A DNA stretch of 64,000 nt from Marinifilum sp. D714 (lineage in GTDB: Bacteria; Bacteroidota; Bacteroidia; Bacteroidales; Marinifilaceae), in contig NZ_JALPNU010000008.1 in assembly GCF_030851345.1 (NCBI RefSeq), positions 1-64,000 on the forward strand. The letters run 5' to 3'. Below are positions 1-64,000 of this stretch, piece by piece. The notes below the pieces were generated by a model. The model had not been told where the DNA came from. It saw nothing but the letters and a program-made list of their open reading frames with translations, and did no database searches. Every line of letters begins with the position of its first letter. The first letter of the stretch is position 1. The position numbers and the translations under genes were made by a program.

Positions 1-151
1 TTTTAGAGGTGTGAGGGAAATTGAGTTTTTCCTATTCAGACTTTCTAAAATTTATGCTTGAAACATACACTCCCCTCAAGTTTTCATCTTGATCCCATAG
101 CTATGGAATTTGGAATTCCTTCTGTATCCTTAACTTTCAAACCAATTAAAC

Positions 152-610
152 ATGTTTAAATTATACAGCTCCCTTATTCTTGTAGCTTTTATTGCTTTGT
201 TTTCCTGTCAGCCAAATCGTGTAGAAAGCTACGCAATGCGACTAAAGCCAGGAATGGATTTAAAGCAGGAAATGGCACAATTTGTAAAGAAAAGAGAATT
301 GCAATCCGCATCAATCTCTACCTGTGTAGGTAGTTTAAGAGAGCTAAAAATTCGTCCTGCCAACCAAAAAGAGCTTTTGCATTTGAAAGGACATTTCGAA
401 ATTGTATCGCTAAGCGGAACTTTTGCCGACAAAGGCGAGCACATTCACATTTCGGTATCCGATAGCACTGGCTACACCATTGGCGGACATTTGGTGGATG
501 GAAACCTGATTTACACCACTGCTGAAATTGTATTTTTAAACAACACCAACATCGAGTTTACCCGCGAAATAGATCCTGAAACCACCTACTACGAACTAAA
601 GGTGAACTAA
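152..610 (+). CDS. Exported PPC (DUF296)-domain lipoprotein
   Basis: The 152-residue product starts with a lipoprotein signal (hydrophobic stretch, then LFSC with Cys19) and continues as a single PPC/DUF296 domain. The family signature is clear: GEHIHISVSD, GGHLVDGN and TTAEIVF near residues 92-130. The two histidines of HIH and the one in GGHL are those that bind metal in bacterial family members. PPC domains are best known from plant AT-hook DNA-binding proteins and cytoplasmic bacterial trimers, so a lipid-anchored version suggests a periplasmic or outer-membrane role that is not DNA binding. It stands alone and is followed by a terminator at 652-686. The family call is firm; the function is unknown. 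Confidence 0.8.
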   Translation: MFKLYSSLILVAFIALFSCQPNRVESYAMRLKPGMDLKQEMAQFVKKRELQSASISTCVGSLRELKIRPANQKELLHLKGHFEIVSLSGTFADKGEHIHISVSDSTGYTIGGHLVDGNLIYTTAEIVFLNNTNIEFTREIDPETTYYELKVN

Positions 611-651
611 AAGAGAATTGGCACAATGCACCTATAAACTTCCAGCTTAAG

Positions 652-686
652 AAATCGTCATCCTTCATCTGGTGGCGATTTTTTTA
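652..686 (+). terminator. Rho-independent terminator
   Basis: AAATCGTCA (652-660) pairs with TGGCGATTT (673-681), with one G-U pair. A run of T residues follows. It ends the PPC lipoprotein transcript. Confidence 0.7.
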
Positions 687-832
687 TACAAGCATGCTTT
701 TAATCCTTTATCGCCAGGCTAATGGTATTTTGAAATATATCGAATACTGAAACTTAATTTTTCACCAGGTAGCAGATCATAATAGAATTATTCTTAAATT
801 CAAAATGGATAAAATCATTAACACTTTTGGCA

Positions 833-1531
833 ATGACACTACGATTTGGATTGAGACCATTCCTTTTAAACAATAGCAAAAACAAATACACAGCTGTAAT
901 TACTGATAACGAAACTGTATCCGAAAAGGAAATTATTGAAGCAATGATTGCCAAAGGATCAACAGTTAGCAGAGCCGAGGCATTGGCTGTTATAGAAGAG
1001 TACGAAGCCGCTGTTTGTAAGGCAGTAGAGGAAGGCAAGAATGTAAACACTCGGATGTATAAAATTCATGCTGCCATTAAAGGAGTATTCGAAAGTGAAA
1101 AAGAGATTTTTGATCCCAAACAACATTCCATTCAAATTAATATTAAGGCTGGCAATAGGCTAAAACAATGCGTGGAAAATATCAAACTTGAAAAAATAAG
1201 TTTAAATGATAATGTCCCCCTACTCCTCACCATTCAAAATTTACACACCAAGGAATCAGAGCAGCGATTCTCAGCCAATCATGTTATTTCGATTCGTGGC
1301 AAAAGACTAAAATTTGATCAGCAAGACCCAAATCAAGGTATTTTCTTTGTTAATGAAGATGGTTCGGAATTTAGAATGGATAACCTGATTAAAAACAAAC
1401 CATCGGAACTTATATTTATTGTGCCCGAAAAGATTAATGGCAACCAATTTATTCTTGAAGTTAGATGTATGTTTCCCAATGCCAGTCAACTTAGAATTGG
1501 TAGGCATCCCGATCGCTTCACCCTCTATTGA
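833..1531 (+). CDS. HU-like DNA-binding protein with DUF4469 domain
   Basis: This 232-residue protein joins an N-terminal HU/IHF-like domain (about residues 1-105, beginning MTLRFGLRPFLL) to a C-terminal DUF4469 immunoglobulin-like domain (about 120-230). The pairing is common in Bacteroidota, where such proteins occur in several copies and are thought to act in the nucleoid. The first domain has the usual helical pair followed by a strand region rich in charged residues. The open frame can also start at TTG 827, two codons earlier; ATG 833 fits the family start better. The 22-bp repeat array at 1545 begins 14 bp after the stop codon. The specific target is unknown. Confidence 0.75.
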   Translation: MTLRFGLRPFLLNNSKNKYTAVITDNETVSEKEIIEAMIAKGSTVSRAEALAVIEEYEAAVCKAVEEGKNVNTRMYKIHAAIKGVFESEKEIFDPKQHSIQINIKAGNRLKQCVENIKLEKISLNDNVPLLLTIQNLHTKESEQRFSANHVISIRGKRLKFDQQDPNQGIFFVNEDGSEFRMDNLIKNKPSELIFIVPEKINGNQFILEVRCMFPNASQLRIGRHPDRFTLY

Positions 1532-1544
1532 TACCTATAACTTT

Positions 1545-1632
1545 TTCGTCGAGAACTTTAACTTTCTTCGTCGAGGTTTACAATATTTTTCGACGAGAAA
1601 CTTTCTATACTTCGACAAGAATGATTACTATA
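1545..1632. repeat. Four-unit 22-bp tandem repeat
   Basis: Four units begin at 1545, 1567, 1589 and 1611, spaced exactly 22 bp apart. Each starts with TTCG(T/A)C(G/A)AG: TTCGTCGAG, TTCGTCGAG, TTCGACGAG and TTCGACAAG. The following 13 bases are A/T-rich and poorly conserved. The array lies just after the HU/DUF4469 gene. TCGTCGA and TCGACGA are near-palindromic, which would suit a protein-binding site, but no function is known. Confidence 0.75.
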
Positions 1633-1699
1633 CCCTAAGCCATAAAACAAAAGTTACGTGAGGATCTGTTCCGTATTGGAGATACTCTCTCATTCTTCC

Positions 1700-1752
1700 T
1701 TAAATAATAATATGATACTTTTGTAATGGAATTATTGTTTTGTACATTCACA
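1700..1752 (+). repeat. Promoter-like direct repeat, copy 1
   Basis: This 53-bp segment matches copy 2 (4734-4786) at 52 of 53 positions. It contains TACTTTTG (1716-1723), a match to the Bacteroidota -7 element TAnnTTTG, followed by a conserved leader ending TTTTGTACATTCACA. No clear -33 element is visible. A C/T-rich stretch with weaker similarity to the other copies precedes it. Transcription would start near 1730. Confidence 0.8.
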
Positions 1753-1827
1753 GGCAGAAACATAATAAGTGTACCATACTTCCTAATTCAGGTAGGTAAA
1801 TACACTTCTACGTTAACTGCAATTAGA

Positions 1828-2388
1828 ATGAAACAATACGACAATGCAATACTCGAGTACGAACTTGAGGATGATGAAGGTAAACAAAAATTAGTACTTG
1901 CTCATTTCGGTAACGCAGTTTATTCAAGCCAGTGTCTAGAAGAAACCTTCTCTATAATGTTATGGACTGATCGGATTTTCAAGAAGAAAATAAAAACAAA
2001 AAAAGAGGTCAATACAATAATTGAAAGTGTTGAGAATTCGAAAAAGACAATGGGAAATTTCATCAATGAAATCAAACAAAGCTACAATCTCCCTGAACCT
2101 CTTGAAAAAGAATTAGAAATAATATTAGAGAGACGAAATTATCTGGTACATAAATTCTTTAAATTAGAGATTGATAAAATGTACTCAGACTATGGTAGAA
2201 AAGAAATCATCAAATATTTCTGTAATTTTATTGATGATTCAAAAGACATCGATAAGAGACTATACGGTTATTACAAAAATTATCTAGACAGGCTTGGCGT
2301 GACTGAAGAACGTATCGAAGAATTAATGATTGAACTAGAAAAGCAAGAACTGGAAAGAGAAAAAACTGCAGTTAACAGCAAGTCATAA
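1828..2388 (+). CDS. HEPN-like protein of unknown function
   Basis: The 186-residue helical protein carries RNYLVH at residues 103-108. This fits the RX4-6H motif, with a polar residue after Arg, that forms the active site of HEPN ribonucleases and related proteins. The longest frame opens at 1726, but that ATG lies inside the conserved repeat copy and upstream of the predicted transcription start. ATG 1828 (MKQYDNAILEYELED) is therefore preferred. The C-terminus is a charged coiled-coil-like helix rich in Glu and Lys. No MNT nucleotidyltransferase or other toxin partner lies beside it. The HEPN assignment rests on a short motif and is tentative. Confidence 0.55.
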   Translation: MKQYDNAILEYELEDDEGKQKLVLAHFGNAVYSSQCLEETFSIMLWTDRIFKKKIKTKKEVNTIIESVENSKKTMGNFINEIKQSYNLPEPLEKELEIILERRNYLVHKFFKLEIDKMYSDYGRKEIIKYFCNFIDDSKDIDKRLYGYYKNYLDRLGVTEERIEELMIELEKQELEREKTAVNSKS

Positions 2389-2514
2389 TGCATGCCGAAA
2401 TTTACCAAGATAAATACATAATTGAGATTTTAACGAGAGTAAATTAAACAACAAACCTGCTTAATCGGTAGCATCACGCCATATCCACGAAATGTTGCCA
2501 CCCATAAAAGAAAA

Positions 2515-3147
2515 ATGAGTCAGTTAATAAATGAAATAAAATCAAGAGGGGAAAATTGTCTGGAAGCGGAAGTATTTGAAGATAAAATACAATTTAAAAA
2601 TACTAACATTTCTTTTCCCTTAACAGAAGAATGGGAAGTGTTACATGACAACGAAGTAATTAGCAATCTTAACAACTACATATTTCCATCTGACTTTTCC
2701 AAAGAGTCCAATACAACTCCAGAGAAACTAATTTCAACTATTCCTAAACCTATAATAACGATTAGGGATACTTCTTATGATTTTCCAATGAGTATCAGCT
2801 TTTGTGCTTTTCAAGGACAAAGTTTGAAAAATGGCCACAACTTGAAACCAAGAAGCATTGTCAAATACGAAATAATGTGGAGTAGTTGGATTTTCGAAAA
2901 AATAAACAAAAACGGTTTTGGCAGAAACACAGTGAAACAATTTAAGATTAACGAATATTTTGCGGCCTGTGGAGGAACTGTAATTAACTTTAATAATTCG
3001 AAATTTAAAAATATAGAACTAGCACTATCAATTTTAGCTGTAGAAATTGATGATTTAGTTATTATTCTTTATGGCCTTTCTTATTTTACAGATTATGAAA
3101 AAATGATAGGAAGTATGAAAAAGATCAAAATGGTAAGGCCTAATTAA
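2515..3147 (+). CDS. Hypothetical protein, 210 aa
   Basis: I do not recognise this soluble protein. It has no signal peptide or membrane segment. Its middle part (about residues 85-150) is rich in aromatic residues, with WSSWIFEK in the centre, and the C-terminal part alternates like beta strands (LAVEIDDLVIILYGLSYF). The ATG follows a 126-bp spacer whose end, GTTGCCACCCATAAAAG, resembles the spacer ends found between Bacteroidota gene cassettes, though this likeness is weak. It sits in a run of single genes between repeat copies 1 and 2 and is probably accessory DNA. Confidence 0.55.
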   Translation: MSQLINEIKSRGENCLEAEVFEDKIQFKNTNISFPLTEEWEVLHDNEVISNLNNYIFPSDFSKESNTTPEKLISTIPKPIITIRDTSYDFPMSISFCAFQGQSLKNGHNLKPRSIVKYEIMWSSWIFEKINKNGFGRNTVKQFKINEYFAACGGTVINFNNSKFKNIELALSILAVEIDDLVIILYGLSYFTDYEKMIGSMKKIKMVRPN

Positions 3148-3279
3148 TAATGTAACAAAAAAAATAAACACAAGTGGTATTTGATAAGGCTGTAGTTATA
3201 TAATGCCCCAAAAATTAAGCAGGACCGTTAGCGTTCATTATAAAACCCAAATCAATAAATCTCTTTTCATATATAACAG

Positions 3280-3906
3280 ATGAAGACGGTAATATTAATA
3301 ATATTGGCTTTGCTTATAAGCTTTTCCTCTTCTTTTTCACAAACATTAAGAGAAAAAGCAATAAGAAAAGCGAAAAATGCTTTTGCCAAATCTGAATATT
3401 CTTTTCATTCTTTAGAATTCTTACCTGTAGAAAATACTTATACCTATGTTCTTGATAAATATTATAATATAAAATGGTATTTCACAGATTCTTTGGATTA
3501 CTACAATTGTTATGATTCTGTAATGATAAAACTACTAAAGAATAAATATGGATTAGACTTCCTTAATAAAGCAAGAGTAATTGCAGATAGTTTAGATCAG
3601 ACCAAAAACTGGAAAAGAGATGCGAGCTACCCTGGTGGCCAAAAAGAACTTTTCAAGTTTATTTATTCAAACCTAAGCATAGATTCAATCAATCTTGAAG
3701 CAATAAAAACTAGAGTAATTCTTCAAATTGAGATCGATTCAACAGGAAAAGTTATAAATCCAAAAATAATGAGAGGGATTAATAAGCAGATTGATAATAG
3801 AGTTATTGAACTTGCTGAAAAAATGCCCAATTGGAAGCCAGCTTACTTATATGGAAAGAGGATTAGGCAACTCTTTACAATTCCAATACATTTAGAAATA
3901 GAATAA
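3280..3906 (+). CDS. Secreted protein with TonB C-terminal-like domain
   Basis: The 208-residue product has a cleavable-type signal peptide (MKTVILIILALLISFSSSFS). From about residue 115 on, it looks like a TonB C-terminal (energy transducer) domain: YPGGQKELFKFI, then VILQIEIDSTGKVINPKI, then NWKPAYLYGKRIRQLFTIPI. These are the usual landmarks (PGG, DxxGKV, W.PA...G......I.IP..). It lacks the N-terminal transmembrane anchor and proline-rich spacer of true TonB, so it probably does not transduce energy. Such free TonB-C domains are common in Bacteroidota and have no established role. The neighbours are unrelated single genes. Confidence 0.65.
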   Translation: MKTVILIILALLISFSSSFSQTLREKAIRKAKNAFAKSEYSFHSLEFLPVENTYTYVLDKYYNIKWYFTDSLDYYNCYDSVMIKLLKNKYGLDFLNKARVIADSLDQTKNWKRDASYPGGQKELFKFIYSNLSIDSINLEAIKTRVILQIEIDSTGKVINPKIMRGINKQIDNRVIELAEKMPNWKPAYLYGKRIRQLFTIPIHLEIE

Positions 3907-3948
3907 TATTGCACCTACTGCTGTGGTATTTGTGAAAAACTCAAAAAA

Positions 3949-4581
3949 ATGAAACTGAAACAATTGACATTCATTTTATTTCTATCATTAACATTTTCTT
4001 GTGGAGATAAAGAATCTCAACGAGAGAAGACCATTTATGAAAAGGAAGAAATTAAAGCTTTAAATGACGTTTTTGTCCATTTATTTGGAGAATTTTTAAG
4101 AGACGGATACAGTCCCGGCCCTCCTCCTGCTCCACTACCAAAAAATGCCACTAAAAATGATTCTATTCGCTTTGAAAATGAGTTAAAGTTCCATAAGCAG
4201 AAATTAGAGGAAAAGAAAAGAGGTATCATTGATACTTCATATTATAAGCCAATAAAACTATACGTGCATGACACTTTAATAAAATTCAATAGAGATATTA
4301 ATTTTTCAAAATCTGAATTATTGAAGCATGTACTTGGTACTCCTCGCAAATTTGATCTTTACCAAATTAAAAATGTAAATGCTTTTAAGTTGAAAAAACT
4401 TTCTAGTTATAAAGGAAACAGAATCGGCATACATTTTATTTTTTCAAGAATTATATTTAACAAAGAATATAATTTGGGATATTTTACTTACGATTCATAT
4501 CAGCATGGAGATTTAGTGACAATACAAAAAGTAAATAGCAAATGGATAATAAAAAATAGTGAATCGATCTGGGTTGAATAG
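3949..4581 (+). CDS. Hypothetical lipoprotein, 210 aa
   Basis: A lipoprotein signal is evident (MKLKQLTFILFLSLTFSCGD, lipid-acceptor Cys18). The mature part is charged and contains a short proline-rich stretch (SPGPPPAPLPKN, around residues 56-67) that may act as a linker. No family is recognised. It starts 42 bp after the TonB-C-like gene and may share its transcript. It is the last gene before repeat copy 2. Confidence 0.6.
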   Translation: MKLKQLTFILFLSLTFSCGDKESQREKTIYEKEEIKALNDVFVHLFGEFLRDGYSPGPPPAPLPKNATKNDSIRFENELKFHKQKLEEKKRGIIDTSYYKPIKLYVHDTLIKFNRDINFSKSELLKHVLGTPRKFDLYQIKNVNAFKLKKLSSYKGNRIGIHFIFSRIIFNKEYNLGYFTYDSYQHGDLVTIQKVNSKWIIKNSESIWVE

Positions 4582-4733
4582 TTAATTAATCCCAAAGCTA
4601 CCCCCACGCTGCCGCACGAATCCTTCCTAGATTCCGCAGGTCTCCTGTCAATGGCAGTTTTCTAGTTGTTTATTGAAAAATTTAACCATACAAGAGGAAT
4701 CGTGCGAAAGTGACTCCCTCCCATCTCCCAAGT

Positions 4734-4786
4734 TTAAATAATAATATGATACTTTTGTAATGGGATTATTGTTTTGTACATTCACA
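4734..4786 (+). repeat. Promoter-like direct repeat, copy 2
   Basis: This copy differs from copy 1 by a single base in 53. TACTTTTG (4750-4757) again fits TAnnTTTG. Similarity to copy 3 extends about 50 bp further upstream, through a segment ending in C/T-rich sequence. It lies 112 bp before the DUF2339 start codon, so it is a plausible promoter for that gene pair. Confidence 0.8.
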
Positions 4787-4793
4787 AACTATA

Positions 4794-4832
4794 ATTGCAC
4801 AATACATCCCCATATGGTATGTATTGTGCAAT
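4794..4832. promoter_or_regulatory. Perfect 14-bp inverted repeat in leader
   Basis: ATTGCACAATACAT (4794-4807) and ATGTATTGTGCAAT (4819-4832) are exact reverse complements around an 11-nt loop that itself holds CCATATGG. No T-run follows, so this is more likely an operator or an RNA hairpin in the leader than a terminator. It lies 8 bp after repeat copy 2 and 66 bp before the DUF2339 gene. The other two repeat copies have nothing similar after them. Confidence 0.75.
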
Positions 4833-4898
4833 AAGCGATAGAAGAGAAATATATGCTACATTGCGTTTATACATACGTTTCCACATTGAAAAAACAAT

Positions 4899-7277
4899 AT
4901 GACTGACAATCAAGACAAAATAAATCAGCTCCTTGACAAGCTGGACTCTCTTTTGAAAAGACAAGATGACTTTTCCAGAGAAATCAATCATCTGAGAACT
5001 GAGATAGATAAACTGAAAACCACCGAGACTGAGCAGACCGTTGAAAAAGAAGAAACGGAGCTGGACTTACCTGTAACCGACACAAACTTTGAATTGAAAA
5101 AGGAAAAGGTAACGCCTAAGTATGATTATCGTCAACAGGAACAGCAAAAGCAAAAACCTCCAAAACAGACTGCTCCACCTGTTATCAAAACACCGAAAGT
5201 GAAGTCCGACCTTGAAAAATTCATTGGTGAAAATTTAATCAACAAAATCGGAATTGCGATTACCGTTATTGGCGTTGCAATCGGTGCAAAATATTCTATC
5301 GAACACGATTTAATCAGTCCGCTAACAAGAATAATCTTAGGCTATTTGTCAGGACTAGGGCTTTTAGGATTCGGAATAAAATTGAAGAAAAAATATGAGA
5401 ATTATAGTGCTGTTCTTGTCAGTGGAGCAATGGCTATATTGTATTTCATCACCTATTCCGCCTACAGTTTTTATGACTTGATTCCGCAAGGCATTGCTTT
5501 TGCAATGATGGTTGTTTTTACGGCTTTCACAGTAATAGCAGCCATAAATTACAACAGACAGGTAATTGCTCATATTGGATTGGTAGGTGCTTATGCGGTT
5601 CCGTTCTTGCTGAGTGAAGGTTCAGGGAAGGTAGCTATCTTGTTTGCCTACATGGCAATTATTAATATAGGGATTCTTGTCATTGCCTTCAAAAAGTACT
5701 GGAAACCACTCTACTATTCTTCATTCGGGCTAACATGGTTGATGTATTTAATATGGTATGTATCTAAATATCGAATCGATGAATACTTTGGTTTGGCCCT
5801 GGCATTCCTTTCCCTATTTTTTGTCATCTTTTACCTGATGTTTCTTGCCTACAAGTTGCTCCAAAAGGAACAGTTTAAAATTGACGATATTATCTTGCTG
5901 CTTACCAACTCATTTATCTTTTATGGAATTGGCTATGTAATTCTTAACAAGCACAATACCGGTGAGCAATTATTAGGTGTATTTACACTTTGTAATGCCA
6001 TTGTGCACTTTATTGTAAGCGCAATAATTTATCGTCAAAAACTTGCTGATCGAAACCTATTCTACCTGGTTTCAGGCCTGGTGTTGGTTTTTATCACCAT
6101 TGCCATCCCTGTTCAACTAGACGGAAACTGGGTTACATTGTTGTGGGCAGGCGAAGCTGCTTTCTTGTTTTGGATTGGCAGGACGAAAAATATTCCGGTC
6201 TACGAAAAGTTGTCGTATCCGCTTATGTTTTTGGCATTTTTCAGCATTGTCCACGACTGGATGATAGTATATAATAGCTATTATCCTGAAATGGCTGAAA
6301 CAAGAATAACTCCTTTGATCAATATCAATTTCTTAAGCTCAATATTGTTTATTACAGCTTTCGGTTTCATCAACATACTGAATCGAAACAAGAACCATGC
6401 TTCTGCATTGATATCGCATAAAAGACTTTCAAAAATCATTTCCTTTTCAATACCGACAATACTGCTTTTCACCATTTACTATGCTTTCCGCATAGAAATT
6501 GCAAATTACTGGCATCAGCTTTATAAAGACTCCGCATTAACCATTAATGCTGACGGTGAGCAGTACGCAAATTACTATTGGAATTACGATTTGATCAAGT
6601 TCAAAACAATCTGGATAATCAATTACTCCCTTCTGTTCGTTTCATTGCTTGCTTTCGTGAATTTCAGGAAACTAAAAAATCAAAAATTGGGACTCATTAA
6701 TCTCGGCTTGATTACTTTAACGCTAGTCGTATTCTTAATTCAGGGGCTATATGTCTTAAGCGAATTACGGGAAAGCTATTTGGAACAGGCTTTATCGCAA
6801 TATTATCAAAGGGGCATTTTCAATATAGGAATAAGATACGTTTCATTCGCATTTGTATCTATGGCACTGTTTGCCTGCTATAAATATCTTCGACAAGAGT
6901 TTATGCAAAGAGATCTTAGGATGGCCTTTGATTTCTTGCTGCACACAGCTATTTTGTGGATTGCCAGCAGCGAGTTAATCAATTGGATGGACATAGCCGA
7001 ATCATCACAATCGTACAAACTTGGATTGAGCATTCTTTGGGGAGTTTACTCACTATTCCTAATTGTATTGGGAATCTGGAAAAAGAAAAAGCATTTGAGA
7101 ATCGGAGCCATTGCACTGTTCGGTGTAACCCTTGTCAAGCTATTTTTCTATGATATTTCACATCTCGACACTATCGCAAAAACCGTTGTATTCGTGTCTT
7201 TAGGTGTTCTGCTACTGATAATTTCATTTTTATACAACAAATACAAACACATTATTTCGGATGAAGTACCCAATTAG
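4899..7277 (+). CDS. DUF2339 polytopic membrane protein
   Basis: The 792-residue protein opens with a coiled coil (about residues 1-45, INQLLDKLDSLLKRQ and on), then a charged and proline-containing linker to about residue 100. The rest is a long series of hydrophobic segments, roughly twenty, beginning with FIGENLINKIGIAITVIGVA, typical of DUF2339. The family is widespread and uncharacterised. In many bacteria it is paired with DUF3999, as here: the next gene starts 17 bp before this one stops, which implies translational coupling. A promoter-like repeat and a large inverted repeat precede it. The family call is firm; the function is unknown. Confidence 0.8.
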   Translation: MTDNQDKINQLLDKLDSLLKRQDDFSREINHLRTEIDKLKTTETEQTVEKEETELDLPVTDTNFELKKEKVTPKYDYRQQEQQKQKPPKQTAPPVIKTPKVKSDLEKFIGENLINKIGIAITVIGVAIGAKYSIEHDLISPLTRIILGYLSGLGLLGFGIKLKKKYENYSAVLVSGAMAILYFITYSAYSFYDLIPQGIAFAMMVVFTAFTVIAAINYNRQVIAHIGLVGAYAVPFLLSEGSGKVAILFAYMAIINIGILVIAFKKYWKPLYYSSFGLTWLMYLIWYVSKYRIDEYFGLALAFLSLFFVIFYLMFLAYKLLQKEQFKIDDIILLLTNSFIFYGIGYVILNKHNTGEQLLGVFTLCNAIVHFIVSAIIYRQKLADRNLFYLVSGLVLVFITIAIPVQLDGNWVTLLWAGEAAFLFWIGRTKNIPVYEKLSYPLMFLAFFSIVHDWMIVYNSYYPEMAETRITPLININFLSSILFITAFGFINILNRNKNHASALISHKRLSKIISFSIPTILLFTIYYAFRIEIANYWHQLYKDSALTINADGEQYANYYWNYDLIKFKTIWIINYSLLFVSLLAFVNFRKLKNQKLGLINLGLITLTLVVFLIQGLYVLSELRESYLEQALSQYYQRGIFNIGIRYVSFAFVSMALFACYKYLRQEFMQRDLRMAFDFLLHTAILWIASSELINWMDIAESSQSYKLGLSILWGVYSLFLIVLGIWKKKKHLRIGAIALFGVTLVKLFFYDISHLDTIAKTVVFVSLGVLLLIISFLYNKYKHIISDEVPN

Positions 7278-8496
7278 AATATCATGTTTTTTGTTCCTCA
7301 TTGTGGCATGTTCATTTTCTTATGGGCAGATGGCTGAGTACAATTACAAGCAAGAATTAAACGCAGTTTCAGAGCAATGGAGTAAGATAATTCTACCAAA
7401 TGAAATTTTCGAAAAAACTTCGCAAGACCTCTCAGACATAAGGATTTTTGGATTAACAGCAAGTAATGATACTATTGAAGCTCCTTTTCTCTTGCGAGAA
7501 ATCACCGAAAAAATATCACGTAAAGAGGTAGCATTTAAAACACTCAATGCTTCTCATAACAAAAAGGGCTATTATTTCACTTTTGAAATTCCCAGCATAG
7601 AATCCATCAATCAGATGAAGCTGAACTTTGCGCAAGAAAACTTTGACTGGCGAATTAGCTTGGAAGGGAGTCAAGACCAACAGAAATGGTTCAAACTGGT
7701 TGAAAATTACAGAATTTTATCCATCAAAAATGACCATACTGATTTTCAATTCACGAATGTAACCTTCCCGAGTTCAAAGTATCGTTTTTTCCGACTGCTC
7801 ATTCACAGTAAAGAGAAACCTGAACTGAGTGCTGCGAGTATTGAACAACACGAAATTACGGATGGCAAATTCAGAAAATACAATATCAAGAAAATCAATA
7901 CTCAAGAAAACAAACAAAGCAAACAGACTGAAATTGATATTGAGCTGCAATTGCCTGTTCGTGTAAGCCAAATCAACATAGGCGTTTCAGATGCTTATGA
8001 CTATTACAGACCTGTGACAATAAAATGTTTGACAGACAGTTTTAGGACAGAGCAAGGATGGAAATACAATTACAGCACATTGACCTCTGGAATATTAAAT
8101 TCCTTAGAGAAAAACGAGTTTAACTTCAACAGCAAAACGGTTCAAAAACTAAAAATTTTTATTGACAATCGCGACAATCAAGCTTTAACGATTGATACAA
8201 TCGAAGTGAAAGGATACATTCATGAATTGGTTGCTCGTTTCACAATCCCTGCGACCTATTTCCTGACCTACGGAAATAAAAGTGCGGCAAGTCCCAATTA
8301 TGACATTAAGCGATTTACCAACAATATTCCTGAGACATTAATGACATTAGAATTGGGTGAGGAAATGACAATAGCAAAAAAGGAAATTCAAGTGGCAGAG
8401 CCTCTTTTCAAAAATAAGATATGGCTGTGGGTGATCATGATCGTAATAATAACATTACTCGGATGGTTTTCAGTAAATATGATCAAAAAAAATTAA
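7261..8496 (+). CDS. DUF3999-like secreted, membrane-anchored protein
   Basis: This 411-residue protein has an N-terminal signal peptide (SCFLFLIVACSFSYG), a beta-rich extracytoplasmic body and one C-terminal membrane helix (IWLWVIMIVIITLLGWFSV) followed by a short basic tail. Its build and its position directly behind DUF2339 match DUF3999, whose members accompany DUF2339 in other phyla. The start overlaps the upstream stop by 17 bp. I infer that the two proteins form an envelope complex, with the coiled-coil/polytopic partner in the inner membrane and this one displaying a beta-sandwich domain in the periplasm. Sequence similarity to the described family is modest by eye. Confidence 0.6.
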   Translation: MKYPIRISCFLFLIVACSFSYGQMAEYNYKQELNAVSEQWSKIILPNEIFEKTSQDLSDIRIFGLTASNDTIEAPFLLREITEKISRKEVAFKTLNASHNKKGYYFTFEIPSIESINQMKLNFAQENFDWRISLEGSQDQQKWFKLVENYRILSIKNDHTDFQFTNVTFPSSKYRFFRLLIHSKEKPELSAASIEQHEITDGKFRKYNIKKINTQENKQSKQTEIDIELQLPVRVSQINIGVSDAYDYYRPVTIKCLTDSFRTEQGWKYNYSTLTSGILNSLEKNEFNFNSKTVQKLKIFIDNRDNQALTIDTIEVKGYIHELVARFTIPATYFLTYGNKSAASPNYDIKRFTNNIPETLMTLELGEEMTIAKKEIQVAEPLFKNKIWLWVIMIVIITLLGWFSVNMIKKN

Positions 8497-8531
8497 CAAG
8501 CTGCGGCAACACCATGCAAAAATGATACAAG

Positions 8532-9071
8532 ATGATAATAATAAAAGTTGATACGGAAATTGAACTAAAACAATTAGAACAATCGGATTCGAAAGCTATT
8601 TTTGAAATGATTGACAGCCAAAGGGAATACCTAGGAAAATGGCTTCCTTTTGTAGAGTTTACCAAAGAGGTATCAGATACCGACAAATTTGTATCTTCTG
8701 CTGTCAACGCACCGGAAGAGAGGTTTGAATATGTATTCGTAATTCGGATACAGAACGAATTCATTGGTCTTATTGGATTTAAAGACACTGATAAACTAAA
8801 TCAAAAGACAGAAATTGGTTATTGGCTTTCCGAAAAACATCAAAAACAAGGAATTATAACAAAATCAGTAGAAAAACTGTGCGATTTTGCTTTCAACCAA
8901 CAAGGGATCAATAGAATCCAAATAAAATGTGCTGTTGGTAATAAACCAAGTACAAAAATTCCTCAAAGGTTAGGATTCAAATTTGAAGGAGTAGAAAGAG
9001 ATGGAGAACTGCTAACAGGAAATGTATTTACCGATTTAGAAATCTACAGCAAATTAAAATCTGACAAATAA
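8532..9071 (+). CDS. GNAT N-acetyltransferase, RimJ/RimL type
   Basis: The 179-residue protein follows the RimL-like GNAT pattern. It has IELKQLEQSDSKAIFEMID at the start, LGKWLPFV near residue 37, the strand IGYWLSEK, then the acetyl-CoA-binding turn QKQGIITKSV (Q/RxxGxxT), and later NKPSTKIPQRLGFKFEGVERDG, broken here at family positions N, S and GF.EG. Members acetylate the N-terminal amine of ribosomal proteins or small-molecule amines; the substrate here is unknown. It is 35 bp downstream of the DUF3999-like gene and may be part of the same transcript. Confidence 0.8.
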   Translation: MIIIKVDTEIELKQLEQSDSKAIFEMIDSQREYLGKWLPFVEFTKEVSDTDKFVSSAVNAPEERFEYVFVIRIQNEFIGLIGFKDTDKLNQKTEIGYWLSEKHQKQGIITKSVEKLCDFAFNQQGINRIQIKCAVGNKPSTKIPQRLGFKFEGVERDGELLTGNVFTDLEIYSKLKSDK

Positions 9072-9203
9072 TAAAGGAGATTAAAGCTTAGTTAGAATTG
9101 CTAATCCAACTCACTATCGGTGAGCGATTCATTTGCACTTCATTGGTAAATTGTAAGCACAAGAAGAGTCTCGTGTGGTAGCGTGTCTCTCCCCTCACCC
9201 AGC

Positions 9204-9254
9204 TTAAATAAATAGGATGCCTTTGTAATGGTTTGATTGTTTTGTACATTCACA
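9204..9254 (+). repeat. Promoter-like direct repeat, copy 3
   Basis: This is a diverged copy of the repeat at 1700 and 4734. It keeps TTAAATA, CTTTGTAATGG and the leader end TTGTTTTGTACATTCACA. The -7 element is altered (TGCCTTTG in place of TACTTTTG). Copies 2 and 3 also resemble each other upstream, around 4691-4733 and 9160-9203. It precedes the DUF2200 gene by 27 bp. Confidence 0.75.
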
Positions 9255-9281
9255 GACAGCTATTGATACAAATCCTAGAAC

Positions 9282-9659
9282 ATGAAAGTCACCGCGAAAA
9301 AGAATGAACAAGTTGCCAAAATGATCTTTGCAAGCATTTATCCACTTTACCTGGATAGGTTGGTAAAGAATGGCAGAACCAAAGAAGAACTCAACCAGGT
9401 AATAGAATGGTTTACCGGTTTTGATGAACAGAAATTGCAAGAGCTTATTGATGAGAAGGTAACATTTGAAAGTTTTTTTCAAAGAGCTAAAATACATCCC
9501 AACGCACACTTGATTAAAGGAGTTGTTTGTGGCTATCGAATTGAAGAAATCGAGGATGAATTTGAACTGTACAGACAATGTAGACAAATGGAAAAGCTGA
9601 TTGATGAATTGGCCAAAGGTCGTAAAATGGAGAAAATTTTACGAGAAGAGAAGAAATAA
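9282..9659 (+). CDS. DUF2200 family protein
   Basis: The 125-residue cytoplasmic protein matches DUF2200 along its length: FASIYPLYLDRLVKNGRTKEEL (broken here as ASIYPLY, KNGRTKEEL), VIEWFTGFDE, FFQRAKIHPN, LIKGVVCGYRIEEIEDE and the final LIDELAKGRKMEKILR. The family is small, single-domain and of unknown function. ATG 9282 directly follows repeat copy 3, so the repeat probably supplies the promoter and leader. A MITE-like element begins 6 bp after the stop codon. Confidence 0.85.
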   Translation: MKVTAKKNEQVAKMIFASIYPLYLDRLVKNGRTKEELNQVIEWFTGFDEQKLQELIDEKVTFESFFQRAKIHPNAHLIKGVVCGYRIEEIEDEFELYRQCRQMEKLIDELAKGRKMEKILREEKK

Positions 9660-9664
9660 TAAGC

Positions 9665-9810
9665 AAAGAGGCTGTCCAAAAAGTAAGTTCAATCGAACAT
9701 AATGTCATGTTGAATGAAGTGAAACATCTGCTTATCGAAGGGACAGATTCTTCTCCCGAGCCTTCGGGATCAGAATGACAATAATATTGAACTTTTTGGA
9801 CATCCTCTTT
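9665..9810. mobile_element. MITE-like inverted-repeat element
   Basis: The left end AAAGAGGCTGTCCAAAAAG (9665-9683) and the right end (9786-9810) form an imperfect terminal inverted repeat of about 25 bp. The left arm carries four extra bases near its inner end. The interior holds CTTCTCCCGAGCCTTCGGGA and a TGTCAT...ATCTG stretch repeated in inverted form, like short repetitive elements dispersed in Bacteroidota genomes. At 146 bp with no coding capacity it fits a non-autonomous element. No transposase is seen in the window. Confidence 0.65.
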
Positions 9811-9857
9811 TTGTATTATCCTCAAAATAAGAAAAGAATTAGGAAGCTCTTCCCAAA

Positions 9858-12203
9858 TTAAAAATCAATCACAATACCAATGGTAGGAATTGGTGATCCT
9901 TCCTCTTCCACTACCTGCTCCAAGCTTCGAGGTTCGGTGATCATTCCATTCTCATCTCTTGCCAGAATGTACTCGGGCGCTTCGGGGGTTTTATGCATGA
10001 GTAGATTTTGAATCTCCAGGAAAAACTCCAGAGATAACTTCTTGAAATTGTACTTTTTATCAATTCGCACATCCAGTTCGCTGAAAACACCCAGTTTATC
10101 CTCTCCCATTCTGCTGTAATCCAAAACAATTTCGGGATAGCGATTCAAAGTTTCGTCCAGATTGGTTGGCACAATTGGTGTTTCACCTGCAAAACGGTAG
10201 CGTGCACTAACCTCCCAGTTTTTCTTGAGTTTGTATCCTCCGGTGAATGACAAAAGGTGACGACTGTCCCATACCGATGGCAAATATTTGCTGCGATCGA
10301 ATCCCGTAAACTCACTATAGAAAAAGGTATAGGCAAACAAACCGTAGAATCGCTTGCTTAGCTTTTGCTGAAACTGCAATTCCAGTCCATAACTTCTTCC
10401 CTTTCCAAGGGTCTCAACCGCTTCGTTACCCAGTACCTCGAAATCGGCACCTTTATTGGCCAGGGATACCTGATCTGCTATGGATACCGGATAATCGCTA
10501 TACCTCTTGTAAAATGCCTCTAAACTGATGCTGGCTGCTGGTCCTAGTATTCTTTCCAGTCCAAGAACAAAATGATCACTTCTGGTGTAATCCGCATCCT
10601 GATTCACAAAGCTTCCATTTTCCTGGTATCCCAAAATGGTATAGGGTGCTATTTTGTAATATCTTCCTACTGATGCTTTCAGTTTCCAATCATCCACAAA
10701 CTCGTAAGATAAAGCCATACGAGGCGATAAAGTCGAAAGCAAAGAATTTCCTTTGGTAAAACTGTCTCCATCCACTCGCAGGCCAAAAGAAAGATCCATT
10801 CGCTCATCCAGAAAGCTTCGCGTGATATTGGCAAATCCACCATACTTCATGAAATCAATTTCGGTTTTGTAGGCATAATTGTCGTTCAAATCAAGGGTTT
10901 TGTTTTCATAATCGCTGTACTGCATATTTAAACCAGTTTGAATCTTCCAATCATTTTTAAAGGTTGTTACTGCCCAACGAAGTTTGGTTTCTTTTTCGCG
11001 CGAATCATTTCTAAAGTAAAGCCCCGTTTGGTTTCGATTGTCTTCATAACGAGAAAAATCATTCTTTAACGAGTTGTTGCTAAGACTTGTCTGCATAAAT
11101 CCCTTTCCCGTTTTAAATCGGTGTTTCCAACTTAGGCCTATGGTATTACTCTGCTGCTCGATAAAAGGAGCTTGCTCCAGTATGGATAGTTCATCTCCTT
11201 CAATATCTCCACTGTCATCTACAGCAAAATCGTCAATCGATCCCAATCCAATTAAGTTTAAGGTATTGTATTTGTCGATTCTATGTGTGACTTTGTATTG
11301 ATAATCCCAATAGTCGGGACGTATTGGCAATCCTATCAGTTCGAATAAAAACTGAAGATAAGAACGTCGTACAGAAACCATATAACTGGTTTTGCTCTGC
11401 TCTTTTCCCTTTTTAAACAGGGGACCTTCATGAGTTAAGGCAGCCTCGCTGGCACTCAATCTAAAATTGGTGTGATAGGAAGAGCGGCTTCCTTCTCGCT
11501 GGCTGAATTGTAAAACTCCCGATAGCGCATTATCATACTGACTGCCAAATGCCGAGGTCGAAAGCATTACATCATCAATAAAGGATACGTTCAACATCCC
11601 AACCGGACCACCCGAGCTCCCCTGCGTACTAAAGTGATTGATATTGGGAATCTCTATTCCATCCAAATAATAAACCGATTCGTTGGGTGCTCCACCACGA
11701 ATGATCAAATCATTTCGAAAACCTCCCGGCGATGGCGAAATGCCTGGAAATGTTTGTGCCACACGTACCACATCATTATTTCCACCAGGATAGGTGGCAA
11801 TCTCAACTGCTGATAAGGATTGTGTTGAAAGCGGTGTTTCTCTTGGGCGTGTAATCTTATTCTGATTGGAAACAATTACTTCAGACAAGTTGGTTGGGGC
11901 TTCTTCCAAAACAAAATTGTATTCTTGATTTCCTACCGATTTAACATCGATATTGTAACGCGTTTGACTTTTGTATCCCAAATAGCTTGCTACCAAATTA
12001 TAGGATCCGGGCTTTACCTTTTCAATCTGGTAATAACCATTTTCGTTGGTAATGGCACCTTGCGTTGTGTTTTCAAGATAAACTGATGCACCAATTAAGG
12101 CCATTCCTGTCTCATCTGTTACATATCCTGATATGGAAGTACTAATTTGCGAATAGCAATTAATAGCAAGGAGTATAAAAAGGATGGATAGTAGTTTTCT
12201 CAT
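9858..12203 (-). CDS. TonB-dependent receptor with carboxypeptidase-like domain
   Basis: This 781-residue outer-membrane receptor has a signal peptide (MRKLLSILFILLAINCYSQ), then a CarboxypepD_reg-like domain (about 22-110, ISGYVTDETGMALIGASVYL). A plug domain follows (about 130-210, with DLIIRGGAPNESVYYLDGI), then a beta-barrel ending in a terminal Phe (GIVIDF). It is smaller than SusC proteins and has no SusD partner beside it. The upstream gene is separated from it by a terminator at 12278-12305, so it probably has its own promoter. The substrate cannot be read from the sequence; the neighbouring peptidases suggest a role in the same peptide-uptake locus. Confidence 0.85.
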   Translation of the reverse strand: MRKLLSILFILLAINCYSQISTSISGYVTDETGMALIGASVYLENTTQGAITNENGYYQIEKVKPGSYNLVASYLGYKSQTRYNIDVKSVGNQEYNFVLEEAPTNLSEVIVSNQNKITRPRETPLSTQSLSAVEIATYPGGNNDVVRVAQTFPGISPSPGGFRNDLIIRGGAPNESVYYLDGIEIPNINHFSTQGSSGGPVGMLNVSFIDDVMLSTSAFGSQYDNALSGVLQFSQREGSRSSYHTNFRLSASEAALTHEGPLFKKGKEQSKTSYMVSVRRSYLQFLFELIGLPIRPDYWDYQYKVTHRIDKYNTLNLIGLGSIDDFAVDDSGDIEGDELSILEQAPFIEQQSNTIGLSWKHRFKTGKGFMQTSLSNNSLKNDFSRYEDNRNQTGLYFRNDSREKETKLRWAVTTFKNDWKIQTGLNMQYSDYENKTLDLNDNYAYKTEIDFMKYGGFANITRSFLDERMDLSFGLRVDGDSFTKGNSLLSTLSPRMALSYEFVDDWKLKASVGRYYKIAPYTILGYQENGSFVNQDADYTRSDHFVLGLERILGPAASISLEAFYKRYSDYPVSIADQVSLANKGADFEVLGNEAVETLGKGRSYGLELQFQQKLSKRFYGLFAYTFFYSEFTGFDRSKYLPSVWDSRHLLSFTGGYKLKKNWEVSARYRFAGETPIVPTNLDETLNRYPEIVLDYSRMGEDKLGVFSELDVRIDKKYNFKKLSLEFFLEIQNLLMHKTPEAPEYILARDENGMITEPRSLEQVVEEEGSPIPTIGIVIDF

Positions 12204-12277
12204 TTTGTTGTATCATTCTTATTTGTCTATACAAACAATCAAGATATAAATATGTTTCCTCTTATTTATCATTTAAA

Positions 12278-12305
12278 CAAAAAAAAGAGCCCCGGTAAGG
12301 GCTCT
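12278..12305 (-). terminator. Rho-independent terminator
   Basis: On the minus strand AGAGCCC pairs with GGGCTCT (12286-12292 with 12299-12305) and is followed by a run of eight T residues. It ends the transcript of the 12368-13207 lipoprotein gene. Confidence 0.85.
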
Positions 12306-12367
12306 CTTCAATAACACTAACTAAATCAGATGTTCTAATTACCAACAATTAGAATACCTAATGCTTT

Positions 12368-13207
12368 TTATTTGTCAATATAATATTCATACATTTTTAA
12401 AGCATCTTCCCATTTGTTGATTCGAAACTTTGCATTTTGTGTTCCTAAGTCAACTTTCTCCACAAATTCAGGATTTGTTTCTTCCAATGAATCCAGATGC
12501 TCATTCATTTTAATGTAAATATTTTTACCAACTGTAAATAGATTTTCAGAGATACCTATTTCCTCACCTTTTGAAATAGTCAAATAATACCTGTTATCTT
12601 TAACCTCTAATTTTTCTGTTAATCTGTTTAATGCACCACCCATCATTTGTGCAGCTACTTTCTTCTGTTTGTCACTGGCATTTTTCACCTTTTCAAAATC
12701 AACCTTCAAGAAAAAGAAGTATTCGTATTTCTCATGTCTTTTCACAGCTCGAAACAAATCAGAAGCATCACATCCAAAAATTTGAACGGAATCTTTACCA
12801 TGCTTATTATACAAGCGATTGCGCACATCATTCATTGCCTGCCTTTTAACTGGACCTTTGGTGTCTTTGCTCTTTAAAAATTCCAGAAAGTAATAGGGAC
12901 GATTAAAACCATATTTATTGGCTTCTACTTGCGCTTCCTTTGGTGATAACATCAGGTTTTTACCCAACTGATACCAGGAGTAATTATCAATATAGAAACG
13001 GTCGTTGGCAATCTTTTCCGTTCTAAATTCCTGAATACTTTGCCCATTTGTTTTAAGAAGACGAGCAGAATCCTGTGCACTCACCTGATAATTGTTAATT
13101 TCATTATCAAAATCAGCTTTAAATTGAGCTATATAGGACTCATGATCGTAAGAATTACAAGCTGATAACAGCAGTACAATCAAGATTAGATAATGTGAAT
13201 GTTTCAT
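12368..13207 (-). CDS. Hypothetical lipoprotein, 279 aa
   Basis: A lipoprotein signal is clear (MKHSHYLILIVLLLSACNS, Cys17). The mature protein is charged, mostly helical in character, with one Cys in IFGCDASDLF. No family is recognised. It lies 37 bp downstream of the S46 peptidase gene on the same strand and is followed by a strong terminator, so it is probably the last gene of the peptidase operon. An accessory role in peptide handling at the cell surface or periplasm is inference from position only. Confidence 0.65.
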   Translation of the reverse strand: MKHSHYLILIVLLLSACNSYDHESYIAQFKADFDNEINNYQVSAQDSARLLKTNGQSIQEFRTEKIANDRFYIDNYSWYQLGKNLMLSPKEAQVEANKYGFNRPYYFLEFLKSKDTKGPVKRQAMNDVRNRLYNKHGKDSVQIFGCDASDLFRAVKRHEKYEYFFFLKVDFEKVKNASDKQKKVAAQMMGGALNRLTEKLEVKDNRYYLTISKGEEIGISENLFTVGKNIYIKMNEHLDSLEETNPEFVEKVDLGTQNAKFRINKWEDALKMYEYYIDK

Positions 13208-13244
13208 AAGTAAATGTTTTTATTTCTTAAGTTTCGTCAAAGTA

Positions 13245-15404
13245 TTACTTCCACTCCTCCAACAAAGCTTTTGCTTTTAATTGATGTTCCAATACAAATC
13301 GCACATAGCGAATGTCAACGGAGATCTGACGGGTAAGTTCAGGCATAAACTTGTAATCGCCTACTAATCCGTTACCTGCACTATCGAAGTTCAAACCAAT
13401 CAATCTCCCTTTGGCATCTAAAACAGGACTACCTGAATTTCCTCCCGTGGTGTGGCAGTTGCTGATAAAACAAGTGGGAATTGTTTTCTTCGATTCCTGA
13501 ATTGCCTTTTCGCAAGACTCAAGATATCCATTTGGCACTTCATAAGTTTTAGCGTCTTTCTTACTTTTCTCAACCAAATCATTTAAGTCAGACATATATG
13601 AGTATTCAATTCCTTCATCATTAATCCCAACAATATTTCCATATGATACTCTAAGACTTCTGTTTGCATCAGCGATGATTTTTTCGTCACCTTTCATTGC
13701 TTTTACTGCTTGTAAATATCTTTTATGATATTTGCCGTACTCTTTTCTGATGGTAGCCCGTTGCATGTATACCATGTCTTTGTTGATTAGGAAGTAGCTC
13801 AAGCATAAGTCGAATACTGGGTCGTTCGCTAATTTTTCTCGGTCCTCTTTTGTGAAATATTTTAGAAACTCAATTAAGCTTTCCTTGGATGCAAACAATG
13901 ATTGACTAAAAATATCATCAATATACTTGTTGAAATCACCATTGTATTTGGTTCTTGCATTTACAATAGCAGCTGGCTTGTACTGATCACCAACATTTTT
14001 ATCGTATAAGGCTACAAGTGTTTTTAAGAAGGTCTTCTCTGTTTCAACATCATAAGCATTGTAGAAGTTTGAGGCTTCAACTCTCAGCTTTCTCAACTCT
14101 TTGTTCAGGCGTTTTTCGTTCACATTTTTACGAGAACTTATGGCATTCAGCATATCAAACTTACCTGCAAAAGCAACAAAATTTCCACCTCTAATACCGC
14201 CCTCGAACACATACATATTCAATTTTTCAATAGTATCTAAACGTGCAACACACGATTCAATGCCAGGAATGATATCTGCATATTTTTCTCTACGATCTTC
14301 TGATGAATTAAGCCAAGCTGTAAATTCTTCTTCTTCCTTCTTTTTCAGTTTGATCAAATCTAATTTTTCAATTCCGCGAAGTTCTGCTTTCCAGCGTAAC
14401 AAACGGTTAGATGTTTTCGCCATGAAATCGGAATATTTCAACCATAAATCTTCATTTTTATTCATGGCTTCTTTAATAATCTCCATTTTGGCATCTCTGA
14501 TCTTGATTCCATGGTAATTTGTAACATCAACAACCTGTTCAATTGCTCTGGCCGTTACATATTGCTTTGTACTACCCGGAAAACCATATACCATTGCAAA
14601 ATCACCATCTTTGTATCCTTTTAATGATAATTCCAAGTGATTTACCGGTTTGATCGGCTCATTTGCAATTGAATATTTTAATGATTCATTGTTAGAATTC
14701 GCATAAACGCGAAGTATCGCAAAGTCTGCCGATTGACGAGGCCATTTCCAGTTATCGGTTTCTCCTCCAAACTTTCCCAATGTCAAAGGAGGCATTGCAA
14801 CAATTCTTACATCGCGATAGATTTCATATACTTCAAGAAAATATTGAGTTCCACCAAAGTAGGATTTTATCTTTGTTTGATAATGGTTTCCTTCCTTAGC
14901 CTTAGCAGTAATTTCCTTGGCTCTCTTATTAATTAATCGACTCTTTTCGATGTCCGACAAAGTCTCTGTTCGGTTCAAAAGATCCTCGGTAACATCTTGC
15001 AAGCGAACCAATCTCGACAGGGTTAATCCCTTAGCTGGCAACTCATCTTGTTGGTTTTGAGCATAAAAACCATTTCTCAAATAGTTATGCTCTTCGCTAC
15101 TATGCTTATGTAAATAAGATACCACAGTATGATGATTGGTTAATACCAATCCTGATTCCGAAATGAAAGATCCGCTTCCTGTGAAAGTTGTAGGATTACT
15201 CTTCGATCCTAATCCAACAATAGCATCTTTCAGGCAAATTTTATTGATATCATAAACATCATTAGCAGACAGTTTAAATCCTGCCTTTTTCATGTCCTTG
15301 ATATTGTATTTTTTTAATAGCGATGGAATCCACATTCCTTCGTCTGCCTTTACTGATGCTACTGACAGCACCAAGCAAATAAACAATAATTTTAGTCTAA
15401 GCAT
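13245..15404 (-). CDS. S46 family dipeptidyl-peptidase (DPP7/DPP11-like)
   Basis: S46 peptidases are periplasmic exopeptidases that remove dipeptides from oligopeptide N-termini in Bacteroidota. Here the signal peptide (MLRLKLLFICLVLSVASVKA) is followed by the typical mature start DEGMW. The catalytic His lies in LTNHHT, the Asp in SADFAILRVYA and the Ser in GGNSGSPV (about residue 657); ISVDIRYV near the end is also typical. The residue 18 positions after the catalytic Ser sets P1 preference: Gly in DPP7, Arg in DPP11. Here it is Ser (LNFDSAGNG). The longest frame adds nine residues, but ATG 15404 starts a proper signal peptide. It lies 94 bp after the metalloprotease gene. Confidence 0.9.
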   Translation of the reverse strand: MLRLKLLFICLVLSVASVKADEGMWIPSLLKKYNIKDMKKAGFKLSANDVYDINKICLKDAIVGLGSKSNPTTFTGSGSFISESGLVLTNHHTVVSYLHKHSSEEHNYLRNGFYAQNQQDELPAKGLTLSRLVRLQDVTEDLLNRTETLSDIEKSRLINKRAKEITAKAKEGNHYQTKIKSYFGGTQYFLEVYEIYRDVRIVAMPPLTLGKFGGETDNWKWPRQSADFAILRVYANSNNESLKYSIANEPIKPVNHLELSLKGYKDGDFAMVYGFPGSTKQYVTARAIEQVVDVTNYHGIKIRDAKMEIIKEAMNKNEDLWLKYSDFMAKTSNRLLRWKAELRGIEKLDLIKLKKKEEEEFTAWLNSSEDRREKYADIIPGIESCVARLDTIEKLNMYVFEGGIRGGNFVAFAGKFDMLNAISSRKNVNEKRLNKELRKLRVEASNFYNAYDVETEKTFLKTLVALYDKNVGDQYKPAAIVNARTKYNGDFNKYIDDIFSQSLFASKESLIEFLKYFTKEDREKLANDPVFDLCLSYFLINKDMVYMQRATIRKEYGKYHKRYLQAVKAMKGDEKIIADANRSLRVSYGNIVGINDEGIEYSYMSDLNDLVEKSKKDAKTYEVPNGYLESCEKAIQESKKTIPTCFISNCHTTGGNSGSPVLDAKGRLIGLNFDSAGNGLVGDYKFMPELTRQISVDIRYVRFVLEHQLKAKALLEEWK

Positions 15405-15498
15405 TTTAAATTCAGTTGTAGGTCTCCCCATTTGATGAATTTACATTCATCAATTATCTTTTTAATTCAATTTATTCTTTACTCTACTGAACTATGAT

Positions 15499-17850
15499 TT
15501 AGTTCAAAATATATTTAAGGAAGGTGAAATGTTTTTTGATGTTTTCATTTCCCTTTTCAGCTCGTTTGATCGAAATGTTCTTAATAGATTCTAATTCTGC
15601 TTTAATGTCAGCCATGATTAAATTATTAAACACATGACCACCTTTATCGGCATTATCTTTCAATAATTTTTGCAGACCTTTTACATATTCTACCTGCATA
15701 TTTCTCATCCAGTCTGTTTGTTGCTTTTTAGCCGATACATTAAATAATCTATCTGTAATGTCTGCTAAATATTCACCCACTGTATATGAGTCTTTTGATT
15801 CAGTTGTGCATGTATACATTCTAACCAGAACAGCTCTGTTCAACAGGTCTTCAATCTTTTTGCCTTGCGAATTCATGATTTCGCGATCCAGACTTCCCAG
15901 TCTTCTCTCTAAATCTTCACTCTTCATCCAATCAAATTGGGCAAGCAATTCATCCATGATATAGTCCACAGCTTCCTTTTGCTTTTTGCAACTTACTGCC
16001 ACATATTTTTCGGGATGAGTCTCATTGGTAACATCAAATTCGAAAACACCTCCTAATCTGGCTTCAACATGTTTAAAGTACCTGTTGTACTGTTTGATTA
16101 CACCATCGTACATCCATCGCAAATGATCATCTCCAAGCTCATCAGCAGCAGACCATTCAATCAGATTCTTCATGATTAGCTTTGCATTTACTGCACCGTA
16201 GCGACTTGCTTTCACTACATCATTTCCTAAGGATTCCGTTAAAACAGAAGGATCTAAAGTTCCATCTCCCATACCATTTTTAGCACCAAACAAATACATA
16301 TCATCTTTGCTACGCTCTTGGAACCATTTGTTCAATGTTACAATTTCTTCTTCTGTTGTATTTACTTCGTAAATAGGTTGGTATGCCCATTTAATTGCGA
16401 AATAATCATACACTCCCAGTAAAGGTGGAGTTAGGCTTACTCCTTTGTCTTTAGCCTGAGTAATGTAATTGTTTCGAGCATAATCCATAATTGAAGCGGC
16501 AGTTCCATATTTCTTGGTGAAGCTTGGCGATCGTAATGAGTCTACAGGGAAAGCATAAGATGCTCTATAATTATGCTTCATGCCCAAACAGTGTCCAATT
16601 TCATGTGCAGCAGCGTAACGAATTAACTCTCCTAAAATTTCATCTGAAATATCATTCATATTTCCTCTAATGGCAGGATCGTTTGCAGCTGTCTGAGAAA
16701 AACGCCACTGGTACAGTTTGCTAATCACATTGTGATAAAAAAGCACATCACCCTGTAAGATTTCTCCGGAACGAGGATCAATCCAATGGTTACCCATAGC
16801 ATTTGCTTTTTCAGTAGTAATGTATCTAAAGCAATTGTTTGTAAAATCGTTGGCGTGAAAAGAGGTATCGTTTACCGGATAATCCTTAGCAATAATTGCA
16901 TTCTTGAATCCTATTTTCTCAAATGCCATTTGCCAATCTTCAATACCAGTCTTAATATATGATTTCCATTTTTCAGGAATCGAATTGTCTACGTAAAATA
17001 CAATTGGTTTCTTAGGTTCAACCAATTTGCCATTCTTATGGTTTTGAATGTCTTCCTTTTTAGGTTCTAGTCTCCATCTTCTAATATATGAGTAGGATTT
17101 TACATCCATATATTCAGATGATAATTCTTTTCTTACTTCTTCGTAGTAGTTAATTTGGGCACTTGCTAAACGAGGACGCATAGGTTCTTTGGGAAGTAAA
17201 ACAATTGAGCGGTGCAATGAACACATAAATTGACTGCGCTTTCCCATAAATCCCATTTGAGTTACAATTTCAACATTGCCATCATATGCTCTTGCGTCAA
17301 TGGTTTTTGTAGCTTCAGGTATTACTTTTCCCCTGCTACCACCACCAAATGGTGAAATTTGAGGAATTTGATTGTTAAAGAATTTGGTAACATCAATTAC
17401 CGATGAGCTATTCCTTGCGTTTCGTGCTTCCTTTTTGAAAGCAGTATAAATGGTTTGAATGTTGTTTCGATCGAAAGAAATACTAATAGGATCCTTGGCA
17501 TCCATTACCTTTTCAGTATCTATTATATGCAGATATACGCTCTTATCATCCTGGCTGAATCTTACCAAGATTGGATTGTGCATCATTTGACCAGCAACTG
17601 CATTTTTGGTAGAGCTAATTTCTTCTACCCTGCTACCAATCAACAAATCTCTCCCCATAATGCTATCGGGAATTTCAAACCACAATTTACCGTCATTCAT
17701 ATGAATGCTGATAAACCCGCTATCGCTGATTTCAGCTTTGTTTATCAAAGCTTGATATTTTTTAGCTAATGCTGCATTATTCATTTGTGCACTTGCCGAA
17801 AAGCTTAGCGCAAGAATCAATAAGAGAAATGATAATTTAAGTCGAAACAT
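15499..17850 (-). CDS. Secreted zinc metalloprotease (DUF5117/DUF5118/DUF4953)
   Basis: The 783-residue protein has a signal peptide (MFRLKLSFLLLILALSFSASA) and an extended zincin motif HEIGHCLGMKH (about residues 415-425), which is HExxHxxGxxH, the metzincin pattern. The region before the motif fits DUF5118 and DUF5117 and the region around it DUF4953, an arrangement common in Bacteroidota and often found beside SusC/SusD pairs. Function has rarely been tested; the motif implies protein or peptide cleavage. It is followed on the same strand by the S46 dipeptidyl-peptidase, and together they could convert proteins into dipeptides. A terminator upstream (17901-17925) separates it from the SusCD transcript. 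Confidence 0.85.
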   Translation of the reverse strand: MFRLKLSFLLLILALSFSASAQMNNAALAKKYQALINKAEISDSGFISIHMNDGKLWFEIPDSIMGRDLLIGSRVEEISSTKNAVAGQMMHNPILVRFSQDDKSVYLHIIDTEKVMDAKDPISISFDRNNIQTIYTAFKKEARNARNSSSVIDVTKFFNNQIPQISPFGGGSRGKVIPEATKTIDARAYDGNVEIVTQMGFMGKRSQFMCSLHRSIVLLPKEPMRPRLASAQINYYEEVRKELSSEYMDVKSYSYIRRWRLEPKKEDIQNHKNGKLVEPKKPIVFYVDNSIPEKWKSYIKTGIEDWQMAFEKIGFKNAIIAKDYPVNDTSFHANDFTNNCFRYITTEKANAMGNHWIDPRSGEILQGDVLFYHNVISKLYQWRFSQTAANDPAIRGNMNDISDEILGELIRYAAAHEIGHCLGMKHNYRASYAFPVDSLRSPSFTKKYGTAASIMDYARNNYITQAKDKGVSLTPPLLGVYDYFAIKWAYQPIYEVNTTEEEIVTLNKWFQERSKDDMYLFGAKNGMGDGTLDPSVLTESLGNDVVKASRYGAVNAKLIMKNLIEWSAADELGDDHLRWMYDGVIKQYNRYFKHVEARLGGVFEFDVTNETHPEKYVAVSCKKQKEAVDYIMDELLAQFDWMKSEDLERRLGSLDREIMNSQGKKIEDLLNRAVLVRMYTCTTESKDSYTVGEYLADITDRLFNVSAKKQQTDWMRNMQVEYVKGLQKLLKDNADKGGHVFNNLIMADIKAELESIKNISIKRAEKGNENIKKHFTFLKYILN

Positions 17851-17900
17851 CTGTTTTTATTTAGAATTGTGTGGGTTGTTTCTGTTTTAAAGCGAATAGA

Positions 17901-17925
17901 TAAAAGCGATCGGCTAATGCCGATC
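17901..17925 (-). terminator. Rho-independent terminator
   Basis: On the minus strand GATCGGC pairs with GCCGATC (17908-17914 with 17919-17925, 4-nt loop), followed by GCTTTTA. It marks the end of the polyferredoxin-SusC-SusD-lipoprotein operon. Confidence 0.75.
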
Positions 17926-17940
17926 ACTTTCTTTCGTTAA

Positions 17941-19479
17941 TTATTCTGCGTAGAATGTGTACTGTAACTTTATAGTATAAGTATCCCCATCTTTTGTTGC
18001 ATATTTTTCATCAACAACTATGTCAGCATCTGCACATGTAAATACAACATCAATATCCACTATTCCTGTTGCTAAATTGTAAGTACCTACAGTCTTCTGA
18101 ATTTGAACTTCAACTGGAGTTACATTTGAAGACTGAGAAATATCGCCTTGTGTATTTCTTGAATCTTCGTACCAGAAATAATAGCTTTCTGTTCCACCTT
18201 CAACATCAACTGTAGTTTTAGCTTTCCAATCTACCCCATCTTTTATCTTGTAAAGGGTAATAGTTTGCTCTGGAACAACAACTGTACCTTCTGATGCTGA
18301 AGCATCGGTTGAAACAAATCTTAACCAACCATCCGTCTTTATTTCACTTCTTGAATAAGTAGCTTCATTAGAGAAGAACTTTGTTAAACCAAAAATATCT
18401 CCACACTGAACTTCATGTCTTTCTTGTTCTATAATATCAACATTCTTATAGCCTAATTCTTTATTGTAGTGATTGATCACTTCTTTCCATTGGTTACTGT
18501 CATCAGCATTGGCAGCAAAGAAATTCAAAGTACTCATTGATGAGTATTTTGCATCAACATTGTTCCAATATAAAGATTTTACCCTATAAACCTCCAAATC
18601 AGTTCTGTATGGAGGCATAGTTCCTTCATAAGCTCCACCACCTGCGAAAAAGTAATCGTAAGTATTTAGATCATTAAACCATTTTGTAAAATCAACCTGT
18701 GGATCAACAGCATTAATTGCTACAGTATTTTCCGTTGCTTTTACCGCATAGTCAGTTACAGATGGTGTCTCAAAACCGAAAGTTACTGTTTTGTCCATTC
18801 CAATATTACCAGTATACTTCATCGTTACAGTAAAATCAGCAGAAACATTACCTGCAGGAATAGTAATTGCATCATTAGTTAAACCAGCAATTTCGTAATC
18901 CGTATCAGCAACTAAATCTCCTGTAATTGTCAATGGAATTACCAAATCAGTAGCAAATGTTTTGCTCAAACCAACAGTAATGGTTTTTACCTCCTCCATG
19001 TATGGATTGGTAACAATGTTAGAAGTTGCAAACGATACTTCAGGTGCATCCGAAGGAGGATTTGCATTGTCTACAATTATTATGTCTACATTTGCAGGAG
19101 TAGACAATTCATAACCTGTACCTGCTTGCAATTCAATATTTACAACTTTACTGTCCTCAATTGCCGAAACATTTATAGGTGTAACAAATATGTTTGCTGA
19201 AGTTTGGTTGGCAGGAATGGTTACAGTCTTTGCAATTTCCTGATAGTTCACTCCTTCAACAGCGGTACCCGATATAGCAATGCCCACATTATAAGCTGTT
19301 CCAAGTGGAGCATCAGCATTTACTTTTACCACCAGGGCAGAAGTAGCAGTTTCCGAAATTTCAATTGCATCCGCAGTGATTGAAAGTTTAGGGATAATAG
19401 GATCATCATCATTACTACAGCTTGCCAAGATTAGTGCGGCTACCATTAGCCACAACATGTTCAAAAAATTTTTCTTCAT
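17941..19479 (-). CDS. Surface lipoprotein with two Calx-beta-like domains
   Basis: The 512-residue product starts with a lipoprotein signal (ALILASCSNDDD, Cys21). The DDD after the lipidated Cys resembles the acidic export signal of Bacteroidota surface lipoproteins. Residues about 30-130 and 140-250 look like Calx-beta-type Ig domains (GTAVEGVNYQ, VTIPANQTSANIFV; DYEIAGL, ITIPAGNVSADFTV). The C-terminal half is unrecognised. The longest frame starts 13 codons earlier, but ATG 19479 gives the proper signal. It occupies the SusE/SusF position behind SusD, so it probably helps capture the substrate of the SusCD pair. The gene is followed by a terminator. Confidence 0.75.
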   Translation of the reverse strand: MKKNFLNMLWLMVAALILASCSNDDDPIIPKLSITADAIEISETATSALVVKVNADAPLGTAYNVGIAISGTAVEGVNYQEIAKTVTIPANQTSANIFVTPINVSAIEDSKVVNIELQAGTGYELSTPANVDIIIVDNANPPSDAPEVSFATSNIVTNPYMEEVKTITVGLSKTFATDLVIPLTITGDLVADTDYEIAGLTNDAITIPAGNVSADFTVTMKYTGNIGMDKTVTFGFETPSVTDYAVKATENTVAINAVDPQVDFTKWFNDLNTYDYFFAGGGAYEGTMPPYRTDLEVYRVKSLYWNNVDAKYSSMSTLNFFAANADDSNQWKEVINHYNKELGYKNVDIIEQERHEVQCGDIFGLTKFFSNEATYSRSEIKTDGWLRFVSTDASASEGTVVVPEQTITLYKIKDGVDWKAKTTVDVEGGTESYYFWYEDSRNTQGDISQSSNVTPVEVQIQKTVGTYNLATGIVDIDVVFTCADADIVVDEKYATKDGDTYTIKLQYTFYAE

Positions 19480-19564
19480 CTTGTTAATAGATTTTTGGTT
19501 ATGGTTGGATCTTCCCAAGGGGTATCGGAAAGATCCTTTATTAAAATTAATTATCTCTCAATGT

Positions 19565-20995
19565 TTAGTATCCTGGATTTTGCTCCATTTGGTCATTGAA
19601 TTCAATCGCATCCTCAGGAATAGGAAGAACAAACAAATTATTTGGATAGTCAATATTTATATTCTCACGCGCATTACAATCTACGCGGTGCAAATTTCTT
19701 CCCATTCTAGCAATATCAAAGAATAGGTGACCTTCGAATGCCAATTCTCTTCTTCTTTCATTAAAAAGCTCTTCATCCAAAGCAAAACCTGATAATTGTA
19801 GATTTTCGGCATTTGGGTTAGCACGTTTACGAATCACATCTAAGTCTGCACGTGCTTGAACCTCATCTCTAACTGGTAAATTTAAAGAAGCCTCAGCACG
19901 AATTAGGAACATTTCAGCTAAACGAAGAACAGAAATATGATTGTCTTGATCAGCAAACTCTACCCATTTTTTAGTTAACTGAGCTTCCATTTGAACATCA
20001 AATAACTCTCCACGAACATCTCCATCATTATATAATTCAATAATATCATTTGTAGGAAGTAAGTATAAAGAAGTTCGAGCTTCAGAGATTCCTATAATAT
20101 CCGAAAGTGGAGCTCCAATTTTCCTACCACTATTATCAACAATAAAAATATCTTCTCGACTTGGTTCTTGTTTTGAAAATGATTCTACAAACTCTGCTGT
20201 AGATAATAGAGATACCTCTCCATCTTCTATAACTTTTGTTGCATATTGTCTTGCTCTCTCCCAATCACCTTTATACAAGTAAACTCTTGCCAATAAAGCT
20301 TGTGCAGCAAGCTTTGACATATATGCTTTTGAATAACTTGCTCCTACATTTCCAATTGCAGTACCTAAATTTCCTTCAGCATAAACCAAATCTGCAATAA
20401 TATTTTCATAATTATCAAATAATAAATCACGAGTCACCAATTCATCATATCGTATATTTCTAAGCATATAAGGAACACCCAGGTGTTGTGCATTTGCAGT
20501 ATACGAGTATGGCTGAGCATAAAAACGAGTTAAATCAAAATGTGCCAAAGCCCGGATGGCCCTTGCTTCAGCCTCAATTTGTGCCTTTTCTTGCTCAGTT
20601 GCATCTGCTACATTTTCAATATTTTCGATTACATTATTCGCATAGCTGATTACTCTGTACAAATGTTTATAGAAATTACTCATGTAATCAGCCTCTCCCT
20701 TTACGGTATGTGTAAACTCGAATGATGGGAGATAATTATATGATTTAGCATTTTCGAAAGAAATGTTATTTACCTTAAGGTTTCCTCCCTTAATTTCCGG
20801 TGCAATAATCATATCTTTTCCATAATAACTTCCGTTACCTAACTCATAATACGTTCCATTAAGTGCCTCATCTGCTCCATTCAAAGTAGAGAACAACTTA
20901 TCATTGGAAATTTTGGTTTCATCTTCAATATCCAGAAAATCAGAACAAGAAGCTAAACCCAAAACCAATAGTCCTATGTATGTGATATTTTTCAT
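19565..20995 (-). CDS. RagB/SusD family outer-membrane lipoprotein
   Basis: SusD proteins are surface lids that feed a substrate to a SusC channel. This one has a lipoprotein signal (GLASCSDFLDIE, Cys17). It also has the helical TPR-like body (AEARAIRALAHFDLTRFYAQ is the hallmark stretch) and the C-terminal RRRELAFEGHLFFDIARMGR segment, broken here as RRELAFEGH and FFDIARMGR. Length (476 residues) is normal to slightly short. It lies 28 bp after SusC. Nothing in the sequence points to a sugar substrate; nearby peptidases favour a RagB-like peptide role, which is inference. Confidence 0.9.
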   Translation of the reverse strand: MKNITYIGLLVLGLASCSDFLDIEDETKISNDKLFSTLNGADEALNGTYYELGNGSYYGKDMIIAPEIKGGNLKVNNISFENAKSYNYLPSFEFTHTVKGEADYMSNFYKHLYRVISYANNVIENIENVADATEQEKAQIEAEARAIRALAHFDLTRFYAQPYSYTANAQHLGVPYMLRNIRYDELVTRDLLFDNYENIIADLVYAEGNLGTAIGNVGASYSKAYMSKLAAQALLARVYLYKGDWERARQYATKVIEDGEVSLLSTAEFVESFSKQEPSREDIFIVDNSGRKIGAPLSDIIGISEARTSLYLLPTNDIIELYNDGDVRGELFDVQMEAQLTKKWVEFADQDNHISVLRLAEMFLIRAEASLNLPVRDEVQARADLDVIRKRANPNAENLQLSGFALDEELFNERRRELAFEGHLFFDIARMGRNLHRVDCNARENINIDYPNNLFVLPIPEDAIEFNDQMEQNPGY

Positions 20996-21023
20996 TTTTG
21001 TATCTTCTTTTTTAGATGACTAA

Positions 21024-24023
21024 TTAAATTCCAAGTTTTAACTGAAAGGCAAATGTTCGTGACTGCGGGAATGGATAACGGTATTCTGCCAAACCATTTC
21101 TACCTGATTTGCTGTCGTCTTTATACCATGTATAAACATTTGAAACATTTACTCCCACTGAAACATTTGCCAATTTTACCCTTTCACAAATGTGTTTTGG
21201 AAAATTGTAATTCAGAGAAACAGATTTTAACGCAATATTTGTTTGATCGAACAGATAGCGTGAACTATTTTGATTGAATGAAACATCTTTGGCTAATCTT
21301 GGAATGTCAGTAATATCACCAGGATTTTGCCATCTGTCTAAGAGGTTTATACTTTTATTATAAATGTCTAGGTTTTTCTCTTTTTCCATATCGCGAGCAG
21401 GATATGGCATCATTTTATCCGCCCCATACTCATAGGAAATCATAAAGTTTAGATTGAAACCTTTATATCCAAAACTATTAGAGAATCCACCGGAAAAATC
21501 TGGAGAACGCTTACCGATAATGGTTTTTTGTGAATTACTATTGTTACTTAACACGCTATAATCTTCAGTAATCACACCATCTTTGGTATACCACATAGGA
21601 TTTCCATTATTCGGATTAACTCCCGCATATCGATTGCCCATTATTAATGAAGTAGATTCGCCAACAATAAGCGCTGCATTCCCTGAAGTAAATTGATCAG
21701 CATAAGCAGACAATTTATCCAATTTATTCTCATTAAATCCAATATTGAAATTCGATGTCCATTTTACCGGACCTAAATTAATATTGCTTGCCTTTAGTGT
21801 AAATTCGAAACCAGAATTAGTAAAATCAGCAGTATTTACAGAAATGTTATTCCAACCTGTTTCAGGAGAAACATTCAATGATAAAATCCCATCTTTGGTT
21901 TTGTTGTTATAATATTCCGCTTCAAAATTTAATTTTTTCAGAATCTTAGCAGTTAAACCTACATTAAACTTCCAGGTAGTTTGCCATCCTAAATCTTCAT
22001 TGGCAGCAGCATACGGAGTTGCTATAATTTTTCCATTGTAACTTGAACTAATACCATAGCTATATAATCCTCGTGCCGAGAATGATCCAACCTTAGCATT
22101 TCCCAGCTTACCATAGGATGCCTTTAACTTTAAGAAATTAATAATATCATTCTCCTTCCAAAAATTTTCTTTCGAGATGGTCCATGATCCTCCCACCGAA
22201 GCAAAGTTTTCTACTTGTTGGTCTCCTCCAAAGTACGATGAAGCATCTGATCTATAATTAACTGAAAGAAAGTATCTTTTCTTAAAATCATAATTAAACC
22301 TTCCGTAATATGACCTGGTGGCATCTTCACTTTCAGAAGATCTCACCTTACTATATTCATCTTCTGGAGCAAGTCCTAAAACTTTAATTTTCTCAGTAAG
22401 TAAATTGGTTTCGTAAGCTGTTGTACTTGAGCTTTCCTCATGCTTTAACTGAATACCTGCAGTTGCCCCAAAAGAGTGATTCTTATATTCTCCATTGTAT
22501 ACCAATTGTGTATATGTAACCCAGTTGTTGTTTTCTTTTCTGGTCTCCTTAATTTTACCCCCATCATCGTCACCTCGGCCATTTTCTTTAGAATAGAAGG
22601 TAAATTGCTTTGTGTTGGTATAATCCAAACCAAACATACTCTCTGACTTGATGTTTTTCGATAATTTAATATCAAGCCTTAAACTATTGTTCGTATAGAA
22701 TTTATCAGATTCATTAATGTTTTGATCTAAATCAGCTAATGGATTTGCATAGAATTCAACCTTTGTATAATCACCATTTTCATCATAAATCGGGATATTT
22801 GGTTTAAATGCATATGTTGCAAAAGCTGCATATTTATGAGACTTAAAACTAGTAATACCACCACTATATGATAATCTGATCCCTTTAGCCAATTCTGCAT
22901 CTAAACTTAAGCGAGAGGTAATACTTTCCGAATCATTCCCTTTAGTCGTCGTCTCATTATCTTTATAACCTAAGGAAAGACGATAGGTTACCTTATCTGA
23001 TCCTCCAGAAATACTCAAGTTGGTTTGATGCGAAACAGAATTTTGAAGAGTTAAGTCTCGCCAATTGGTATAAACATCAGTACGTCCAATCTCTTCTGCA
23101 ATTCTATCTTCAGTATAATTTGTTGAATTACGATACCATTCAGATGCCAATTCAACATATTGATCCGTATTTAAATATTGAATTTTATTAATCGGACTGC
23201 TTAGTAAAGTTTTGTGTGATAATGAAACTCTCGTTTTACCCTTTACTCCTTTTTTTGTGGTAATAATTACCACACCGTTTGCTGCGTTAGCACCATAAAT
23301 TGCTGCAGCTGAAGCATCTTTCAAAATGGATACTGATTCAATATCTTCAGGGTTAATCAATGCCAACGGATTGATAACAATTTGCTCATCACCGGCTCCA
23401 CCTCTTTTGTCATCAATGTTAGGATTTAAAGCATCAATCAAGGGTACACCATCCAAAATATACAATGGTTCACTCGAAGCTGTAATATTATCACCCAAAT
23501 CTGGTAAAGAGTTATTACCACGAATACGAACCCTTACCGGACTATTCGGATTTCCGTCATCCGATTCCAAATACACACCAGCAACCTGACCTTCCAACAT
23601 TTGGTCAACACTTTGAGCGTTACTGTGCTTTAGCAATTCATCAGATTTTACCTGCTCTACCGAACCAACCACAGCCTCACGTGATTTTACGCTACCGTAA
23701 CCAAGAACAACTACTTCGCTTAGTTTTTGGTCGGCGGATTTTAATTGTACATTAATCACTTTCTGACCTTTTACCGCAATAAATTGGGTTTCATAACCAA
23801 TAAATGAAAACATCAGTTCAGCATCCGATTTTGTTACTTTTAAAGTAAATTTTCCATCGAAATTAGTGGTTACCCCATTCGATGTTCCTTTTTCAAGCAC
23901 AGTAACACCTGGTATACCAAGCTTATCACCTGCATCGCTTACCGTTCCCGTTACTGTCAGTCCCTGCGCAAAAAGCTGGAACTGAAGTAAAACAAGAAAT
24001 GCTATTAAATAAATTCTTTTCAT
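21024..24023 (-). CDS. SusC/RagA family TonB-linked outer-membrane protein
   Basis: The 999-residue transporter has a signal peptide (MKRIYLIAFLVLLQFQLFAQ), then a carboxypeptidase-like domain (about 22-110, VTGTVSDAGDKLGIPGVTVL). The plug carries SusC landmarks (LEGQVAGVYL, VRIRGNNSL, EPLYILDGVPL, ILKDASAAAIYGANAANGVV), and a large barrel ends FAFQLKLGI. It imports a nutrient across the outer membrane using TonB energy, together with the SusD-like protein encoded next. It starts 31 bp after the polyferredoxin gene, so both are almost certainly co-transcribed. In Porphyromonas gingivalis the homologous RagAB pair imports oligopeptides, which fits the peptidases downstream here. Confidence 0.93.
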   Translation of the reverse strand: MKRIYLIAFLVLLQFQLFAQGLTVTGTVSDAGDKLGIPGVTVLEKGTSNGVTTNFDGKFTLKVTKSDAELMFSFIGYETQFIAVKGQKVINVQLKSADQKLSEVVVLGYGSVKSREAVVGSVEQVKSDELLKHSNAQSVDQMLEGQVAGVYLESDDGNPNSPVRVRIRGNNSLPDLGDNITASSEPLYILDGVPLIDALNPNIDDKRGGAGDEQIVINPLALINPEDIESVSILKDASAAAIYGANAANGVVIITTKKGVKGKTRVSLSHKTLLSSPINKIQYLNTDQYVELASEWYRNSTNYTEDRIAEEIGRTDVYTNWRDLTLQNSVSHQTNLSISGGSDKVTYRLSLGYKDNETTTKGNDSESITSRLSLDAELAKGIRLSYSGGITSFKSHKYAAFATYAFKPNIPIYDENGDYTKVEFYANPLADLDQNINESDKFYTNNSLRLDIKLSKNIKSESMFGLDYTNTKQFTFYSKENGRGDDDGGKIKETRKENNNWVTYTQLVYNGEYKNHSFGATAGIQLKHEESSSTTAYETNLLTEKIKVLGLAPEDEYSKVRSSESEDATRSYYGRFNYDFKKRYFLSVNYRSDASSYFGGDQQVENFASVGGSWTISKENFWKENDIINFLKLKASYGKLGNAKVGSFSARGLYSYGISSSYNGKIIATPYAAANEDLGWQTTWKFNVGLTAKILKKLNFEAEYYNNKTKDGILSLNVSPETGWNNISVNTADFTNSGFEFTLKASNINLGPVKWTSNFNIGFNENKLDKLSAYADQFTSGNAALIVGESTSLIMGNRYAGVNPNNGNPMWYTKDGVITEDYSVLSNNSNSQKTIIGKRSPDFSGGFSNSFGYKGFNLNFMISYEYGADKMMPYPARDMEKEKNLDIYNKSINLLDRWQNPGDITDIPRLAKDVSFNQNSSRYLFDQTNIALKSVSLNYNFPKHICERVKLANVSVGVNVSNVYTWYKDDSKSGRNGLAEYRYPFPQSRTFAFQLKLGI

Positions 24024-24054
24024 AGACTTATTATTTAATTGATTTTAGTATGGG

Positions 24055-25926
24055 TTAGTTTGTAAGTTTAAATTTGTATGGATTTGCAACCTGCTCGGTT
24101 TCACCATTGGTGTAGACCAATGTCATTTGCGGCTGACTCATCCAATCGATGATTTCCTGAGGATCGACCATATTCTGAATGTAGAAGAATCGAACGGTTG
24201 GTTGTGCTTTGTAATCGGCCTGAATACCAACTACTCCCTTGTATTTCTTAGCAACGTGGTTTGACAACTCCTTAAACTTGTTCTCATTTTTAGGAAAATC
24301 CTCCAATACCAACATTACCGATCTTAACTGCTCTCTTGGATAAGATTTAAAGTTGTTGAAGATTGCCTCATGCTTCTTAAATGTTCTTTTCATCAAACCC
24401 ATTCCATTAATTGGCACATTAGATTCAACAACATCCTTCACTTCGTATGGGTAACTTCTGCGATGCCTAATGGTAGTAATCAAAGTCTCAATTTTTGATT
24501 CACTCATATCAGCATCACAGAATGCCAATAATCTAACCTCAGTATCAAATTGAGTCTCCAATTGGTAAACATCTTCATCTTTAAGAGCCTCCGCCATAAT
24601 CTTCAAGTCTGCCTCTGTAAGATACTTGGCAACACGAAGTTTGTGAACTGTCAACTCCTGATCCAATTGTGGAGCCTTCACAAATTGTTTTGATCTGGTA
24701 TAAAGCATTTTTCTGATGCTCAGCTCATCAATTTTTGTAGTATCGTAGGTAATCTCCGCTTTGTGATCGCTGATATAAGTATTAACAGCCAAAACTCCAT
24801 CCACTTCTTTCATCTGACGCACAAATCCCATAGAACTACTAAAGCAAGTCAAGTGACTCATGTGATTAATGGTGAATTCCTTTGATCTCTCTATATCTTC
24901 CTTGCTTCCCCAAGCCTTAGAAACTGTTGGTAAGTTATATTGACTTGCAATTAGTAATCCCGAAATGAACAATACCACTACCAATACAGAAGGCAACCAT
25001 TTCACGTTCATCTTTTCGTTTAATGTAAGTGCACCATCTTTTGGGCATGCAGAAACGCAATCGCCACAAAGGTTACAATCAGGATGTTTTACCGTCTCCA
25101 AATCAGCTACATCAATTCCTTGTGGACAAGTTCTTGAACACAGGCCACAATCGATACAAGTATGTGTGTGACGAGTTATTTTTAAAACGGACTGTTGTTT
25201 TGTTTGAATTTTAAGAATCTCCAAAGCGTATCCTATCAAGCAGATAATTCCAACAATAATGCTGATATCAACACCTACCTCGAAAAAGTACATCGAAGAC
25301 AATACGGCAACAACAACTCCAACTCCAATCCAATATTTGAAAATGTTTGAGATTGCTCCCAGCGGACACAAATACTTACACCAGAACAATCTGAAAATGA
25401 TGGAACCTAGTATAAATACAGAAATCGAGATTGTTGCAAACAAAAAGTTTACTCTGTGCCCAAACATGGTAACAGAACCATAAAATGGATCGTATGTCTT
25501 GCAGAACAATTCTCCGGTTTCAAGGGTAATGGTAAGCGTAAAAAATAAAAGAATGTATTTTAAACTTCTTAATACTTTATCGGTAACACCATTAATATCT
25601 CTTCTGATTTTAAATTTATCAGCTACTTTTCCAATAGCTTCTGAAACTGTACCTAAAGGACAAAGGTGACTACAGAACAATTTTCCAAGAACCAATATGC
25701 AGAATATAAAAATTGCTCCAAGAACCATTTGTGTTACGGTCATGTTACAAGCAATAAGACCATCTTTCATTAAAGTAAGAATGGCTTGAATTCCCCCCAT
25801 CGGACAATAAGTCTCAAAATCGACTACACTTAAGCCTACTTGATTTCCAATAAAGAATAGGATGATCAGAGAAAGAACAGAAAACTGCAAAATGTTTCTG
25901 AATAGGCTAACTCGTTTTTTACTCAT
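24055..25926 (-). CDS. Membrane polyferredoxin with HMA-like C-terminal repeats
   Basis: This 623-residue protein resembles NapH/CcoG-type polyferredoxins. It has about six membrane helices, two membrane-proximal CxxxCP motifs (CSHLCPLG and CKYLCPLG) and two cytoplasmic [4Fe-4S] motifs (CIDCGLCSRTCP and CNLCGDCVSACP). After a further helix (about residue 320), the C-terminal 290 residues contain up to three stretches of HMA-like ferredoxin fold (for example VDGVLAVNTYISDHKAEITYD). The metal-binding CxxC is replaced by CFSSS in the first and absent from the others. The longest frame adds nine residues; MSKKRVSLFRN is the better start. It heads the SusCD operon, which suggests electron delivery to a periplasmic step of uptake. 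Confidence 0.8.
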   Translation of the reverse strand: MSKKRVSLFRNILQFSVLSLIILFFIGNQVGLSVVDFETYCPMGGIQAILTLMKDGLIACNMTVTQMVLGAIFIFCILVLGKLFCSHLCPLGTVSEAIGKVADKFKIRRDINGVTDKVLRSLKYILLFFTLTITLETGELFCKTYDPFYGSVTMFGHRVNFLFATISISVFILGSIIFRLFWCKYLCPLGAISNIFKYWIGVGVVVAVLSSMYFFEVGVDISIIVGIICLIGYALEILKIQTKQQSVLKITRHTHTCIDCGLCSRTCPQGIDVADLETVKHPDCNLCGDCVSACPKDGALTLNEKMNVKWLPSVLVVVLFISGLLIASQYNLPTVSKAWGSKEDIERSKEFTINHMSHLTCFSSSMGFVRQMKEVDGVLAVNTYISDHKAEITYDTTKIDELSIRKMLYTRSKQFVKAPQLDQELTVHKLRVAKYLTEADLKIMAEALKDEDVYQLETQFDTEVRLLAFCDADMSESKIETLITTIRHRRSYPYEVKDVVESNVPINGMGLMKRTFKKHEAIFNNFKSYPREQLRSVMLVLEDFPKNENKFKELSNHVAKKYKGVVGIQADYKAQPTVRFFYIQNMVDPQEIIDWMSQPQMTLVYTNGETEQVANPYKFKLTN

Positions 25927-26377
25927 AAGATTTAGATTGATTTTTGATTTCAACCGAAAAGTGGGAAATGATGCAATCCTACACGCTGCATTTTGGAATA
26001 TGGGACTTTTGCTACCGTATCATTTTGGCTTCTGACACTTTTACCACTCTCTTTTTCTGTCGCTTATGATTTTAATTGGATTCGCTCTAAAATATGTATG
26101 ACATCCTACTGTTTTGAATCATTCTACACAACTCAAAAGATTATTCACTTTTGACAATCACCTGAGGCTTTCTTTTTTCAGCATGATTACCTCACACAAT
26201 TAACCTTCTGCTTGCAAAATTGTCTGTATGGGTTCGAGTATGTAATCGCTTGGTTTTAGGATTTTCCACAAAAAAGCCGAATACCGTTTCAGGAAAAAAA
26301 GAAGAAGAAGAAAACACCCAGGAAGAAGCAGTAAGCTAATTTATTCAGAAGAGACACATATATAACTTAGCAGATGC
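25927..26377. other. Spacer upstream of the SusCD operon
   Basis: This spacer should hold the promoter of the minus-strand polyferredoxin-SusC-SusD operon, but I found no convincing TAnnTTTG on that strand. On the plus strand a 40-codon open frame (TTG 26220 to TAA 26339, ending GKKEEEENTQEEAVS) runs into the strong terminator at 26378. No ATG start is available for it. Confidence 0.4.
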
Positions 26378-26405
26378 GAGGGAATCAATGGATTCCCTCT
26401 TTTTT
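26378..26405 (+). terminator. Strong terminator without an assigned gene
   Basis: GAGGGAATC (26378-26386) pairs perfectly with GATTCCCTC (26391-26399) and is followed by six T residues. It points along the plus strand, yet the flanking annotated genes are on the minus strand. It implies a short plus-strand transcript from within 25927-26377. Confidence 0.8.
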
Positions 26406-26462
26406 GTATTTGCACGACACATGCTAAGACGGGAAAGACAAAAGTCAAACTCAGACTCAGGC

Positions 26463-26639
26463 CTTGGAAAGAGTTAAACTTGTCTTGGAGGTTTTACCAG
26501 CCTGTCTTTTTGCACTTGCCTTTTGTCTTGGAAAAGTTTCTTCTGGGTCTTGGAGCACCTTATGAGGAGCTTGGAGTTCTCTTTTTGTGTCTTGGAGAAT
26601 CTTCCAGCCAGTCTTGCTGGCACTGTCTTTTGTCTTGCT
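26463..26639. repeat. Degenerate 21/22-bp repeat array
   Basis: CTTGGA or a close variant recurs at 26463, 26484, 26506, 26527, 26549, 26570, 26591, 26613 and 26634. The spacing is 21 or 22 bp in near alternation (mean about 21.4). The commonest unit core is GTCTTGGAG. The sequence between the cores is only loosely conserved. It begins 45 bp past the AraC-type gene on its downstream side. The non-integral spacing breaks any reading frame. Confidence 0.75.
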
Positions 26640-26683
26640 GATGACGAACTTGGTCAAGGAAATCACTTATCAAAGAAAAGCAA

Positions 26684-27799
26684 TTAACAACTCCTGGACT
26701 TGATATACTCCGTAGGGGTAATTTCATGGAATTGCTTGAAAACACGATTGAATGAAGATTTGGAATTGAATCCACAATCGAAAGCCAGGTAAAGTAGGGT
26801 TTTATCTTTGTGAGCTTTTTGATCTATCAGTTGGATGAAATAGTTAATACGATAAGAATTCACAAAATCAGAATAAGATCGATTTGCATTGCGGTTGATT
26901 GCCTGGGATATGATATGTTCTGGCATATCAATCATATCAGACAATTTTCGTAGTGTTAAATCACCATCTTTATACACTTCTTTTGTTTCAATAAAATTGC
27001 AAATTTTCTGAAACTGCTCATCATATGGATTCTCCCCTACTGAATTGCTCCCTGAATTGGTATTCTCAGATTTAGGAATCGCAACGTTATTATTCATAGG
27101 ATATGCAAATATGTAGGAGTACTTACTATAGATATAAACAAATGATATTACGAATACCGATACGATAATATTAATCAGCATTACCTGATCAATTACAAAA
27201 TGAACGCCTAAAACACCTAGTAATTTTATCAGGAAAACTGCCGAAAGCAATATTATTACACCATTTCCAATACTACTGATCCATTTTAACCGATACGGAT
27301 TTCCTCCTAAAACTGTCTCACTTTTCTGAACTTTTAAGATCATTAAGTAACCGACTACCACGTAGGCCAAAATGATCAAGAATTTCATATAAACAGAAAT
27401 AATGGCATAGATATTATCGGAATGAGAACAACCACCTTCCCCAAGACAATCTACCAATCCTAATGATTTGGTAGTTGTTTTGTACCCCATATACACAGCA
27501 AAAGGAATAAGGTGTAATAAATGCTTCTTGCAAAAACCAAAGTTTGGGTCGACAAGACTTAAAATATAAAAATAGAAAACGGCACCATGCATCACATGAC
27601 TGGCACATGCTAATTCATAAAACCAATGAAAATCGTGAAATAGATTCTGTGAAGATAAAAAGAAGGTTAGTTCAGCTATAGCAACAAGAAAAAGCCAAAT
27701 GGTAAAAATCTTATCAGATAAATGGTTTGCCTTACGCGACAGGATAGAAACCATAAAAAACCCCAATATGGCCAAACAAATCACAAACAAATAATCCAT
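26684..27799 (-). CDS. Membrane-bound AraC-family regulator
   Basis: The 371-residue protein has about seven N-terminal membrane helices (residues 1-225) and a C-terminal AraC-type DNA-binding domain (about 265-371). The DNA-binding part shows LRKLSDMIDMPEHIISQAIN in the first helix-turn-helix and YLAFDCGFNSKSSFNRVFK, then TPTEYIKSR, in the second. Such 7TM-AraC proteins are common in Bacteroidota, where the membrane part is assumed to sense a ligand or envelope state. It lies upstream of, and in the same direction as, the polyferredoxin-SusCD operon, so it may control that operon (inference). A 21/22-bp repeat array lies directly downstream. Confidence 0.85.
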   Translation of the reverse strand: MDYLFVICLAILGFFMVSILSRKANHLSDKIFTIWLFLVAIAELTFFLSSQNLFHDFHWFYELACASHVMHGAVFYFYILSLVDPNFGFCKKHLLHLIPFAVYMGYKTTTKSLGLVDCLGEGGCSHSDNIYAIISVYMKFLIILAYVVVGYLMILKVQKSETVLGGNPYRLKWISSIGNGVIILLSAVFLIKLLGVLGVHFVIDQVMLINIIVSVFVISFVYIYSKYSYIFAYPMNNNVAIPKSENTNSGSNSVGENPYDEQFQKICNFIETKEVYKDGDLTLRKLSDMIDMPEHIISQAINRNANRSYSDFVNSYRINYFIQLIDQKAHKDKTLLYLAFDCGFNSKSSFNRVFKQFHEITPTEYIKSRSC

Positions 27800-28371
27800 A
27801 CTCTACCACCTCCTCTTAATAACTGCTATCCTTATTTGATAAGCAATTTTACCTATTTTTAAGCATTTTAACAACTTAAAACACAAATTCCAGACATACA
27901 TAACACCCGATAGATCAAGCTTATAAAAACATAATTTGTGATTTTTTGAACAATCTTATATTTATAAGATCCACAGATAAGTTTACCCACAAAAAGCATG
28001 TAAACTTGTCGTTATAAGTTGTATGTGTAAGTAATTTTTTTTACGGATATTTGGTATTACCAATTTTATTTCCAATTATTTTTTACAATAATTCCATAAA
28101 TAAGCATAGGTGTAATGTTTGATAAATTAGAATAACTATAAATTATTTTTAAGAAATTTTTAACACATCTATCAGTAAAGGAGGAAATTATCCATGATAT
28201 CAAACAGAATTCTCAGTTAGGTTTGGTGACCACACTTTATCCAAAGCAAGATAAATTGAAGAAGGGGAAAGAATAAAATAAATAACATTTTATCACGCTG
28301 AATATCACCACAATAAAATCATTCTAATAATTTTTTCAATCGTTTACAGTAGAAATTCAAAATATTTCATT
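27800..28371. other. A/T-rich divergent spacer with an 18-bp palindrome
   Basis: This spacer separates the AraC-type gene (minus) from the thiamine operon (plus). The one clear structure is ATCTTATA-TT-TATAAGAT (27953-27970), an 18-bp palindrome that could be an operator, perhaps for the AraC-type regulator. I see no open frame, RNA gene or repeat in the remainder. Confidence 0.45.
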
Positions 28372-28379
28372 TAAGTTTG
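28372..28379 (+). promoter_or_regulatory. Predicted -7 element of the thiamine operon
   Basis: TAAGTTTG fits the Bacteroidota -7 consensus TAnnTTTG. Transcription would begin near 28386, just before the riboswitch. No good -33 element is visible. Confidence 0.45.
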
Positions 28380-28391
28380 TCAACATTATTA

Positions 28392-28460
28392 ACAAGGGGT
28401 GCCTGTAACGGCTGAGATTATACCCTATGAACCTGGGCAAGTAATGCTGCCAAGGGATGT
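28392..28460 (+). promoter_or_regulatory. TPP riboswitch (THI element)
   Basis: The segment shows the conserved THI-box cores in order: GGGGTGCC, GGCTGAGA, TACCC, GAACCTGG and AAGTAATGCTG, then AAGGGATGT. The outer ACA and TGT close helix P1. It lies 38 bp before thiS. TPP binding would lower expression of the operon. No terminator hairpin follows, so control may act on translation initiation. Confidence 0.95.
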
Positions 28461-28498
28461 ATGTATCTCCTGTTTCTACTCCTGCAATCTTTTTTAAA

Positions 28499-28702
28499 AT
28501 GAACATTTTTTGTAATGGTAATCCAATTGCTTTGGATGATTGTACTTCGCTATTTACACTACTATCGGTGACTGAATACGTGAACCAAAAAGGTATTGCA
28601 GTGGCTGTGAACAATTGTGTAATCAAAAAACAGGATTGGGAATCTCACCAACTTCAGGAAAACGACAAAGTTTTGATTGTTTCAGCAACCAAAGGAGGAT
28701 GA
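28499..28702 (+). CDS. thiS: Sulfur carrier protein ThiS
   Basis: ThiS is a ubiquitin-like carrier that delivers sulfur, as a C-terminal thiocarboxylate, to thiazole synthase. The 67-residue product begins MNIFCNGNPIALDD and ends ATKGG; the terminal Gly-Gly is the adenylation and sulfur-loading site. Family landmarks such as NQKGIAVAVNNCVIKKQDW (shown here in part: KGIAVAVN, VIKKQDW) and ENDKVLIV are present. The longest frame starts at 28457 inside the riboswitch, so ATG 28499 is preferred. It is the first gene after the TPP riboswitch and is followed 107 bp later by thiC. Confidence 0.92.
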   Translation: MNIFCNGNPIALDDCTSLFTLLSVTEYVNQKGIAVAVNNCVIKKQDWESHQLQENDKVLIVSATKGG

Positions 28703-28797
28703 TTTTTTTAGCAAAAAATCAACAGCTTTATTGGAGAGATAAGCAATACATTATTGTCGTTTAATTGCTCCTTCTTAGATCAAGAAGAATCAATTAA

Positions 28798-30612
<1,815 letters not shown>

Positions 30613-30616
30613 GGAA

Positions 30617-31243
30617 ATGGATTTGAGTTTGATATCATATCCTGAATTTTTTAAAGGGGAAACCGTAATTGTTTCCTCTTTACTGGATCGTTATAACTTT
30701 ACCTTTCATCTTCGTAAACCTGAAGCTTCGGAACAGGAATTGATTGATTACCTGGATGAAATCCCGGAAGCGCTGCATGCAAAAATTGTATTGCACAACG
30801 AAACAGAAGTCTTTTCAAACTTCAAGCTGAAGGGAATGCATTTCTCGGGAGCAAAAAGAGAGCATGCAAAACAGTTTACAACAGGTATCCGAAAAGGAAC
30901 CTCATGTCATTCCATTCGGGAAATCAAATCTTTAGACAAGGCATTCGACTATGTTTATTTGAGTCCGCTTTTTGAAAGCATTTCAAAACCAGGATACCAG
31001 GGAAATCTGAATATGGAAGAAATTAAGATGTTTCTGAAAGAATCCAGATCAATCCAAATCTATGCACTTGGAGGCATAGAGACAAGCAAGGTATCAACAG
31101 TAAAAGAATTGCAATTCGATGGGCTTGTTGTATTGGGAGCAGTTTGGACGAGAGATCCATTTAAAAATCAAGATTTGATATCATCAAATTTCAGAGAAAT
31201 ACATTCAACAATTCATAACTTATATGAAAAGAGCAATTCCTAA
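30617..31243 (+). CDS. TenI/ThiE-like TIM-barrel protein
   Basis: This 208-residue protein belongs to the ThiE/TenI superfamily: FHLRKPEASEQEL, GMHFSG, GTSCHSI, YVYLSPLFESISKPGYQG, IYALGGI. It lacks the IINDxxDIA stretch that ThiE uses for pyrophosphate and pyrimidine binding; LHNETEVFSNFKLKG stands there instead. TenI in Bacillus subtilis isomerises the thiazole carboxylate tautomer, so a helper role to ThiG is more likely than a second thiamine-phosphate synthase. The frame is open back to 30449 inside thiC, but ATG 30617 lies 4 bp after the thiC stop. It overlaps thiE by 20 bp. Confidence 0.75.
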   Translation: MDLSLISYPEFFKGETVIVSSLLDRYNFTFHLRKPEASEQELIDYLDEIPEALHAKIVLHNETEVFSNFKLKGMHFSGAKREHAKQFTTGIRKGTSCHSIREIKSLDKAFDYVYLSPLFESISKPGYQGNLNMEEIKMFLKESRSIQIYALGGIETSKVSTVKELQFDGLVVLGAVWTRDPFKNQDLISSNFREIHSTIHNLYEKSNS

Positions 31244-31832
31244 AATTCAATACATAACACAAGATCATCCAAAATTATCTCATTCTGATCAAGCGCGACT
31301 GGCTTTTGAACAAGGAATGGAAGCTGTGCAAATTAGAATGAAAGATAGTTGCTCGCATGATATCTTAAAAGAAGCTGCCCTGGCTTTGAAATACGCCAAT
31401 CAATTTAATCGCACTTTAATCATTAACGATTCCATAGATATCGCTAAAGAAATTGGTGCTCATGCTGTTCATCTGGGATTAAATGATACGACTATTAATG
31501 AAGCAAGAAAAATTTTAGGTGATGATATCATCATTGGAGGAACTGCCAATACAATGGAGGATATTCTTCTTCAAAGATCAAGAGGTGCAGATTATATTGG
31601 ACTGGGCCCATACAGACACACCACTACCAAAAAGAATTTAAGTCCCATAGTAGGAGTTGATGGATACAAGGAAATCATCAAACAGATGAATGAAAAGAAG
31701 ATCCATATTCCAATAATTGCCGTTGGTGGAATCCTATTGGATGAAATTGAAATGCTAAGCAAAGAAGGACTGTATGGAGTTGCCATTTCTGGAGCTTTAT
31801 TAAAAACACTAAACAACCAAACTCATGAATGA
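31224..31832 (+). CDS. thiE: Thiamine-phosphate synthase ThiE
   Basis: ThiE joins the pyrimidine pyrophosphate and the thiazole phosphate to make thiamine phosphate. The 202-residue product keeps the family pattern: [27 protein letters not shown] (the ND and D residues bind substrate and Mg2+), [28 protein letters not shown] and PIIAVGGI. It overlaps the TenI-like gene by 20 bp and thiG by 8 bp, indicating tight translational coupling. Compared with its neighbour it retains all catalytic landmarks, so it is the real synthase. Confidence 0.9.
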
Positions 31833-32601
31833 TTTAAAATTAGGAGATAAAATATTCAAATCTCGTTTGTTCACAGGAACCGGAAAGTTCAGTTCAAACG
31901 AAATCATGAAACAAGCCATTGAAGCTTCCGGATCGGAACTGGTAACCATGGCACTAAAAAGAATTGACATTGAAGATGCCAATGACAACATGTTGCAGCA
32001 TTTAAATGTTCCTGGAGTTAATTTGTTACCAAACACTTCTGGAGTGCGAAATGCAAAAGAAGCCATATTTGCAGCTCAATTGGCACGAGAAGCGCTGGAA
32101 ACCAACTGGCTTAAATTGGAAATTCATCCCGATCCCAAATACCTACTTCCTGATGGAGAAGAAACTTTAAAAGCAGCCGAAGAATTGGTGAAACTAGGAT
32201 TTCATGTTTTACCCTATGTACAAGCTGATCCTGTTCTTTGTAAAAAACTGGAAGAGGTTGGAACTGCAGCTGTAATGCCTTTAGGATCTCCAATTGGTTC
32301 AAACAATGGCTTGCAAACCATCGATTTCTTGAAAATCATCATTGAACAAAGCAATGTGCCGGTAGTGGTTGATGCGGGAATTGGAGCTCCTTCTCATGCT
32401 GCAGCTGCCATGGAACTTGGTGCCGATGCTGTGCTTGTAAACACTGCAATCGCTGTATCTCCAAACCCGGTAGAAATGGCAAAAGCATTCAAAATGGCTG
32501 TAGAAGCAGGAAGAATGGCTTATGAAGCAAAGTTAGCAGAACGATCGGTTGGTGCCAATGCCAGCAGTCCTTTAACTGCTTTTCTTGATGATTTGGACTA
32601 A
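31825..32601 (+). CDS. thiG: Thiazole synthase ThiG
   Basis: ThiG condenses dehydroglycine, deoxyxylulose phosphate and ThiS thiocarboxylate into the thiazole ring. The 258-residue TIM barrel shows [10 protein letters not shown] at the start, [10 protein letters not shown] (the Lys is in the usual Schiff-base region), [28 protein letters not shown] and [20 protein letters not shown]. Length is normal. It overlaps thiE by 8 bp and precedes thiH by 18 bp; ThiG and ThiH form a complex in Escherichia coli. Confidence 0.95.
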
Positions 32602-32619
32602 TCAACTAATCTTACACTT

Positions 32620-33732
32620 ATGAGTTTCTATAACGAAATACAAAAATACAATTGGGAAGAAGTCAGGAAACAGATCTACTCAAAAACGGAAGCTGATGTA
32701 AAAAGAGCTCTGGAAAAAGAGAAAATTGATTTGCAAGATTTTCAAGCGCTTATTTCACCTGCTGCTACTACTTATTTGGAAGCCATGGCACAAAAAAGCA
32801 AACAGCTCACTCAAAAGCGATTTGGCAAGTGCATCCAAATGTACATTCCTTTGTACATCTCAAACTCTTGCACCAACACTTGCGTTTATTGTGGATTCAA
32901 TCACAAAAATAAATTTGATCGCAAAATCCTGACCTCTAACGAGATTAAACAGGAAGCTGAAGAGATTAAAAAGTTAGGTTTTGAACACATTCTATTGGTA
33001 AGTGGTGAAGATCAAAAAAACTGCGGATGCGATTATATTGGGGAAATGATGGATAGCATAAAAGATCAATTCTCATTGATTTCGCTTGAAGCACAACCTT
33101 TATCAACAGATGAGTATGAGAAATTGACTCACAAGGGATTGAATACAGTTTACATTTATCAGGAAACTTACAACGAAGCCAATTACAAAAAATATCATCC
33201 GGCAGGGAAAAAATCGAATTACCAATACCGCTTGGAAACTCCTGACAGATTGGGGGAAGCCAGTGTGCACAAGATTGGCTTGGGTTGTTTGCTTGGATTA
33301 GAAGATTGGCGCGTTGATACTTTCTTTACCGCACTTCACCTTCAGTATCTTGAGAAAAAATTCTGGAAGAGTAAATATTCCATCTCCTTCCCTCGTCTTC
33401 GTCCTCACGCCGGTGGATTTCAGCCTAATTATGAAACCACTCAAAAGGACTTGGCACAGTTGATCACTGCATATCGGATCTTGAATCATCATGTTGAGAT
33501 TTCATTATCAACACGTGAAAGCGAAGAGTTCAGGGACAATATGCTACAACTGGGTGCTACATCATTTAGTGCCGGCTCTAAAACCAATCCGGGTGGATAT
33601 TCGAACAAGGAAGAATCATTAGAGCAATTCTCAATCAATGATGATCGTAGCCCTTCTGAAATTGCAAAAATGATTCAATCCAAAGGATATGAAGTAGTTT
33701 GGAAGGACTGGGACAATTTTATGCAACTGTAA
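32620..33732 (+). CDS. thiH: 2-iminoacetate synthase ThiH
   Basis: ThiH is a radical-SAM lyase that cleaves tyrosine to dehydroglycine and p-cresol for ThiG. The 370-residue protein has the cluster motif CTNTCVYCGF (CX3CX2C, about residue 86), preceded by YIPLYISNS. Other landmarks are LLVSGED, ETYNEANY, HKIGLGCLLGLEDWR and SFPRLRPHAG. Using ThiH rather than the oxygen-dependent ThiO suits an anaerobic or facultative lifestyle. It sits between thiG and thiF in one transcript, with thiF 4 bp away. Confidence 0.95.
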   Translation: MSFYNEIQKYNWEEVRKQIYSKTEADVKRALEKEKIDLQDFQALISPAATTYLEAMAQKSKQLTQKRFGKCIQMYIPLYISNSCTNTCVYCGFNHKNKFDRKILTSNEIKQEAEEIKKLGFEHILLVSGEDQKNCGCDYIGEMMDSIKDQFSLISLEAQPLSTDEYEKLTHKGLNTVYIYQETYNEANYKKYHPAGKKSNYQYRLETPDRLGEASVHKIGLGCLLGLEDWRVDTFFTALHLQYLEKKFWKSKYSISFPRLRPHAGGFQPNYETTQKDLAQLITAYRILNHHVEISLSTRESEEFRDNMLQLGATSFSAGSKTNPGGYSNKEESLEQFSINDDRSPSEIAKMIQSKGYEVVWKDWDNFMQL

Positions 33733-33736
33733 CCAT

Positions 33737-34438
33737 ATGAACGAAATTCAAAGAGAACGATACAACAGACACATCATTCTGTCTGAAATTGGCGAAAAAG
33801 GACAGGAAAAATTATTGAATGCAAAAATATTGGTAGTAGGTGCCGGAGGTTTAGGAGCTCCGGTCCTTCAATACCTTGTGGCTGCAGGAGTGGGTAACAT
33901 TGGTATTGTTGATGCTGATAATGTAAGTCTTTCCAACCTTCAAAGACAAATCCTTTACCGAGAAAATGAAATTGGTAAATCGAAAGCTGAGCAAGCCAAA
34001 GCAACATTAAATCAATTGAATTCTGATGTGAAAATATACTGCTATCCAGTCATGCTGGATGATGATAATGCACATGAAATCATTTCTAAATATGATATTG
34101 TAGTAGGTGCAACGGATAATTTTAACTCACGAAAATGCATTGATAAGGTGACAAAAAAACAAGGAAAAGCATTTGTTCATGCATCCATTGGAGAATTCGA
34201 AGGGCAAGTTGCTGTCTTTAATTATAAAAATGGACCCTCCTATCTCGATTTGTTTCCTGAAACACCAGAGGAAGCAAGCCTCCCATTGGGAGTTTTGGGC
34301 GTTTTGCCCGGAATCATAGGCAGTATGCAAGCTTGTGAGACAATTAAAATCATTCTTGAAATTGGTGAAGTTCTATCAGGAAAATTAATGGTTTATGATG
34401 CACTAACGCATGATACTAACATCATACGATTTTCATAG
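33737..34438 (+). CDS. thiF: ThiF/MoeB-family adenylyltransferase lacking conserved cysteines
   Basis: ThiF adenylates the C-terminal glycine of ThiS before sulfur transfer. The ATP-binding half is intact: RYNRHIILSEIG, GAGGLGAPVLQYL, DADNVSLSNLQRQ, GATDNF. The loop that normally carries a CxxC zinc pair and the persulfide cysteine reads GPSYLDLFPETPEEASLPLG; the usual Cys residues are absent and the segment is shortened. The 233-residue protein has only three Cys (about 100, 133 and 204), none in the expected places, and it ends without a second zinc CxxC. Adenylation should work, while sulfur transfer must use another route. It ends the thiamine operon. Confidence 0.85.
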   Translation: MNEIQRERYNRHIILSEIGEKGQEKLLNAKILVVGAGGLGAPVLQYLVAAGVGNIGIVDADNVSLSNLQRQILYRENEIGKSKAEQAKATLNQLNSDVKIYCYPVMLDDDNAHEIISKYDIVVGATDNFNSRKCIDKVTKKQGKAFVHASIGEFEGQVAVFNYKNGPSYLDLFPETPEEASLPLGVLGVLPGIIGSMQACETIKIILEIGEVLSGKLMVYDALTHDTNIIRFS

Positions 34439-34572
34439 TGACATTTGAACAATGCGATCTTCCGGGAATAAATAATCATACCTCGAAGATGGCATCTTAG
34501 ATTTTCTGTAGTAATTCTTAAACCAGTTGTCAATATTTGCGTATAGAGAAATTGATATCAAATGATGGTTTC

Positions 34573-36702
34573 ATGAATAAATTTATCCTACTGTTTCTTT
34601 TAATAGGTTTAAGCCTTTCAAATTATAGTACAGCCCAAAATAAAGTAGATAGCTTAAACAAGCTACTTTCTACCACTAAGGATGACCAAAAAGCTGACAT
34701 TTACAGCCAGTTGGCTAAAGAATATTATTACAAGGATTTGAAGCAGCTAATTTTTTATGCTCGCAAAGCAGATTCCTTGGCAGTAATTTATCAAATTGAT
34801 TCAACAAGAATTAAGGCTTTGAATCATTTGTGTTATGCTTATATAAATTCAGGAAAAAGAAAACAAGCGCTGGATTTTAATAATAAAGCTTTAACAATAG
34901 CTAAAGAAAAAAGACTGATAAAAGAGACTTACTATGCAACCTATTTTAAAGGGTATTATTATTATTCGGGAGGAGTTGCTGATAGTTCTTTTGTTTATCT
35001 GGGTAAAGCTTACAATGGAGCTTCCCTAATGAATGATCCATTTTTAAAGTTAAGATGTTTAAATATTATAGCTGCCAATTATCTCAACCAAGGAGATTAT
35101 AATAAAGCATTGAACAAATTCACCTGTGCTTATCATATTGCCGATAGTATTAAAAATGAAAAGCAACTGCTTAATATATCACTAAACATTGGTACAACCC
35201 TACTTTACAATGAAGATTTAGAACAGGCAATTCAATATTTTGAAAAGGTACTTGCACTTTCTGACCTGAATCAAATGAATATAGCTGTCGCTACTGCCTA
35301 TAATAACATTGGAGCATGTTACAGTAGAATGGCAGATCATGAAAAAGCCATAAGCTACTTCGAAAAAGCATTACCTGCATTCATAAGACTTAATAATCGT
35401 TTTCAGATTGCTCAAGCATATGCAAATCTTGGGCAGTCTAACTACTTTTTAAATAACATAGAGGATGCAAGTTATTACTTAAATGAAGCTGTTAAGATTA
35501 ACCGGGAAAACAATTTATCCAATCAGCTCATTGTCAATTTAATTATTCTAGCGCGCTTACAAATAATAAAAAAGGAGTTTGCCAAGGCAAAAGAATCATT
35601 ACAAGAAGCCAAGGAACTAAGCAAAACATACAATATCAATTACAATAAAAGTGATTTATTAAAAGCTTATAGTTATTATTATTCCAGTGTAAATAATTTT
35701 GAAAAAGCCTTAGAATATAAAGAGCTTGAATTGATTCACAGAGACAGTATTTTCAATGAAAGCAAACAAAAGCAAATTGCTGAGCTAGAAACCAAATTTA
35801 AAACTCAGCTAAAAGAAAAAGAAAATGAAAACTTAAAAAAAGATTTATCCTTACAGCAATTAAATACTTCCAAACAAACACAAATTAGAAATTTTCTAAT
35901 TGCGTTCGCTTTTCTGGTTATCGTTTTAATTGGTATCCTTCTTAACAGAGCAAGAATTAAGAAAATAGCTCATCAAATCATTGAACAACAGAAAAATGAA
36001 CTTGAAGTTTCCAATACAACAAAGGATAAACTATTTTCAATTATTGCACACGATTTAAGATCCCCTTTTAATACAATTATTGGATTTAGTGACTTTCTCC
36101 ATAATGATTACGACAGCTTAAATGATCATGAAAGAAAATTACAGATTTTAGATATCAAAAATGCCTCACATAGTGCGTTTAACCTATTGGAAAACCTTTT
36201 AACTTGGGCAAGAATTCAGCAAGGAAATATCAAAGTAAAACCTGAAATTCTACCTTTAAACAAGCTCATCGAAACATCTGTGAACAATTATATGAGCTCA
36301 GCAAAATTAAAGGAGATTGAATTAAATTATGAATACAGTAATCTACTAAGTGTCATTGCAGATCAATATTCTATAGAATTGATATTAGGAAATCTTGTTA
36401 GCAATGCTATTAAATTTACTCCTTTCGGAGGTTCCATATCGATTTCAAGCGAAATACAAAATGATATGGCTGTTGTAAAAGTAAAAGATTCTGGCACTGG
36501 TCTTTCGGATGAAGCTGCCGAGAAAATCTTTAAAAAAGGTGAAGCCTATACGTCAACAGGAACCAATCAGGAAAAAGGTTCAGGACTAGGTCTTGTTCTC
36601 TGTAAAGAATTTATAGAAATGAACGGAGGAGAAATATGGTTTTGCAATGACTCTCAGAAAGGTGCATGCTTTGCATTTTCGTTCCCATTATATCAAGAGT
36701 AG
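34573..36702 (+). CDS. TPR-containing sensor histidine kinase
   Basis: This 709-residue kinase has a signal peptide (MNKFILLFLLIGLSLSNYST) and a periplasmic array of about seven tetratricopeptide repeats (for example ATAYNNIGACYSRMADHEKA). A coiled coil, one membrane helix (FLIAFAFLVIVLIGILL) and a second coiled coil follow. The cytoplasmic part has HisKA (SIIAHDLRSPFNTI; phospho-accepting His near 490) and HATPase_c domains (LILGNLVSNAIKF, VKDSGTGLS, GSGLGLVLCKEFIE). The longest frame uses TTG 34537; ATG 34573 opens the signal peptide. There is no response regulator beside it, so it is an orphan kinase. It is separated from thiF by 134 bp. Confidence 0.88.
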   Translation: MNKFILLFLLIGLSLSNYSTAQNKVDSLNKLLSTTKDDQKADIYSQLAKEYYYKDLKQLIFYARKADSLAVIYQIDSTRIKALNHLCYAYINSGKRKQALDFNNKALTIAKEKRLIKETYYATYFKGYYYYSGGVADSSFVYLGKAYNGASLMNDPFLKLRCLNIIAANYLNQGDYNKALNKFTCAYHIADSIKNEKQLLNISLNIGTTLLYNEDLEQAIQYFEKVLALSDLNQMNIAVATAYNNIGACYSRMADHEKAISYFEKALPAFIRLNNRFQIAQAYANLGQSNYFLNNIEDASYYLNEAVKINRENNLSNQLIVNLIILARLQIIKKEFAKAKESLQEAKELSKTYNINYNKSDLLKAYSYYYSSVNNFEKALEYKELELIHRDSIFNESKQKQIAELETKFKTQLKEKENENLKKDLSLQQLNTSKQTQIRNFLIAFAFLVIVLIGILLNRARIKKIAHQIIEQQKNELEVSNTTKDKLFSIIAHDLRSPFNTIIGFSDFLHNDYDSLNDHERKLQILDIKNASHSAFNLLENLLTWARIQQGNIKVKPEILPLNKLIETSVNNYMSSAKLKEIELNYEYSNLLSVIADQYSIELILGNLVSNAIKFTPFGGSISISSEIQNDMAVVKVKDSGTGLSDEAAEKIFKKGEAYTSTGTNQEKGSGLGLVLCKEFIEMNGGEIWFCNDSQKGACFAFSFPLYQE

Positions 36703-36709
36703 TAAATAA

Positions 36710-36738
36710 AAAGCCATTAAAATTGTATTAATGGCTTT
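36710..36738. terminator. Bidirectional terminator
   Basis: AAAGCCATTAA (36710-36720) pairs perfectly with TTAATGGCTTT (36728-36738). It lies between the converging kinase and DUF1971 genes and can serve both. Confidence 0.8.
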
Positions 36739-36753
36739 CCTATTATCTTTTGA

Positions 36754-37137
36754 TTATAAAAAATCTTGTCCCGGTCTTTTCTTCTCTTCTGGGTGTTTTA
36801 CATCAATCACTTTATCCAATAAAGTATAAAACTCCACTCTAAACTTTACCGGTCCGGTTATTACTACATGATGATATCTTTCAGGATAAATCACAATCGG
36901 ATGTTGCGGGTCAGCATCTAAAGCAGGTCCTTCTTCATCTTCCCATACATATTGGCAATGCCCCTCTTCTACCACCAACAAACCAATTTTACCTTTGGGG
37001 GCTAAATGTGATTTTAGTATGGCAGGCTTTACTGTCTCCTCACTCATACTAGGAGTGCTACCCACTTTTATTGCACCTTTTGGCAATTCTTCATTTTGGT
37101 AATTCATAAGCTTAGCATTAAAAATCATTTTACTCAA
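36754..37137 (-). CDS. DUF1971 cupin-like protein
   Basis: The 127-residue protein matches the DUF1971 pattern: STPSMSEETVKPAILKSH (PTP...F...P.G.L..H), IGLLVVEEG, YVWEDEEGP, HPIVIYPERYHHVVITGP and KFRVEFYTL. The fold is a small cupin; some homologues are annotated as tellurite-resistance or TehB-like, with weak support. The His pair in RYHHV and the His of KSHLAP are candidates for metal binding. It stands alone, convergent with the kinase gene. A second possible start, MIFNAK, lies three codons in. Confidence 0.75.
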   Translation of the reverse strand: MSKMIFNAKLMNYQNEELPKGAIKVGSTPSMSEETVKPAILKSHLAPKGKIGLLVVEEGHCQYVWEDEEGPALDADPQHPIVIYPERYHHVVITGPVKFRVEFYTLLDKVIDVKHPEEKKRPGQDFL

Positions 37138-37189
37138 AACTAGTTTTTATCAGCCAAACAACATATACCTACTTGTAGTGATTTTAAAA

Positions 37190-37221
37190 GAAAAACGCCA
37201 TTGATGAATTTCAATGGCGTT
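37190..37221 (-). terminator. Rho-independent terminator
   Basis: On the minus strand AACGCCATTGA pairs with its complement (37194-37204 with 37211-37221), followed by TTTTCTTTT. It ends the DUF885-like gene. Confidence 0.85.
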
Positions 37222-37237
37222 GTATGATTGTTTCTAG

Positions 37238-38536
37238 TTATTTTAAATTAGTTGGAACCTGAGGTGTCGAAATTAAATGCGTAAAAATCTCCCAACGCTT
37301 ATCGGGATTGGTTTCCACTCCTCCTCTTTTCTCAACGTATTCTTTCACTAAATCTTGTCCCCAATTGTAGTTGATGATATAACTACGATAAGTTTCTGGA
37401 AATCTGAAAGTTGATTCATTTGCTTTGCGCAAAGCATATTTTTCCATCCATTTACCCGTTTCCTCTTTTGTCCATTTTCCATCCAGATAATTTCTCATGG
37501 CAGAAGTTCTGGCATAAGTCAATTCGTGCGTTAATTCTTGAACTTGGTAATACATATCAACTTTTTCGGTATCTAAACCTGCCAAAGGAAACAGAACTTC
37601 TTTCTCGAACTTCATCCTTTCCTCACGTGGAAAAACCACGTTAATACCATAATTTGCAGTTCCTTCTGCAATTAATGATTGAGGGCTAAATAATGGATAT
37701 ACCGAAAACTCAACCCATCCTCTTTTCTTCACCAAATTACTTTCTAACAACGAATTGTATACATGATGTCCCGGATATCCCTCATGACTTGCCAAATCAA
37801 TGGCTCTATCGATAAGAATCGGAAAATCGATATTAACCTGAATCAAGCTAAAGTTGTTTCCCTTGTACCAATTGTAACCGGCCCAAGCCTTATCGGTAAC
37901 ATATTCCAATTCGAAATTTTCATTTTCCGGCAAAGTAATATGTTGTTTTGTTCTCTTTCTCGATTCTTCAATTGCAGCTCTAAATACAGCATCTACCTTA
38001 TCTTTAGGAATTACAAAATCCTTTTGAAATTTGGCCAAGCGATCAATTAAATTGCCTTTCCCAGGAAGTACTTTTTCCAATTGATTAATAATTTCTGCAA
38101 AATGCTCATCTTCGAAATCAGGAACAACAGCATCATATAATGCATTTGATTCTTCATTAAATGTAAATTCCTTTCCTGATAGCATTTCAACTCTTGCTTT
38201 TACTGCAATAAATTGCTTTAACAGGTATTGTTTACGCAATTTCAACATTTCGTCTTTTTCCGAAACATCAAGCATCTTCACTTTTTCACTTAACTCTTCA
38301 ATTCGTTTCAAAAGCTTAGCCGATGGAATTTGATCCATTTTTCGCTGCTCCACCTCATCTTTCCACTCTTTTGGGCCATAGTAGGCATCTACATACAATG
38401 GATCGTAAAGACCAATCTCCAATACGGTTTTCACGTAACTTTCGGCAACTTGATTCATTTTCAAATTTACATCTGGTTTTTGGGTACACGATGCAATAAT
38501 GCTGCCTAATATAACAAGTGATAATAATTTCTTCAT
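37238..38536 (-). CDS. DUF885-like metallopeptidase lipoprotein
   Basis: The 432-residue protein has a lipoprotein signal (LGSIIASCTQKP, Cys17) and the motif SHEGYPGHHVYN (about residues 251-262), which corresponds to the HEGxPGHH signature of DUF885. LIAEGTANYG, about 35 residues later, supplies the second Glu expected of a gluzincin-type metallopeptidase. Homologues are presumed lipid-anchored peptidases. It stands alone with its own terminator. On the minus strand TAATTTTG (38582-38589) is a possible -7 element 46 bp before the start codon. Confidence 0.7.
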   Translation of the reverse strand: MKKLLSLVILGSIIASCTQKPDVNLKMNQVAESYVKTVLEIGLYDPLYVDAYYGPKEWKDEVEQRKMDQIPSAKLLKRIEELSEKVKMLDVSEKDEMLKLRKQYLLKQFIAVKARVEMLSGKEFTFNEESNALYDAVVPDFEDEHFAEIINQLEKVLPGKGNLIDRLAKFQKDFVIPKDKVDAVFRAAIEESRKRTKQHITLPENENFELEYVTDKAWAGYNWYKGNNFSLIQVNIDFPILIDRAIDLASHEGYPGHHVYNSLLESNLVKKRGWVEFSVYPLFSPQSLIAEGTANYGINVVFPREERMKFEKEVLFPLAGLDTEKVDMYYQVQELTHELTYARTSAMRNYLDGKWTKEETGKWMEKYALRKANESTFRFPETYRSYIINYNWGQDLVKEYVEKRGGVETNPDKRWEIFTHLISTPQVPTNLK

Positions 38537-38671
38537 CTGTGAATTTTAAAGGTTATAATAGTGTTTATTTTAAGTATGAACCAAAATTAATAAAGCATTT
38601 GTAAAATAAATAATATCGAAGTCACAGTTTTTTCTACTATTTTAGATCCTCTTATAAAATACAAATACAAT

Positions 38672-39103
38672 ATGGACGCTATATTATTAAAGGATTCACT
38701 AAATACAAAGGATATCAATGATCTGATTCTAAAAGGAGTTAATGACATGGATATCAATCAAGACAAGCGAGACGAGATTGAAATTGGATCCAATCAACTT
38801 GCCACAGCATTTGTTGAAACAATTAACTATCATACCGAAAATAAAAATAATACCGATTCTAGTTATGCATTTCAGATCGCGGTTAAATTCAACAATTTTA
38901 CTGAAGAGTTTAGACAGGTATTTGTAAAAAATTATCAGAAAGACATTTTGGTTGGTTTCGGAATTAGTGCAATTTGGATGGGAATATTAAATGGCTTGGA
39001 TGCCGAAAGTGGTATTATGCCAAATCATCCTTTTAAACGTGAAATTGCAAACTGTTTGGTGAGCATTACTGAAATTCTGGACGAAAACAAACCTAATTCA
39101 TAA
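38672..39103 (+). CDS. Hypothetical protein, 143 aa
   Basis: I do not recognise this small, acidic, probably helical cytoplasmic protein. It has no signal peptide or membrane segment. The most hydrophobic stretch is VGFGISAIWMGILNGLDA. It precedes the YeeZ-like SDR gene by 13 bp and is probably co-transcribed with it. Confidence 0.6.
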   Translation: MDAILLKDSLNTKDINDLILKGVNDMDINQDKRDEIEIGSNQLATAFVETINYHTENKNNTDSSYAFQIAVKFNNFTEEFRQVFVKNYQKDILVGFGISAIWMGILNGLDAESGIMPNHPFKREIANCLVSITEILDENKPNS

Positions 39104-39116
39104 AATCCATTGAACT

Positions 39117-39947
39117 ATGACAGACACTTCTAATTTGAAGCGCATCTCAATACTTGGTTGTGGATGGCTAGGTTTGGCTTTGGCAAAAAAGCTGCTTTCA
39201 CAAGGCTTTGATGTAAAAGGATCGATAATGCAAAAGGAAAATCTGCATGAATTAAGGGAAATAGGAATAAAAGCATATCAAGTAGTATTAAATCCACATT
39301 TAGAGGTGTGTAGTGATGATGACTTTTTTGATACTGACATTATTATATGCAGTATCCCCCCTAAACGACGAGATGATATCGAGAACTTTTATCCTCAGCA
39401 AATAGAGTCACTTAAACAGGAGGTGCAAAAGCATGGCATAAAAAAAGTACTTTTTATTAGTAGTACCTCCGTTTATCCAAATACACTTGAAAAAGTTACC
39501 GAAGAGCTTCAATTAACTCCTGAAAAGGCAAGTGGTAAAGCTTTAGTAAAGGCGGAAGAAATACTCTCTCAATCAAATGATTTTGAAACTACCATATTAC
39601 GTTTTGGTGGTTTAATTGGCTATGATCGCCATCCAGGAAGATTTCTATCGAACAAAAAGAAATTAAAGAATGGTTTGGTTCCGGTAAATCTAATTCATCA
39701 GGATGATTGTGTGAAAATCATATCTGAGATTATCAGGCAAGATGCTTGGGGAGAGGTTTTTAATGCTTGCTCTCCTGAGCATCCAACTCGAAAAGATTTT
39801 TACCAAAAAGCAGCTCGTGCAGCCAATCTGCCCGAACCTGAATTTCTAGAAGATGAACAAATGGCTTACAAATGGGTTGATTCATCTAAATTAATCAAGA
39901 AATTGAATTATAAATTTATTTACACAAGTCCTCTTGACACAATTTAA
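39117..39947 (+). CDS. YeeZ-like SDR-family oxidoreductase
   Basis: The 276-residue protein has an N-terminal Rossmann motif (ISILGCGWLGLALAKKL) and a typical extended SDR middle part (KKVLFISSTSVYP, LRFGGLIGYDRHPG, NLIHQDDCVKII). It resembles YeeZ-type proteins annotated as NAD(P)-dependent epimerases. The YxxxK catalytic Tyr-Lys pair is not obvious, a trait shared with other YeeZ proteins, so the reaction is uncertain. It is preceded closely by a hypothetical gene and followed by cobA, which has its own promoter. Confidence 0.75.
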   Translation: MTDTSNLKRISILGCGWLGLALAKKLLSQGFDVKGSIMQKENLHELREIGIKAYQVVLNPHLEVCSDDDFFDTDIIICSIPPKRRDDIENFYPQQIESLKQEVQKHGIKKVLFISSTSVYPNTLEKVTEELQLTPEKASGKALVKAEEILSQSNDFETTILRFGGLIGYDRHPGRFLSNKKKLKNGLVPVNLIHQDDCVKIISEIIRQDAWGEVFNACSPEHPTRKDFYQKAARAANLPEPEFLEDEQMAYKWVDSSKLIKKLNYKFIYTSPLDTI

Positions 39948-39958
39948 ACTGAATTTAC

Positions 39959-39988
39959 TTGAGGTTCTTTAAGAATATTCTACTTTTG
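39959..39988 (+). promoter_or_regulatory. Predicted promoter of cobA
   Basis: TTG (39959-39961) and TACTTTTG (39981-39988) are separated by 19 bp, matching the Bacteroidota pattern TTTG-N19-TAnnTTTG. The predicted transcription start is near 39995, about 42 bp before the ATG. Confidence 0.65.
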
Positions 39989-40036
39989 TGATCCTATAAA
40001 TCACAGAAGTAGAATTGATCATATAAGAGAACTGAA

Positions 40037-40813
40037 ATGCAACATAGATTGTACATTGTAGGGGCAGGACCTGGAGATCCGGATTTATTAACTGTAAAAG
40101 CTCACAGGGTTTTAATGGAGGCAGACATGGTATTATTCGATGCTTTGCTTGGAAAACAAATTCTTGAAATGCTTCCTGAGAGTTGTGAAAAAATCTATGT
40201 TGGGAAAACTTATAAAGATCAGCAGGATCAAATAAAGCGCATGTGCAGAATCAATGCCTTAATGAAAAAAGGTGTTGAAGAAGGCAAACGTGTTGTTCGT
40301 TTAAAAACCGGCGACCCACTAATCTTTGGTCGAGGAATTGAAGAAGTTCGCTTTCTTCGAAACGAGAAGATTGATTATAAACTTGTTCCTGGAATTACCG
40401 CTGGTATTGCAGCTGCCAACCATTGTCAAATTCCAATTACCGAGCGTTCGATAAACCGCACCTTATTATTTTGCACAGGCACTACTTTGGATGGCGACAT
40501 GAAACAGTTCGATGCCGTTTCAAGCATGATTCAATTGGGCACTCCTGTTATGATATACATGGGATTGAACAACCTTGGTAGTATCATCGATAAACTAATT
40601 GGCAATGGTGTTAAAGCAGACACTTCCATTTGTGCCATCTCGAAAGTATCCTATCCCGACGAAAAGATGTTGTTTGGAAACTTAAGCAATTTCATGAGTA
40701 AGCTAGAGCAAAATCCTCTTGAAATGCCAACCATTATGCTTATTGGTGAAAATATAATGCCTATGCTCGAAGAGGCGGATGAATTGCTAAACCAATGCTC
40801 TGATTGTAATTAA
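40037..40813 (+). CDS. cobA: Uroporphyrinogen-III C-methyltransferase
   Basis: CobA transfers two methyl groups from S-adenosylmethionine to uroporphyrinogen III, giving precorrin-2 for siroheme or cobalamin. The 258-residue protein carries both family signatures: IVGAGPGDPDLLTVKA at the start and VVRLKTGDPLIFGRGIEE near residue 93, plus PGITAGIAAA. It is the stand-alone methyltransferase without the CysG dehydrogenase/chelatase part. No other tetrapyrrole gene is nearby. A well-formed promoter precedes it and a hairpin follows. Confidence 0.92.
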   Translation: MQHRLYIVGAGPGDPDLLTVKAHRVLMEADMVLFDALLGKQILEMLPESCEKIYVGKTYKDQQDQIKRMCRINALMKKGVEEGKRVVRLKTGDPLIFGRGIEEVRFLRNEKIDYKLVPGITAGIAAANHCQIPITERSINRTLLFCTGTTLDGDMKQFDAVSSMIQLGTPVMIYMGLNNLGSIIDKLIGNGVKADTSICAISKVSYPDEKMLFGNLSNFMSKLEQNPLEMPTIMLIGENIMPMLEEADELLNQCSDCN

Positions 40814-40823
40814 TGATTCGATC

Positions 40824-40850
40824 AAAAGACTCAGGTGAATGGCCTGAGTC
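40824..40850. terminator. Terminator between convergent genes
   Basis: GACTCAGG (40828-40835) pairs with CCTGAGTC (40843-40850). The T-rich tail (TTTT) is on the minus-strand side, so it mainly serves the gate-domain gene, though cobA also ends here. Confidence 0.65.
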
Positions 40851-40906
40851 AAAAGCAATTTATGTACCATTAAAACTTACCGAAATAAGTACAAGCAACC
40901 TGCTTT

Positions 40907-41998
40907 TTAAATGATATGATAATACATCAGTAGTAATATTGCACCTAACAATAAAATATTGCTCACCAACCTACTTCCTTGATTTAGCAATACAATTACA
41001 AGTGCTTCTTTAGCAGGAAAAACACTCATTGCTGAAGGCAAACTCCTTCTTAAACTTCTTATGGGAAGTGAAATGATATTGCCCATTAACAAAGCTATCA
41101 ATACATGTGAAGTCTGCAAGCTTCCTGTCTTTAAAAAGCCTGCCGCTACAGTAGCTGCACTTAAAATACCACCCAACATAGAACTTGCCACTGCAAGAGA
41201 TTCTGGAGGAAAGTACTCTCTTAAACTTGAAGATTTAAACAAACTATCCGATAAATCGAAGAAACCAATTTCGTTTAAAAAAGAGAAAAACAAAAACATC
41301 GGAATTGCAATAAGAAACATCCTATTCACCACCAAGTAAGTTTTTTTGCGAGCTTTCTCTATGCTCACCCTCCAGGTATCAGCACTTCTCTCCTCTTTCT
41401 CAACGAAAATATCATTCTGAATATCAGGAATCGTTTTGCTATACCTCGATACCAACAAGGCTATAAAAACTACAAGAAAACCCAATCCGAAAAGTAATCC
41501 AAAATAAGTGGCTCCCACCACTCCCACTGCTGCAATGGTTGGATACATGATTCTAAGGCTATGATACAAATAACTCATAAAGGAAGTACACATGGCACTT
41601 ACACGGAGTTGCTTGCGACTCATCTGATTGCTTTCGTAAGCGGATGTAAGCATACTGTTTGCAGTAACCAAAGAGAAAAATGAACTAAATATAGCGGTAG
41701 CGGAAACATTTGGCAGTTTTGCCCATCGGGTAATCGGACTCGTAAATCGCTTGATCAATTGCGACCAGTTTCTCTCCTCGATAAGATTACCTATAAAACT
41801 TGCAATGCTTGTGGTAATGATGATTTGTAAGGCCAATTTTAAATTGAATTCTAACCAGGTTAAAGAAGGAAGGTTAAAGCCAATGCCAAAAACAATTAGC
41901 ACCACAACAAAGTACCACATCCAACTTAACAGTTTATTTTTCTTCTTTCTTGCCAAAGTTTTATACCATTTAAATGCGCTGGTATAATGCCGATACAT
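40907..41998 (-). CDS. Gate-domain (nucleoside recognition) membrane protein
   Basis: The 363-residue product has about eight hydrophobic segments and resembles the nucleoside-recognition or Gate family (also seen in SpmA/SpmB and YjiH). ATAIFSSFFSLVTANSMLTS and ALLMGNIISLPIRSLRRSLP are the two gate-like repeats. The frame stays open for 37 codons upstream, but that segment includes a TCCCGAA/TTCGGGA hairpin (42038-42055) and does not look coding. MYRHYTSAFKWYKTL at 41998 is the better start. The transported substrate is unknown. A degenerate repeat array lies in the upstream region. Confidence 0.65.
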   Translation of the reverse strand: MYRHYTSAFKWYKTLARKKKNKLLSWMWYFVVVLIVFGIGFNLPSLTWLEFNLKLALQIIITTSIASFIGNLIEERNWSQLIKRFTSPITRWAKLPNVSATAIFSSFFSLVTANSMLTSAYESNQMSRKQLRVSAMCTSFMSYLYHSLRIMYPTIAAVGVVGATYFGLLFGLGFLVVFIALLVSRYSKTIPDIQNDIFVEKEERSADTWRVSIEKARKKTYLVVNRMFLIAIPMFLFFSFLNEIGFFDLSDSLFKSSSLREYFPPESLAVASSMLGGILSAATVAAGFLKTGSLQTSHVLIALLMGNIISLPIRSLRRSLPSAMSVFPAKEALVIVLLNQGSRLVSNILLLGAILLLMYYHII

Positions 41999-42170
41999 AT
42001 TCAAAGTGCTTTTAGAAGTGAAACGCACTAAAGGCGCTCCCGAATGCTTTCGGGATTGAATAGTAATCGGTATTATTTTTTGCGCAAAGTAAAACATTAT
42101 TATAAACAATTCAATGCAAGTTTCGCCTTCCTTACTTCTTTTTGAAAGAAAATTCTATTCAATAAACCAA

Positions 42171-42300
42171 TTCCCCTATACGGGCAGAACATTTCCCTGC
42201 ATACAGGCAAAGCTTTTCCCTCTAGGCAGGGAAAGTTTCAGACAGGTACGAGGGAAAACATTTTCCTCACGTGAGGGAAGGACTCGGACTAGTACGTGAA
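42171..42300. repeat. Array of quasi-palindromic ~22-bp units
   Basis: About six degenerate units start near 42171, 42193, 42216, 42237, 42263 and 42284. Most read TTCCCn(6-8)GGGNAA, so each is a rough palindrome by itself (for example TTCCCTCTAGGCAGGGAA and TTCCTCACGTGAGGGAA). The spacing is 21-26 bp. The array lies between the iorB terminator and the gate-domain gene, so it could be part of that gene's control region. It has no coding potential. Confidence 0.6.
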
Positions 42301-42350
42301 AAATGTTTGGGAGTAAGGCCTAAAAAAATACAATTGATGCAATTGCAATA

Positions 42351-42386
42351 AAAAAATCCCCGAAAGGAAAATTCCTGACGGGGATT
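42351..42386 (-). terminator. Rho-independent terminator of iorB
   Basis: On the minus strand AATCCCCG (42379-42386) pairs with CGGGGATT (42355-42362), with an inner AGGAA/TTCCT stem, followed by a run of T residues. Confidence 0.85.
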
Positions 42387-42419
42387 CTGAGTTATAGTAG
42401 TCTAGGTTAGGTACAAATA

Positions 42420-43004
42420 CTATTTGTTTTCTTCAGCAAACTTACGTCCTGCGTGAAGTGCTTTGATATTCATTTCGATTACTTCCTCTCCTTTTCTTTC
42501 GAAAATCTTACGGATACCTGCTTCAAGATACTCGAAAGGAACATCGATAAATGGTGAAGCAGCACCCAACATTACGAAGTTGAAAGCACGCTTAGAACCA
42601 GTTGTTTCCTCAGCAATCTTATCAGCATCGATCAATACATAGTTTGGAAGATCTTTAATTGTCTTCTCTAACTTTTCCATCTCCGGGTAATCAGGAATGT
42701 TTACAAATGGAGTTGAATTGGTTACTACGTATCCACCTTTCTTTAAGTAAGGAAGATAGCGAAGTGCTTCCATTGGCTCAACTGAAAGAATAATATCAGC
42801 ACCACCAGCTGGAATCAAATCTGAATAAATAGGCTTGTCAGAAATTCTCATGAATGACTGAACATCACCACCACGCTGACTCATACCGTGAGTTTCAGCT
42901 TGCTTCATATATAAATCATTTTCTAGAGCAGCAGATCCTAAAGCAGCAGCAATGGATAAAATCCCTTGACCACCAACACCTGCTATGACCATATCTGTTT
43001 TCAT
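42420..43004 (-). CDS. iorB: Indolepyruvate ferredoxin oxidoreductase, beta subunit
   Basis: IorB is the gamma-domain subunit of the enzyme that oxidatively decarboxylates aryl pyruvates from aromatic amino acids to aryl-acetyl-CoA. The 194-residue protein shows MVIAGVGGQGILSIAAALG, KQAETHGMSQRGGDVQSF and FNFVMLGAASPF, all typical. It lies downstream of iorA on the same strand, but with a 205-bp spacer that holds a mirrored 9-bp repeat array. A strong terminator follows. Confidence 0.93.
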   Translation of the reverse strand: MKTDMVIAGVGGQGILSIAAALGSAALENDLYMKQAETHGMSQRGGDVQSFMRISDKPIYSDLIPAGGADIILSVEPMEALRYLPYLKKGGYVVTNSTPFVNIPDYPEMEKLEKTIKDLPNYVLIDADKIAEETTGSKRAFNFVMLGAASPFIDVPFEYLEAGIRKIFERKGEEVIEMNIKALHAGRKFAEENK

Positions 43005-43080
43005 ATCTTACTTTGTTTTTTCGATTAATAACATATAAGAGCATGGTGCGAACTGAATAGAGCTAATCAACAAGTTATAA

Positions 43081-43171
43081 GTACTTAAAGTATTTATTAG
43101 TACTTAAAGTTATAACTGATAAAATCCGAGATCACTTTAAGTACTTTAGGCACTTCAAGTATTTTAAGTAC
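43081..43171. repeat. Mirrored 9-bp tandem repeats, locus 1
   Basis: On the plus strand, units GTACTTAAA (43081), GTATTTATT (43090) and GTACTTAAA (43100) form a short array. From 43136 to 43171, four contiguous 9-mers face the other way. Read on the minus strand they are GTACTTAAA, ATACTTGAA, GTGCCTAAA and GTACTTAAA. The same unit order recurs at locus 2 (56568-56603). The two arms could pair into a long hairpin. The element lies between iorA and iorB. Confidence 0.85.
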
Positions 43172-43209
43172 TTGCAGGCTTGCCTCAATTCCAATCGCTT
43201 TGCTCCAAT

Positions 43210-44835
43210 TTAAGCTTTAGCAGCTGCTTTTGCTTTAGCGGCTTTCTTGATTTTCTGATCGCGAACGTTCTTCTGAACACAAACACGACGAGGAATAATT
43301 ACTGATACCCCTTGGTATTCGAATTCTTTGCGAAGAAGATCTTTTAAATCATCACGCTTCTTAGGTACAGCAGTTAATACATGTAAATGTTCTGGCTCAA
43401 CACCTAAACCTTCACAAATTGATTCCAATTTACCTTTAGCAGATGAATGCTGACCACCAGTCATCGAGATAGACTCGTTATCAGAAATAATTACTGTAAT
43501 TGGAGTTTTTTCGTTAACAGCATCCAATAAACCAGTCATACCTGAGTGAGTAAATGTAGAGTCACCAATTACTGCAACCGATGGAATCAATCCTGCATCA
43601 GCAGCACCTTTAGCCATAGTTACAGAAGCACCCATATCAACACAAGAGTTGATCGCATTAAATGGAGGCAATGCACCTAGAGTGTAACAACCTATATCTG
43701 CAAATACGCGACCTTCACCGTATTCAGCAACAACTTCGTTCAATGCAGTATATACATCAATGTGCGAACATCCAACACACAATGCTGGTGGACGAGCAGA
43801 TACCAAGTTAGGAACTTCAGCACCTTCTTCAACATCAAATCCTAAAGCTCTACCAACCATTTCAGGCTTCAACTCACCGTCGCGAGACAAAGTACCATCC
43901 AAACGACCGATTACAGCTTCTTTTTCCAAATATCCTTTCAACATTTCTTCAACTACAGGATATCCTTCTTCCAATACCATTACCTTATCACACTCGCTGG
44001 TGATTTTTTGAATCATTGTGCGAGGAATTGGGTACTGGCTAATTTTTACAACTGGATATGGACAATCACCGTTTGGATAGTTTTCCATTAAGTAGTTGTA
44101 ACCTAATCCACAAGCGATGATACCCATTGATTTATCAGTACCTTCGGTGTAGCTGTTATATGGTGATTCTTCAGAGGCAGTTTCGAATTTTGCCTGGTTG
44201 TTCAACAACAACTTGTAACGCTTACGAGCGATACCTGGTAGCAATACGAACTGTACTTTGTCTTCTGGTAATTTCATATCGTTTTGAGCAACAACTTCAG
44301 CAGCGCGAGTAACACCTGCACGAGAGTGAGCCAAACGAGTAGTAATTCTCATTAACACTGGAATCTCGCAAGCTTCAGACAATTCGAATCCGAAACGAGC
44401 CATATCATATGCTTCTTGCTGGTTCGATGGCTCCAAGATTGGCATCATTGCAAACTTACCATATACACGTGAATCCTGCTCGTTCTGAGAAGAGTGCATT
44501 GATGGGTCATCAGCAACAACGATCAACATACCACCGTTTGCACCAGTGATAGCTGCATTCATGAAACAGTCAGCTGCAACGTTCAAACCTACGTGTTTCA
44601 TACACACCATAGAACGCTTACCAGCATATGACATTCCCAATGCAGATTCCATAGCAGTCTTTTCATTGGCTGCCCAGTCTCTGTGAATATTTAATTGTTG
44701 TGCTTGCTTAGAGTGTTGAATGTACTCTGTAATTTCGGTTGAAGGTGTTCCTGGATAAGCATAAACCCCAGACATTCCGCCATCGATTGCACCTTGTGCA
44801 ATGGCTTCTACACCTAATAGTAAAGACTTTTGCAT
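43210..44835 (-). CDS. iorA: Indolepyruvate ferredoxin oxidoreductase, alpha subunit
   Basis: IorA binds thiamine pyrophosphate and carries out the decarboxylation. The 541-residue protein shows GVYAYPGTPSTEITEYI, NEKTAMESALGMSYAG, the mid-protein PPALCVGCSH and the TPP motif GDSTFTHSGMTGL with a distal ISDN. Classical IorA proteins exceed 600 residues and end in a two-cluster ferredoxin domain. Here that domain is absent: after SVIIPRRVCVQ the chain ends in a Lys/Ala tail (KKAAKAKAAAKA). Electrons must therefore leave through a separate ferredoxin. Upstream 450 bp hold no gene. Confidence 0.92.
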   Translation of the reverse strand: MQKSLLLGVEAIAQGAIDGGMSGVYAYPGTPSTEITEYIQHSKQAQQLNIHRDWAANEKTAMESALGMSYAGKRSMVCMKHVGLNVAADCFMNAAITGANGGMLIVVADDPSMHSSQNEQDSRVYGKFAMMPILEPSNQQEAYDMARFGFELSEACEIPVLMRITTRLAHSRAGVTRAAEVVAQNDMKLPEDKVQFVLLPGIARKRYKLLLNNQAKFETASEESPYNSYTEGTDKSMGIIACGLGYNYLMENYPNGDCPYPVVKISQYPIPRTMIQKITSECDKVMVLEEGYPVVEEMLKGYLEKEAVIGRLDGTLSRDGELKPEMVGRALGFDVEEGAEVPNLVSARPPALCVGCSHIDVYTALNEVVAEYGEGRVFADIGCYTLGALPPFNAINSCVDMGASVTMAKGAADAGLIPSVAVIGDSTFTHSGMTGLLDAVNEKTPITVIISDNESISMTGGQHSSAKGKLESICEGLGVEPEHLHVLTAVPKKRDDLKDLLRKEFEYQGVSVIIPRRVCVQKNVRDQKIKKAAKAKAAAKA

Positions 44836-45285
44836 GTTATATTTGTTTAACTATTTAGTTTTCTATGTGTTCAGACAACTTGCAATCTAAAATTGCAGGT
44901 ATGTGAGAGATGTGATATTACGATTTGAAGTAAAATAACACTTCAAATTCAAAAACTCAGTTACAAAATATTGTGTATAGGAAAACGGACCCTAAAATTT
45001 AAGGATCGCGGTAAGAGGCAGATTTTATAATCCACCGAAGATTTCAAAAAAACATACTAGGTATGCGAGAACGTAAAAGTAAAATTCAAAATAATCTTTC
45101 ATTTCTGCTTATAGATTGTAACTCAAATGAGCTTTCTACTTTTATTTGCTGCTAAAATACCATTATTTGGATTAAAGCCAATAAAAAAATATTCCCCAGA
45201 GATTTTTTAGATTCATTTCAAATAACGAAAACGGTTGCGTAGATATCACAAGACTAATCTATCTACCACATCATAAGGCAAAAAG
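44836..45285. other. Spacer between fetB and iorA
   Basis: I see no open frame, RNA gene, repeat array or clear promoter in this A/T-rich spacer. It must hold the iorA promoter on the minus strand, but no TAnnTTTG element is obvious. A small CATAC-TAG-GTATG inverted repeat lies near 45055. Confidence 0.4.
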
Positions 45286-46083
45286 TTATTTCTTAGCTGC
45301 AAAAATACCGGGTTTAAATCTACCGTAAGAATCAAATACAAAACGATTGGTCAAGATGATACTTACCATCAAATTAAAAGAACAACCAACAAATATGGCG
45401 ATCATGATTAGAATCTGATATTTTATGGCTATCACTGGAGAACTACCTCCCAAAATTTGTCCTGTCATCATTCCTGGTAAGGAAATCAAGCCCAATACCG
45501 ACATGGTTGCAATTAAAGGGTTCAGACCACTCTTAATGGCTGATTGGATATATGGTAACAAGGAGTGTTTTTGGCTATTGGTATTCACCAAGAGAAAGAA
45601 ATACAATTCTTGTTCTTTATGCAATCGTGTAAAGTAATTGCTAATTCCAACAATATTGTGATTTAAAGCATTTCCTAAAATCATACCTGAGATAGGAATG
45701 AAATAGCGGGCATCAAACACGTAATCCAATTGAATTATGAAACCAAGAAAAAATGTATCTACTATAAATATGCTGGTCAATCCGGAAATAAAAAACGGGA
45801 GTACAAAATGCTTGTAAGATAAGCCCGTTCGTTTAATGGTAGTGAAAGAGCCAACCAACACCATGGCAATTACCCAGGCAGAATTAATGAACGCATTGTT
45901 CCATTCAAAAATATATTCAAGATAAAGTGCCACCAATGATAGTTGAATTATCATTCGAATCATTGCAATCAAAGTTTCTTTGATAATTTTAAGCTTGAAA
46001 TACAAAAATCCCACAATAGGGATTACCATTAAAAAAGCTCCTACAATTAGGTGTATTATTCCAATATCAGCTATTTCTTGCAT
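45286..46083 (-). CDS. fetB: FetB-type (UPF0014) ABC transporter permease
   Basis: The 265-residue membrane protein matches UPF0014/FetB: about seven hydrophobic segments, ISGMILGNALNHNIVGISNY, HKEQELYFFLL and LISLPGMMTGQILGGSSPV are the hallmark stretches. In Escherichia coli FetAB exports iron and protects against oxidative stress. It lies 23 bp downstream of the ATPase gene. The permease is clearly FetB-like; the substrate in this organism is inferred. Confidence 0.85.
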   Translation of the reverse strand: MQEIADIGIIHLIVGAFLMVIPIVGFLYFKLKIIKETLIAMIRMIIQLSLVALYLEYIFEWNNAFINSAWVIAMVLVGSFTTIKRTGLSYKHFVLPFFISGLTSIFIVDTFFLGFIIQLDYVFDARYFIPISGMILGNALNHNIVGISNYFTRLHKEQELYFFLLVNTNSQKHSLLPYIQSAIKSGLNPLIATMSVLGLISLPGMMTGQILGGSSPVIAIKYQILIMIAIFVGCSFNLMVSIILTNRFVFDSYGRFKPGIFAAKK

Positions 46084-46106
46084 GTCAGATTGATTTTATC
46101 AAATCA

Positions 46107-46703
46107 TTACAATTCAAATACATTTGAGCAACTCTCCACCCATTTGCTATTGTGGGATGTAGACACAATGGTTCTATCCTTAAGGCCATTCACCAGTTGA
46201 ATCACAAGGTCAATTGATTCTTCATCCAAAGCAGAAGTTGGTTCATCTAATAATATAATTGGCTTTTGCAGACTCAGACTTGCTGCCAATACAATTCTCT
46301 GCTTTTGGCCACCACTAATTTCAGTAAAGACTCTCTCCTGCTCTCCATTATATATTTCAAGCTGCTGCAGATAATGCTTAAACATTTCTACTTGTTTTTC
46401 ATTCAACTTCAGTAATTCTATCAGTTCTTGTCCCGAATCAACAGGTAGATGAACATTTTGAGGAAGCCAGCTCATTTGTTTTCTGAGTTCTTCAACATTA
46501 TCAGGAGCAAGTTTGTGACCATCTATGTATATGTCACCAGAATCAGGTAAAATAATCCCAAGCATCAATTTCAACAGAGTCGATTTTCCTTTACCAGAAG
46601 GCCCACTCAAACAAAATGACTCACCACATTTTACATCGAAATTAAGTCTCTCACAAATAATTTGATCTGAGAATTTTAAGCTTACATTATCAAATTTTAT
46701 CAT
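46107..46703 (-). CDS. fetA: FetA-type ABC transporter ATPase
   Basis: This 198-residue ATPase has Walker A GPSGKGKST, a Q-loop (SWLPQNV), the signature SGGQKQR, Walker B IILLDEPTS with the catalytic Glu, and the switch His in VSTSHN. It pairs with the FetB-like permease encoded next. The size and partner indicate the FetA (YbbL) family of putative iron exporters. The gene is divergent from the sulfur-transfer fusion gene across a 512-bp spacer. Confidence 0.88.
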   Translation of the reverse strand: MIKFDNVSLKFSDQIICERLNFDVKCGESFCLSGPSGKGKSTLLKLMLGIILPDSGDIYIDGHKLAPDNVEELRKQMSWLPQNVHLPVDSGQELIELLKLNEKQVEMFKHYLQQLEIYNGEQERVFTEISGGQKQRIVLAASLSLQKPIILLDEPTSALDEESIDLVIQLVNGLKDRTIVSTSHNSKWVESCSNVFEL

Positions 46704-47010
46704 GTCGAAATCTACATCATTTAAATTTCAGAGTTGGCTTTAAGCGAAACTATGAAATATTAAATTAAAATGCCGATATATAAATAGTTCGACATTTGGA
46801 GTGATACGAACAAATGGCGCTTACTAATTAATTATCGGTATTATCCTTGAAACGAAAATAAGTCTATTTTACCTTTTTACCTGTTCATTTAGCACATTTA
46901 TTTTGCTGATAGATTTTCTCATGCCTGATCTTTTGTAATGCTCTAGATACTCATTACTTGAGGAGTAAGTTAAATTCCACCTTAATAATATTGAGATAAT
47001 TCTCAAATAA
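46704..47010. other. Divergent spacer, fetA side
   Basis: This is the fetA half of the 512-bp divergent spacer. It is A/T-rich. I found no open frame, repeat or convincing minus-strand promoter. Confidence 0.4.
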
Positions 47011-47015
47011 ATACA

Positions 47016-47033
47016 GTGTGAAATATATCACAC
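47016..47033. promoter_or_regulatory. CRP/FNR-type binding site
   Basis: GTGTGA-AATATA-TCACAC contains TGTGA-N6-TCACA, an exact match to the classical CRP consensus and an almost perfect palindrome. It lies about 120 bp upstream of the predicted -7 element and about 183 bp before the start codon of the sulfur-transfer fusion gene. Bacteroidota have CRP/FNR-family regulators of the same fold. Confidence 0.55.
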
Positions 47034-47120
47034 TCTACATATATCACAGATATTCAACAACTAACAACCCTACCAATCGAAAACATGCTATAAAACACAT
47101 CTCAAAACTGTACAGAAGTC

Positions 47121-47150
47121 TTGTATCCATTAAATCAAATCTTACATTTG
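47121..47150 (+). promoter_or_regulatory. Predicted promoter of the sulfur-transfer fusion gene
   Basis: TTG (47121-47123) is followed after 19 bp by TACATTTG (47143-47150), which fits the Bacteroidota -33/-7 pattern. The start of transcription would be near 47157, about 60 bp before the ATG. Confidence 0.65.
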
Positions 47151-47215
47151 CACCTATTACATCTAGATATCTGGATGTTTATTTTTATACAGATCTAATT
47201 ATTACAAGATATACA

Positions 47216-49699
47216 ATGGCGAAATATTTAATTGTTGGTGGAGTTGCAGGAGGTGCAACAACGGCTGCCCGTCTTCGAAGGATGGATGAGTCAGCAGAGA
47301 TAATCATGTTTGAAAGAGGTGAACACATTTCATATGCAAACTGTGGATTGCCTTACTATGTAGGAGATATAATCACAGAAAGGGAAAATCTACTACTACA
47401 AACTCCTGAAAGTTTCAACAAAAGGCTGAATGTTGATGTGAGAATACTTAATGAAGTAATTAAAATCAACAGAGAGAAGAAAGAAGTAGAAGTAAAAGAT
47501 TTAAAAAGCAACACTGTATATACAGAAACATACGATAAACTGATTGTTTCTCCAGGAGCTGAACCAATTAAGCCTCCTATTCCTGGCATCAACGATTCTG
47601 CAATTTTCACTGTAAGAAATGTAAAGGATACAGATAAAATAAAAGCCTATTACAATGAAAATAAGCCACAAAAAGCCGTTGTAGTGGGTGCAGGCTTCAT
47701 TGGACTTGAAATGGCAGAAAACCTTCATCACCTGGGAATGATGGTTACTATAGTTGAAATGGCAGAACAAGTAATGACTCCATTGGACTATGAAATGGCA
47801 GCAGTAGTTCATCAGCATCTGAAAACTAAAAACGTAGAGTTTTTTCTAAAGGATGGAGTAAGTGAATTTGATCGCAAAGGTGATTATCTTGAAATTCGTT
47901 TACAATCGGGAAGAAAAATTGAAGCCGATATGGTTATTCTATCAATAGGTGTTCGTCCTGAGACAAAATTAATTAAAGAAGCTGGAATTGATCTAGCACC
48001 CAATGGTGGCATCCAAGTTAATAAATACCTACAAACCAGTGATGAGCACATTTATGCTTTGGGAGATGCCATTGCGTTTCCTCACCCAATTACTGGCAAA
48101 TATACCAATGCTTATTTGGCTGGTCCCGCTAATAAGCAAGGACGTTTGCTTGCTAACAACTTGGTATTGGGTCACAAATATGAATACAAAGGTGCAATTG
48201 CAACAGCAATCGCTAAAGTATTCGATTTGACTGTTGGTTCAACTGGCTTAGCAGAAAAAGTATTGAAAAAGGAAGGAATCAATTACATCTCAAATATCAC
48301 TCATGGTGGATCGCATGCCGGATATTATCCGGGGGCAACTCCTACCAGTATTAAACTGATGTTCCATCCAGAAACTGGAAAACTTTATGGGGCACAAGTA
48401 TTAGGTTACGAAGGTGTTGATAAACGTACAGATATGATTGCTACTGTGCTTCAAAACAATGGCACCATTTACGATCTTCAGGAAATTGAACATGCCTATG
48501 CTCCTCCCTACTCGTCAGCAAAAGATCCTGTAAATCAAGCTGGTTTTACTGCAGGAAATATCATTGAAGGATTGGTAAAAATCATGCATTGGGATGAGCT
48601 TTATAAACTTCATGCTCCAAACAACTTCATTCTGGATGTTAGAACTCCAGATGAATATGAATTGGGAAACATTGAGGGATCGGTAAATATCGAAGTTGAT
48701 CAGATCAGAAATCGCTTGGATGAAATCCCTAGAGATAAAAAGATCATTATTTATTGTGGTGTTGGGCTGAGAGGATACTTTGCTGCACGTATTTTGATGC
48801 AGAAAGGATTTTCAGAAGTATACAACCTAAGTGGTGGGTACAAAACCTACGAGCATGCTACCTGCAAGCAAAGCAATGAAGACATTTTTGAGTCGAGTTA
48901 CATTGCGAGAGACAGTCATATCTACAGAGGGAAACCTAAATCTGAAAATAAAGGAACCAACACAGATACAAAGGTAATAGAAGTTGATGCTTGCGGTTTA
49001 CAATGCCCAGGTCCAATTATCAAATTGAAAAAAGAAATGGATCAATTGGAAAATGGGCAACGCTTACAACAGAAGGTTACCGATCCAGGATTTGCCAAAG
49101 ATGTAGAAGCATGGTGCAAAATGACTGGTAACCAATTAATTTCTGTGGATTCTGAGAAAGGAATTTATACCGCTTTGATTGAGAAACAAGCCAATAAAGA
49201 AGCATGCCCTGTTACTGCTGGCAATCTACCTAAAAACAAAACCATGGTGGTATTCTCTGATGATATGGACCGTGCTTTGGCTTCACTGGTTATTGCCAAT
49301 GGAGCGGCTGCTACTGGAAATAAAGTGACTCTCTTCTTTACTTTCTGGGGATTGAATATCATCAAGAAAGCTCAAAAACCTAAGGTCGAAAAAGATATGA
49401 TGGGCAAAATGTTTGGTAAAATGATGGCTAGTGGAGCTGATGACTTGAAGCTTTCCAAAATGAACATGATGGGACTTGGTTCCAAAATGATGAAGAAGAG
49501 AATGCTTGCCAAAAAAGTAGATTCGTTGGAAGATATGCTTCAAAGTGCCATGGAGAATGGTGTTGAAATGATTGCCTGCCAAATGTCAATGGACGTAATG
49601 GGCGTAGACAAAGAAGAATTATTGGATGGCGTTCAGATTGGTGGTGTTGCAACTTACCTTTCGGAAGCGGAGCAATCGAACTTGAACTTGTTTATTTAA
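47216..49699 (+). CDS. CoA-disulfide reductase/rhodanese/TusA/DsrE fusion
   Basis: The 827-residue protein joins four modules: a CoA-disulfide-reductase-type FAD/NAD(P)H oxidoreductase (1-450; GGVAGGATTAARLRR, active Cys43 in YANCGLPYYVGD); a rhodanese (about 460-545, Cys in IIYCGVGLRG); a TusA-like domain (about 586-660, CGLQCPGP); and a DsrE/F-like domain (about 675-827) with Met-rich KMFGKMMASG. The set suggests reduction of polysulfide or CoA persulfide and relay of the sulfur through three carriers in one chain. The longest frame adds 66 codons, but the predicted promoter lies inside that segment, so ATG 47216 is used. It is preceded by a CRP-type site. Confidence 0.88.
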   Translation: MAKYLIVGGVAGGATTAARLRRMDESAEIIMFERGEHISYANCGLPYYVGDIITERENLLLQTPESFNKRLNVDVRILNEVIKINREKKEVEVKDLKSNTVYTETYDKLIVSPGAEPIKPPIPGINDSAIFTVRNVKDTDKIKAYYNENKPQKAVVVGAGFIGLEMAENLHHLGMMVTIVEMAEQVMTPLDYEMAAVVHQHLKTKNVEFFLKDGVSEFDRKGDYLEIRLQSGRKIEADMVILSIGVRPETKLIKEAGIDLAPNGGIQVNKYLQTSDEHIYALGDAIAFPHPITGKYTNAYLAGPANKQGRLLANNLVLGHKYEYKGAIATAIAKVFDLTVGSTGLAEKVLKKEGINYISNITHGGSHAGYYPGATPTSIKLMFHPETGKLYGAQVLGYEGVDKRTDMIATVLQNNGTIYDLQEIEHAYAPPYSSAKDPVNQAGFTAGNIIEGLVKIMHWDELYKLHAPNNFILDVRTPDEYELGNIEGSVNIEVDQIRNRLDEIPRDKKIIIYCGVGLRGYFAARILMQKGFSEVYNLSGGYKTYEHATCKQSNEDIFESSYIARDSHIYRGKPKSENKGTNTDTKVIEVDACGLQCPGPIIKLKKEMDQLENGQRLQQKVTDPGFAKDVEAWCKMTGNQLISVDSEKGIYTALIEKQANKEACPVTAGNLPKNKTMVVFSDDMDRALASLVIANGAAATGNKVTLFFTFWGLNIIKKAQKPKVEKDMMGKMFGKMMASGADDLKLSKMNMMGLGSKMMKKRMLAKKVDSLEDMLQSAMENGVEMIACQMSMDVMGVDKEELLDGVQIGGVATYLSEAEQSNLNLFI

Positions 49700-49718
49700 A
49701 CGAATAATGATATGATTC

Positions 49719-49755
49719 AAACCAGACAGTTTTCAATATTCTGTCTGGTTTTTTA
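49719..49755 (+). terminator. Rho-independent terminator
   Basis: AAACCAGACAG (49719-49729) pairs with CTGTCTGGTTT (49741-49751), followed by T residues. It ends the sulfur-transfer fusion gene. Confidence 0.85.
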
Positions 49756-49816
49756 TTATCATATTTTAGTCCATTTTATTTTCAATTTATGTGCATAATT
49801 TCTCATTTTTCCACTA

Positions 49817-49860
49817 GTACGGACACCGTACAGGCACAGTACAGGCATAGCGGGGCTACC
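49817..49860. repeat. Degenerate 11-bp tandem repeat
   Basis: Four 11-mers follow without gaps: GTACGGACACC, GTACAGGCACA, GTACAGGCATA and GCGGGGCTACC. The segment is G+C-rich amid A/T-rich flanks. It lies between the terminator of the fusion gene and the end of the Xre-type gene. Confidence 0.65.
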
Positions 49861-49904
49861 CTAGGAGCAAATAAGATATAATTATTGATAAATGACTCGT
49901 TTAC

Positions 49905-50105
49905 TTAATCCTCTTCTTCCAAAAGAAAAATATCCTCAACCTTACATTCGAAAAAACGAGCCATTTTAAGTGCTAAAACTGTTGAGGGCACAAACTTTCC
50001 TTTCTCAATAGCATTAATGGTTTGCCTGGAAACTCCTAATTGCTCAGCCAATCCTGCTTGAGTAATATCTTTTTTTGCTCTTTCTACTTTAATTGTATTC
50101 TTCAC
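49905..50105 (-). CDS. Xre-family helix-turn-helix regulator
   Basis: The 66-residue protein is a single Cro/C1-type HTH domain: AGLAEQLGVSRQTINAIEKG is the helix-turn-helix, followed by the typical LALKMARFFECKVEDIFLLE. Small regulators of this type often sit beside a membrane protein gene and regulate it. Here the membrane protein gene lies directly upstream, 18 bp away, in the same direction. Confidence 0.9.
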   Translation of the reverse strand: MKNTIKVERAKKDITQAGLAEQLGVSRQTINAIEKGKFVPSTVLALKMARFFECKVEDIFLLEEED

Positions 50106-50123
50106 GTTTCTTTATTTTAGAGG

Positions 50124-50597
50124 CTATTCAGTTCCAAATTTCACCTTTCTGTTGTATGAATAAATCATTGTAAAAAATATAAGGTGCAATTGTAAAATAT
50201 AAAACCCTTCTAATTCAAACTCTGGTATTAACCAATACACCAAACCAGTAAAGATCCATGTAACAAACAAAGCTTGCATTAGGGATTTAGCTCTTAATTG
50301 TTGATAAAATTCATCCTCAATTTTTTCTTTCGAAAATAGATATAAAGTAAAACCAAGTAAGGATAAAATTAGGCTTCCGTTCAACCATGGTTTGGCTTCC
50401 TTCTTGGTAAAATATGGAGTATAATTCAAAATCTTATCTAATTCTGGATTACCTATACTATTAAAAGGCAAATCTTTATCCGCACTTAACCAACCTCTAT
50501 TAAAATCATCAATATTGCCAAAACAGGATAAAATAAAAGCAACAAATACAAATAGGATTCCAATTCTTTTAAAATAATACGGAAAATAAGTTTTCAT
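50124..50597 (-). CDS. Membrane protein paired with Xre regulator
   Basis: The 157-residue protein has four hydrophobic segments (about 10-25, 70-88, 108-125 and 132-148). I do not recognise the family beyond the general class of small multi-pass proteins encoded with Xre regulators, for which no role is established. It precedes the regulator gene by 18 bp, so the two are surely co-transcribed. Confidence 0.65.
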   Translation of the reverse strand: MKTYFPYYFKRIGILFVFVAFILSCFGNIDDFNRGWLSADKDLPFNSIGNPELDKILNYTPYFTKKEAKPWLNGSLILSLLGFTLYLFSKEKIEDEFYQQLRAKSLMQALFVTWIFTGLVYWLIPEFELEGFYILQLHLIFFTMIYSYNRKVKFGTE

Positions 50598-51120
50598 TCT
50601 TCAAAATTATAAGTTCTACTTAAACATTTATTTTGTGCACAAAACAAATGTAAAGTATTATTTACATTTTGACAAGTATTTAATTCTTTAGTCCTATATG
50701 CGAGACTTAATAATTGTAATGTATTACATACTCTATTCATTGTTAGTACTATAATTTAACTTGGAAAATTAACTCTTTGAAAGATTCAAGATTATAAAAT
50801 CTTAACCTAAGGAATTACAATTATTATCATGCTGTTAGATTATCTTAAACGCATGTAAATTAGTTGTTTTAGTGAGTAAGAAAAGCTCTATAAAAAGTGG
50901 ACATTCGTCTGACAATTTCGTAAATTAGATATTCCTAAAAAGTGGATATAAATTTGAAAATCTGGGTTAATTGCATCAATCTGTAAGCTCAACCATGCAA
51001 TTGTATCTGGATTTCACAAGTAACGATATTCTCCTGTATCTCGTTCCTTGATATTAATCAGCATAAATTCCGAACAGGAACAAAAGTACTACATTGGTAG
51101 TGGTTAGTGGTTAGCCGAAG
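50598..51120. other. Gene-free spacer with a short direct repeat
   Basis: No coding frame or RNA gene is visible. TAAAAAGTGGACAT (50891-50904) recurs as TAAAAAGTGGATAT (50936-50949), 45 bp apart, which may be a worn remnant of an insertion-sequence end. The spacer also contains the promoter region of the 50124-50597 gene. Confidence 0.35.
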
Positions 51121-51164
51121 CGGCAGAATTTTTCCGTAGTCCCTTTATCAGAAAAATTCTGCCG
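51121..51164 (-). terminator. Perfect 14-bp inverted repeat, possible terminator
   Basis: CGGCAGAATTTTTC (51121-51134) and GAAAAATTCTGCCG (51151-51164) are exact complements around a 16-nt loop. It lies 5 bp after the stop of the minus-strand gene at 51170, so it probably ends that transcript, though no T-run follows. Confidence 0.55.
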
Positions 51165-51169
51165 GTTCA

Positions 51170-51394
51170 TTATTCTATCTCTTCACTTGTAGTTTCATTT
51201 CCTTTTTTCATGCGCAAATACACCAAGCCCATAATACTTAAGAATCCAATCACTTTAAGATATTGCTTTATTAAGGATACTGCATTGGCCTCAAGATTGA
51301 CAAGTAATTCGGTATTGTTAATCAGTAGAATTGAACCAACTGAGATTAACAAGACAACTAGAAGAATAATTAGTAACGTTTTTTTGTTTTTCAT
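51170..51394 (-). CDS. Small two-helix membrane protein
   Basis: The 74-residue product has two hydrophobic helices (LLIILLVVLLISVGSILLI and YLKVIGFLSIMGLVYL) joined by an acidic loop, and an acidic C-terminus (TTSEEIE). No family is recognised. It stands alone, divergent from acs by about 148 bp, and is followed by a perfect inverted repeat. Confidence 0.5.
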   Translation of the reverse strand: MKNKKTLLIILLVVLLISVGSILLINNTELLVNLEANAVSLIKQYLKVIGFLSIMGLVYLRMKKGNETTSEEIE

Positions 51395-51542
51395 CCGTTT
51401 TTAATTTTTATAGTGTGAAGATACTATCTTTCCAAAGAAATATAGCATCACCTTTTTGAATAGAAATTACATCTGGACAATCAATCTAGAATTTCATATA
51501 TTTAGTTATTTAGATTTAAACTGATAACCAAATTAAAAGATC

Positions 51543-53456
51543 ATGATTGATAAGATTAGTACTCTGGGTGGCTACATACACGAATATCAGAAAAGTGTAG
51601 AAAACCCACAGGCATTTTGGAGTAGAATTGCAGAAAGTTTCTTTTGGCGTAAAAAATGGGATAAAATTCTGGATTGGAATTTTACAGAACCAAAAATCAA
51701 TTGGTTTTTAAACGGGAAACTGAACATTACCGAAAATATATTCGAACGTCATTTGTTTACTCGCGGCGATCAACCTGCAATTATTTGGGAACCCAATGAA
51801 CCTAATGATGAGAACAGAGTATTAACTTACAATGAACTATTTTTAGAAGTAAAAAAGTTTGCCAATGTAATGCTAAAGCTTGGCGTTGGTAAGGGCGACA
51901 GAGTTGCCATTTATATGCCAATGGTTCCTGAATTGGCAATTGCCATGCTGGCTTGTGCAAGAATTGGCGCAATACATTCCATTGTTTTTGCAGGCTTCTC
52001 GGCAAACTCGCTTGCCGATAGAATTAATGATGCCGAAGCCAAACTGGTAATTACTTCGGATGGCGCTTTTCGAGGCAGTAAAATTATTCCAATAAAAGAT
52101 ATTGTTGATGAAGCTCTGGAAAACTGCTCATCGGTTGAAAAGGTAGTAATGGTTCAAAGAACCAATACTGAGGTTGCTTTTCATGATTCAAGAGACATGT
52201 GGTGGCACGAAATCATGGCCAATGCTGATGAAGACAATAAAGCTGAACTAATGGATGCGGAAGATACTCTATTTATACTTTACACATCTGGCTCCACAGA
52301 TAAGCCAAAAGGTATTGTTCATACCTGCGGTGGCTATATGGTTTATTCTGCCTACACATTTAAAAATGTATTTCAATACAGCGATGGCGACGTTTACTTC
52401 TGCTCTGCAGATATTGGATGGATTACCGGTCACTCCTACATTGTATATGGGCCTTTGTTAAATGGAGCTACAACGGTAATGTTCGAAGGTATTCCTACCT
52501 ATCCTGATGCTGGTAGATATTGGGACATTGTAAACAAATATGGTATTGCCCAATTTTACACTGCACCTACTGCCATTCGTTCTTTAATTTCGATGGGACA
52601 AGAATATGTAGAAAATAAAGATTTGTCAAGTTTGAAGGTTTTAGGAACAGTTGGAGAGCCAATTAATGAAGAAGCCTGGCACTGGTATCATGATCATGTT
52701 GGTAAAAACCGTTGTCCAATTGTTGATACCTGGTGGCAAACCGAGACAGGAGGAATTTCCATTAGTCCTATCGCAGGGATCATTCCTACAAAACCTGGTT
52801 TTGCCACTCTCCCACAACCGGGAATTCAACCAATCATTGTTGATGGGGATGGAAATGAATTATCCGGAAAGAGTGTAGAAGGTAATTTATGTATTAAATA
52901 TCCTTGGCCGGGAATGTTAAGAACAATCTGGGGAGACCATGAAAGGTTCAAGAAAACCTACTTTGGTACTTTTGAAAACCTCTACTTTTCTGGCGATGGT
53001 GTTAAAAGAGATGAAGATGGGTACTACCGAATACTTGGAAGAGTTGACGATGTGATCAACGTATCGGGGCACAGAATGGGAACTGCTGAAGTAGAAAATG
53101 CCATTAATGAGCATCCATTGGTAAATGAATCTGCCGTTGTAGGATTCCCTCACGATATCAAAGGTCAAGGTATTTACGCTTTTGTAGTTTGCGGTGATCT
53201 TTCGACCGGTGGTGAAGAAGGTATTAAAACCAGTATTCGTAAAGGTGTTACTAAAATTATTGGGCCCATTGCAAAACCAGATAAAATTCAATTGGTTAGA
53301 GGCTTGCCTAAAACACGATCAGGCAAAATCATGAGAAGAATTTTAAGAAAAATTGCACAAGGAGACTATAGCAATTTTGGGGATATATCAACTCTTCTCG
53401 ACACCTCGGTTGTGGAAGAAATCATAAAAGGAGCATTAGAAGATGTTAAAGATTAA
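51543..53456 (+). CDS. acs: Acetyl-CoA synthetase
   Basis: Acs activates acetate to acetyl-CoA through acetyl-AMP. The 637-residue length is normal. The N-terminal ACAS_N segment (FWSRIAESFFWRKKWDKIL) is followed by the AMP-binding loop YTSGSTDKPKG, WWQTETGG, SGDGVKRDEDGYYRILGR (broken here at GDGVKRD and YYRILGR) and the regulatory lysine motif TRSGKIMRRILRKI near the end. The Lys in SGK is the usual site of inhibitory acetylation. With the SatP-type transporter at 61806 this suggests use of external acetate. A terminator follows. Confidence 0.93.
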   Translation: MIDKISTLGGYIHEYQKSVENPQAFWSRIAESFFWRKKWDKILDWNFTEPKINWFLNGKLNITENIFERHLFTRGDQPAIIWEPNEPNDENRVLTYNELFLEVKKFANVMLKLGVGKGDRVAIYMPMVPELAIAMLACARIGAIHSIVFAGFSANSLADRINDAEAKLVITSDGAFRGSKIIPIKDIVDEALENCSSVEKVVMVQRTNTEVAFHDSRDMWWHEIMANADEDNKAELMDAEDTLFILYTSGSTDKPKGIVHTCGGYMVYSAYTFKNVFQYSDGDVYFCSADIGWITGHSYIVYGPLLNGATTVMFEGIPTYPDAGRYWDIVNKYGIAQFYTAPTAIRSLISMGQEYVENKDLSSLKVLGTVGEPINEEAWHWYHDHVGKNRCPIVDTWWQTETGGISISPIAGIIPTKPGFATLPQPGIQPIIVDGDGNELSGKSVEGNLCIKYPWPGMLRTIWGDHERFKKTYFGTFENLYFSGDGVKRDEDGYYRILGRVDDVINVSGHRMGTAEVENAINEHPLVNESAVVGFPHDIKGQGIYAFVVCGDLSTGGEEGIKTSIRKGVTKIIGPIAKPDKIQLVRGLPKTRSGKIMRRILRKIAQGDYSNFGDISTLLDTSVVEEIIKGALEDVKD

Positions 53457-53463
53457 TAGACTA

Positions 53464-53493
53464 AAAAGATCATTCAGTTGAATGATCTTTTTT
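53464..53493 (+). terminator. Rho-independent terminator of acs
   Basis: AAAAGATCATT (53464-53474) pairs with AATGATCTTTT (53481-53491), with further T residues after it. Confidence 0.85.
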
Positions 53494-53567
53494 ATAAATC
53501 TTGCACAAAGATTAGATAATCTAATCGCAATTTGTTATTTTAAGTTTATAATTCAACTTATACGCAC

Positions 53568-54323
53568 ATGAAAATTGGGATTGCTCTTGGAGGTGGTGGG
53601 GCAAGAGGATTTGCTCATCTAGGTGTTTTAAAAGCATTGGAAGAAAAAGGAATTACACCTGATATTATCTCAGGTGTTAGTGCTGGTGCACTAATTGGAG
53701 CCTTTATTGCCTCAGGTTTTTCTTATTCTAAAATATTAAAAGCTTTAAAAAACAAGGGTGTAATGGCCTATTCAAAATGGCAATACCCTCGACATGAATT
53801 ATTTAGCTTGATTGGACTTGAAAAGGAGATAAAAAAGCACATCAAAACCAAGAAAATTGAAAATCTTAAAATTCCTTTGTTCATTGCAGTATCCAATTTA
53901 AATGATGGCAGAGTTGAATATATAAAAGAAGGGGATTTGCTAAAATATTTATTGGCCTCAGTGAGTATTCCCGTATTATTTTCTCCTGTTAAGATGGACA
54001 ATATCATGTATGTTGATGGTGGCCTATTTGACAACCTTCCCATATCACCTCTAATCAATAAGTGCGATATTATTATTGCCGTGAATGTAAGTCCAATTCA
54101 AAAAATAGAAAAGTTTGATAATCTGGTTCAAGTAGCTTCACGCACTTTTCAGTTAGGCGTTCACTCCAATGTAATCAGGCATAAAAATAAATGTTCGTTA
54201 CTTATTGAACCTACCGGATTGCGCGATTATGAAATATTGAATGGAAATAAGGCTCAGGAAATTTTCAAATTAGGATATGAATACACAAAAAATTTGGAAA
54301 TTCCTCCCTTAGAGGAACTTTAA
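53568..54323 (+). CDS. Patatin-like phospholipase
   Basis: The 251-residue protein has the three marks of a bacterial patatin: the oxyanion loop GGGGARGFAHLG, the nucleophile GVSAGAL (Ser in GxSxG) and the catalytic Asp in DGGLFDN. There is no signal peptide, so it should be cytoplasmic, close to the RssA-type of single-domain patatins. It is expected to hydrolyse acyl esters, possibly phospholipids; the true substrate is unknown. It follows the acs terminator and stands alone. Confidence 0.88.
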   Translation: MKIGIALGGGGARGFAHLGVLKALEEKGITPDIISGVSAGALIGAFIASGFSYSKILKALKNKGVMAYSKWQYPRHELFSLIGLEKEIKKHIKTKKIENLKIPLFIAVSNLNDGRVEYIKEGDLLKYLLASVSIPVLFSPVKMDNIMYVDGGLFDNLPISPLINKCDIIIAVNVSPIQKIEKFDNLVQVASRTFQLGVHSNVIRHKNKCSLLIEPTGLRDYEILNGNKAQEIFKLGYEYTKNLEIPPLEEL

Positions 54324-54391
54324 TACCAATCAATAAAGCTATCTTTAAACAACCAATTAGTTAACCAAAAAAACAAGTAATAAACCCCACT

Positions 54392-54832
54392 ATGATTACA
54401 ACAAAGGAAAAAGCGCTTGAAAGCTTTAAATCTGGAATGAACTGTGCTCAGTCCGTTCTACTTGCATTCTCAGATCAATACAAATTCGACGACAATTTGG
54501 CCTTTCAACTCTCCAGTGGTTTTGGAGGGGGAATGGGACGACTGCAAAAAACCTGTGGTGCTGTAACCGGTGCTTTTATGCTTATCGGCATTCATAATTG
54601 CGAGAAGTGTTCCAATCACAGCTTACAAACCGATAATAACAGGTCAATGATACAGGAGTTTAATCGCAGATTTACACAACTGCATGAATCTTTGGATTGT
54701 AGAGATATTATAAAATGTGATTTAAATACAGAAGAAGGCCAACAATATTGTAAGGATAACAATACCAAAGAATCCATTTGCTCAAAATGCATAAGCGATT
54801 CAATTGATATTGTACATTCTCTTATCAACTAA
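54392..54832 (+). CDS. C_GCAxxG_C_C family redox protein
   Basis: The 146-residue protein contains the family motifs MNCAQSVLLAF, GFGGGMGRLQKTCGAVTGA and later paired Cys residues (NCEKCS, LDCRDIIKCD, YCKDN, CSKC), eleven cysteines in all. The family is named from this pattern and is thought to bind a metal or cluster; many members are encoded near redox proteins. No function is proven. It lies 68 bp after the patatin gene and ends at a bidirectional terminator. Confidence 0.88.
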   Translation: MITTKEKALESFKSGMNCAQSVLLAFSDQYKFDDNLAFQLSSGFGGGMGRLQKTCGAVTGAFMLIGIHNCEKCSNHSLQTDNNRSMIQEFNRRFTQLHESLDCRDIIKCDLNTEEGQQYCKDNNTKESICSKCISDSIDIVHSLIN

Positions 54833-54850
54833 AAGAAGAAAAATCCATAT

Positions 54851-54881
54851 AAAGAAAGCAGGCTTAAAGCCTGCTTTCTTT
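54851..54881. terminator. Bidirectional terminator
   Basis: A nearly perfect palindrome around AAGCAGGCTTAAAGCCTGCTT forms a 14-bp stem with A and T tracts at both sides. It serves the converging C_GCAxxG_C_C and cysteate synthase genes. The core is split here as AAGCAGGCTT and AAGCCTGCTT. Confidence 0.88.
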
Positions 54882-54884
54882 ATA

Positions 54885-56198
54885 TTATACTGTAGTGTCA
54901 ATTTTCAATTTGAAAAGTTTTTCCATCACATCCTTCACATCACTCAAGTCAGGATTGATATCGAAAACATGGGAAGGTTTCAAATAAACCACCTCTTTTT
55001 CTCTTTTAAAGCGTTCTTCTCCTCCTCCTGTAATATTAAGCATTACATAATCATCCTTGTCCAACTTGCCCTCTTTGGCATAATTGATAAGAGTTGCTGT
55101 TGCAATAGCTGCTGCTGGATGAATATCATTACCTTCTGTTTCCTCAAAAATTCTGGCAGCTTCAGCAGCTTCTTCATTTGTAGCTTTAAGAACATCTCCA
55201 CCTGCATCTTTCATTGCATCGTACAATCCACCTATAATAGAGTATGGAGGCTTACGATTCGACAATACTTTGGCTACAATTTCCTCAACTTGTTTTCTCG
55301 CCAAATTATCATCCAATGGCAACATTTCTCTTGAATCTTCTTTCCATGCGTCGTGCATTGGCAAGAAAGGAGTATTTTGAGAAACCATTAATTTCATTTT
55401 GTTAGAACCAAATCTTCCGTCTTCAATAAAACGTAGGTTTGCTTCCCAAGCTGCAATGGCACCTGTTCCCGATCCAACTGCCTGGAAATAGTAATCAGGA
55501 ATTTTCCCTATTTCAGTAACTGCTGAATTAACTGTACATGCCATACCATCGCGACGAGCTACATTTTTTGCACCTCCTTCAGCAATAAACCCATCAAGCT
55601 GGCAAGCTAAATTCGAAAGATGAATTGCATCGAAATAATCGCTTCCAGATTTGGTTACCACAAGTCTTACATTGTCTTTAATTGGTTCATCAAACCATAG
55701 TGCATTAATGTTATCTTCCGGCACACACAATAACAATGGAATATTATTATCTGAACATACTCTGGCAAATGCTCTTGCCGTATTACCTGCCGATGCAACG
55801 ACCAAAATATTATTATCATCATCTAAACGACCACCAACCGAATAAGCTTCAGTCTCCTTGAAGGAGCAAGTTCTGAAGTTAGCTCCTTTTTCAGGCCAAT
55901 ATCCACTAAAAGTGATGTAAAGATTATTCAAACCAAGGTACTTTGCCAAACCTTCACTCCTATAAGTTGCAGGCGCAGAAGATCCTTCCAATGTTTTGTG
56001 AACTGGCAACCAATCGGAAAATTTATAAATCCCTAAAGAATTATCCTTTACTTCAATCTGTTTTTTATCGTAAATTGCTCTAATTAAACAAGGTTTATCT
56101 TCACCGGGAGCATCAAGAGTCCATCCTTCGTCCTCAAATCTCTTACCCGTTTCTAGCGACTCCAAAATATAGTCGGTTGGTCGAAAATCTTTTGCCAT
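54885..56198 (-). CDS. Probable cysteate synthase (threonine synthase-like)
   Basis: This 437-residue PLP enzyme belongs to the threonine-synthase-like fold: TFSGYWPEKGANFRTCSFKE holds the PLP Lys (CSFKE), VVASAGNTARAFA the phosphate cup and QAVGSGTGAIAAWE a second glycine loop. The overall pattern fits cysteate synthase, which makes L-cysteate from O-phosphoserine and sulfite. In Bacteroidota cysteate feeds sulfonolipid (capnine) synthesis. A plain threonine synthase is less likely because the usual N-terminal threonine-synthase region is missing. The gene stands alone; the acyltransferase step is not in this window. Confidence 0.7.
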   Translation of the reverse strand: MAKDFRPTDYILESLETGKRFEDEGWTLDAPGEDKPCLIRAIYDKKQIEVKDNSLGIYKFSDWLPVHKTLEGSSAPATYRSEGLAKYLGLNNLYITFSGYWPEKGANFRTCSFKETEAYSVGGRLDDDNNILVVASAGNTARAFARVCSDNNIPLLLCVPEDNINALWFDEPIKDNVRLVVTKSGSDYFDAIHLSNLACQLDGFIAEGGAKNVARRDGMACTVNSAVTEIGKIPDYYFQAVGSGTGAIAAWEANLRFIEDGRFGSNKMKLMVSQNTPFLPMHDAWKEDSREMLPLDDNLARKQVEEIVAKVLSNRKPPYSIIGGLYDAMKDAGGDVLKATNEEAAEAARIFEETEGNDIHPAAAIATATLINYAKEGKLDKDDYVMLNITGGGEERFKREKEVVYLKPSHVFDINPDLSDVKDVMEKLFKLKIDTTV

Positions 56199-56452
56199 TT
56201 TTACTTGTATTGATTTTGAAGATGTAAAAATAGTGATTTTACTGTATTGATAAAGTTTTTATCCTCTTTTTACTGTTCTTGGATCTGGATTACTCGGAAA
56301 ACGAATTGATGAACAGTTTTTTTAAATTACATTTAATTTATCTTGCCTTTTTCTTCCTTCATCTTCAATATTCCAAAACTTTTAAGATTAAATTAGAAGA
56401 ATTATTAAAAATAAAAGGTGCTGTATGATTTATAATGGGTAACTCTAAAAAA
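56199..56452. other. Spacer before the 9-bp repeats
   Basis: This A/T-rich stretch lies between the start of the cysteate synthase gene and the repeat element. I see no gene in it. It should hold the cysteate synthase promoter on the minus strand. Confidence 0.35.
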
Positions 56453-56603
56453 GTGCCTAAAGTACTTAGAATACTTGGAGTACTTAAAGTATTAGTACGA
56501 TAATTTTTTTTAATCAGTTTATTCAATACAAGCTTAAATGAGTGATTGTAATGTTTATACCATACATTTTATGTACTTAAGGCACTTTAAGTATTTTAAG
56601 TAC
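56453..56603. repeat. Mirrored 9-bp tandem repeats, locus 2
   Basis: Five contiguous 9-mers run forward from 56453: GTGCCTAAA, GTACTTAGA, ATACTTGGA, GTACTTAAA and GTATTAGTA. Four run in the opposite direction at 56568-56603. Read on the minus strand they are GTACTTAAA, ATACTTAAA, GTGCCTTAA and GTACATAAA. The opposite arm has the same unit order as at locus 1 (43136-43171), so both are copies of one element. The central 70 bp are unique. Confidence 0.88.
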
Positions 56604-56710
56604 TATTTTGTAACTCACCACTAAAAATCTTATAGAACCAAAATATTTTTTCGGATTTCATACTTAATTTTTTTGCAAAATCATATCTTTAATAATCAAA
56701 ATAAAGAACA

Positions 56711-57688
56711 ATGACAGTAAACTGGGGAATATTAGGGGCTGGAAAGATAGCTGGCAAATTTGCAAATGACTTTAAAGTTGTACCAAACGGTAAAATCATT
56801 GCTATAGCTTCTCGTTCAGAAGCAAAAGCAAATCATTTTGCAAGTCAATATAATATCGAACACTCTTACTCATCCTACGAAAAGATGATGGAGAATCCGG
56901 ATATTCAAGTTGTTTACGTAGCCACTCCTCACAACTTTCATTTTGAACATGCTAGCCTATGTCTTAACAATGGCAAAGCTGTATTATGCGAAAAGCCAGT
57001 TTGTGTTAACTCCGAAGAATTTGAAGCCTTAAGTCGCTTGGCAAAAGAAAAGAACTTATTCTTTATGGAAGGCATATGGACCTATTATTTACCTGCCATA
57101 TTAAAAACAATGGAATGGATACATTCGGGTAAAATTGGTGATGTGCTACAATTGCAGGTAAGTTTTGGCTTCGTGGGTAATCTGAACAAAGAAGGCAGGC
57201 TGGCAAATCCTGATTTAGCCGGAGGTGCATTACTTGATATAGGAATTTACGGTGTTGCGATTTCTGAGCTGGTTTTTAATGACAAAATAGAAAGCATTCA
57301 AAGTTTAGCCCATATTGGTAATACTGGTGTTGACGAATACAATAGCATACAGCTGAAGTATATGAATGGTGGGTTAGCACAAATTTCGAGTTCATTTCTC
57401 TCTAATATGAAGAATGAAGCGGTTATTTATGGTACCAAAGGTCGTATTGAGATTCCTAAGTTTTGGATGGCAAAAACATCTAAGCTAATTGTTGCTGATG
57501 AAGTATTGGAGTTTGAAGATGAAAGTAAAGAGATGGGTTATAACTACGAAGCCTATGCAGTTGGAGAACTAATTAAAAAAGGCAGATTGGAAAGTTCTGT
57601 TATTCCTATTTGGAAGAGCAAAAAAACATTATCAACTCTTGATAAAATTAGAGATCAGATCAAATTAAAATATCCTTTTGAAAATTGA
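56711..57688 (+). CDS. Gfo/Idh/MocA-family oxidoreductase
   Basis: The 325-residue protein has the N-terminal nucleotide-binding fold (WGILGAGKIAGKFAND), the family EKP motif (AVLCEKPVCVN; Lys about residue 94), VYVATPHNFH, and the C-terminal GGALLDIGIYGV. Members oxidise or reduce sugars, inositols or related compounds with NAD(P). The substrate is unknown. The downstream small gene begins immediately after its stop. Confidence 0.9.
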   Translation: MTVNWGILGAGKIAGKFANDFKVVPNGKIIAIASRSEAKANHFASQYNIEHSYSSYEKMMENPDIQVVYVATPHNFHFEHASLCLNNGKAVLCEKPVCVNSEEFEALSRLAKEKNLFFMEGIWTYYLPAILKTMEWIHSGKIGDVLQLQVSFGFVGNLNKEGRLANPDLAGGALLDIGIYGVAISELVFNDKIESIQSLAHIGNTGVDEYNSIQLKYMNGGLAQISSSFLSNMKNEAVIYGTKGRIEIPKFWMAKTSKLIVADEVLEFEDESKEMGYNYEAYAVGELIKKGRLESSVIPIWKSKKTLSTLDKIRDQIKLKYPFEN

Positions 57689-57690
57689 AT

Positions 57691-58158
57691 ATGGACCAAA
57701 ACGAAATCATATTAGGCAAAGGCATCTCTGGAGTCAATTTTGGTATGATACAAGCCGAAGTTGAAAAAATATTGGGTAAAGCTGATGAAGTTGGAGAATA
57801 TTCACTTTCTCCAAGTGAAAACAGTATTACTCTATTTTATAATAGCAAAGGTTTAAGTTTTACTTTCGAATCTGTTGATCAGTTCAGATTGAGCTACATT
57901 TCAATCTATCACACACAATACCACATCTTTAACTTTATAAAAATAGGATTATCAAAACGTAACCTTTTGGATGAACTAGAGCTTTTTCAGCTCGGTAAAC
58001 CAGAATTCGAAAAGGCTGACTCCGAAGAATTTCCTACTCATGAATTAATCTATTTCCCAAATGAAAATCTGCACCTTTGGTTAGATGATGGAAAAATTTC
58101 GGAAATTCAATTTGGACCGTTCTGGGAAGATATGAAAACCATAGTTTGGGAAGATTAG
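57691..58158 (+). CDS. Hypothetical protein with SmpA-like start, 155 aa
   Basis: The small cytoplasmic protein begins with ISGVNFGMIQAEVEKILGKADE, shown here in part as GVNFGM and EVEKILGKADE. This pattern (FGMxxxEVxxxLGxPxx) is like the SmpA/OmlA or BLIP-like fold, and part of it seems repeated near residues 90-115 (IKIGLSKRNLLDELELF). There is no signal peptide. A TTG at 57685 would overlap the upstream stop, but ATG 57691 is simpler. It is probably co-transcribed with the oxidoreductase gene. Confidence 0.55.
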   Translation: MDQNEIILGKGISGVNFGMIQAEVEKILGKADEVGEYSLSPSENSITLFYNSKGLSFTFESVDQFRLSYISIYHTQYHIFNFIKIGLSKRNLLDELELFQLGKPEFEKADSEEFPTHELIYFPNENLHLWLDDGKISEIQFGPFWEDMKTIVWED

Positions 58159-58360
58159 TAAATTGCTCCAACAATTTATTCTGTAAAAGAAGTTCTTTCT
58201 AGTCTCAATTTTTATAACTTGCAGCCGATTTCAGATAAATCACACAACTAAATTTACTTCCTAATCAAAGTGCTCAAATTTTCTTTTGAGCAAAAGATGG
58301 TTTTGTTAATAATCTTAAAACAGTTGAATTGAAATAATTCTCCTGCGCAAAACCATAAAC

Positions 58361-59983
58361 ATGAATAAACTATCGTATGAGCATGGTAGCTCAGAAATGC
58401 CACTTTTAGGCGAAACCATTACTGAAAGATTAAGAAGAACCGTGGAGCAATTCCCAGACAGAGAAGCTTTAGTTGTTCCATACCAAAATTATCGTGCCAC
58501 CTATCAGGAGTTCTGGAACCAAATTGAGGAAATCGCAAAAGGCTTATTGGCTTTTGGCGTAAAAAAAGGTGATCGTGTAGGAGTTTGGTCTCCAAACCGA
58601 CACGAGTGGGTAATAGTGCAATTTGCAACTGCCAGAATTGGCGCCATATTGGTCAATGTAAATCCAGCCTACAAGGCATCTGAATTGAAATTTGCCTTAC
58701 GTCAATCGGAGATCAGCCTGCTAATCATGTCCAAAAACTTTAGAAAAACAAATTACTTTGAAATCATTCAGGAAGTTCGAAAATCCTGTATTCATCTAAA
58801 GCAAATTGTAATTCTTGATAGGGATTGGCAAGCTTTAATTGAAGCTGGAAAAAGAATCTCTACCCAGGAAGTTGAAGACATTGAAGCCACCTTACAATTC
58901 GATGATCCGATTAATATTCAATACACATCCGGAACAACAGGATTTCCAAAAGGAGCTACATTAACTCATCACAACATTCTGAATAATGGTTACTTTATTG
59001 GCGAAAGATTGCATTACACGGAAAAAGATAGAGTCTGCATTCCTGTTCCCTTTTACCACTGTTTTGGAATGGTATTGGGAAACCTTGCCTGCATTACACA
59101 TGGTTCGGCAATGATTATTCCTGGTGAAGCCTTTGAGGCAGAAACCGTTTTAAAAACCGTTCAGGATGAGAAATGTACCTCTTTATACGGTGTTCCTCTG
59201 ATGTTTATTGCCGAATTGGAACATCCCAACTTCGAAAAATACAACATGAGTAGTTTGAGAACTGGAATTATGGCCGGAGCTTCTTGTCCTGAAAAAGCGA
59301 TGCGCGAGGTACAAGAAAAAATGAATATGAAAGATGTTGCCATTTGCTATGGAATGACGGAAACCTCACCTGTTTCTACTCAAACTTTCGTGGATGATCA
59401 ATTGGATAAAAGAGTTAGCACCGTTGGTCGTGTTCATCCACATCAGGAAATTAAAATCATTGATCCTACAACTGGAAAAATTGTACCACGTGGAGAAAGT
59501 GGAGAGTTTTGTACCAGAGGTTATTCGGTAATGTTAAAATACTGGAACAACGAAGAAGCAACCAATGCAGTTATCGATGATGCAGGTTGGATGCACACTG
59601 GCGATGTAGCAAGTATGGATGATGAAGGCTATGTTACCATTACTGGTAGAATTAAGGATATGATCATTAGAGGTGGTGAGAACATCTCTCCTTTCGAAAT
59701 TGAGGAGTATTTGCACACACACGAAGCCATTAGTGAGGTTTACGTGATTGGTGTTCCCGATTACAAATATGGCGAAGTAGTGATGGCCTGGATTAAATTC
59801 AAGGAAGGAAAATCTGTCAGTGAAGATGAACTTCGCGAGTACTGTAAAGGACAAATTGCAACCTACAAAATTCCAAAGTACTTCAAATTCACAAAAGAAT
59901 TTCCAACAACGGTTACTGGAAAGATTAGAAAAGTAGAAATGCGAGAGATATCAAGCCGTGAACTAGAATTGGTTGGAAGATAA
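58361..59983 (+). CDS. Acyl-CoA synthetase (AMP-binding)
   Basis: The 540-residue enzyme is a fatty-acid-type AMP-forming CoA ligase. It shows [11 protein letters not shown] (ATP loop), [29 protein letters not shown] (broken here at HTGDVA), [14 protein letters not shown] and the C-terminal catalytic Lys in [13 protein letters not shown]. The closest types are medium-chain acyl-CoA ligases rather than Acs. Substrate is inferred only to class level. It stands alone and ends at a strong hairpin. Confidence 0.88.
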
Positions 59984-59984
59984 A

Positions 59985-60012
59985 AAATTTCCCGGCTCAG
60001 CTTTGAGCCGGG
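59985..60012. terminator. Terminator between convergent genes
   Basis: CCCGGCTCA (59991-59999) pairs with TGAGCCGGG (60004-60012). The better T-run (from AAAAAATTT) is on the minus-strand side, where it ends the secreted protein gene at 60020; the acyl-CoA ligase also ends here. Confidence 0.85.
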
Positions 60013-60019
60013 ACTTTAT

Positions 60020-61102
60020 TTAAAACTTTAGTTGGTCTGCGATTGTTAAGGCTTGAGATTTTGTCATTTTTGGCATACTTACTATTGATATAAGCATATC
60101 TTCTGAAGGATACTCAATAATCAATGCAGAAGCATTCATATTGCTCCCATCATCGTCAATGGCATCCCCAAAATGCATTTTTTTCCCTTGATGTGTAAAA
60201 TGACTGTAAGCAGCCAGCTCCTCTTGTGCCTCATCTGATTCAACATCTTTATTTGAACTGGCAACAATGGTAAAGTTTTCTGTCATTGTTTTTGTGAAAG
60301 ACGCAATATATTGCCCATCTACATTAAAAACGGCTGATTTTTTAAAGTTGCTGTACTTTACTTTCCCAACAACATCCTGAAATTCATTGTATGGATATTC
60401 AACTGGAAATATTTCTTCATCCGAATCATACTCCATCTCCTCTTCTGAAAACATGTCTAACGATTGGCCCAACCTCATTTCAGGTTCATTCCAACTTATA
60501 TCTTCAGGAATCTCAAAAGTTGATGATGGAATTTTTATATTCTCATCAAACTTAAGCGCTACCTCATGGTTCTCAACACCCATCATTTTTGCCTCGGATT
60601 TTAAAACAACTCCTTTATAAATCCAAACTGTTGCTCCCAAAACCTTAATTTTTTCACAGCTTCTGTTAAAAAACTCTGAAGTACCTAATCTTTGGCCTCC
60701 AAAGGCTTCCAACAATTCATCCGCAATCTCTTTTTTCTGAGCATCCGACATGTTTTCCAAAGCTGAATAATATTCGGGTGAAATAACGGTTTCCAGTTTT
60801 GTTCCGGTATGATTCAATTGATTTACCTCATAAATCACACCATCCTTGACTATCTTTAATGTGTGCTTTTTTTCTGAGGATTCAATTCCAAAAACTTTAA
60901 CTTTTGTTTCGGACTTTACCTCTTCTTTGTAAAGTTTCCCATAATCATCAAACCATATCAAACGCTGCCCTTTTGTTGCACCGCTCAATTTCATTTCCAC
61001 ATAGCCTGATTTTACCATAAATTTATTGCTCGAATATTGAGCAAAAGCGTTATTGCCAATACAAATAATTACAGCAAATAAGATTAATTGAATTTTCCTC
61101 AT
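60020..61102 (-). CDS. Secreted hypothetical protein, 360 aa
   Basis: A clear signal peptide (IQLILFAVIICIGNNAFAQ) precedes a beta-rich body. The middle contains NRSCEKIKVLGATVWIYKGV and, near residues 180-205, a DENIKIPSSTFEIPEDI stretch of the kind found in lipoprotein-carrier-like (DUF4412) domains. An acidic run (EEEMEYDSDEEIF) follows. The likeness to DUF4412 is weak, so no function is assigned. It stands alone. Confidence 0.6.
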   Translation of the reverse strand: MRKIQLILFAVIICIGNNAFAQYSSNKFMVKSGYVEMKLSGATKGQRLIWFDDYGKLYKEEVKSETKVKVFGIESSEKKHTLKIVKDGVIYEVNQLNHTGTKLETVISPEYYSALENMSDAQKKEIADELLEAFGGQRLGTSEFFNRSCEKIKVLGATVWIYKGVVLKSEAKMMGVENHEVALKFDENIKIPSSTFEIPEDISWNEPEMRLGQSLDMFSEEEMEYDSDEEIFPVEYPYNEFQDVVGKVKYSNFKKSAVFNVDGQYIASFTKTMTENFTIVASSNKDVESDEAQEELAAYSHFTHQGKKMHFGDAIDDDGSNMNASALIIEYPSEDMLISIVSMPKMTKSQALTIADQLKF

Positions 61103-61339
61103 TTTAAAAAAAATTGGTTTAAAGTGATATCAATAGTTTTTTTCGATAAAAACTAAATTTAACAGAAAGACTAAATTAAGCATATTGAAATTCTATACAA
61201 AATATCTTTCTTAAAACAAATCATCTTTATTCTATACCTCATGAGATAGGTAATAAAAAGAATTAAACCTGTTACAATCAGGAGTCACTTTCACCATCAC
61301 TGCACCAAACTTAAGTTTTTATCTATCCATCTTTGTTAC

Positions 61340-61528
61340 AACAAAAATTCACTCCTCATAAATGAAAACCCATTTGTTGTAAATACGGTAAATCAATCGA
61401 AGAAAAATGTTTATGTAGATAAAGTTGAATTAAACGGTAAAGTTCTTGCCAACTTTACTATTAGGCACTCTGAAATTATGAATGGTGGTGAAATCACTTT
61501 TTATATGAGCGATACTCCAAAAAAATAA
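61340..61528 (+). pseudogene. C-terminal remnant of a GH92-like glycoside hydrolase
   Basis: One plus-strand frame reads NKNSLLINENPFVVNTVNQ, then NVYVDKVELNGKVLANFTIR, then HSEIMNGGEITFYMSD and a stop at 61526-61528. This matches the usual end of GH92 alpha-mannosidases (..N.YI.S..LNGK......I.H..I..GG.L.F.MG..P). The frame has no ATG upstream before a stop at 61247-61249, so the rest of the gene is lost. A well-kept terminator follows at 61547-61577. The family assignment rests on about 60 residues. Confidence 0.6.
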
Positions 61529-61546
61529 GAACTGATAATTTCATTT

Positions 61547-61577
61547 AAAACCTCGGGATTTAATCTTGAGGTTTTTT
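61547..61577 (+). terminator. Terminator of the lost GH92-like gene
   Basis: AAAACCTC (61547-61554) pairs with GAGGTTTT (61568-61575); the inner bases extend the stem through two G-U pairs. T residues follow. No intact gene uses it, which supports the pseudogene reading. Confidence 0.85.
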
Positions 61578-61765
61578 ATCCCATAAAAACCTGTCAATCT
61601 AATTGTTACAAATACTATTGTGCAACACAACATAAAGCCCTAAAAGGACGCATATCAGCTACACAGCACTACTGATCACGAACTTACACTTTTCAAAGCA
61701 AAATGTTGTACAGTAGGTATGTTTTTAAACTACAATCGGCTTTAATTACCTGCTAGGCATTTTGT

Positions 61766-61773
61766 TAGTTTTG
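61766..61773 (+). promoter_or_regulatory. Predicted -7 element of satP
   Basis: TAGTTTTG fits TAnnTTTG and would place the transcription start near 61780, about 26 bp before the ATG. The -33 element is not convincing. Confidence 0.45.
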
Positions 61774-61805
61774 CCGCTCAATCTAAGATAAAATTAACTT
61801 TAGTA

Positions 61806-62402
61806 ATGAACAACGTAAAATTAGGAAATCCGGCTGTTGTCGGACTTGGAGGATTTGGTTTAAGTACCATTTTATTACAATTGCATAACCTTGGACTGTG
61901 TGGATTAGGTCCGGTATTGGCTGTAGGTTTTGCATTTGGCGGAATTGCTCAATTGTGCGCAGGTCTTTTAGAACACAAAAATGCGAACAACTTTGGTTTT
62001 GCAGCATTTTCAGCTTATGGATCTTTCTGGATTGCCATAGGAATTGTATGGATGTTAAACCACTTTGGAATCTACAAATCTACCGGAACTGATGTAGGTT
62101 ATTTTTTATTAGCCTATACATTCTTCACAATCATTCTTTGGTTTGCTTCACTATTCATTCACGGAGCAATGGCAACTACTTTCAGTATTTTAGTGCTAGG
62201 ATTCATCCTATTGGATTTAGGACACTTTGGATTCCCAGCAATGAATACAGTTGCAGCTTACGTACTAATTGCATGTGCACTTGCAGCTTGGTACATGATG
62301 GCAGCAATAATTATTAACGGTGTTGCTGGCAGAACCATTTTAGGAGTTGGCGAAGCATGGCTTAAAGCTGGAGAAAAAGAAGTAATTCCTGCAACAAAAT
62401 AG
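61806..62402 (+). CDS. satP: Acetate uptake transporter, GPR1/FUN34/YaaH family
   Basis: The 198-residue membrane protein matches SatP (YaaH): the N-terminal NPAVVGLGGFGLST is the family NPAPLGL-type motif, and six hydrophobic segments follow at the expected places. SatP takes up acetate and succinate with protons. With acs at 51543 it forms an acetate-use pair, though they are 8 kb apart. It is preceded by a predicted -7 element and ends at a long hairpin. Confidence 0.9.
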   Translation: MNNVKLGNPAVVGLGGFGLSTILLQLHNLGLCGLGPVLAVGFAFGGIAQLCAGLLEHKNANNFGFAAFSAYGSFWIAIGIVWMLNHFGIYKSTGTDVGYFLLAYTFFTIILWFASLFIHGAMATTFSILVLGFILLDLGHFGFPAMNTVAAYVLIACALAAWYMMAAIIINGVAGRTILGVGEAWLKAGEKEVIPATK

Positions 62403-62434
62403 ACAGAGTTTACGACTCTATTATAAGACATTAA

Positions 62435-62470
62435 AAAAGGGAAATTGGATGATATCCAATTTCCCTTTTG
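62435..62470. terminator. Bidirectional terminator
   Basis: AAAAGGGAAATTGGAT (62435-62450) and ATCCAATTTCCCTTTT (62454-62469) form a perfect 16-bp stem with a 3-nt loop. It lies between the convergent satP and monooxygenase-fold genes. Confidence 0.9.
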
Positions 62471-62566
62471 TTTTATCTGGTTATCTTTAAAGATATCTAC
62501 AATTGAGAGTCCGAACTTTAGTCGGAATCTCAAACTATAAAATCGTAATTATTAATTTGTAATTGA

Positions 62567-62881
62567 TTACGGCAACAACTCTTTGTGCAAGGTCACCTCA
62601 AACTCATTTACGTGATGTGGTTTGCCATCATTAAAGAATTCTACAATATATGGTGTATTACAGTGCGCATCAAAAGTTACCTGATCGTACCACTTTTCGA
62701 TAAAAGTGATTCTATTTGGCTCATCGATACATTGGTTTAATTCATAACGAATGCATCCACCCTCTTGCAATGTCATTGGAATTAAAGAATGAAGATTTTT
62801 AATCAACTGATCAACTTCTCCTTCTTTGGCTATAAATTTGGCGATACACACCAATTGTGTCTCGTTTTTTCTGATTTCCAT
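62567..62881 (-). CDS. Antibiotic biosynthesis monooxygenase (YgiN-like) fold protein
   Basis: The 104-residue protein fits the ABM domain: LVCIAKFIAKEGEVDQLIKN, GCIRYELNQCIDEPNRITF and EKWYDQVTFDAHCNTPYI are the landmarks (shown partly; key residues E, W and H). Members act as small quinol or heme-linked monooxygenases, or have no known substrate. It stands alone, convergent with satP, with which it shares a terminator. Confidence 0.85.
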   Translation of the reverse strand: MEIRKNETQLVCIAKFIAKEGEVDQLIKNLHSLIPMTLQEGGCIRYELNQCIDEPNRITFIEKWYDQVTFDAHCNTPYIVEFFNDGKPHHVNEFEVTLHKELLP

Positions 62882-63127
62882 TTGTCTTTTCTGTTTAATT
62901 AAATGAATTCGAAATCAAACTTAAGAAAAAATAGACAAGCATTCATGATAAGGAAAAATATTTCGGTGCTCTGCACCTTAAAAACAAGAATATAATACAG
63001 GGCTACAAATATTACGAAACTCTGCTGCTTTGTGCGTACAAAAGATATTGTGATTAGCAATGACTGTTTGCCCATCCTACTTTTGACTATTGGACCATTC
63101 ACCTTTTGGACTATTCAAGACTATCAA
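62882..63127. other. Spacer with an imperfect 23-bp repeat
   Basis: No gene is visible. CTTTTGACTATTGGACCATT (63080) and CTTTTGGACTATTCAAGAC (63103) are two loosely similar units 23 bp apart. A small GGTGC-TCT-GCACC hairpin occurs near 62966. The promoter of the monooxygenase-fold gene must lie here. Confidence 0.4.
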
Positions 63128-63157
63128 ATAAAAATGCCGTCCCAAATGGAACGGCAT
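63128..63157 (-). terminator. Rho-independent terminator
   Basis: On the minus strand ATGCCGT pairs with ACGGCAT (63151-63157 with 63134-63140), with an inner CCA/TGG stem, followed by TTTTATTTG. It ends the DUF3360 gene. Confidence 0.85.
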
Positions 63158-63182
63158 CCTATATTGATCTAATTACTATCAA

Positions 63183-64000
63183 TTAGAAAATTCCAGGGAT
63201 TCCAGGAAGCTGTCCCACCAATGCAAGGGAAACAACACAAACAATAAACATTGCTCCAGGAATAATTAGCTTTTCTTTCCAGCTCAATTCTGCAGCACGA
63301 TCGCTATCACCAATCAGCCCAAGATTATCAAGCAACATGGTAAATGCCCATCCAAAAACAGGATTCACAAAAGCACATGCAAAAATACAAGTACCTGCAC
63401 TTAACGAATCTTTGTGCTTGCGAACCATTTGCATACCTGCCTCAAGCAATGGCAAGAAGACACCAACAATTAGTGCAACACGCAATACCGGTTCCCACAT
63501 TGCTAAATCCATAGGATATCCGAATACCGATGCCAAAACACAAAGCAGTGCCGTTAATACAGCTCCACCAGGAATAGGACGCTTGGCAATTGCAGCAGGA
63601 ATCATGTATGTTCCCCACGATGAAGCAATATTACCACCACCTAAAGCTGTACCAATCATCTGACGAACAGAAGCAACAGTCATGGTATCATCCACATCCA
63701 TTAATACATTCTTGGCTTTCTTAGGATAATTCAATTCCTGGAATACGCGGTGCCCCAAATAATCAGGCGACCACATGGCAACAGCAAGAATCGCGAAAGG
63801 AATAACAGCAATAAAATGACCTACATTTGGTAAGCCAAGTTTCCATCCTGTATCTTCACCCCACCACCACATTGGGTTCATGTGAGGCAAACCAGGTTTG
63901 GTTGTAAAGGCAAAATCGGCACCCAAAGCAAAGGCAACAATACCTGCAATTGCCGAACACAAAGGAATTGCCAACCAACGCTTGTTGATTTTTGCCAGGT
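63183..64000 (-). CDS. DUF3360 membrane transporter, cut by window edge
   Basis: The visible 272 residues are the C-terminal part of a polytopic membrane protein similar to DUF3360. There are about seven hydrophobic segments; PHMNPMWWWGEDTGWKLGL, DVDDTMTVASVRQMIGTALG and the closing GQLPGIPGIF are the recognisable stretches (the longest given partly). The frame is open to the window end (LAKINKRWLAIPL precedes the first internal start), so the N-terminus lies outside. DUF3360 proteins are around 490 residues and are related to xanthine/uracil or sulfate-type permeases; the substrate is unknown. Confidence 0.7.
   Translation of the reverse strand, partial: LAKINKRWLAIPLCSAIAGIVAFALGADFAFTTKPGLPHMNPMWWWGEDTGWKLGLPNVGHFIAVIPFAILAVAMWSPDYLGHRVFQELNYPKKAKNVLMDVDDTMTVASVRQMIGTALGGGNIASSWGTYMIPAAIAKRPIPGGAVLTALLCVLASVFGYPMDLAMWEPVLRVALIVGVFLPLLEAGMQMVRKHKDSLSAGTCIFACAFVNPVFGWAFTMLLDNLGLIGDSDRAAELSWKEKLIIPGAMFIVCVVSLALVGQLPGIPGIF

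Follow-up and report, generated by a model that had tools for sequence, protein, structure and literature searches.

Gene organization of the locus

The window examined here is the whole 64,000-nucleotide stretch of DNA from Marinifilum sp. D714. On its minus strand lies a gene, hereafter FeS-HMA, whose product joins a membrane polyferredoxin to C-terminal HMA-like folds. It is followed in order by genes for SusC, SusD, a lipoprotein, a DUF4953 metzincin, an S46 peptidase and a further lipoprotein, and then by a terminator-like hairpin (Table 1). A preliminary description of this DNA gave the same position, strand and length for the gene and placed it at the head of a SusCD operon. The layout agrees with this: SusC lies 31 bp further on, on the same strand and with no terminator-like site between the two genes, so that co-transcription of FeS-HMA with SusC appears probable from gene order. 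The adjacent SusC and SusD genes mark the locus as a SusCD import operon. The hairpin at its far end should be regarded as a mere pattern match, because the region contains 14 hairpins against 11.1 expected.

SusCD importers are known above all for glycan uptake and, in the case of RagAB, for peptide uptake. A polysaccharide utilization locus would carry carbohydrate-active enzymes; Pfam searches of all the operon genes recognized peptidases, whereas neither glycoside hydrolases nor lyases turned up. A chance neighbourhood of importer and peptidases was considered and rejected as unlikely, because the whole genome holds only three S46 and two DUF4953 genes. No DUF4876 gene was found in this genome, and no Escherichia coli-type Fur box in the window, although that motif may not apply in this host.

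The region upstream of FeS-HMA varies among relatives. In seven close relatives (L022, L023, L024, L025, L029, L031 and L033), a gene for a secreted protein of ~200 aa lies between the AraC-family gene and FeS-HMA. The window has instead a 730-base ORF-poor stretch (25954-26683), part of which, at about 26440-26650, is repeat-like, and no remnant of the relatives' gene was found in the window. In one Marinifilaceae genome, the operon is preceded by a gene (L024:8341-8925) whose product resembles a lipoprotein and carries a 2Fe-2S (Fer2) domain. The surface genes also vary. Compared with near strains (L026, L027 and L025), SusC, SusD and the two lipoproteins stand at 66-76% for most, against 95% for FeS-HMA; the exception is L025, where SusC and SusD are at 91-92% to those of the window. 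This divergence between near strains looks like allelic exchange or diversification.

Table 1. Features of the FeS-HMA locus and its surroundings (window coordinates).
Feature	Position	Strand	Evidence or remark
Membrane-type AraC-family regulator, possible operon regulator	26684-27799	-	PF12833; linked in close relatives
FeS-HMA gene, membrane polyferredoxin with three C-terminal HMA-like folds	24055-25926	-	ATG at 25926; 623 aa
First Cx3CP motif, C85-P90	25657-25674	-	Invariant in 65/65
Second Cx3CP motif, C183-P188	25363-25380	-	Invariant in 65/65
Two 4Fe-4S ferredoxin motifs, C257-C294	25045-25158	-	Pfam Fer4_10, E 2.4e-6; eight Cys invariant
HMA-like fold 1, about residues 349-415	24682-24882	-	AlphaFold2, Foldseek, profile match
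C-[FY]-x-S site, C361-S364, in place of CxxC	24835-24846	-	65/65; aligned to CxxC of ATP7B and CopA
HMA-like fold 2, about residues 424-501, no conserved Cys	24424-24657	-	Alignment and AlphaFold2
HMA-like fold 3, about residues 534-604, no Cys	24115-24327	-	AlphaFold2
SusC/RagA-type TonB-dependent receptor	21024-24023	-	TIGR04056, 705.7 bits against a cut-off of 368
SusD-type lipoprotein	19565-20995	-	PF07980 and PF14322
Probable surface lipoprotein	17941-19518	-	Weak Calx-beta/DUF4843 similarity, both below cut-off
DUF4953 met-zincin metalloprotease	15499-17850	-	PF16313, E 1.6e-88
S46 peptidase	13245-15431	-	PF10459, E 1.2e-179
Probable lipoprotein, no assigned function	12368-13207	-	Retained by most close relatives
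Terminator-like hairpin, probable operon end	12282-12309	-	Pattern match
Second TonB-dependent receptor, probably a separate unit	9858-12203	-	PF00593; missing from several relatives

Membrane part and Fe-S motifs

The four Fe-S motifs of the preliminary description were all located, namely C85xxxC89P, C183xxxC187P, C257xxCxxCxxxC267P and C284xxCxxCxxxC294P. Pfam assigns Fer4_5 and Fer4_10 domains to the protein and no PepSY_TM domain, and the Cx3CP pairs C85/C89 and C183/C187 are putative cluster sites. Hydropathy averaged over 26 members, together with loop charge, predicts seven likely helices; the N-terminus and the ferredoxin motifs fall on the inner side of the membrane and residues 330-623 on the outer side. 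The model is simple and falls short of a dedicated topology prediction: the helix limits were set by eye from hydropathy peaks, and helices 197-215 and 219-237 share one peak. The structural model of the whole-length protein had a pLDDT of 67, which is too low to search for matches to the fold of the membrane part.

The nearest curated family is NapH, to which the N-terminal part is closer than to CcoG; the NapH profile covers residues 3-194 at E 2.5e-18. FeS-HMA shares the NapH/MauN-type layout, in which membrane helices are combined with a pair of Cx3CP motifs and a pair of 4Fe-4S motifs. However, the curated cut-offs are missed for NapH (NF007013/TIGR02163, 66.2 against 234 and 64.1 against 213 bits) and for CcoG (TIGR02745, 17.7 against 316.7 bits), and the protein is therefore filed under neither family. 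Of the NapH/CcoG-like carrier originally proposed, the resemblance to NapH is retained and membership of either family is not. Unlike NapH, FeS-HMA has one more helix, some 290 HMA-like residues, and C41, C60 and C142 facing the predicted periplasmic side; it has no nap genes nearby, and the genome carries a separate NapH-like gene (L002). The CcoG/RdxA/FixG proteins are likewise polyferredoxins whose C-terminal domain is expected to be periplasmic, but that domain is FixG_C, whereas FeS-HMA ends in HMA-like folds.

C-terminal HMA-like folds

Up to three HMA-like folds had been suggested for the C-terminal residues, and structure prediction yields three. The AlphaFold2 model of this part, built with 26 relatives, has a mean pLDDT of 86.4 and consists of three beta-alpha-beta-beta-alpha-beta units, an HMA-like rather than an unrelated architecture. 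Its top Foldseek match is the N-terminal extension of CzcP (E 6.7e-4, probability 1.00); CopA and ATP7B appear lower in the list, amid weaker matches to unrelated alpha/beta proteins, and whole-chain TM-scores are low because the matches span at most two of the three domains. In sequence searches, the family profile retrieves ATP7B (2e-8) and CopA (4e-5), with C361 opposite the first and S364 opposite the second cysteine of their CxxC motif, while the Pfam HMA model (PF00403) gave no match to the protein at E 0.1. The first fold is thus backed by both sequence and model, and the second and third mainly by the model. By predicted fold and by profile, although not by a CxxC site, the C-terminal part is HMA-like.

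Across 65 sequences, of which those measured share 28 to 96% identity with the window protein over the full length, the CxxC metal site is absent from all three folds. The HMA pairs of CzcP, CopA and ATP7B are similar in fold and sequence, but FeS-HMA has C-[FY]-x-S in fold 1, with the third residue G, S or A across the family, and no conserved cysteine in folds 2 and 3. Sixteen cysteines (C41, C60, C85, C89, C142, C183, C187, the eight ferredoxin cysteines and C361) and S364 are invariant in 65/65, and the monothiol change in fold 1 is conserved as strongly as the cluster ligands. Since C361 is invariant within its motif, the site in fold 1 is altered, not lost; the loss of the metal site claimed in the preliminary description applies to folds 2 and 3.

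Such folds call to mind copper handling, in which a cupric reductase and copper relay, in the style of CcoG plus a chaperone, would feed cuproenzymes or copper uptake. The HMA folds are closest to those of copper ATPases, CcoG has been discussed in the literature as a cupric reductase, and there is a known case of a TonB copper importer partnered by a PepSY_TM protein (PMC12914433). We nevertheless regard copper handling of this kind as very unlikely, given that the two-Cys copper site is missing from every fold and that the neighbouring gene families, where their expression is known, are tied to iron and not copper (PMC10434189).

Family distribution and genomic context

FeS-HMA relatives were found in 18/59 genomes of the taxonomic family by single-sequence search, in 37/344 genomes of the order by alignment search and in 12/395 genomes of a phylum draw, 11 of them outside the class. 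When the class was surveyed with one query sequence at 1e-30, only the genome of the window was returned. This reflects a limit of sensitivity, because the alignment search found 36 more genomes in the order, and confinement to Marinifilaceae within the class was rejected. FeS-HMA is an unnamed family across Bacteroidota that reaches beyond the class.

Gene contexts were counted at 64 loci from same-strand genes within 8 kb, some loci being clipped by contig ends, and an importer, peptidase or linked transport gene lies near FeS-HMA in 42 of them. All 18 Marinifilaceae loci carry an importer and a peptidase. In close Marinifilaceae these are SusCD and peptidase genes (10/10 loci), and in distant members a TonB receptor with DUF4876/6850 and a peptidase (8/8). 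The ten close-relative loci, which include Marinifilum breve, M. fragile and M. caeruleilacunae, retain FeS-HMA together with SusC, SusD, lipoprotein, metzincin and S46 genes. Importer-system or peptidase genes accompany 10/11 loci outside the class, often M16, M28, ABC-DUF4857 or PepSY_TM, and 14/35 loci in the rest of the order.

In the tree, the 13 SusCD-linked rows (of 65) form one group with support of 100/98, and 18/22 unlinked rows fall in one other group, the standalone clade. The SusCD partnership of the preliminary description, which lack of any such linkage among relatives would have undercut, is real at all ten close loci and yet specific to one clade; elsewhere the partners are other TonB-receptor/DUF4876/DUF6850 systems, and one large clade is linked to no importer. 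The standalone clade implies that the protein's job does not always involve an importer. DUF4876 genes occur in 10/11 FeS-HMA carriers outside the class against 36/395 genomes overall, in 13/14 non-standalone carriers of the order against 5/48 genomes lacking the FeS-HMA gene, and in 0/18 genomes of the standalone clade; Fisher tests on these counts overstate independence because the genomes share ancestry.

Neighbours of other kinds also occur. In the standalone clade, an Exo_endo_phos_3 (PF19580) gene is divergent or nearby in nine loci (L114, L116, L127, L130, L131, L133, L134, L135 and L137). At L119, L126 and L128, the genes after FeS-HMA encode a large surface protein of the T9SS type (DUF7948, PKD, SprB, CHU_C), a PorP/SprF protein and a PD40 protein. 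In one relative from outside the class (L065:8338-11847), the gene immediately preceding FeS-HMA encodes a cytochrome c552 nitrite reductase (nrfA-like), and this takes the place of an importer.

From the 18 genomes of the standalone clade, where FeS-HMA sits beside unrelated genes, and from the nrfA-linked relative, it could be argued that the protein is a general envelope electron donor, located in import loci by happenstance and serving other periplasmic enzymes. Against this, the linkage recurs with different importers and is coherent within clades. In addition, two genomes, G999 (L142, L120) and G877 (L141, L129), each hold one copy at a SusCD locus and one at a DUF4876 locus, and these paired paralogues suggest dedicated copies. 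A general donor seems to us decidedly unlikely.

Redox partners at DUF4876 loci and related iron-starvation loci

DUF4876 loci that lack FeS-HMA may carry another redox gene. A PepSY_TM gene is present in two of them (L079, L080). In four Bacteroidia loci (L081, L083, L084 and L091), a di-haem CCP/MauG gene follows the TonB receptor, DUF4876 and DUF6850-like genes, and by gene content these loci are a putative second redox variant of the DUF4876 import locus. At some others, neither PepSY_TM nor CCP/MauG was recognized.

Two related loci in other genera respond to iron. In Bacteroides thetaiotaomicron, iron depletion raises the expression of BT3625-33 by 36.7- to 128-fold; this locus comprises two PepSY_TM genes, ABC, DUF4857 and DUF4876 genes and a TonB receptor. 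In Porphyromonas gingivalis, PG1019-22 is induced 20.8- to 214.5-fold (PMC10434189). Further, a P. gingivalis DUF4876 gene is among the strongest hemin-responsive genes (PMC10470040). Many FeS-HMA family loci resemble both systems in their TonB receptor and DUF4876, and BT3625-33 additionally in PepSY_TM, ABC and DUF4857 (PMC10434189). However, no polyferredoxin gene is listed for either, and the clade of the window has SusCD instead of DUF4876/DUF6850.

The preliminary description called the supply of electrons to an importer unexpected, which was too strong. FoxB, FpvG and FhuB are membrane reductases beside TonB-dependent importers, the role proposed here for FeS-HMA, and FoxB and FpvG are PepSY_TM proteins acting as periplasmic ferric reductases (PMC10866019). 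FeS-HMA is unrelated to these PepSY_TM proteins and differs in its Fe-S chemistry and in the SusCD and peptidase genes alongside. The Fus ferredoxin-uptake system and protease-associated import systems couple TonB-dependent protein import to a periplasmic M16 protease for iron acquisition (PMC6071955, PMC6793856). M16 also accompanies many FeS-HMA family members, whereas the window operon has S46 and metzincin genes. No electron carrier was found with the terms searched in PMC6793856. In the open-access literature, nothing relevant was found on the fusion of NapH to HMA or on TonB loci that carry a polyferredoxin.

The recurrent peptidases also bear on thiol reduction, the main rival because of these enzymes and the C-x-x-S site. 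The conduit would then reduce disulfides of imported proteins or peptides via C41, C60, C142 and C361, so that the peptidases could cut them. Four invariant cysteines on the predicted periplasmic side and the constant company of S46, M16, M28 and DUF4953 peptidases at importer-linked loci would fit such an enzyme. On the other hand, thioredoxin, Dsb and CcdA-type genes were not recognized in the subset of neighbours scanned with Pfam, and the PepSY_TM and CCP/MauG substitutes at the same place are not thiol enzymes. We consider thiol reduction unlikely.

Proposed function

The best-supported reading, to which we give a probability of roughly 0.45, is that FeS-HMA acts as a conduit for electrons through the inner membrane, works on behalf of an outer-membrane import locus and reduces what the imported cargo carries. 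Electrons would probably come from menaquinol, as in NapH-type proteins, and would pass through the Fe-S sites of the membrane part to the periplasmic side. There, C41, C60, C142 and the three-HMA chain with its single invariant thiol, C361, would face the cargo. SusCD would import a peptide or protein, the metzincin and S46 peptidase would cut it, and the conduit would reduce its load and so set it free. A metal is the likeliest load, with iron ahead of copper. Metal release is preferred because related loci are induced by iron starvation and PepSY_TM proteins occupying that position elsewhere are ferric reductases (PMC10866019).

This reading of FeS-HMA as a conduit draws on its domains, invariant cysteines and gene order, and on its repeated linkage to importers and peptidases. 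The predicted HMA-like folds and outside topology are consistent with it, as are the DUF4876 association, the PepSY_TM or CCP/MauG substitutes, the iron-starvation loci and the FoxB/FpvG precedent. Several observations point the other way. The case for iron is indirect, in that the iron-induced loci as listed lack FeS-HMA and the clade of the window has SusCD, not DUF4876. Fold 1 lacks the normal two-Cys metal site, the window has no E. coli-type Fur box, and in the 18-genome clade and the nrfA-linked relative the protein is found with no importer beside it. The earlier suggestion that a substrate, metal or disulfide is reduced during uptake fits the TonB receptor, DUF4876, DUF6850, peptidase and PepSY_TM contexts and the reported induction (PMC10434189); reduction itself stays a proposal.

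A more specific version is put forward tentatively and is, in our judgement, possible but somewhat doubtful. The monothiol HMA chain of these putative Bacteroidota envelope reductases may strip metal off imported peptides or proteins. The SusCD-linked members would then form a reductive-uptake branch, and in TonB-dependent loci the family would be an interchangeable redox module, the third after PepSY_TM and CCP/MauG.

Significance

If the proposal is true, a reductase in a peptide-type SusCD operon would bring reductive metal or thiol chemistry into that system. The sixteen conserved cysteines and the exchange of redox partner at iron-starvation-related loci make the question testable, and a function would come to a family that is likely annotated at present only as '4Fe-4S binding protein'.
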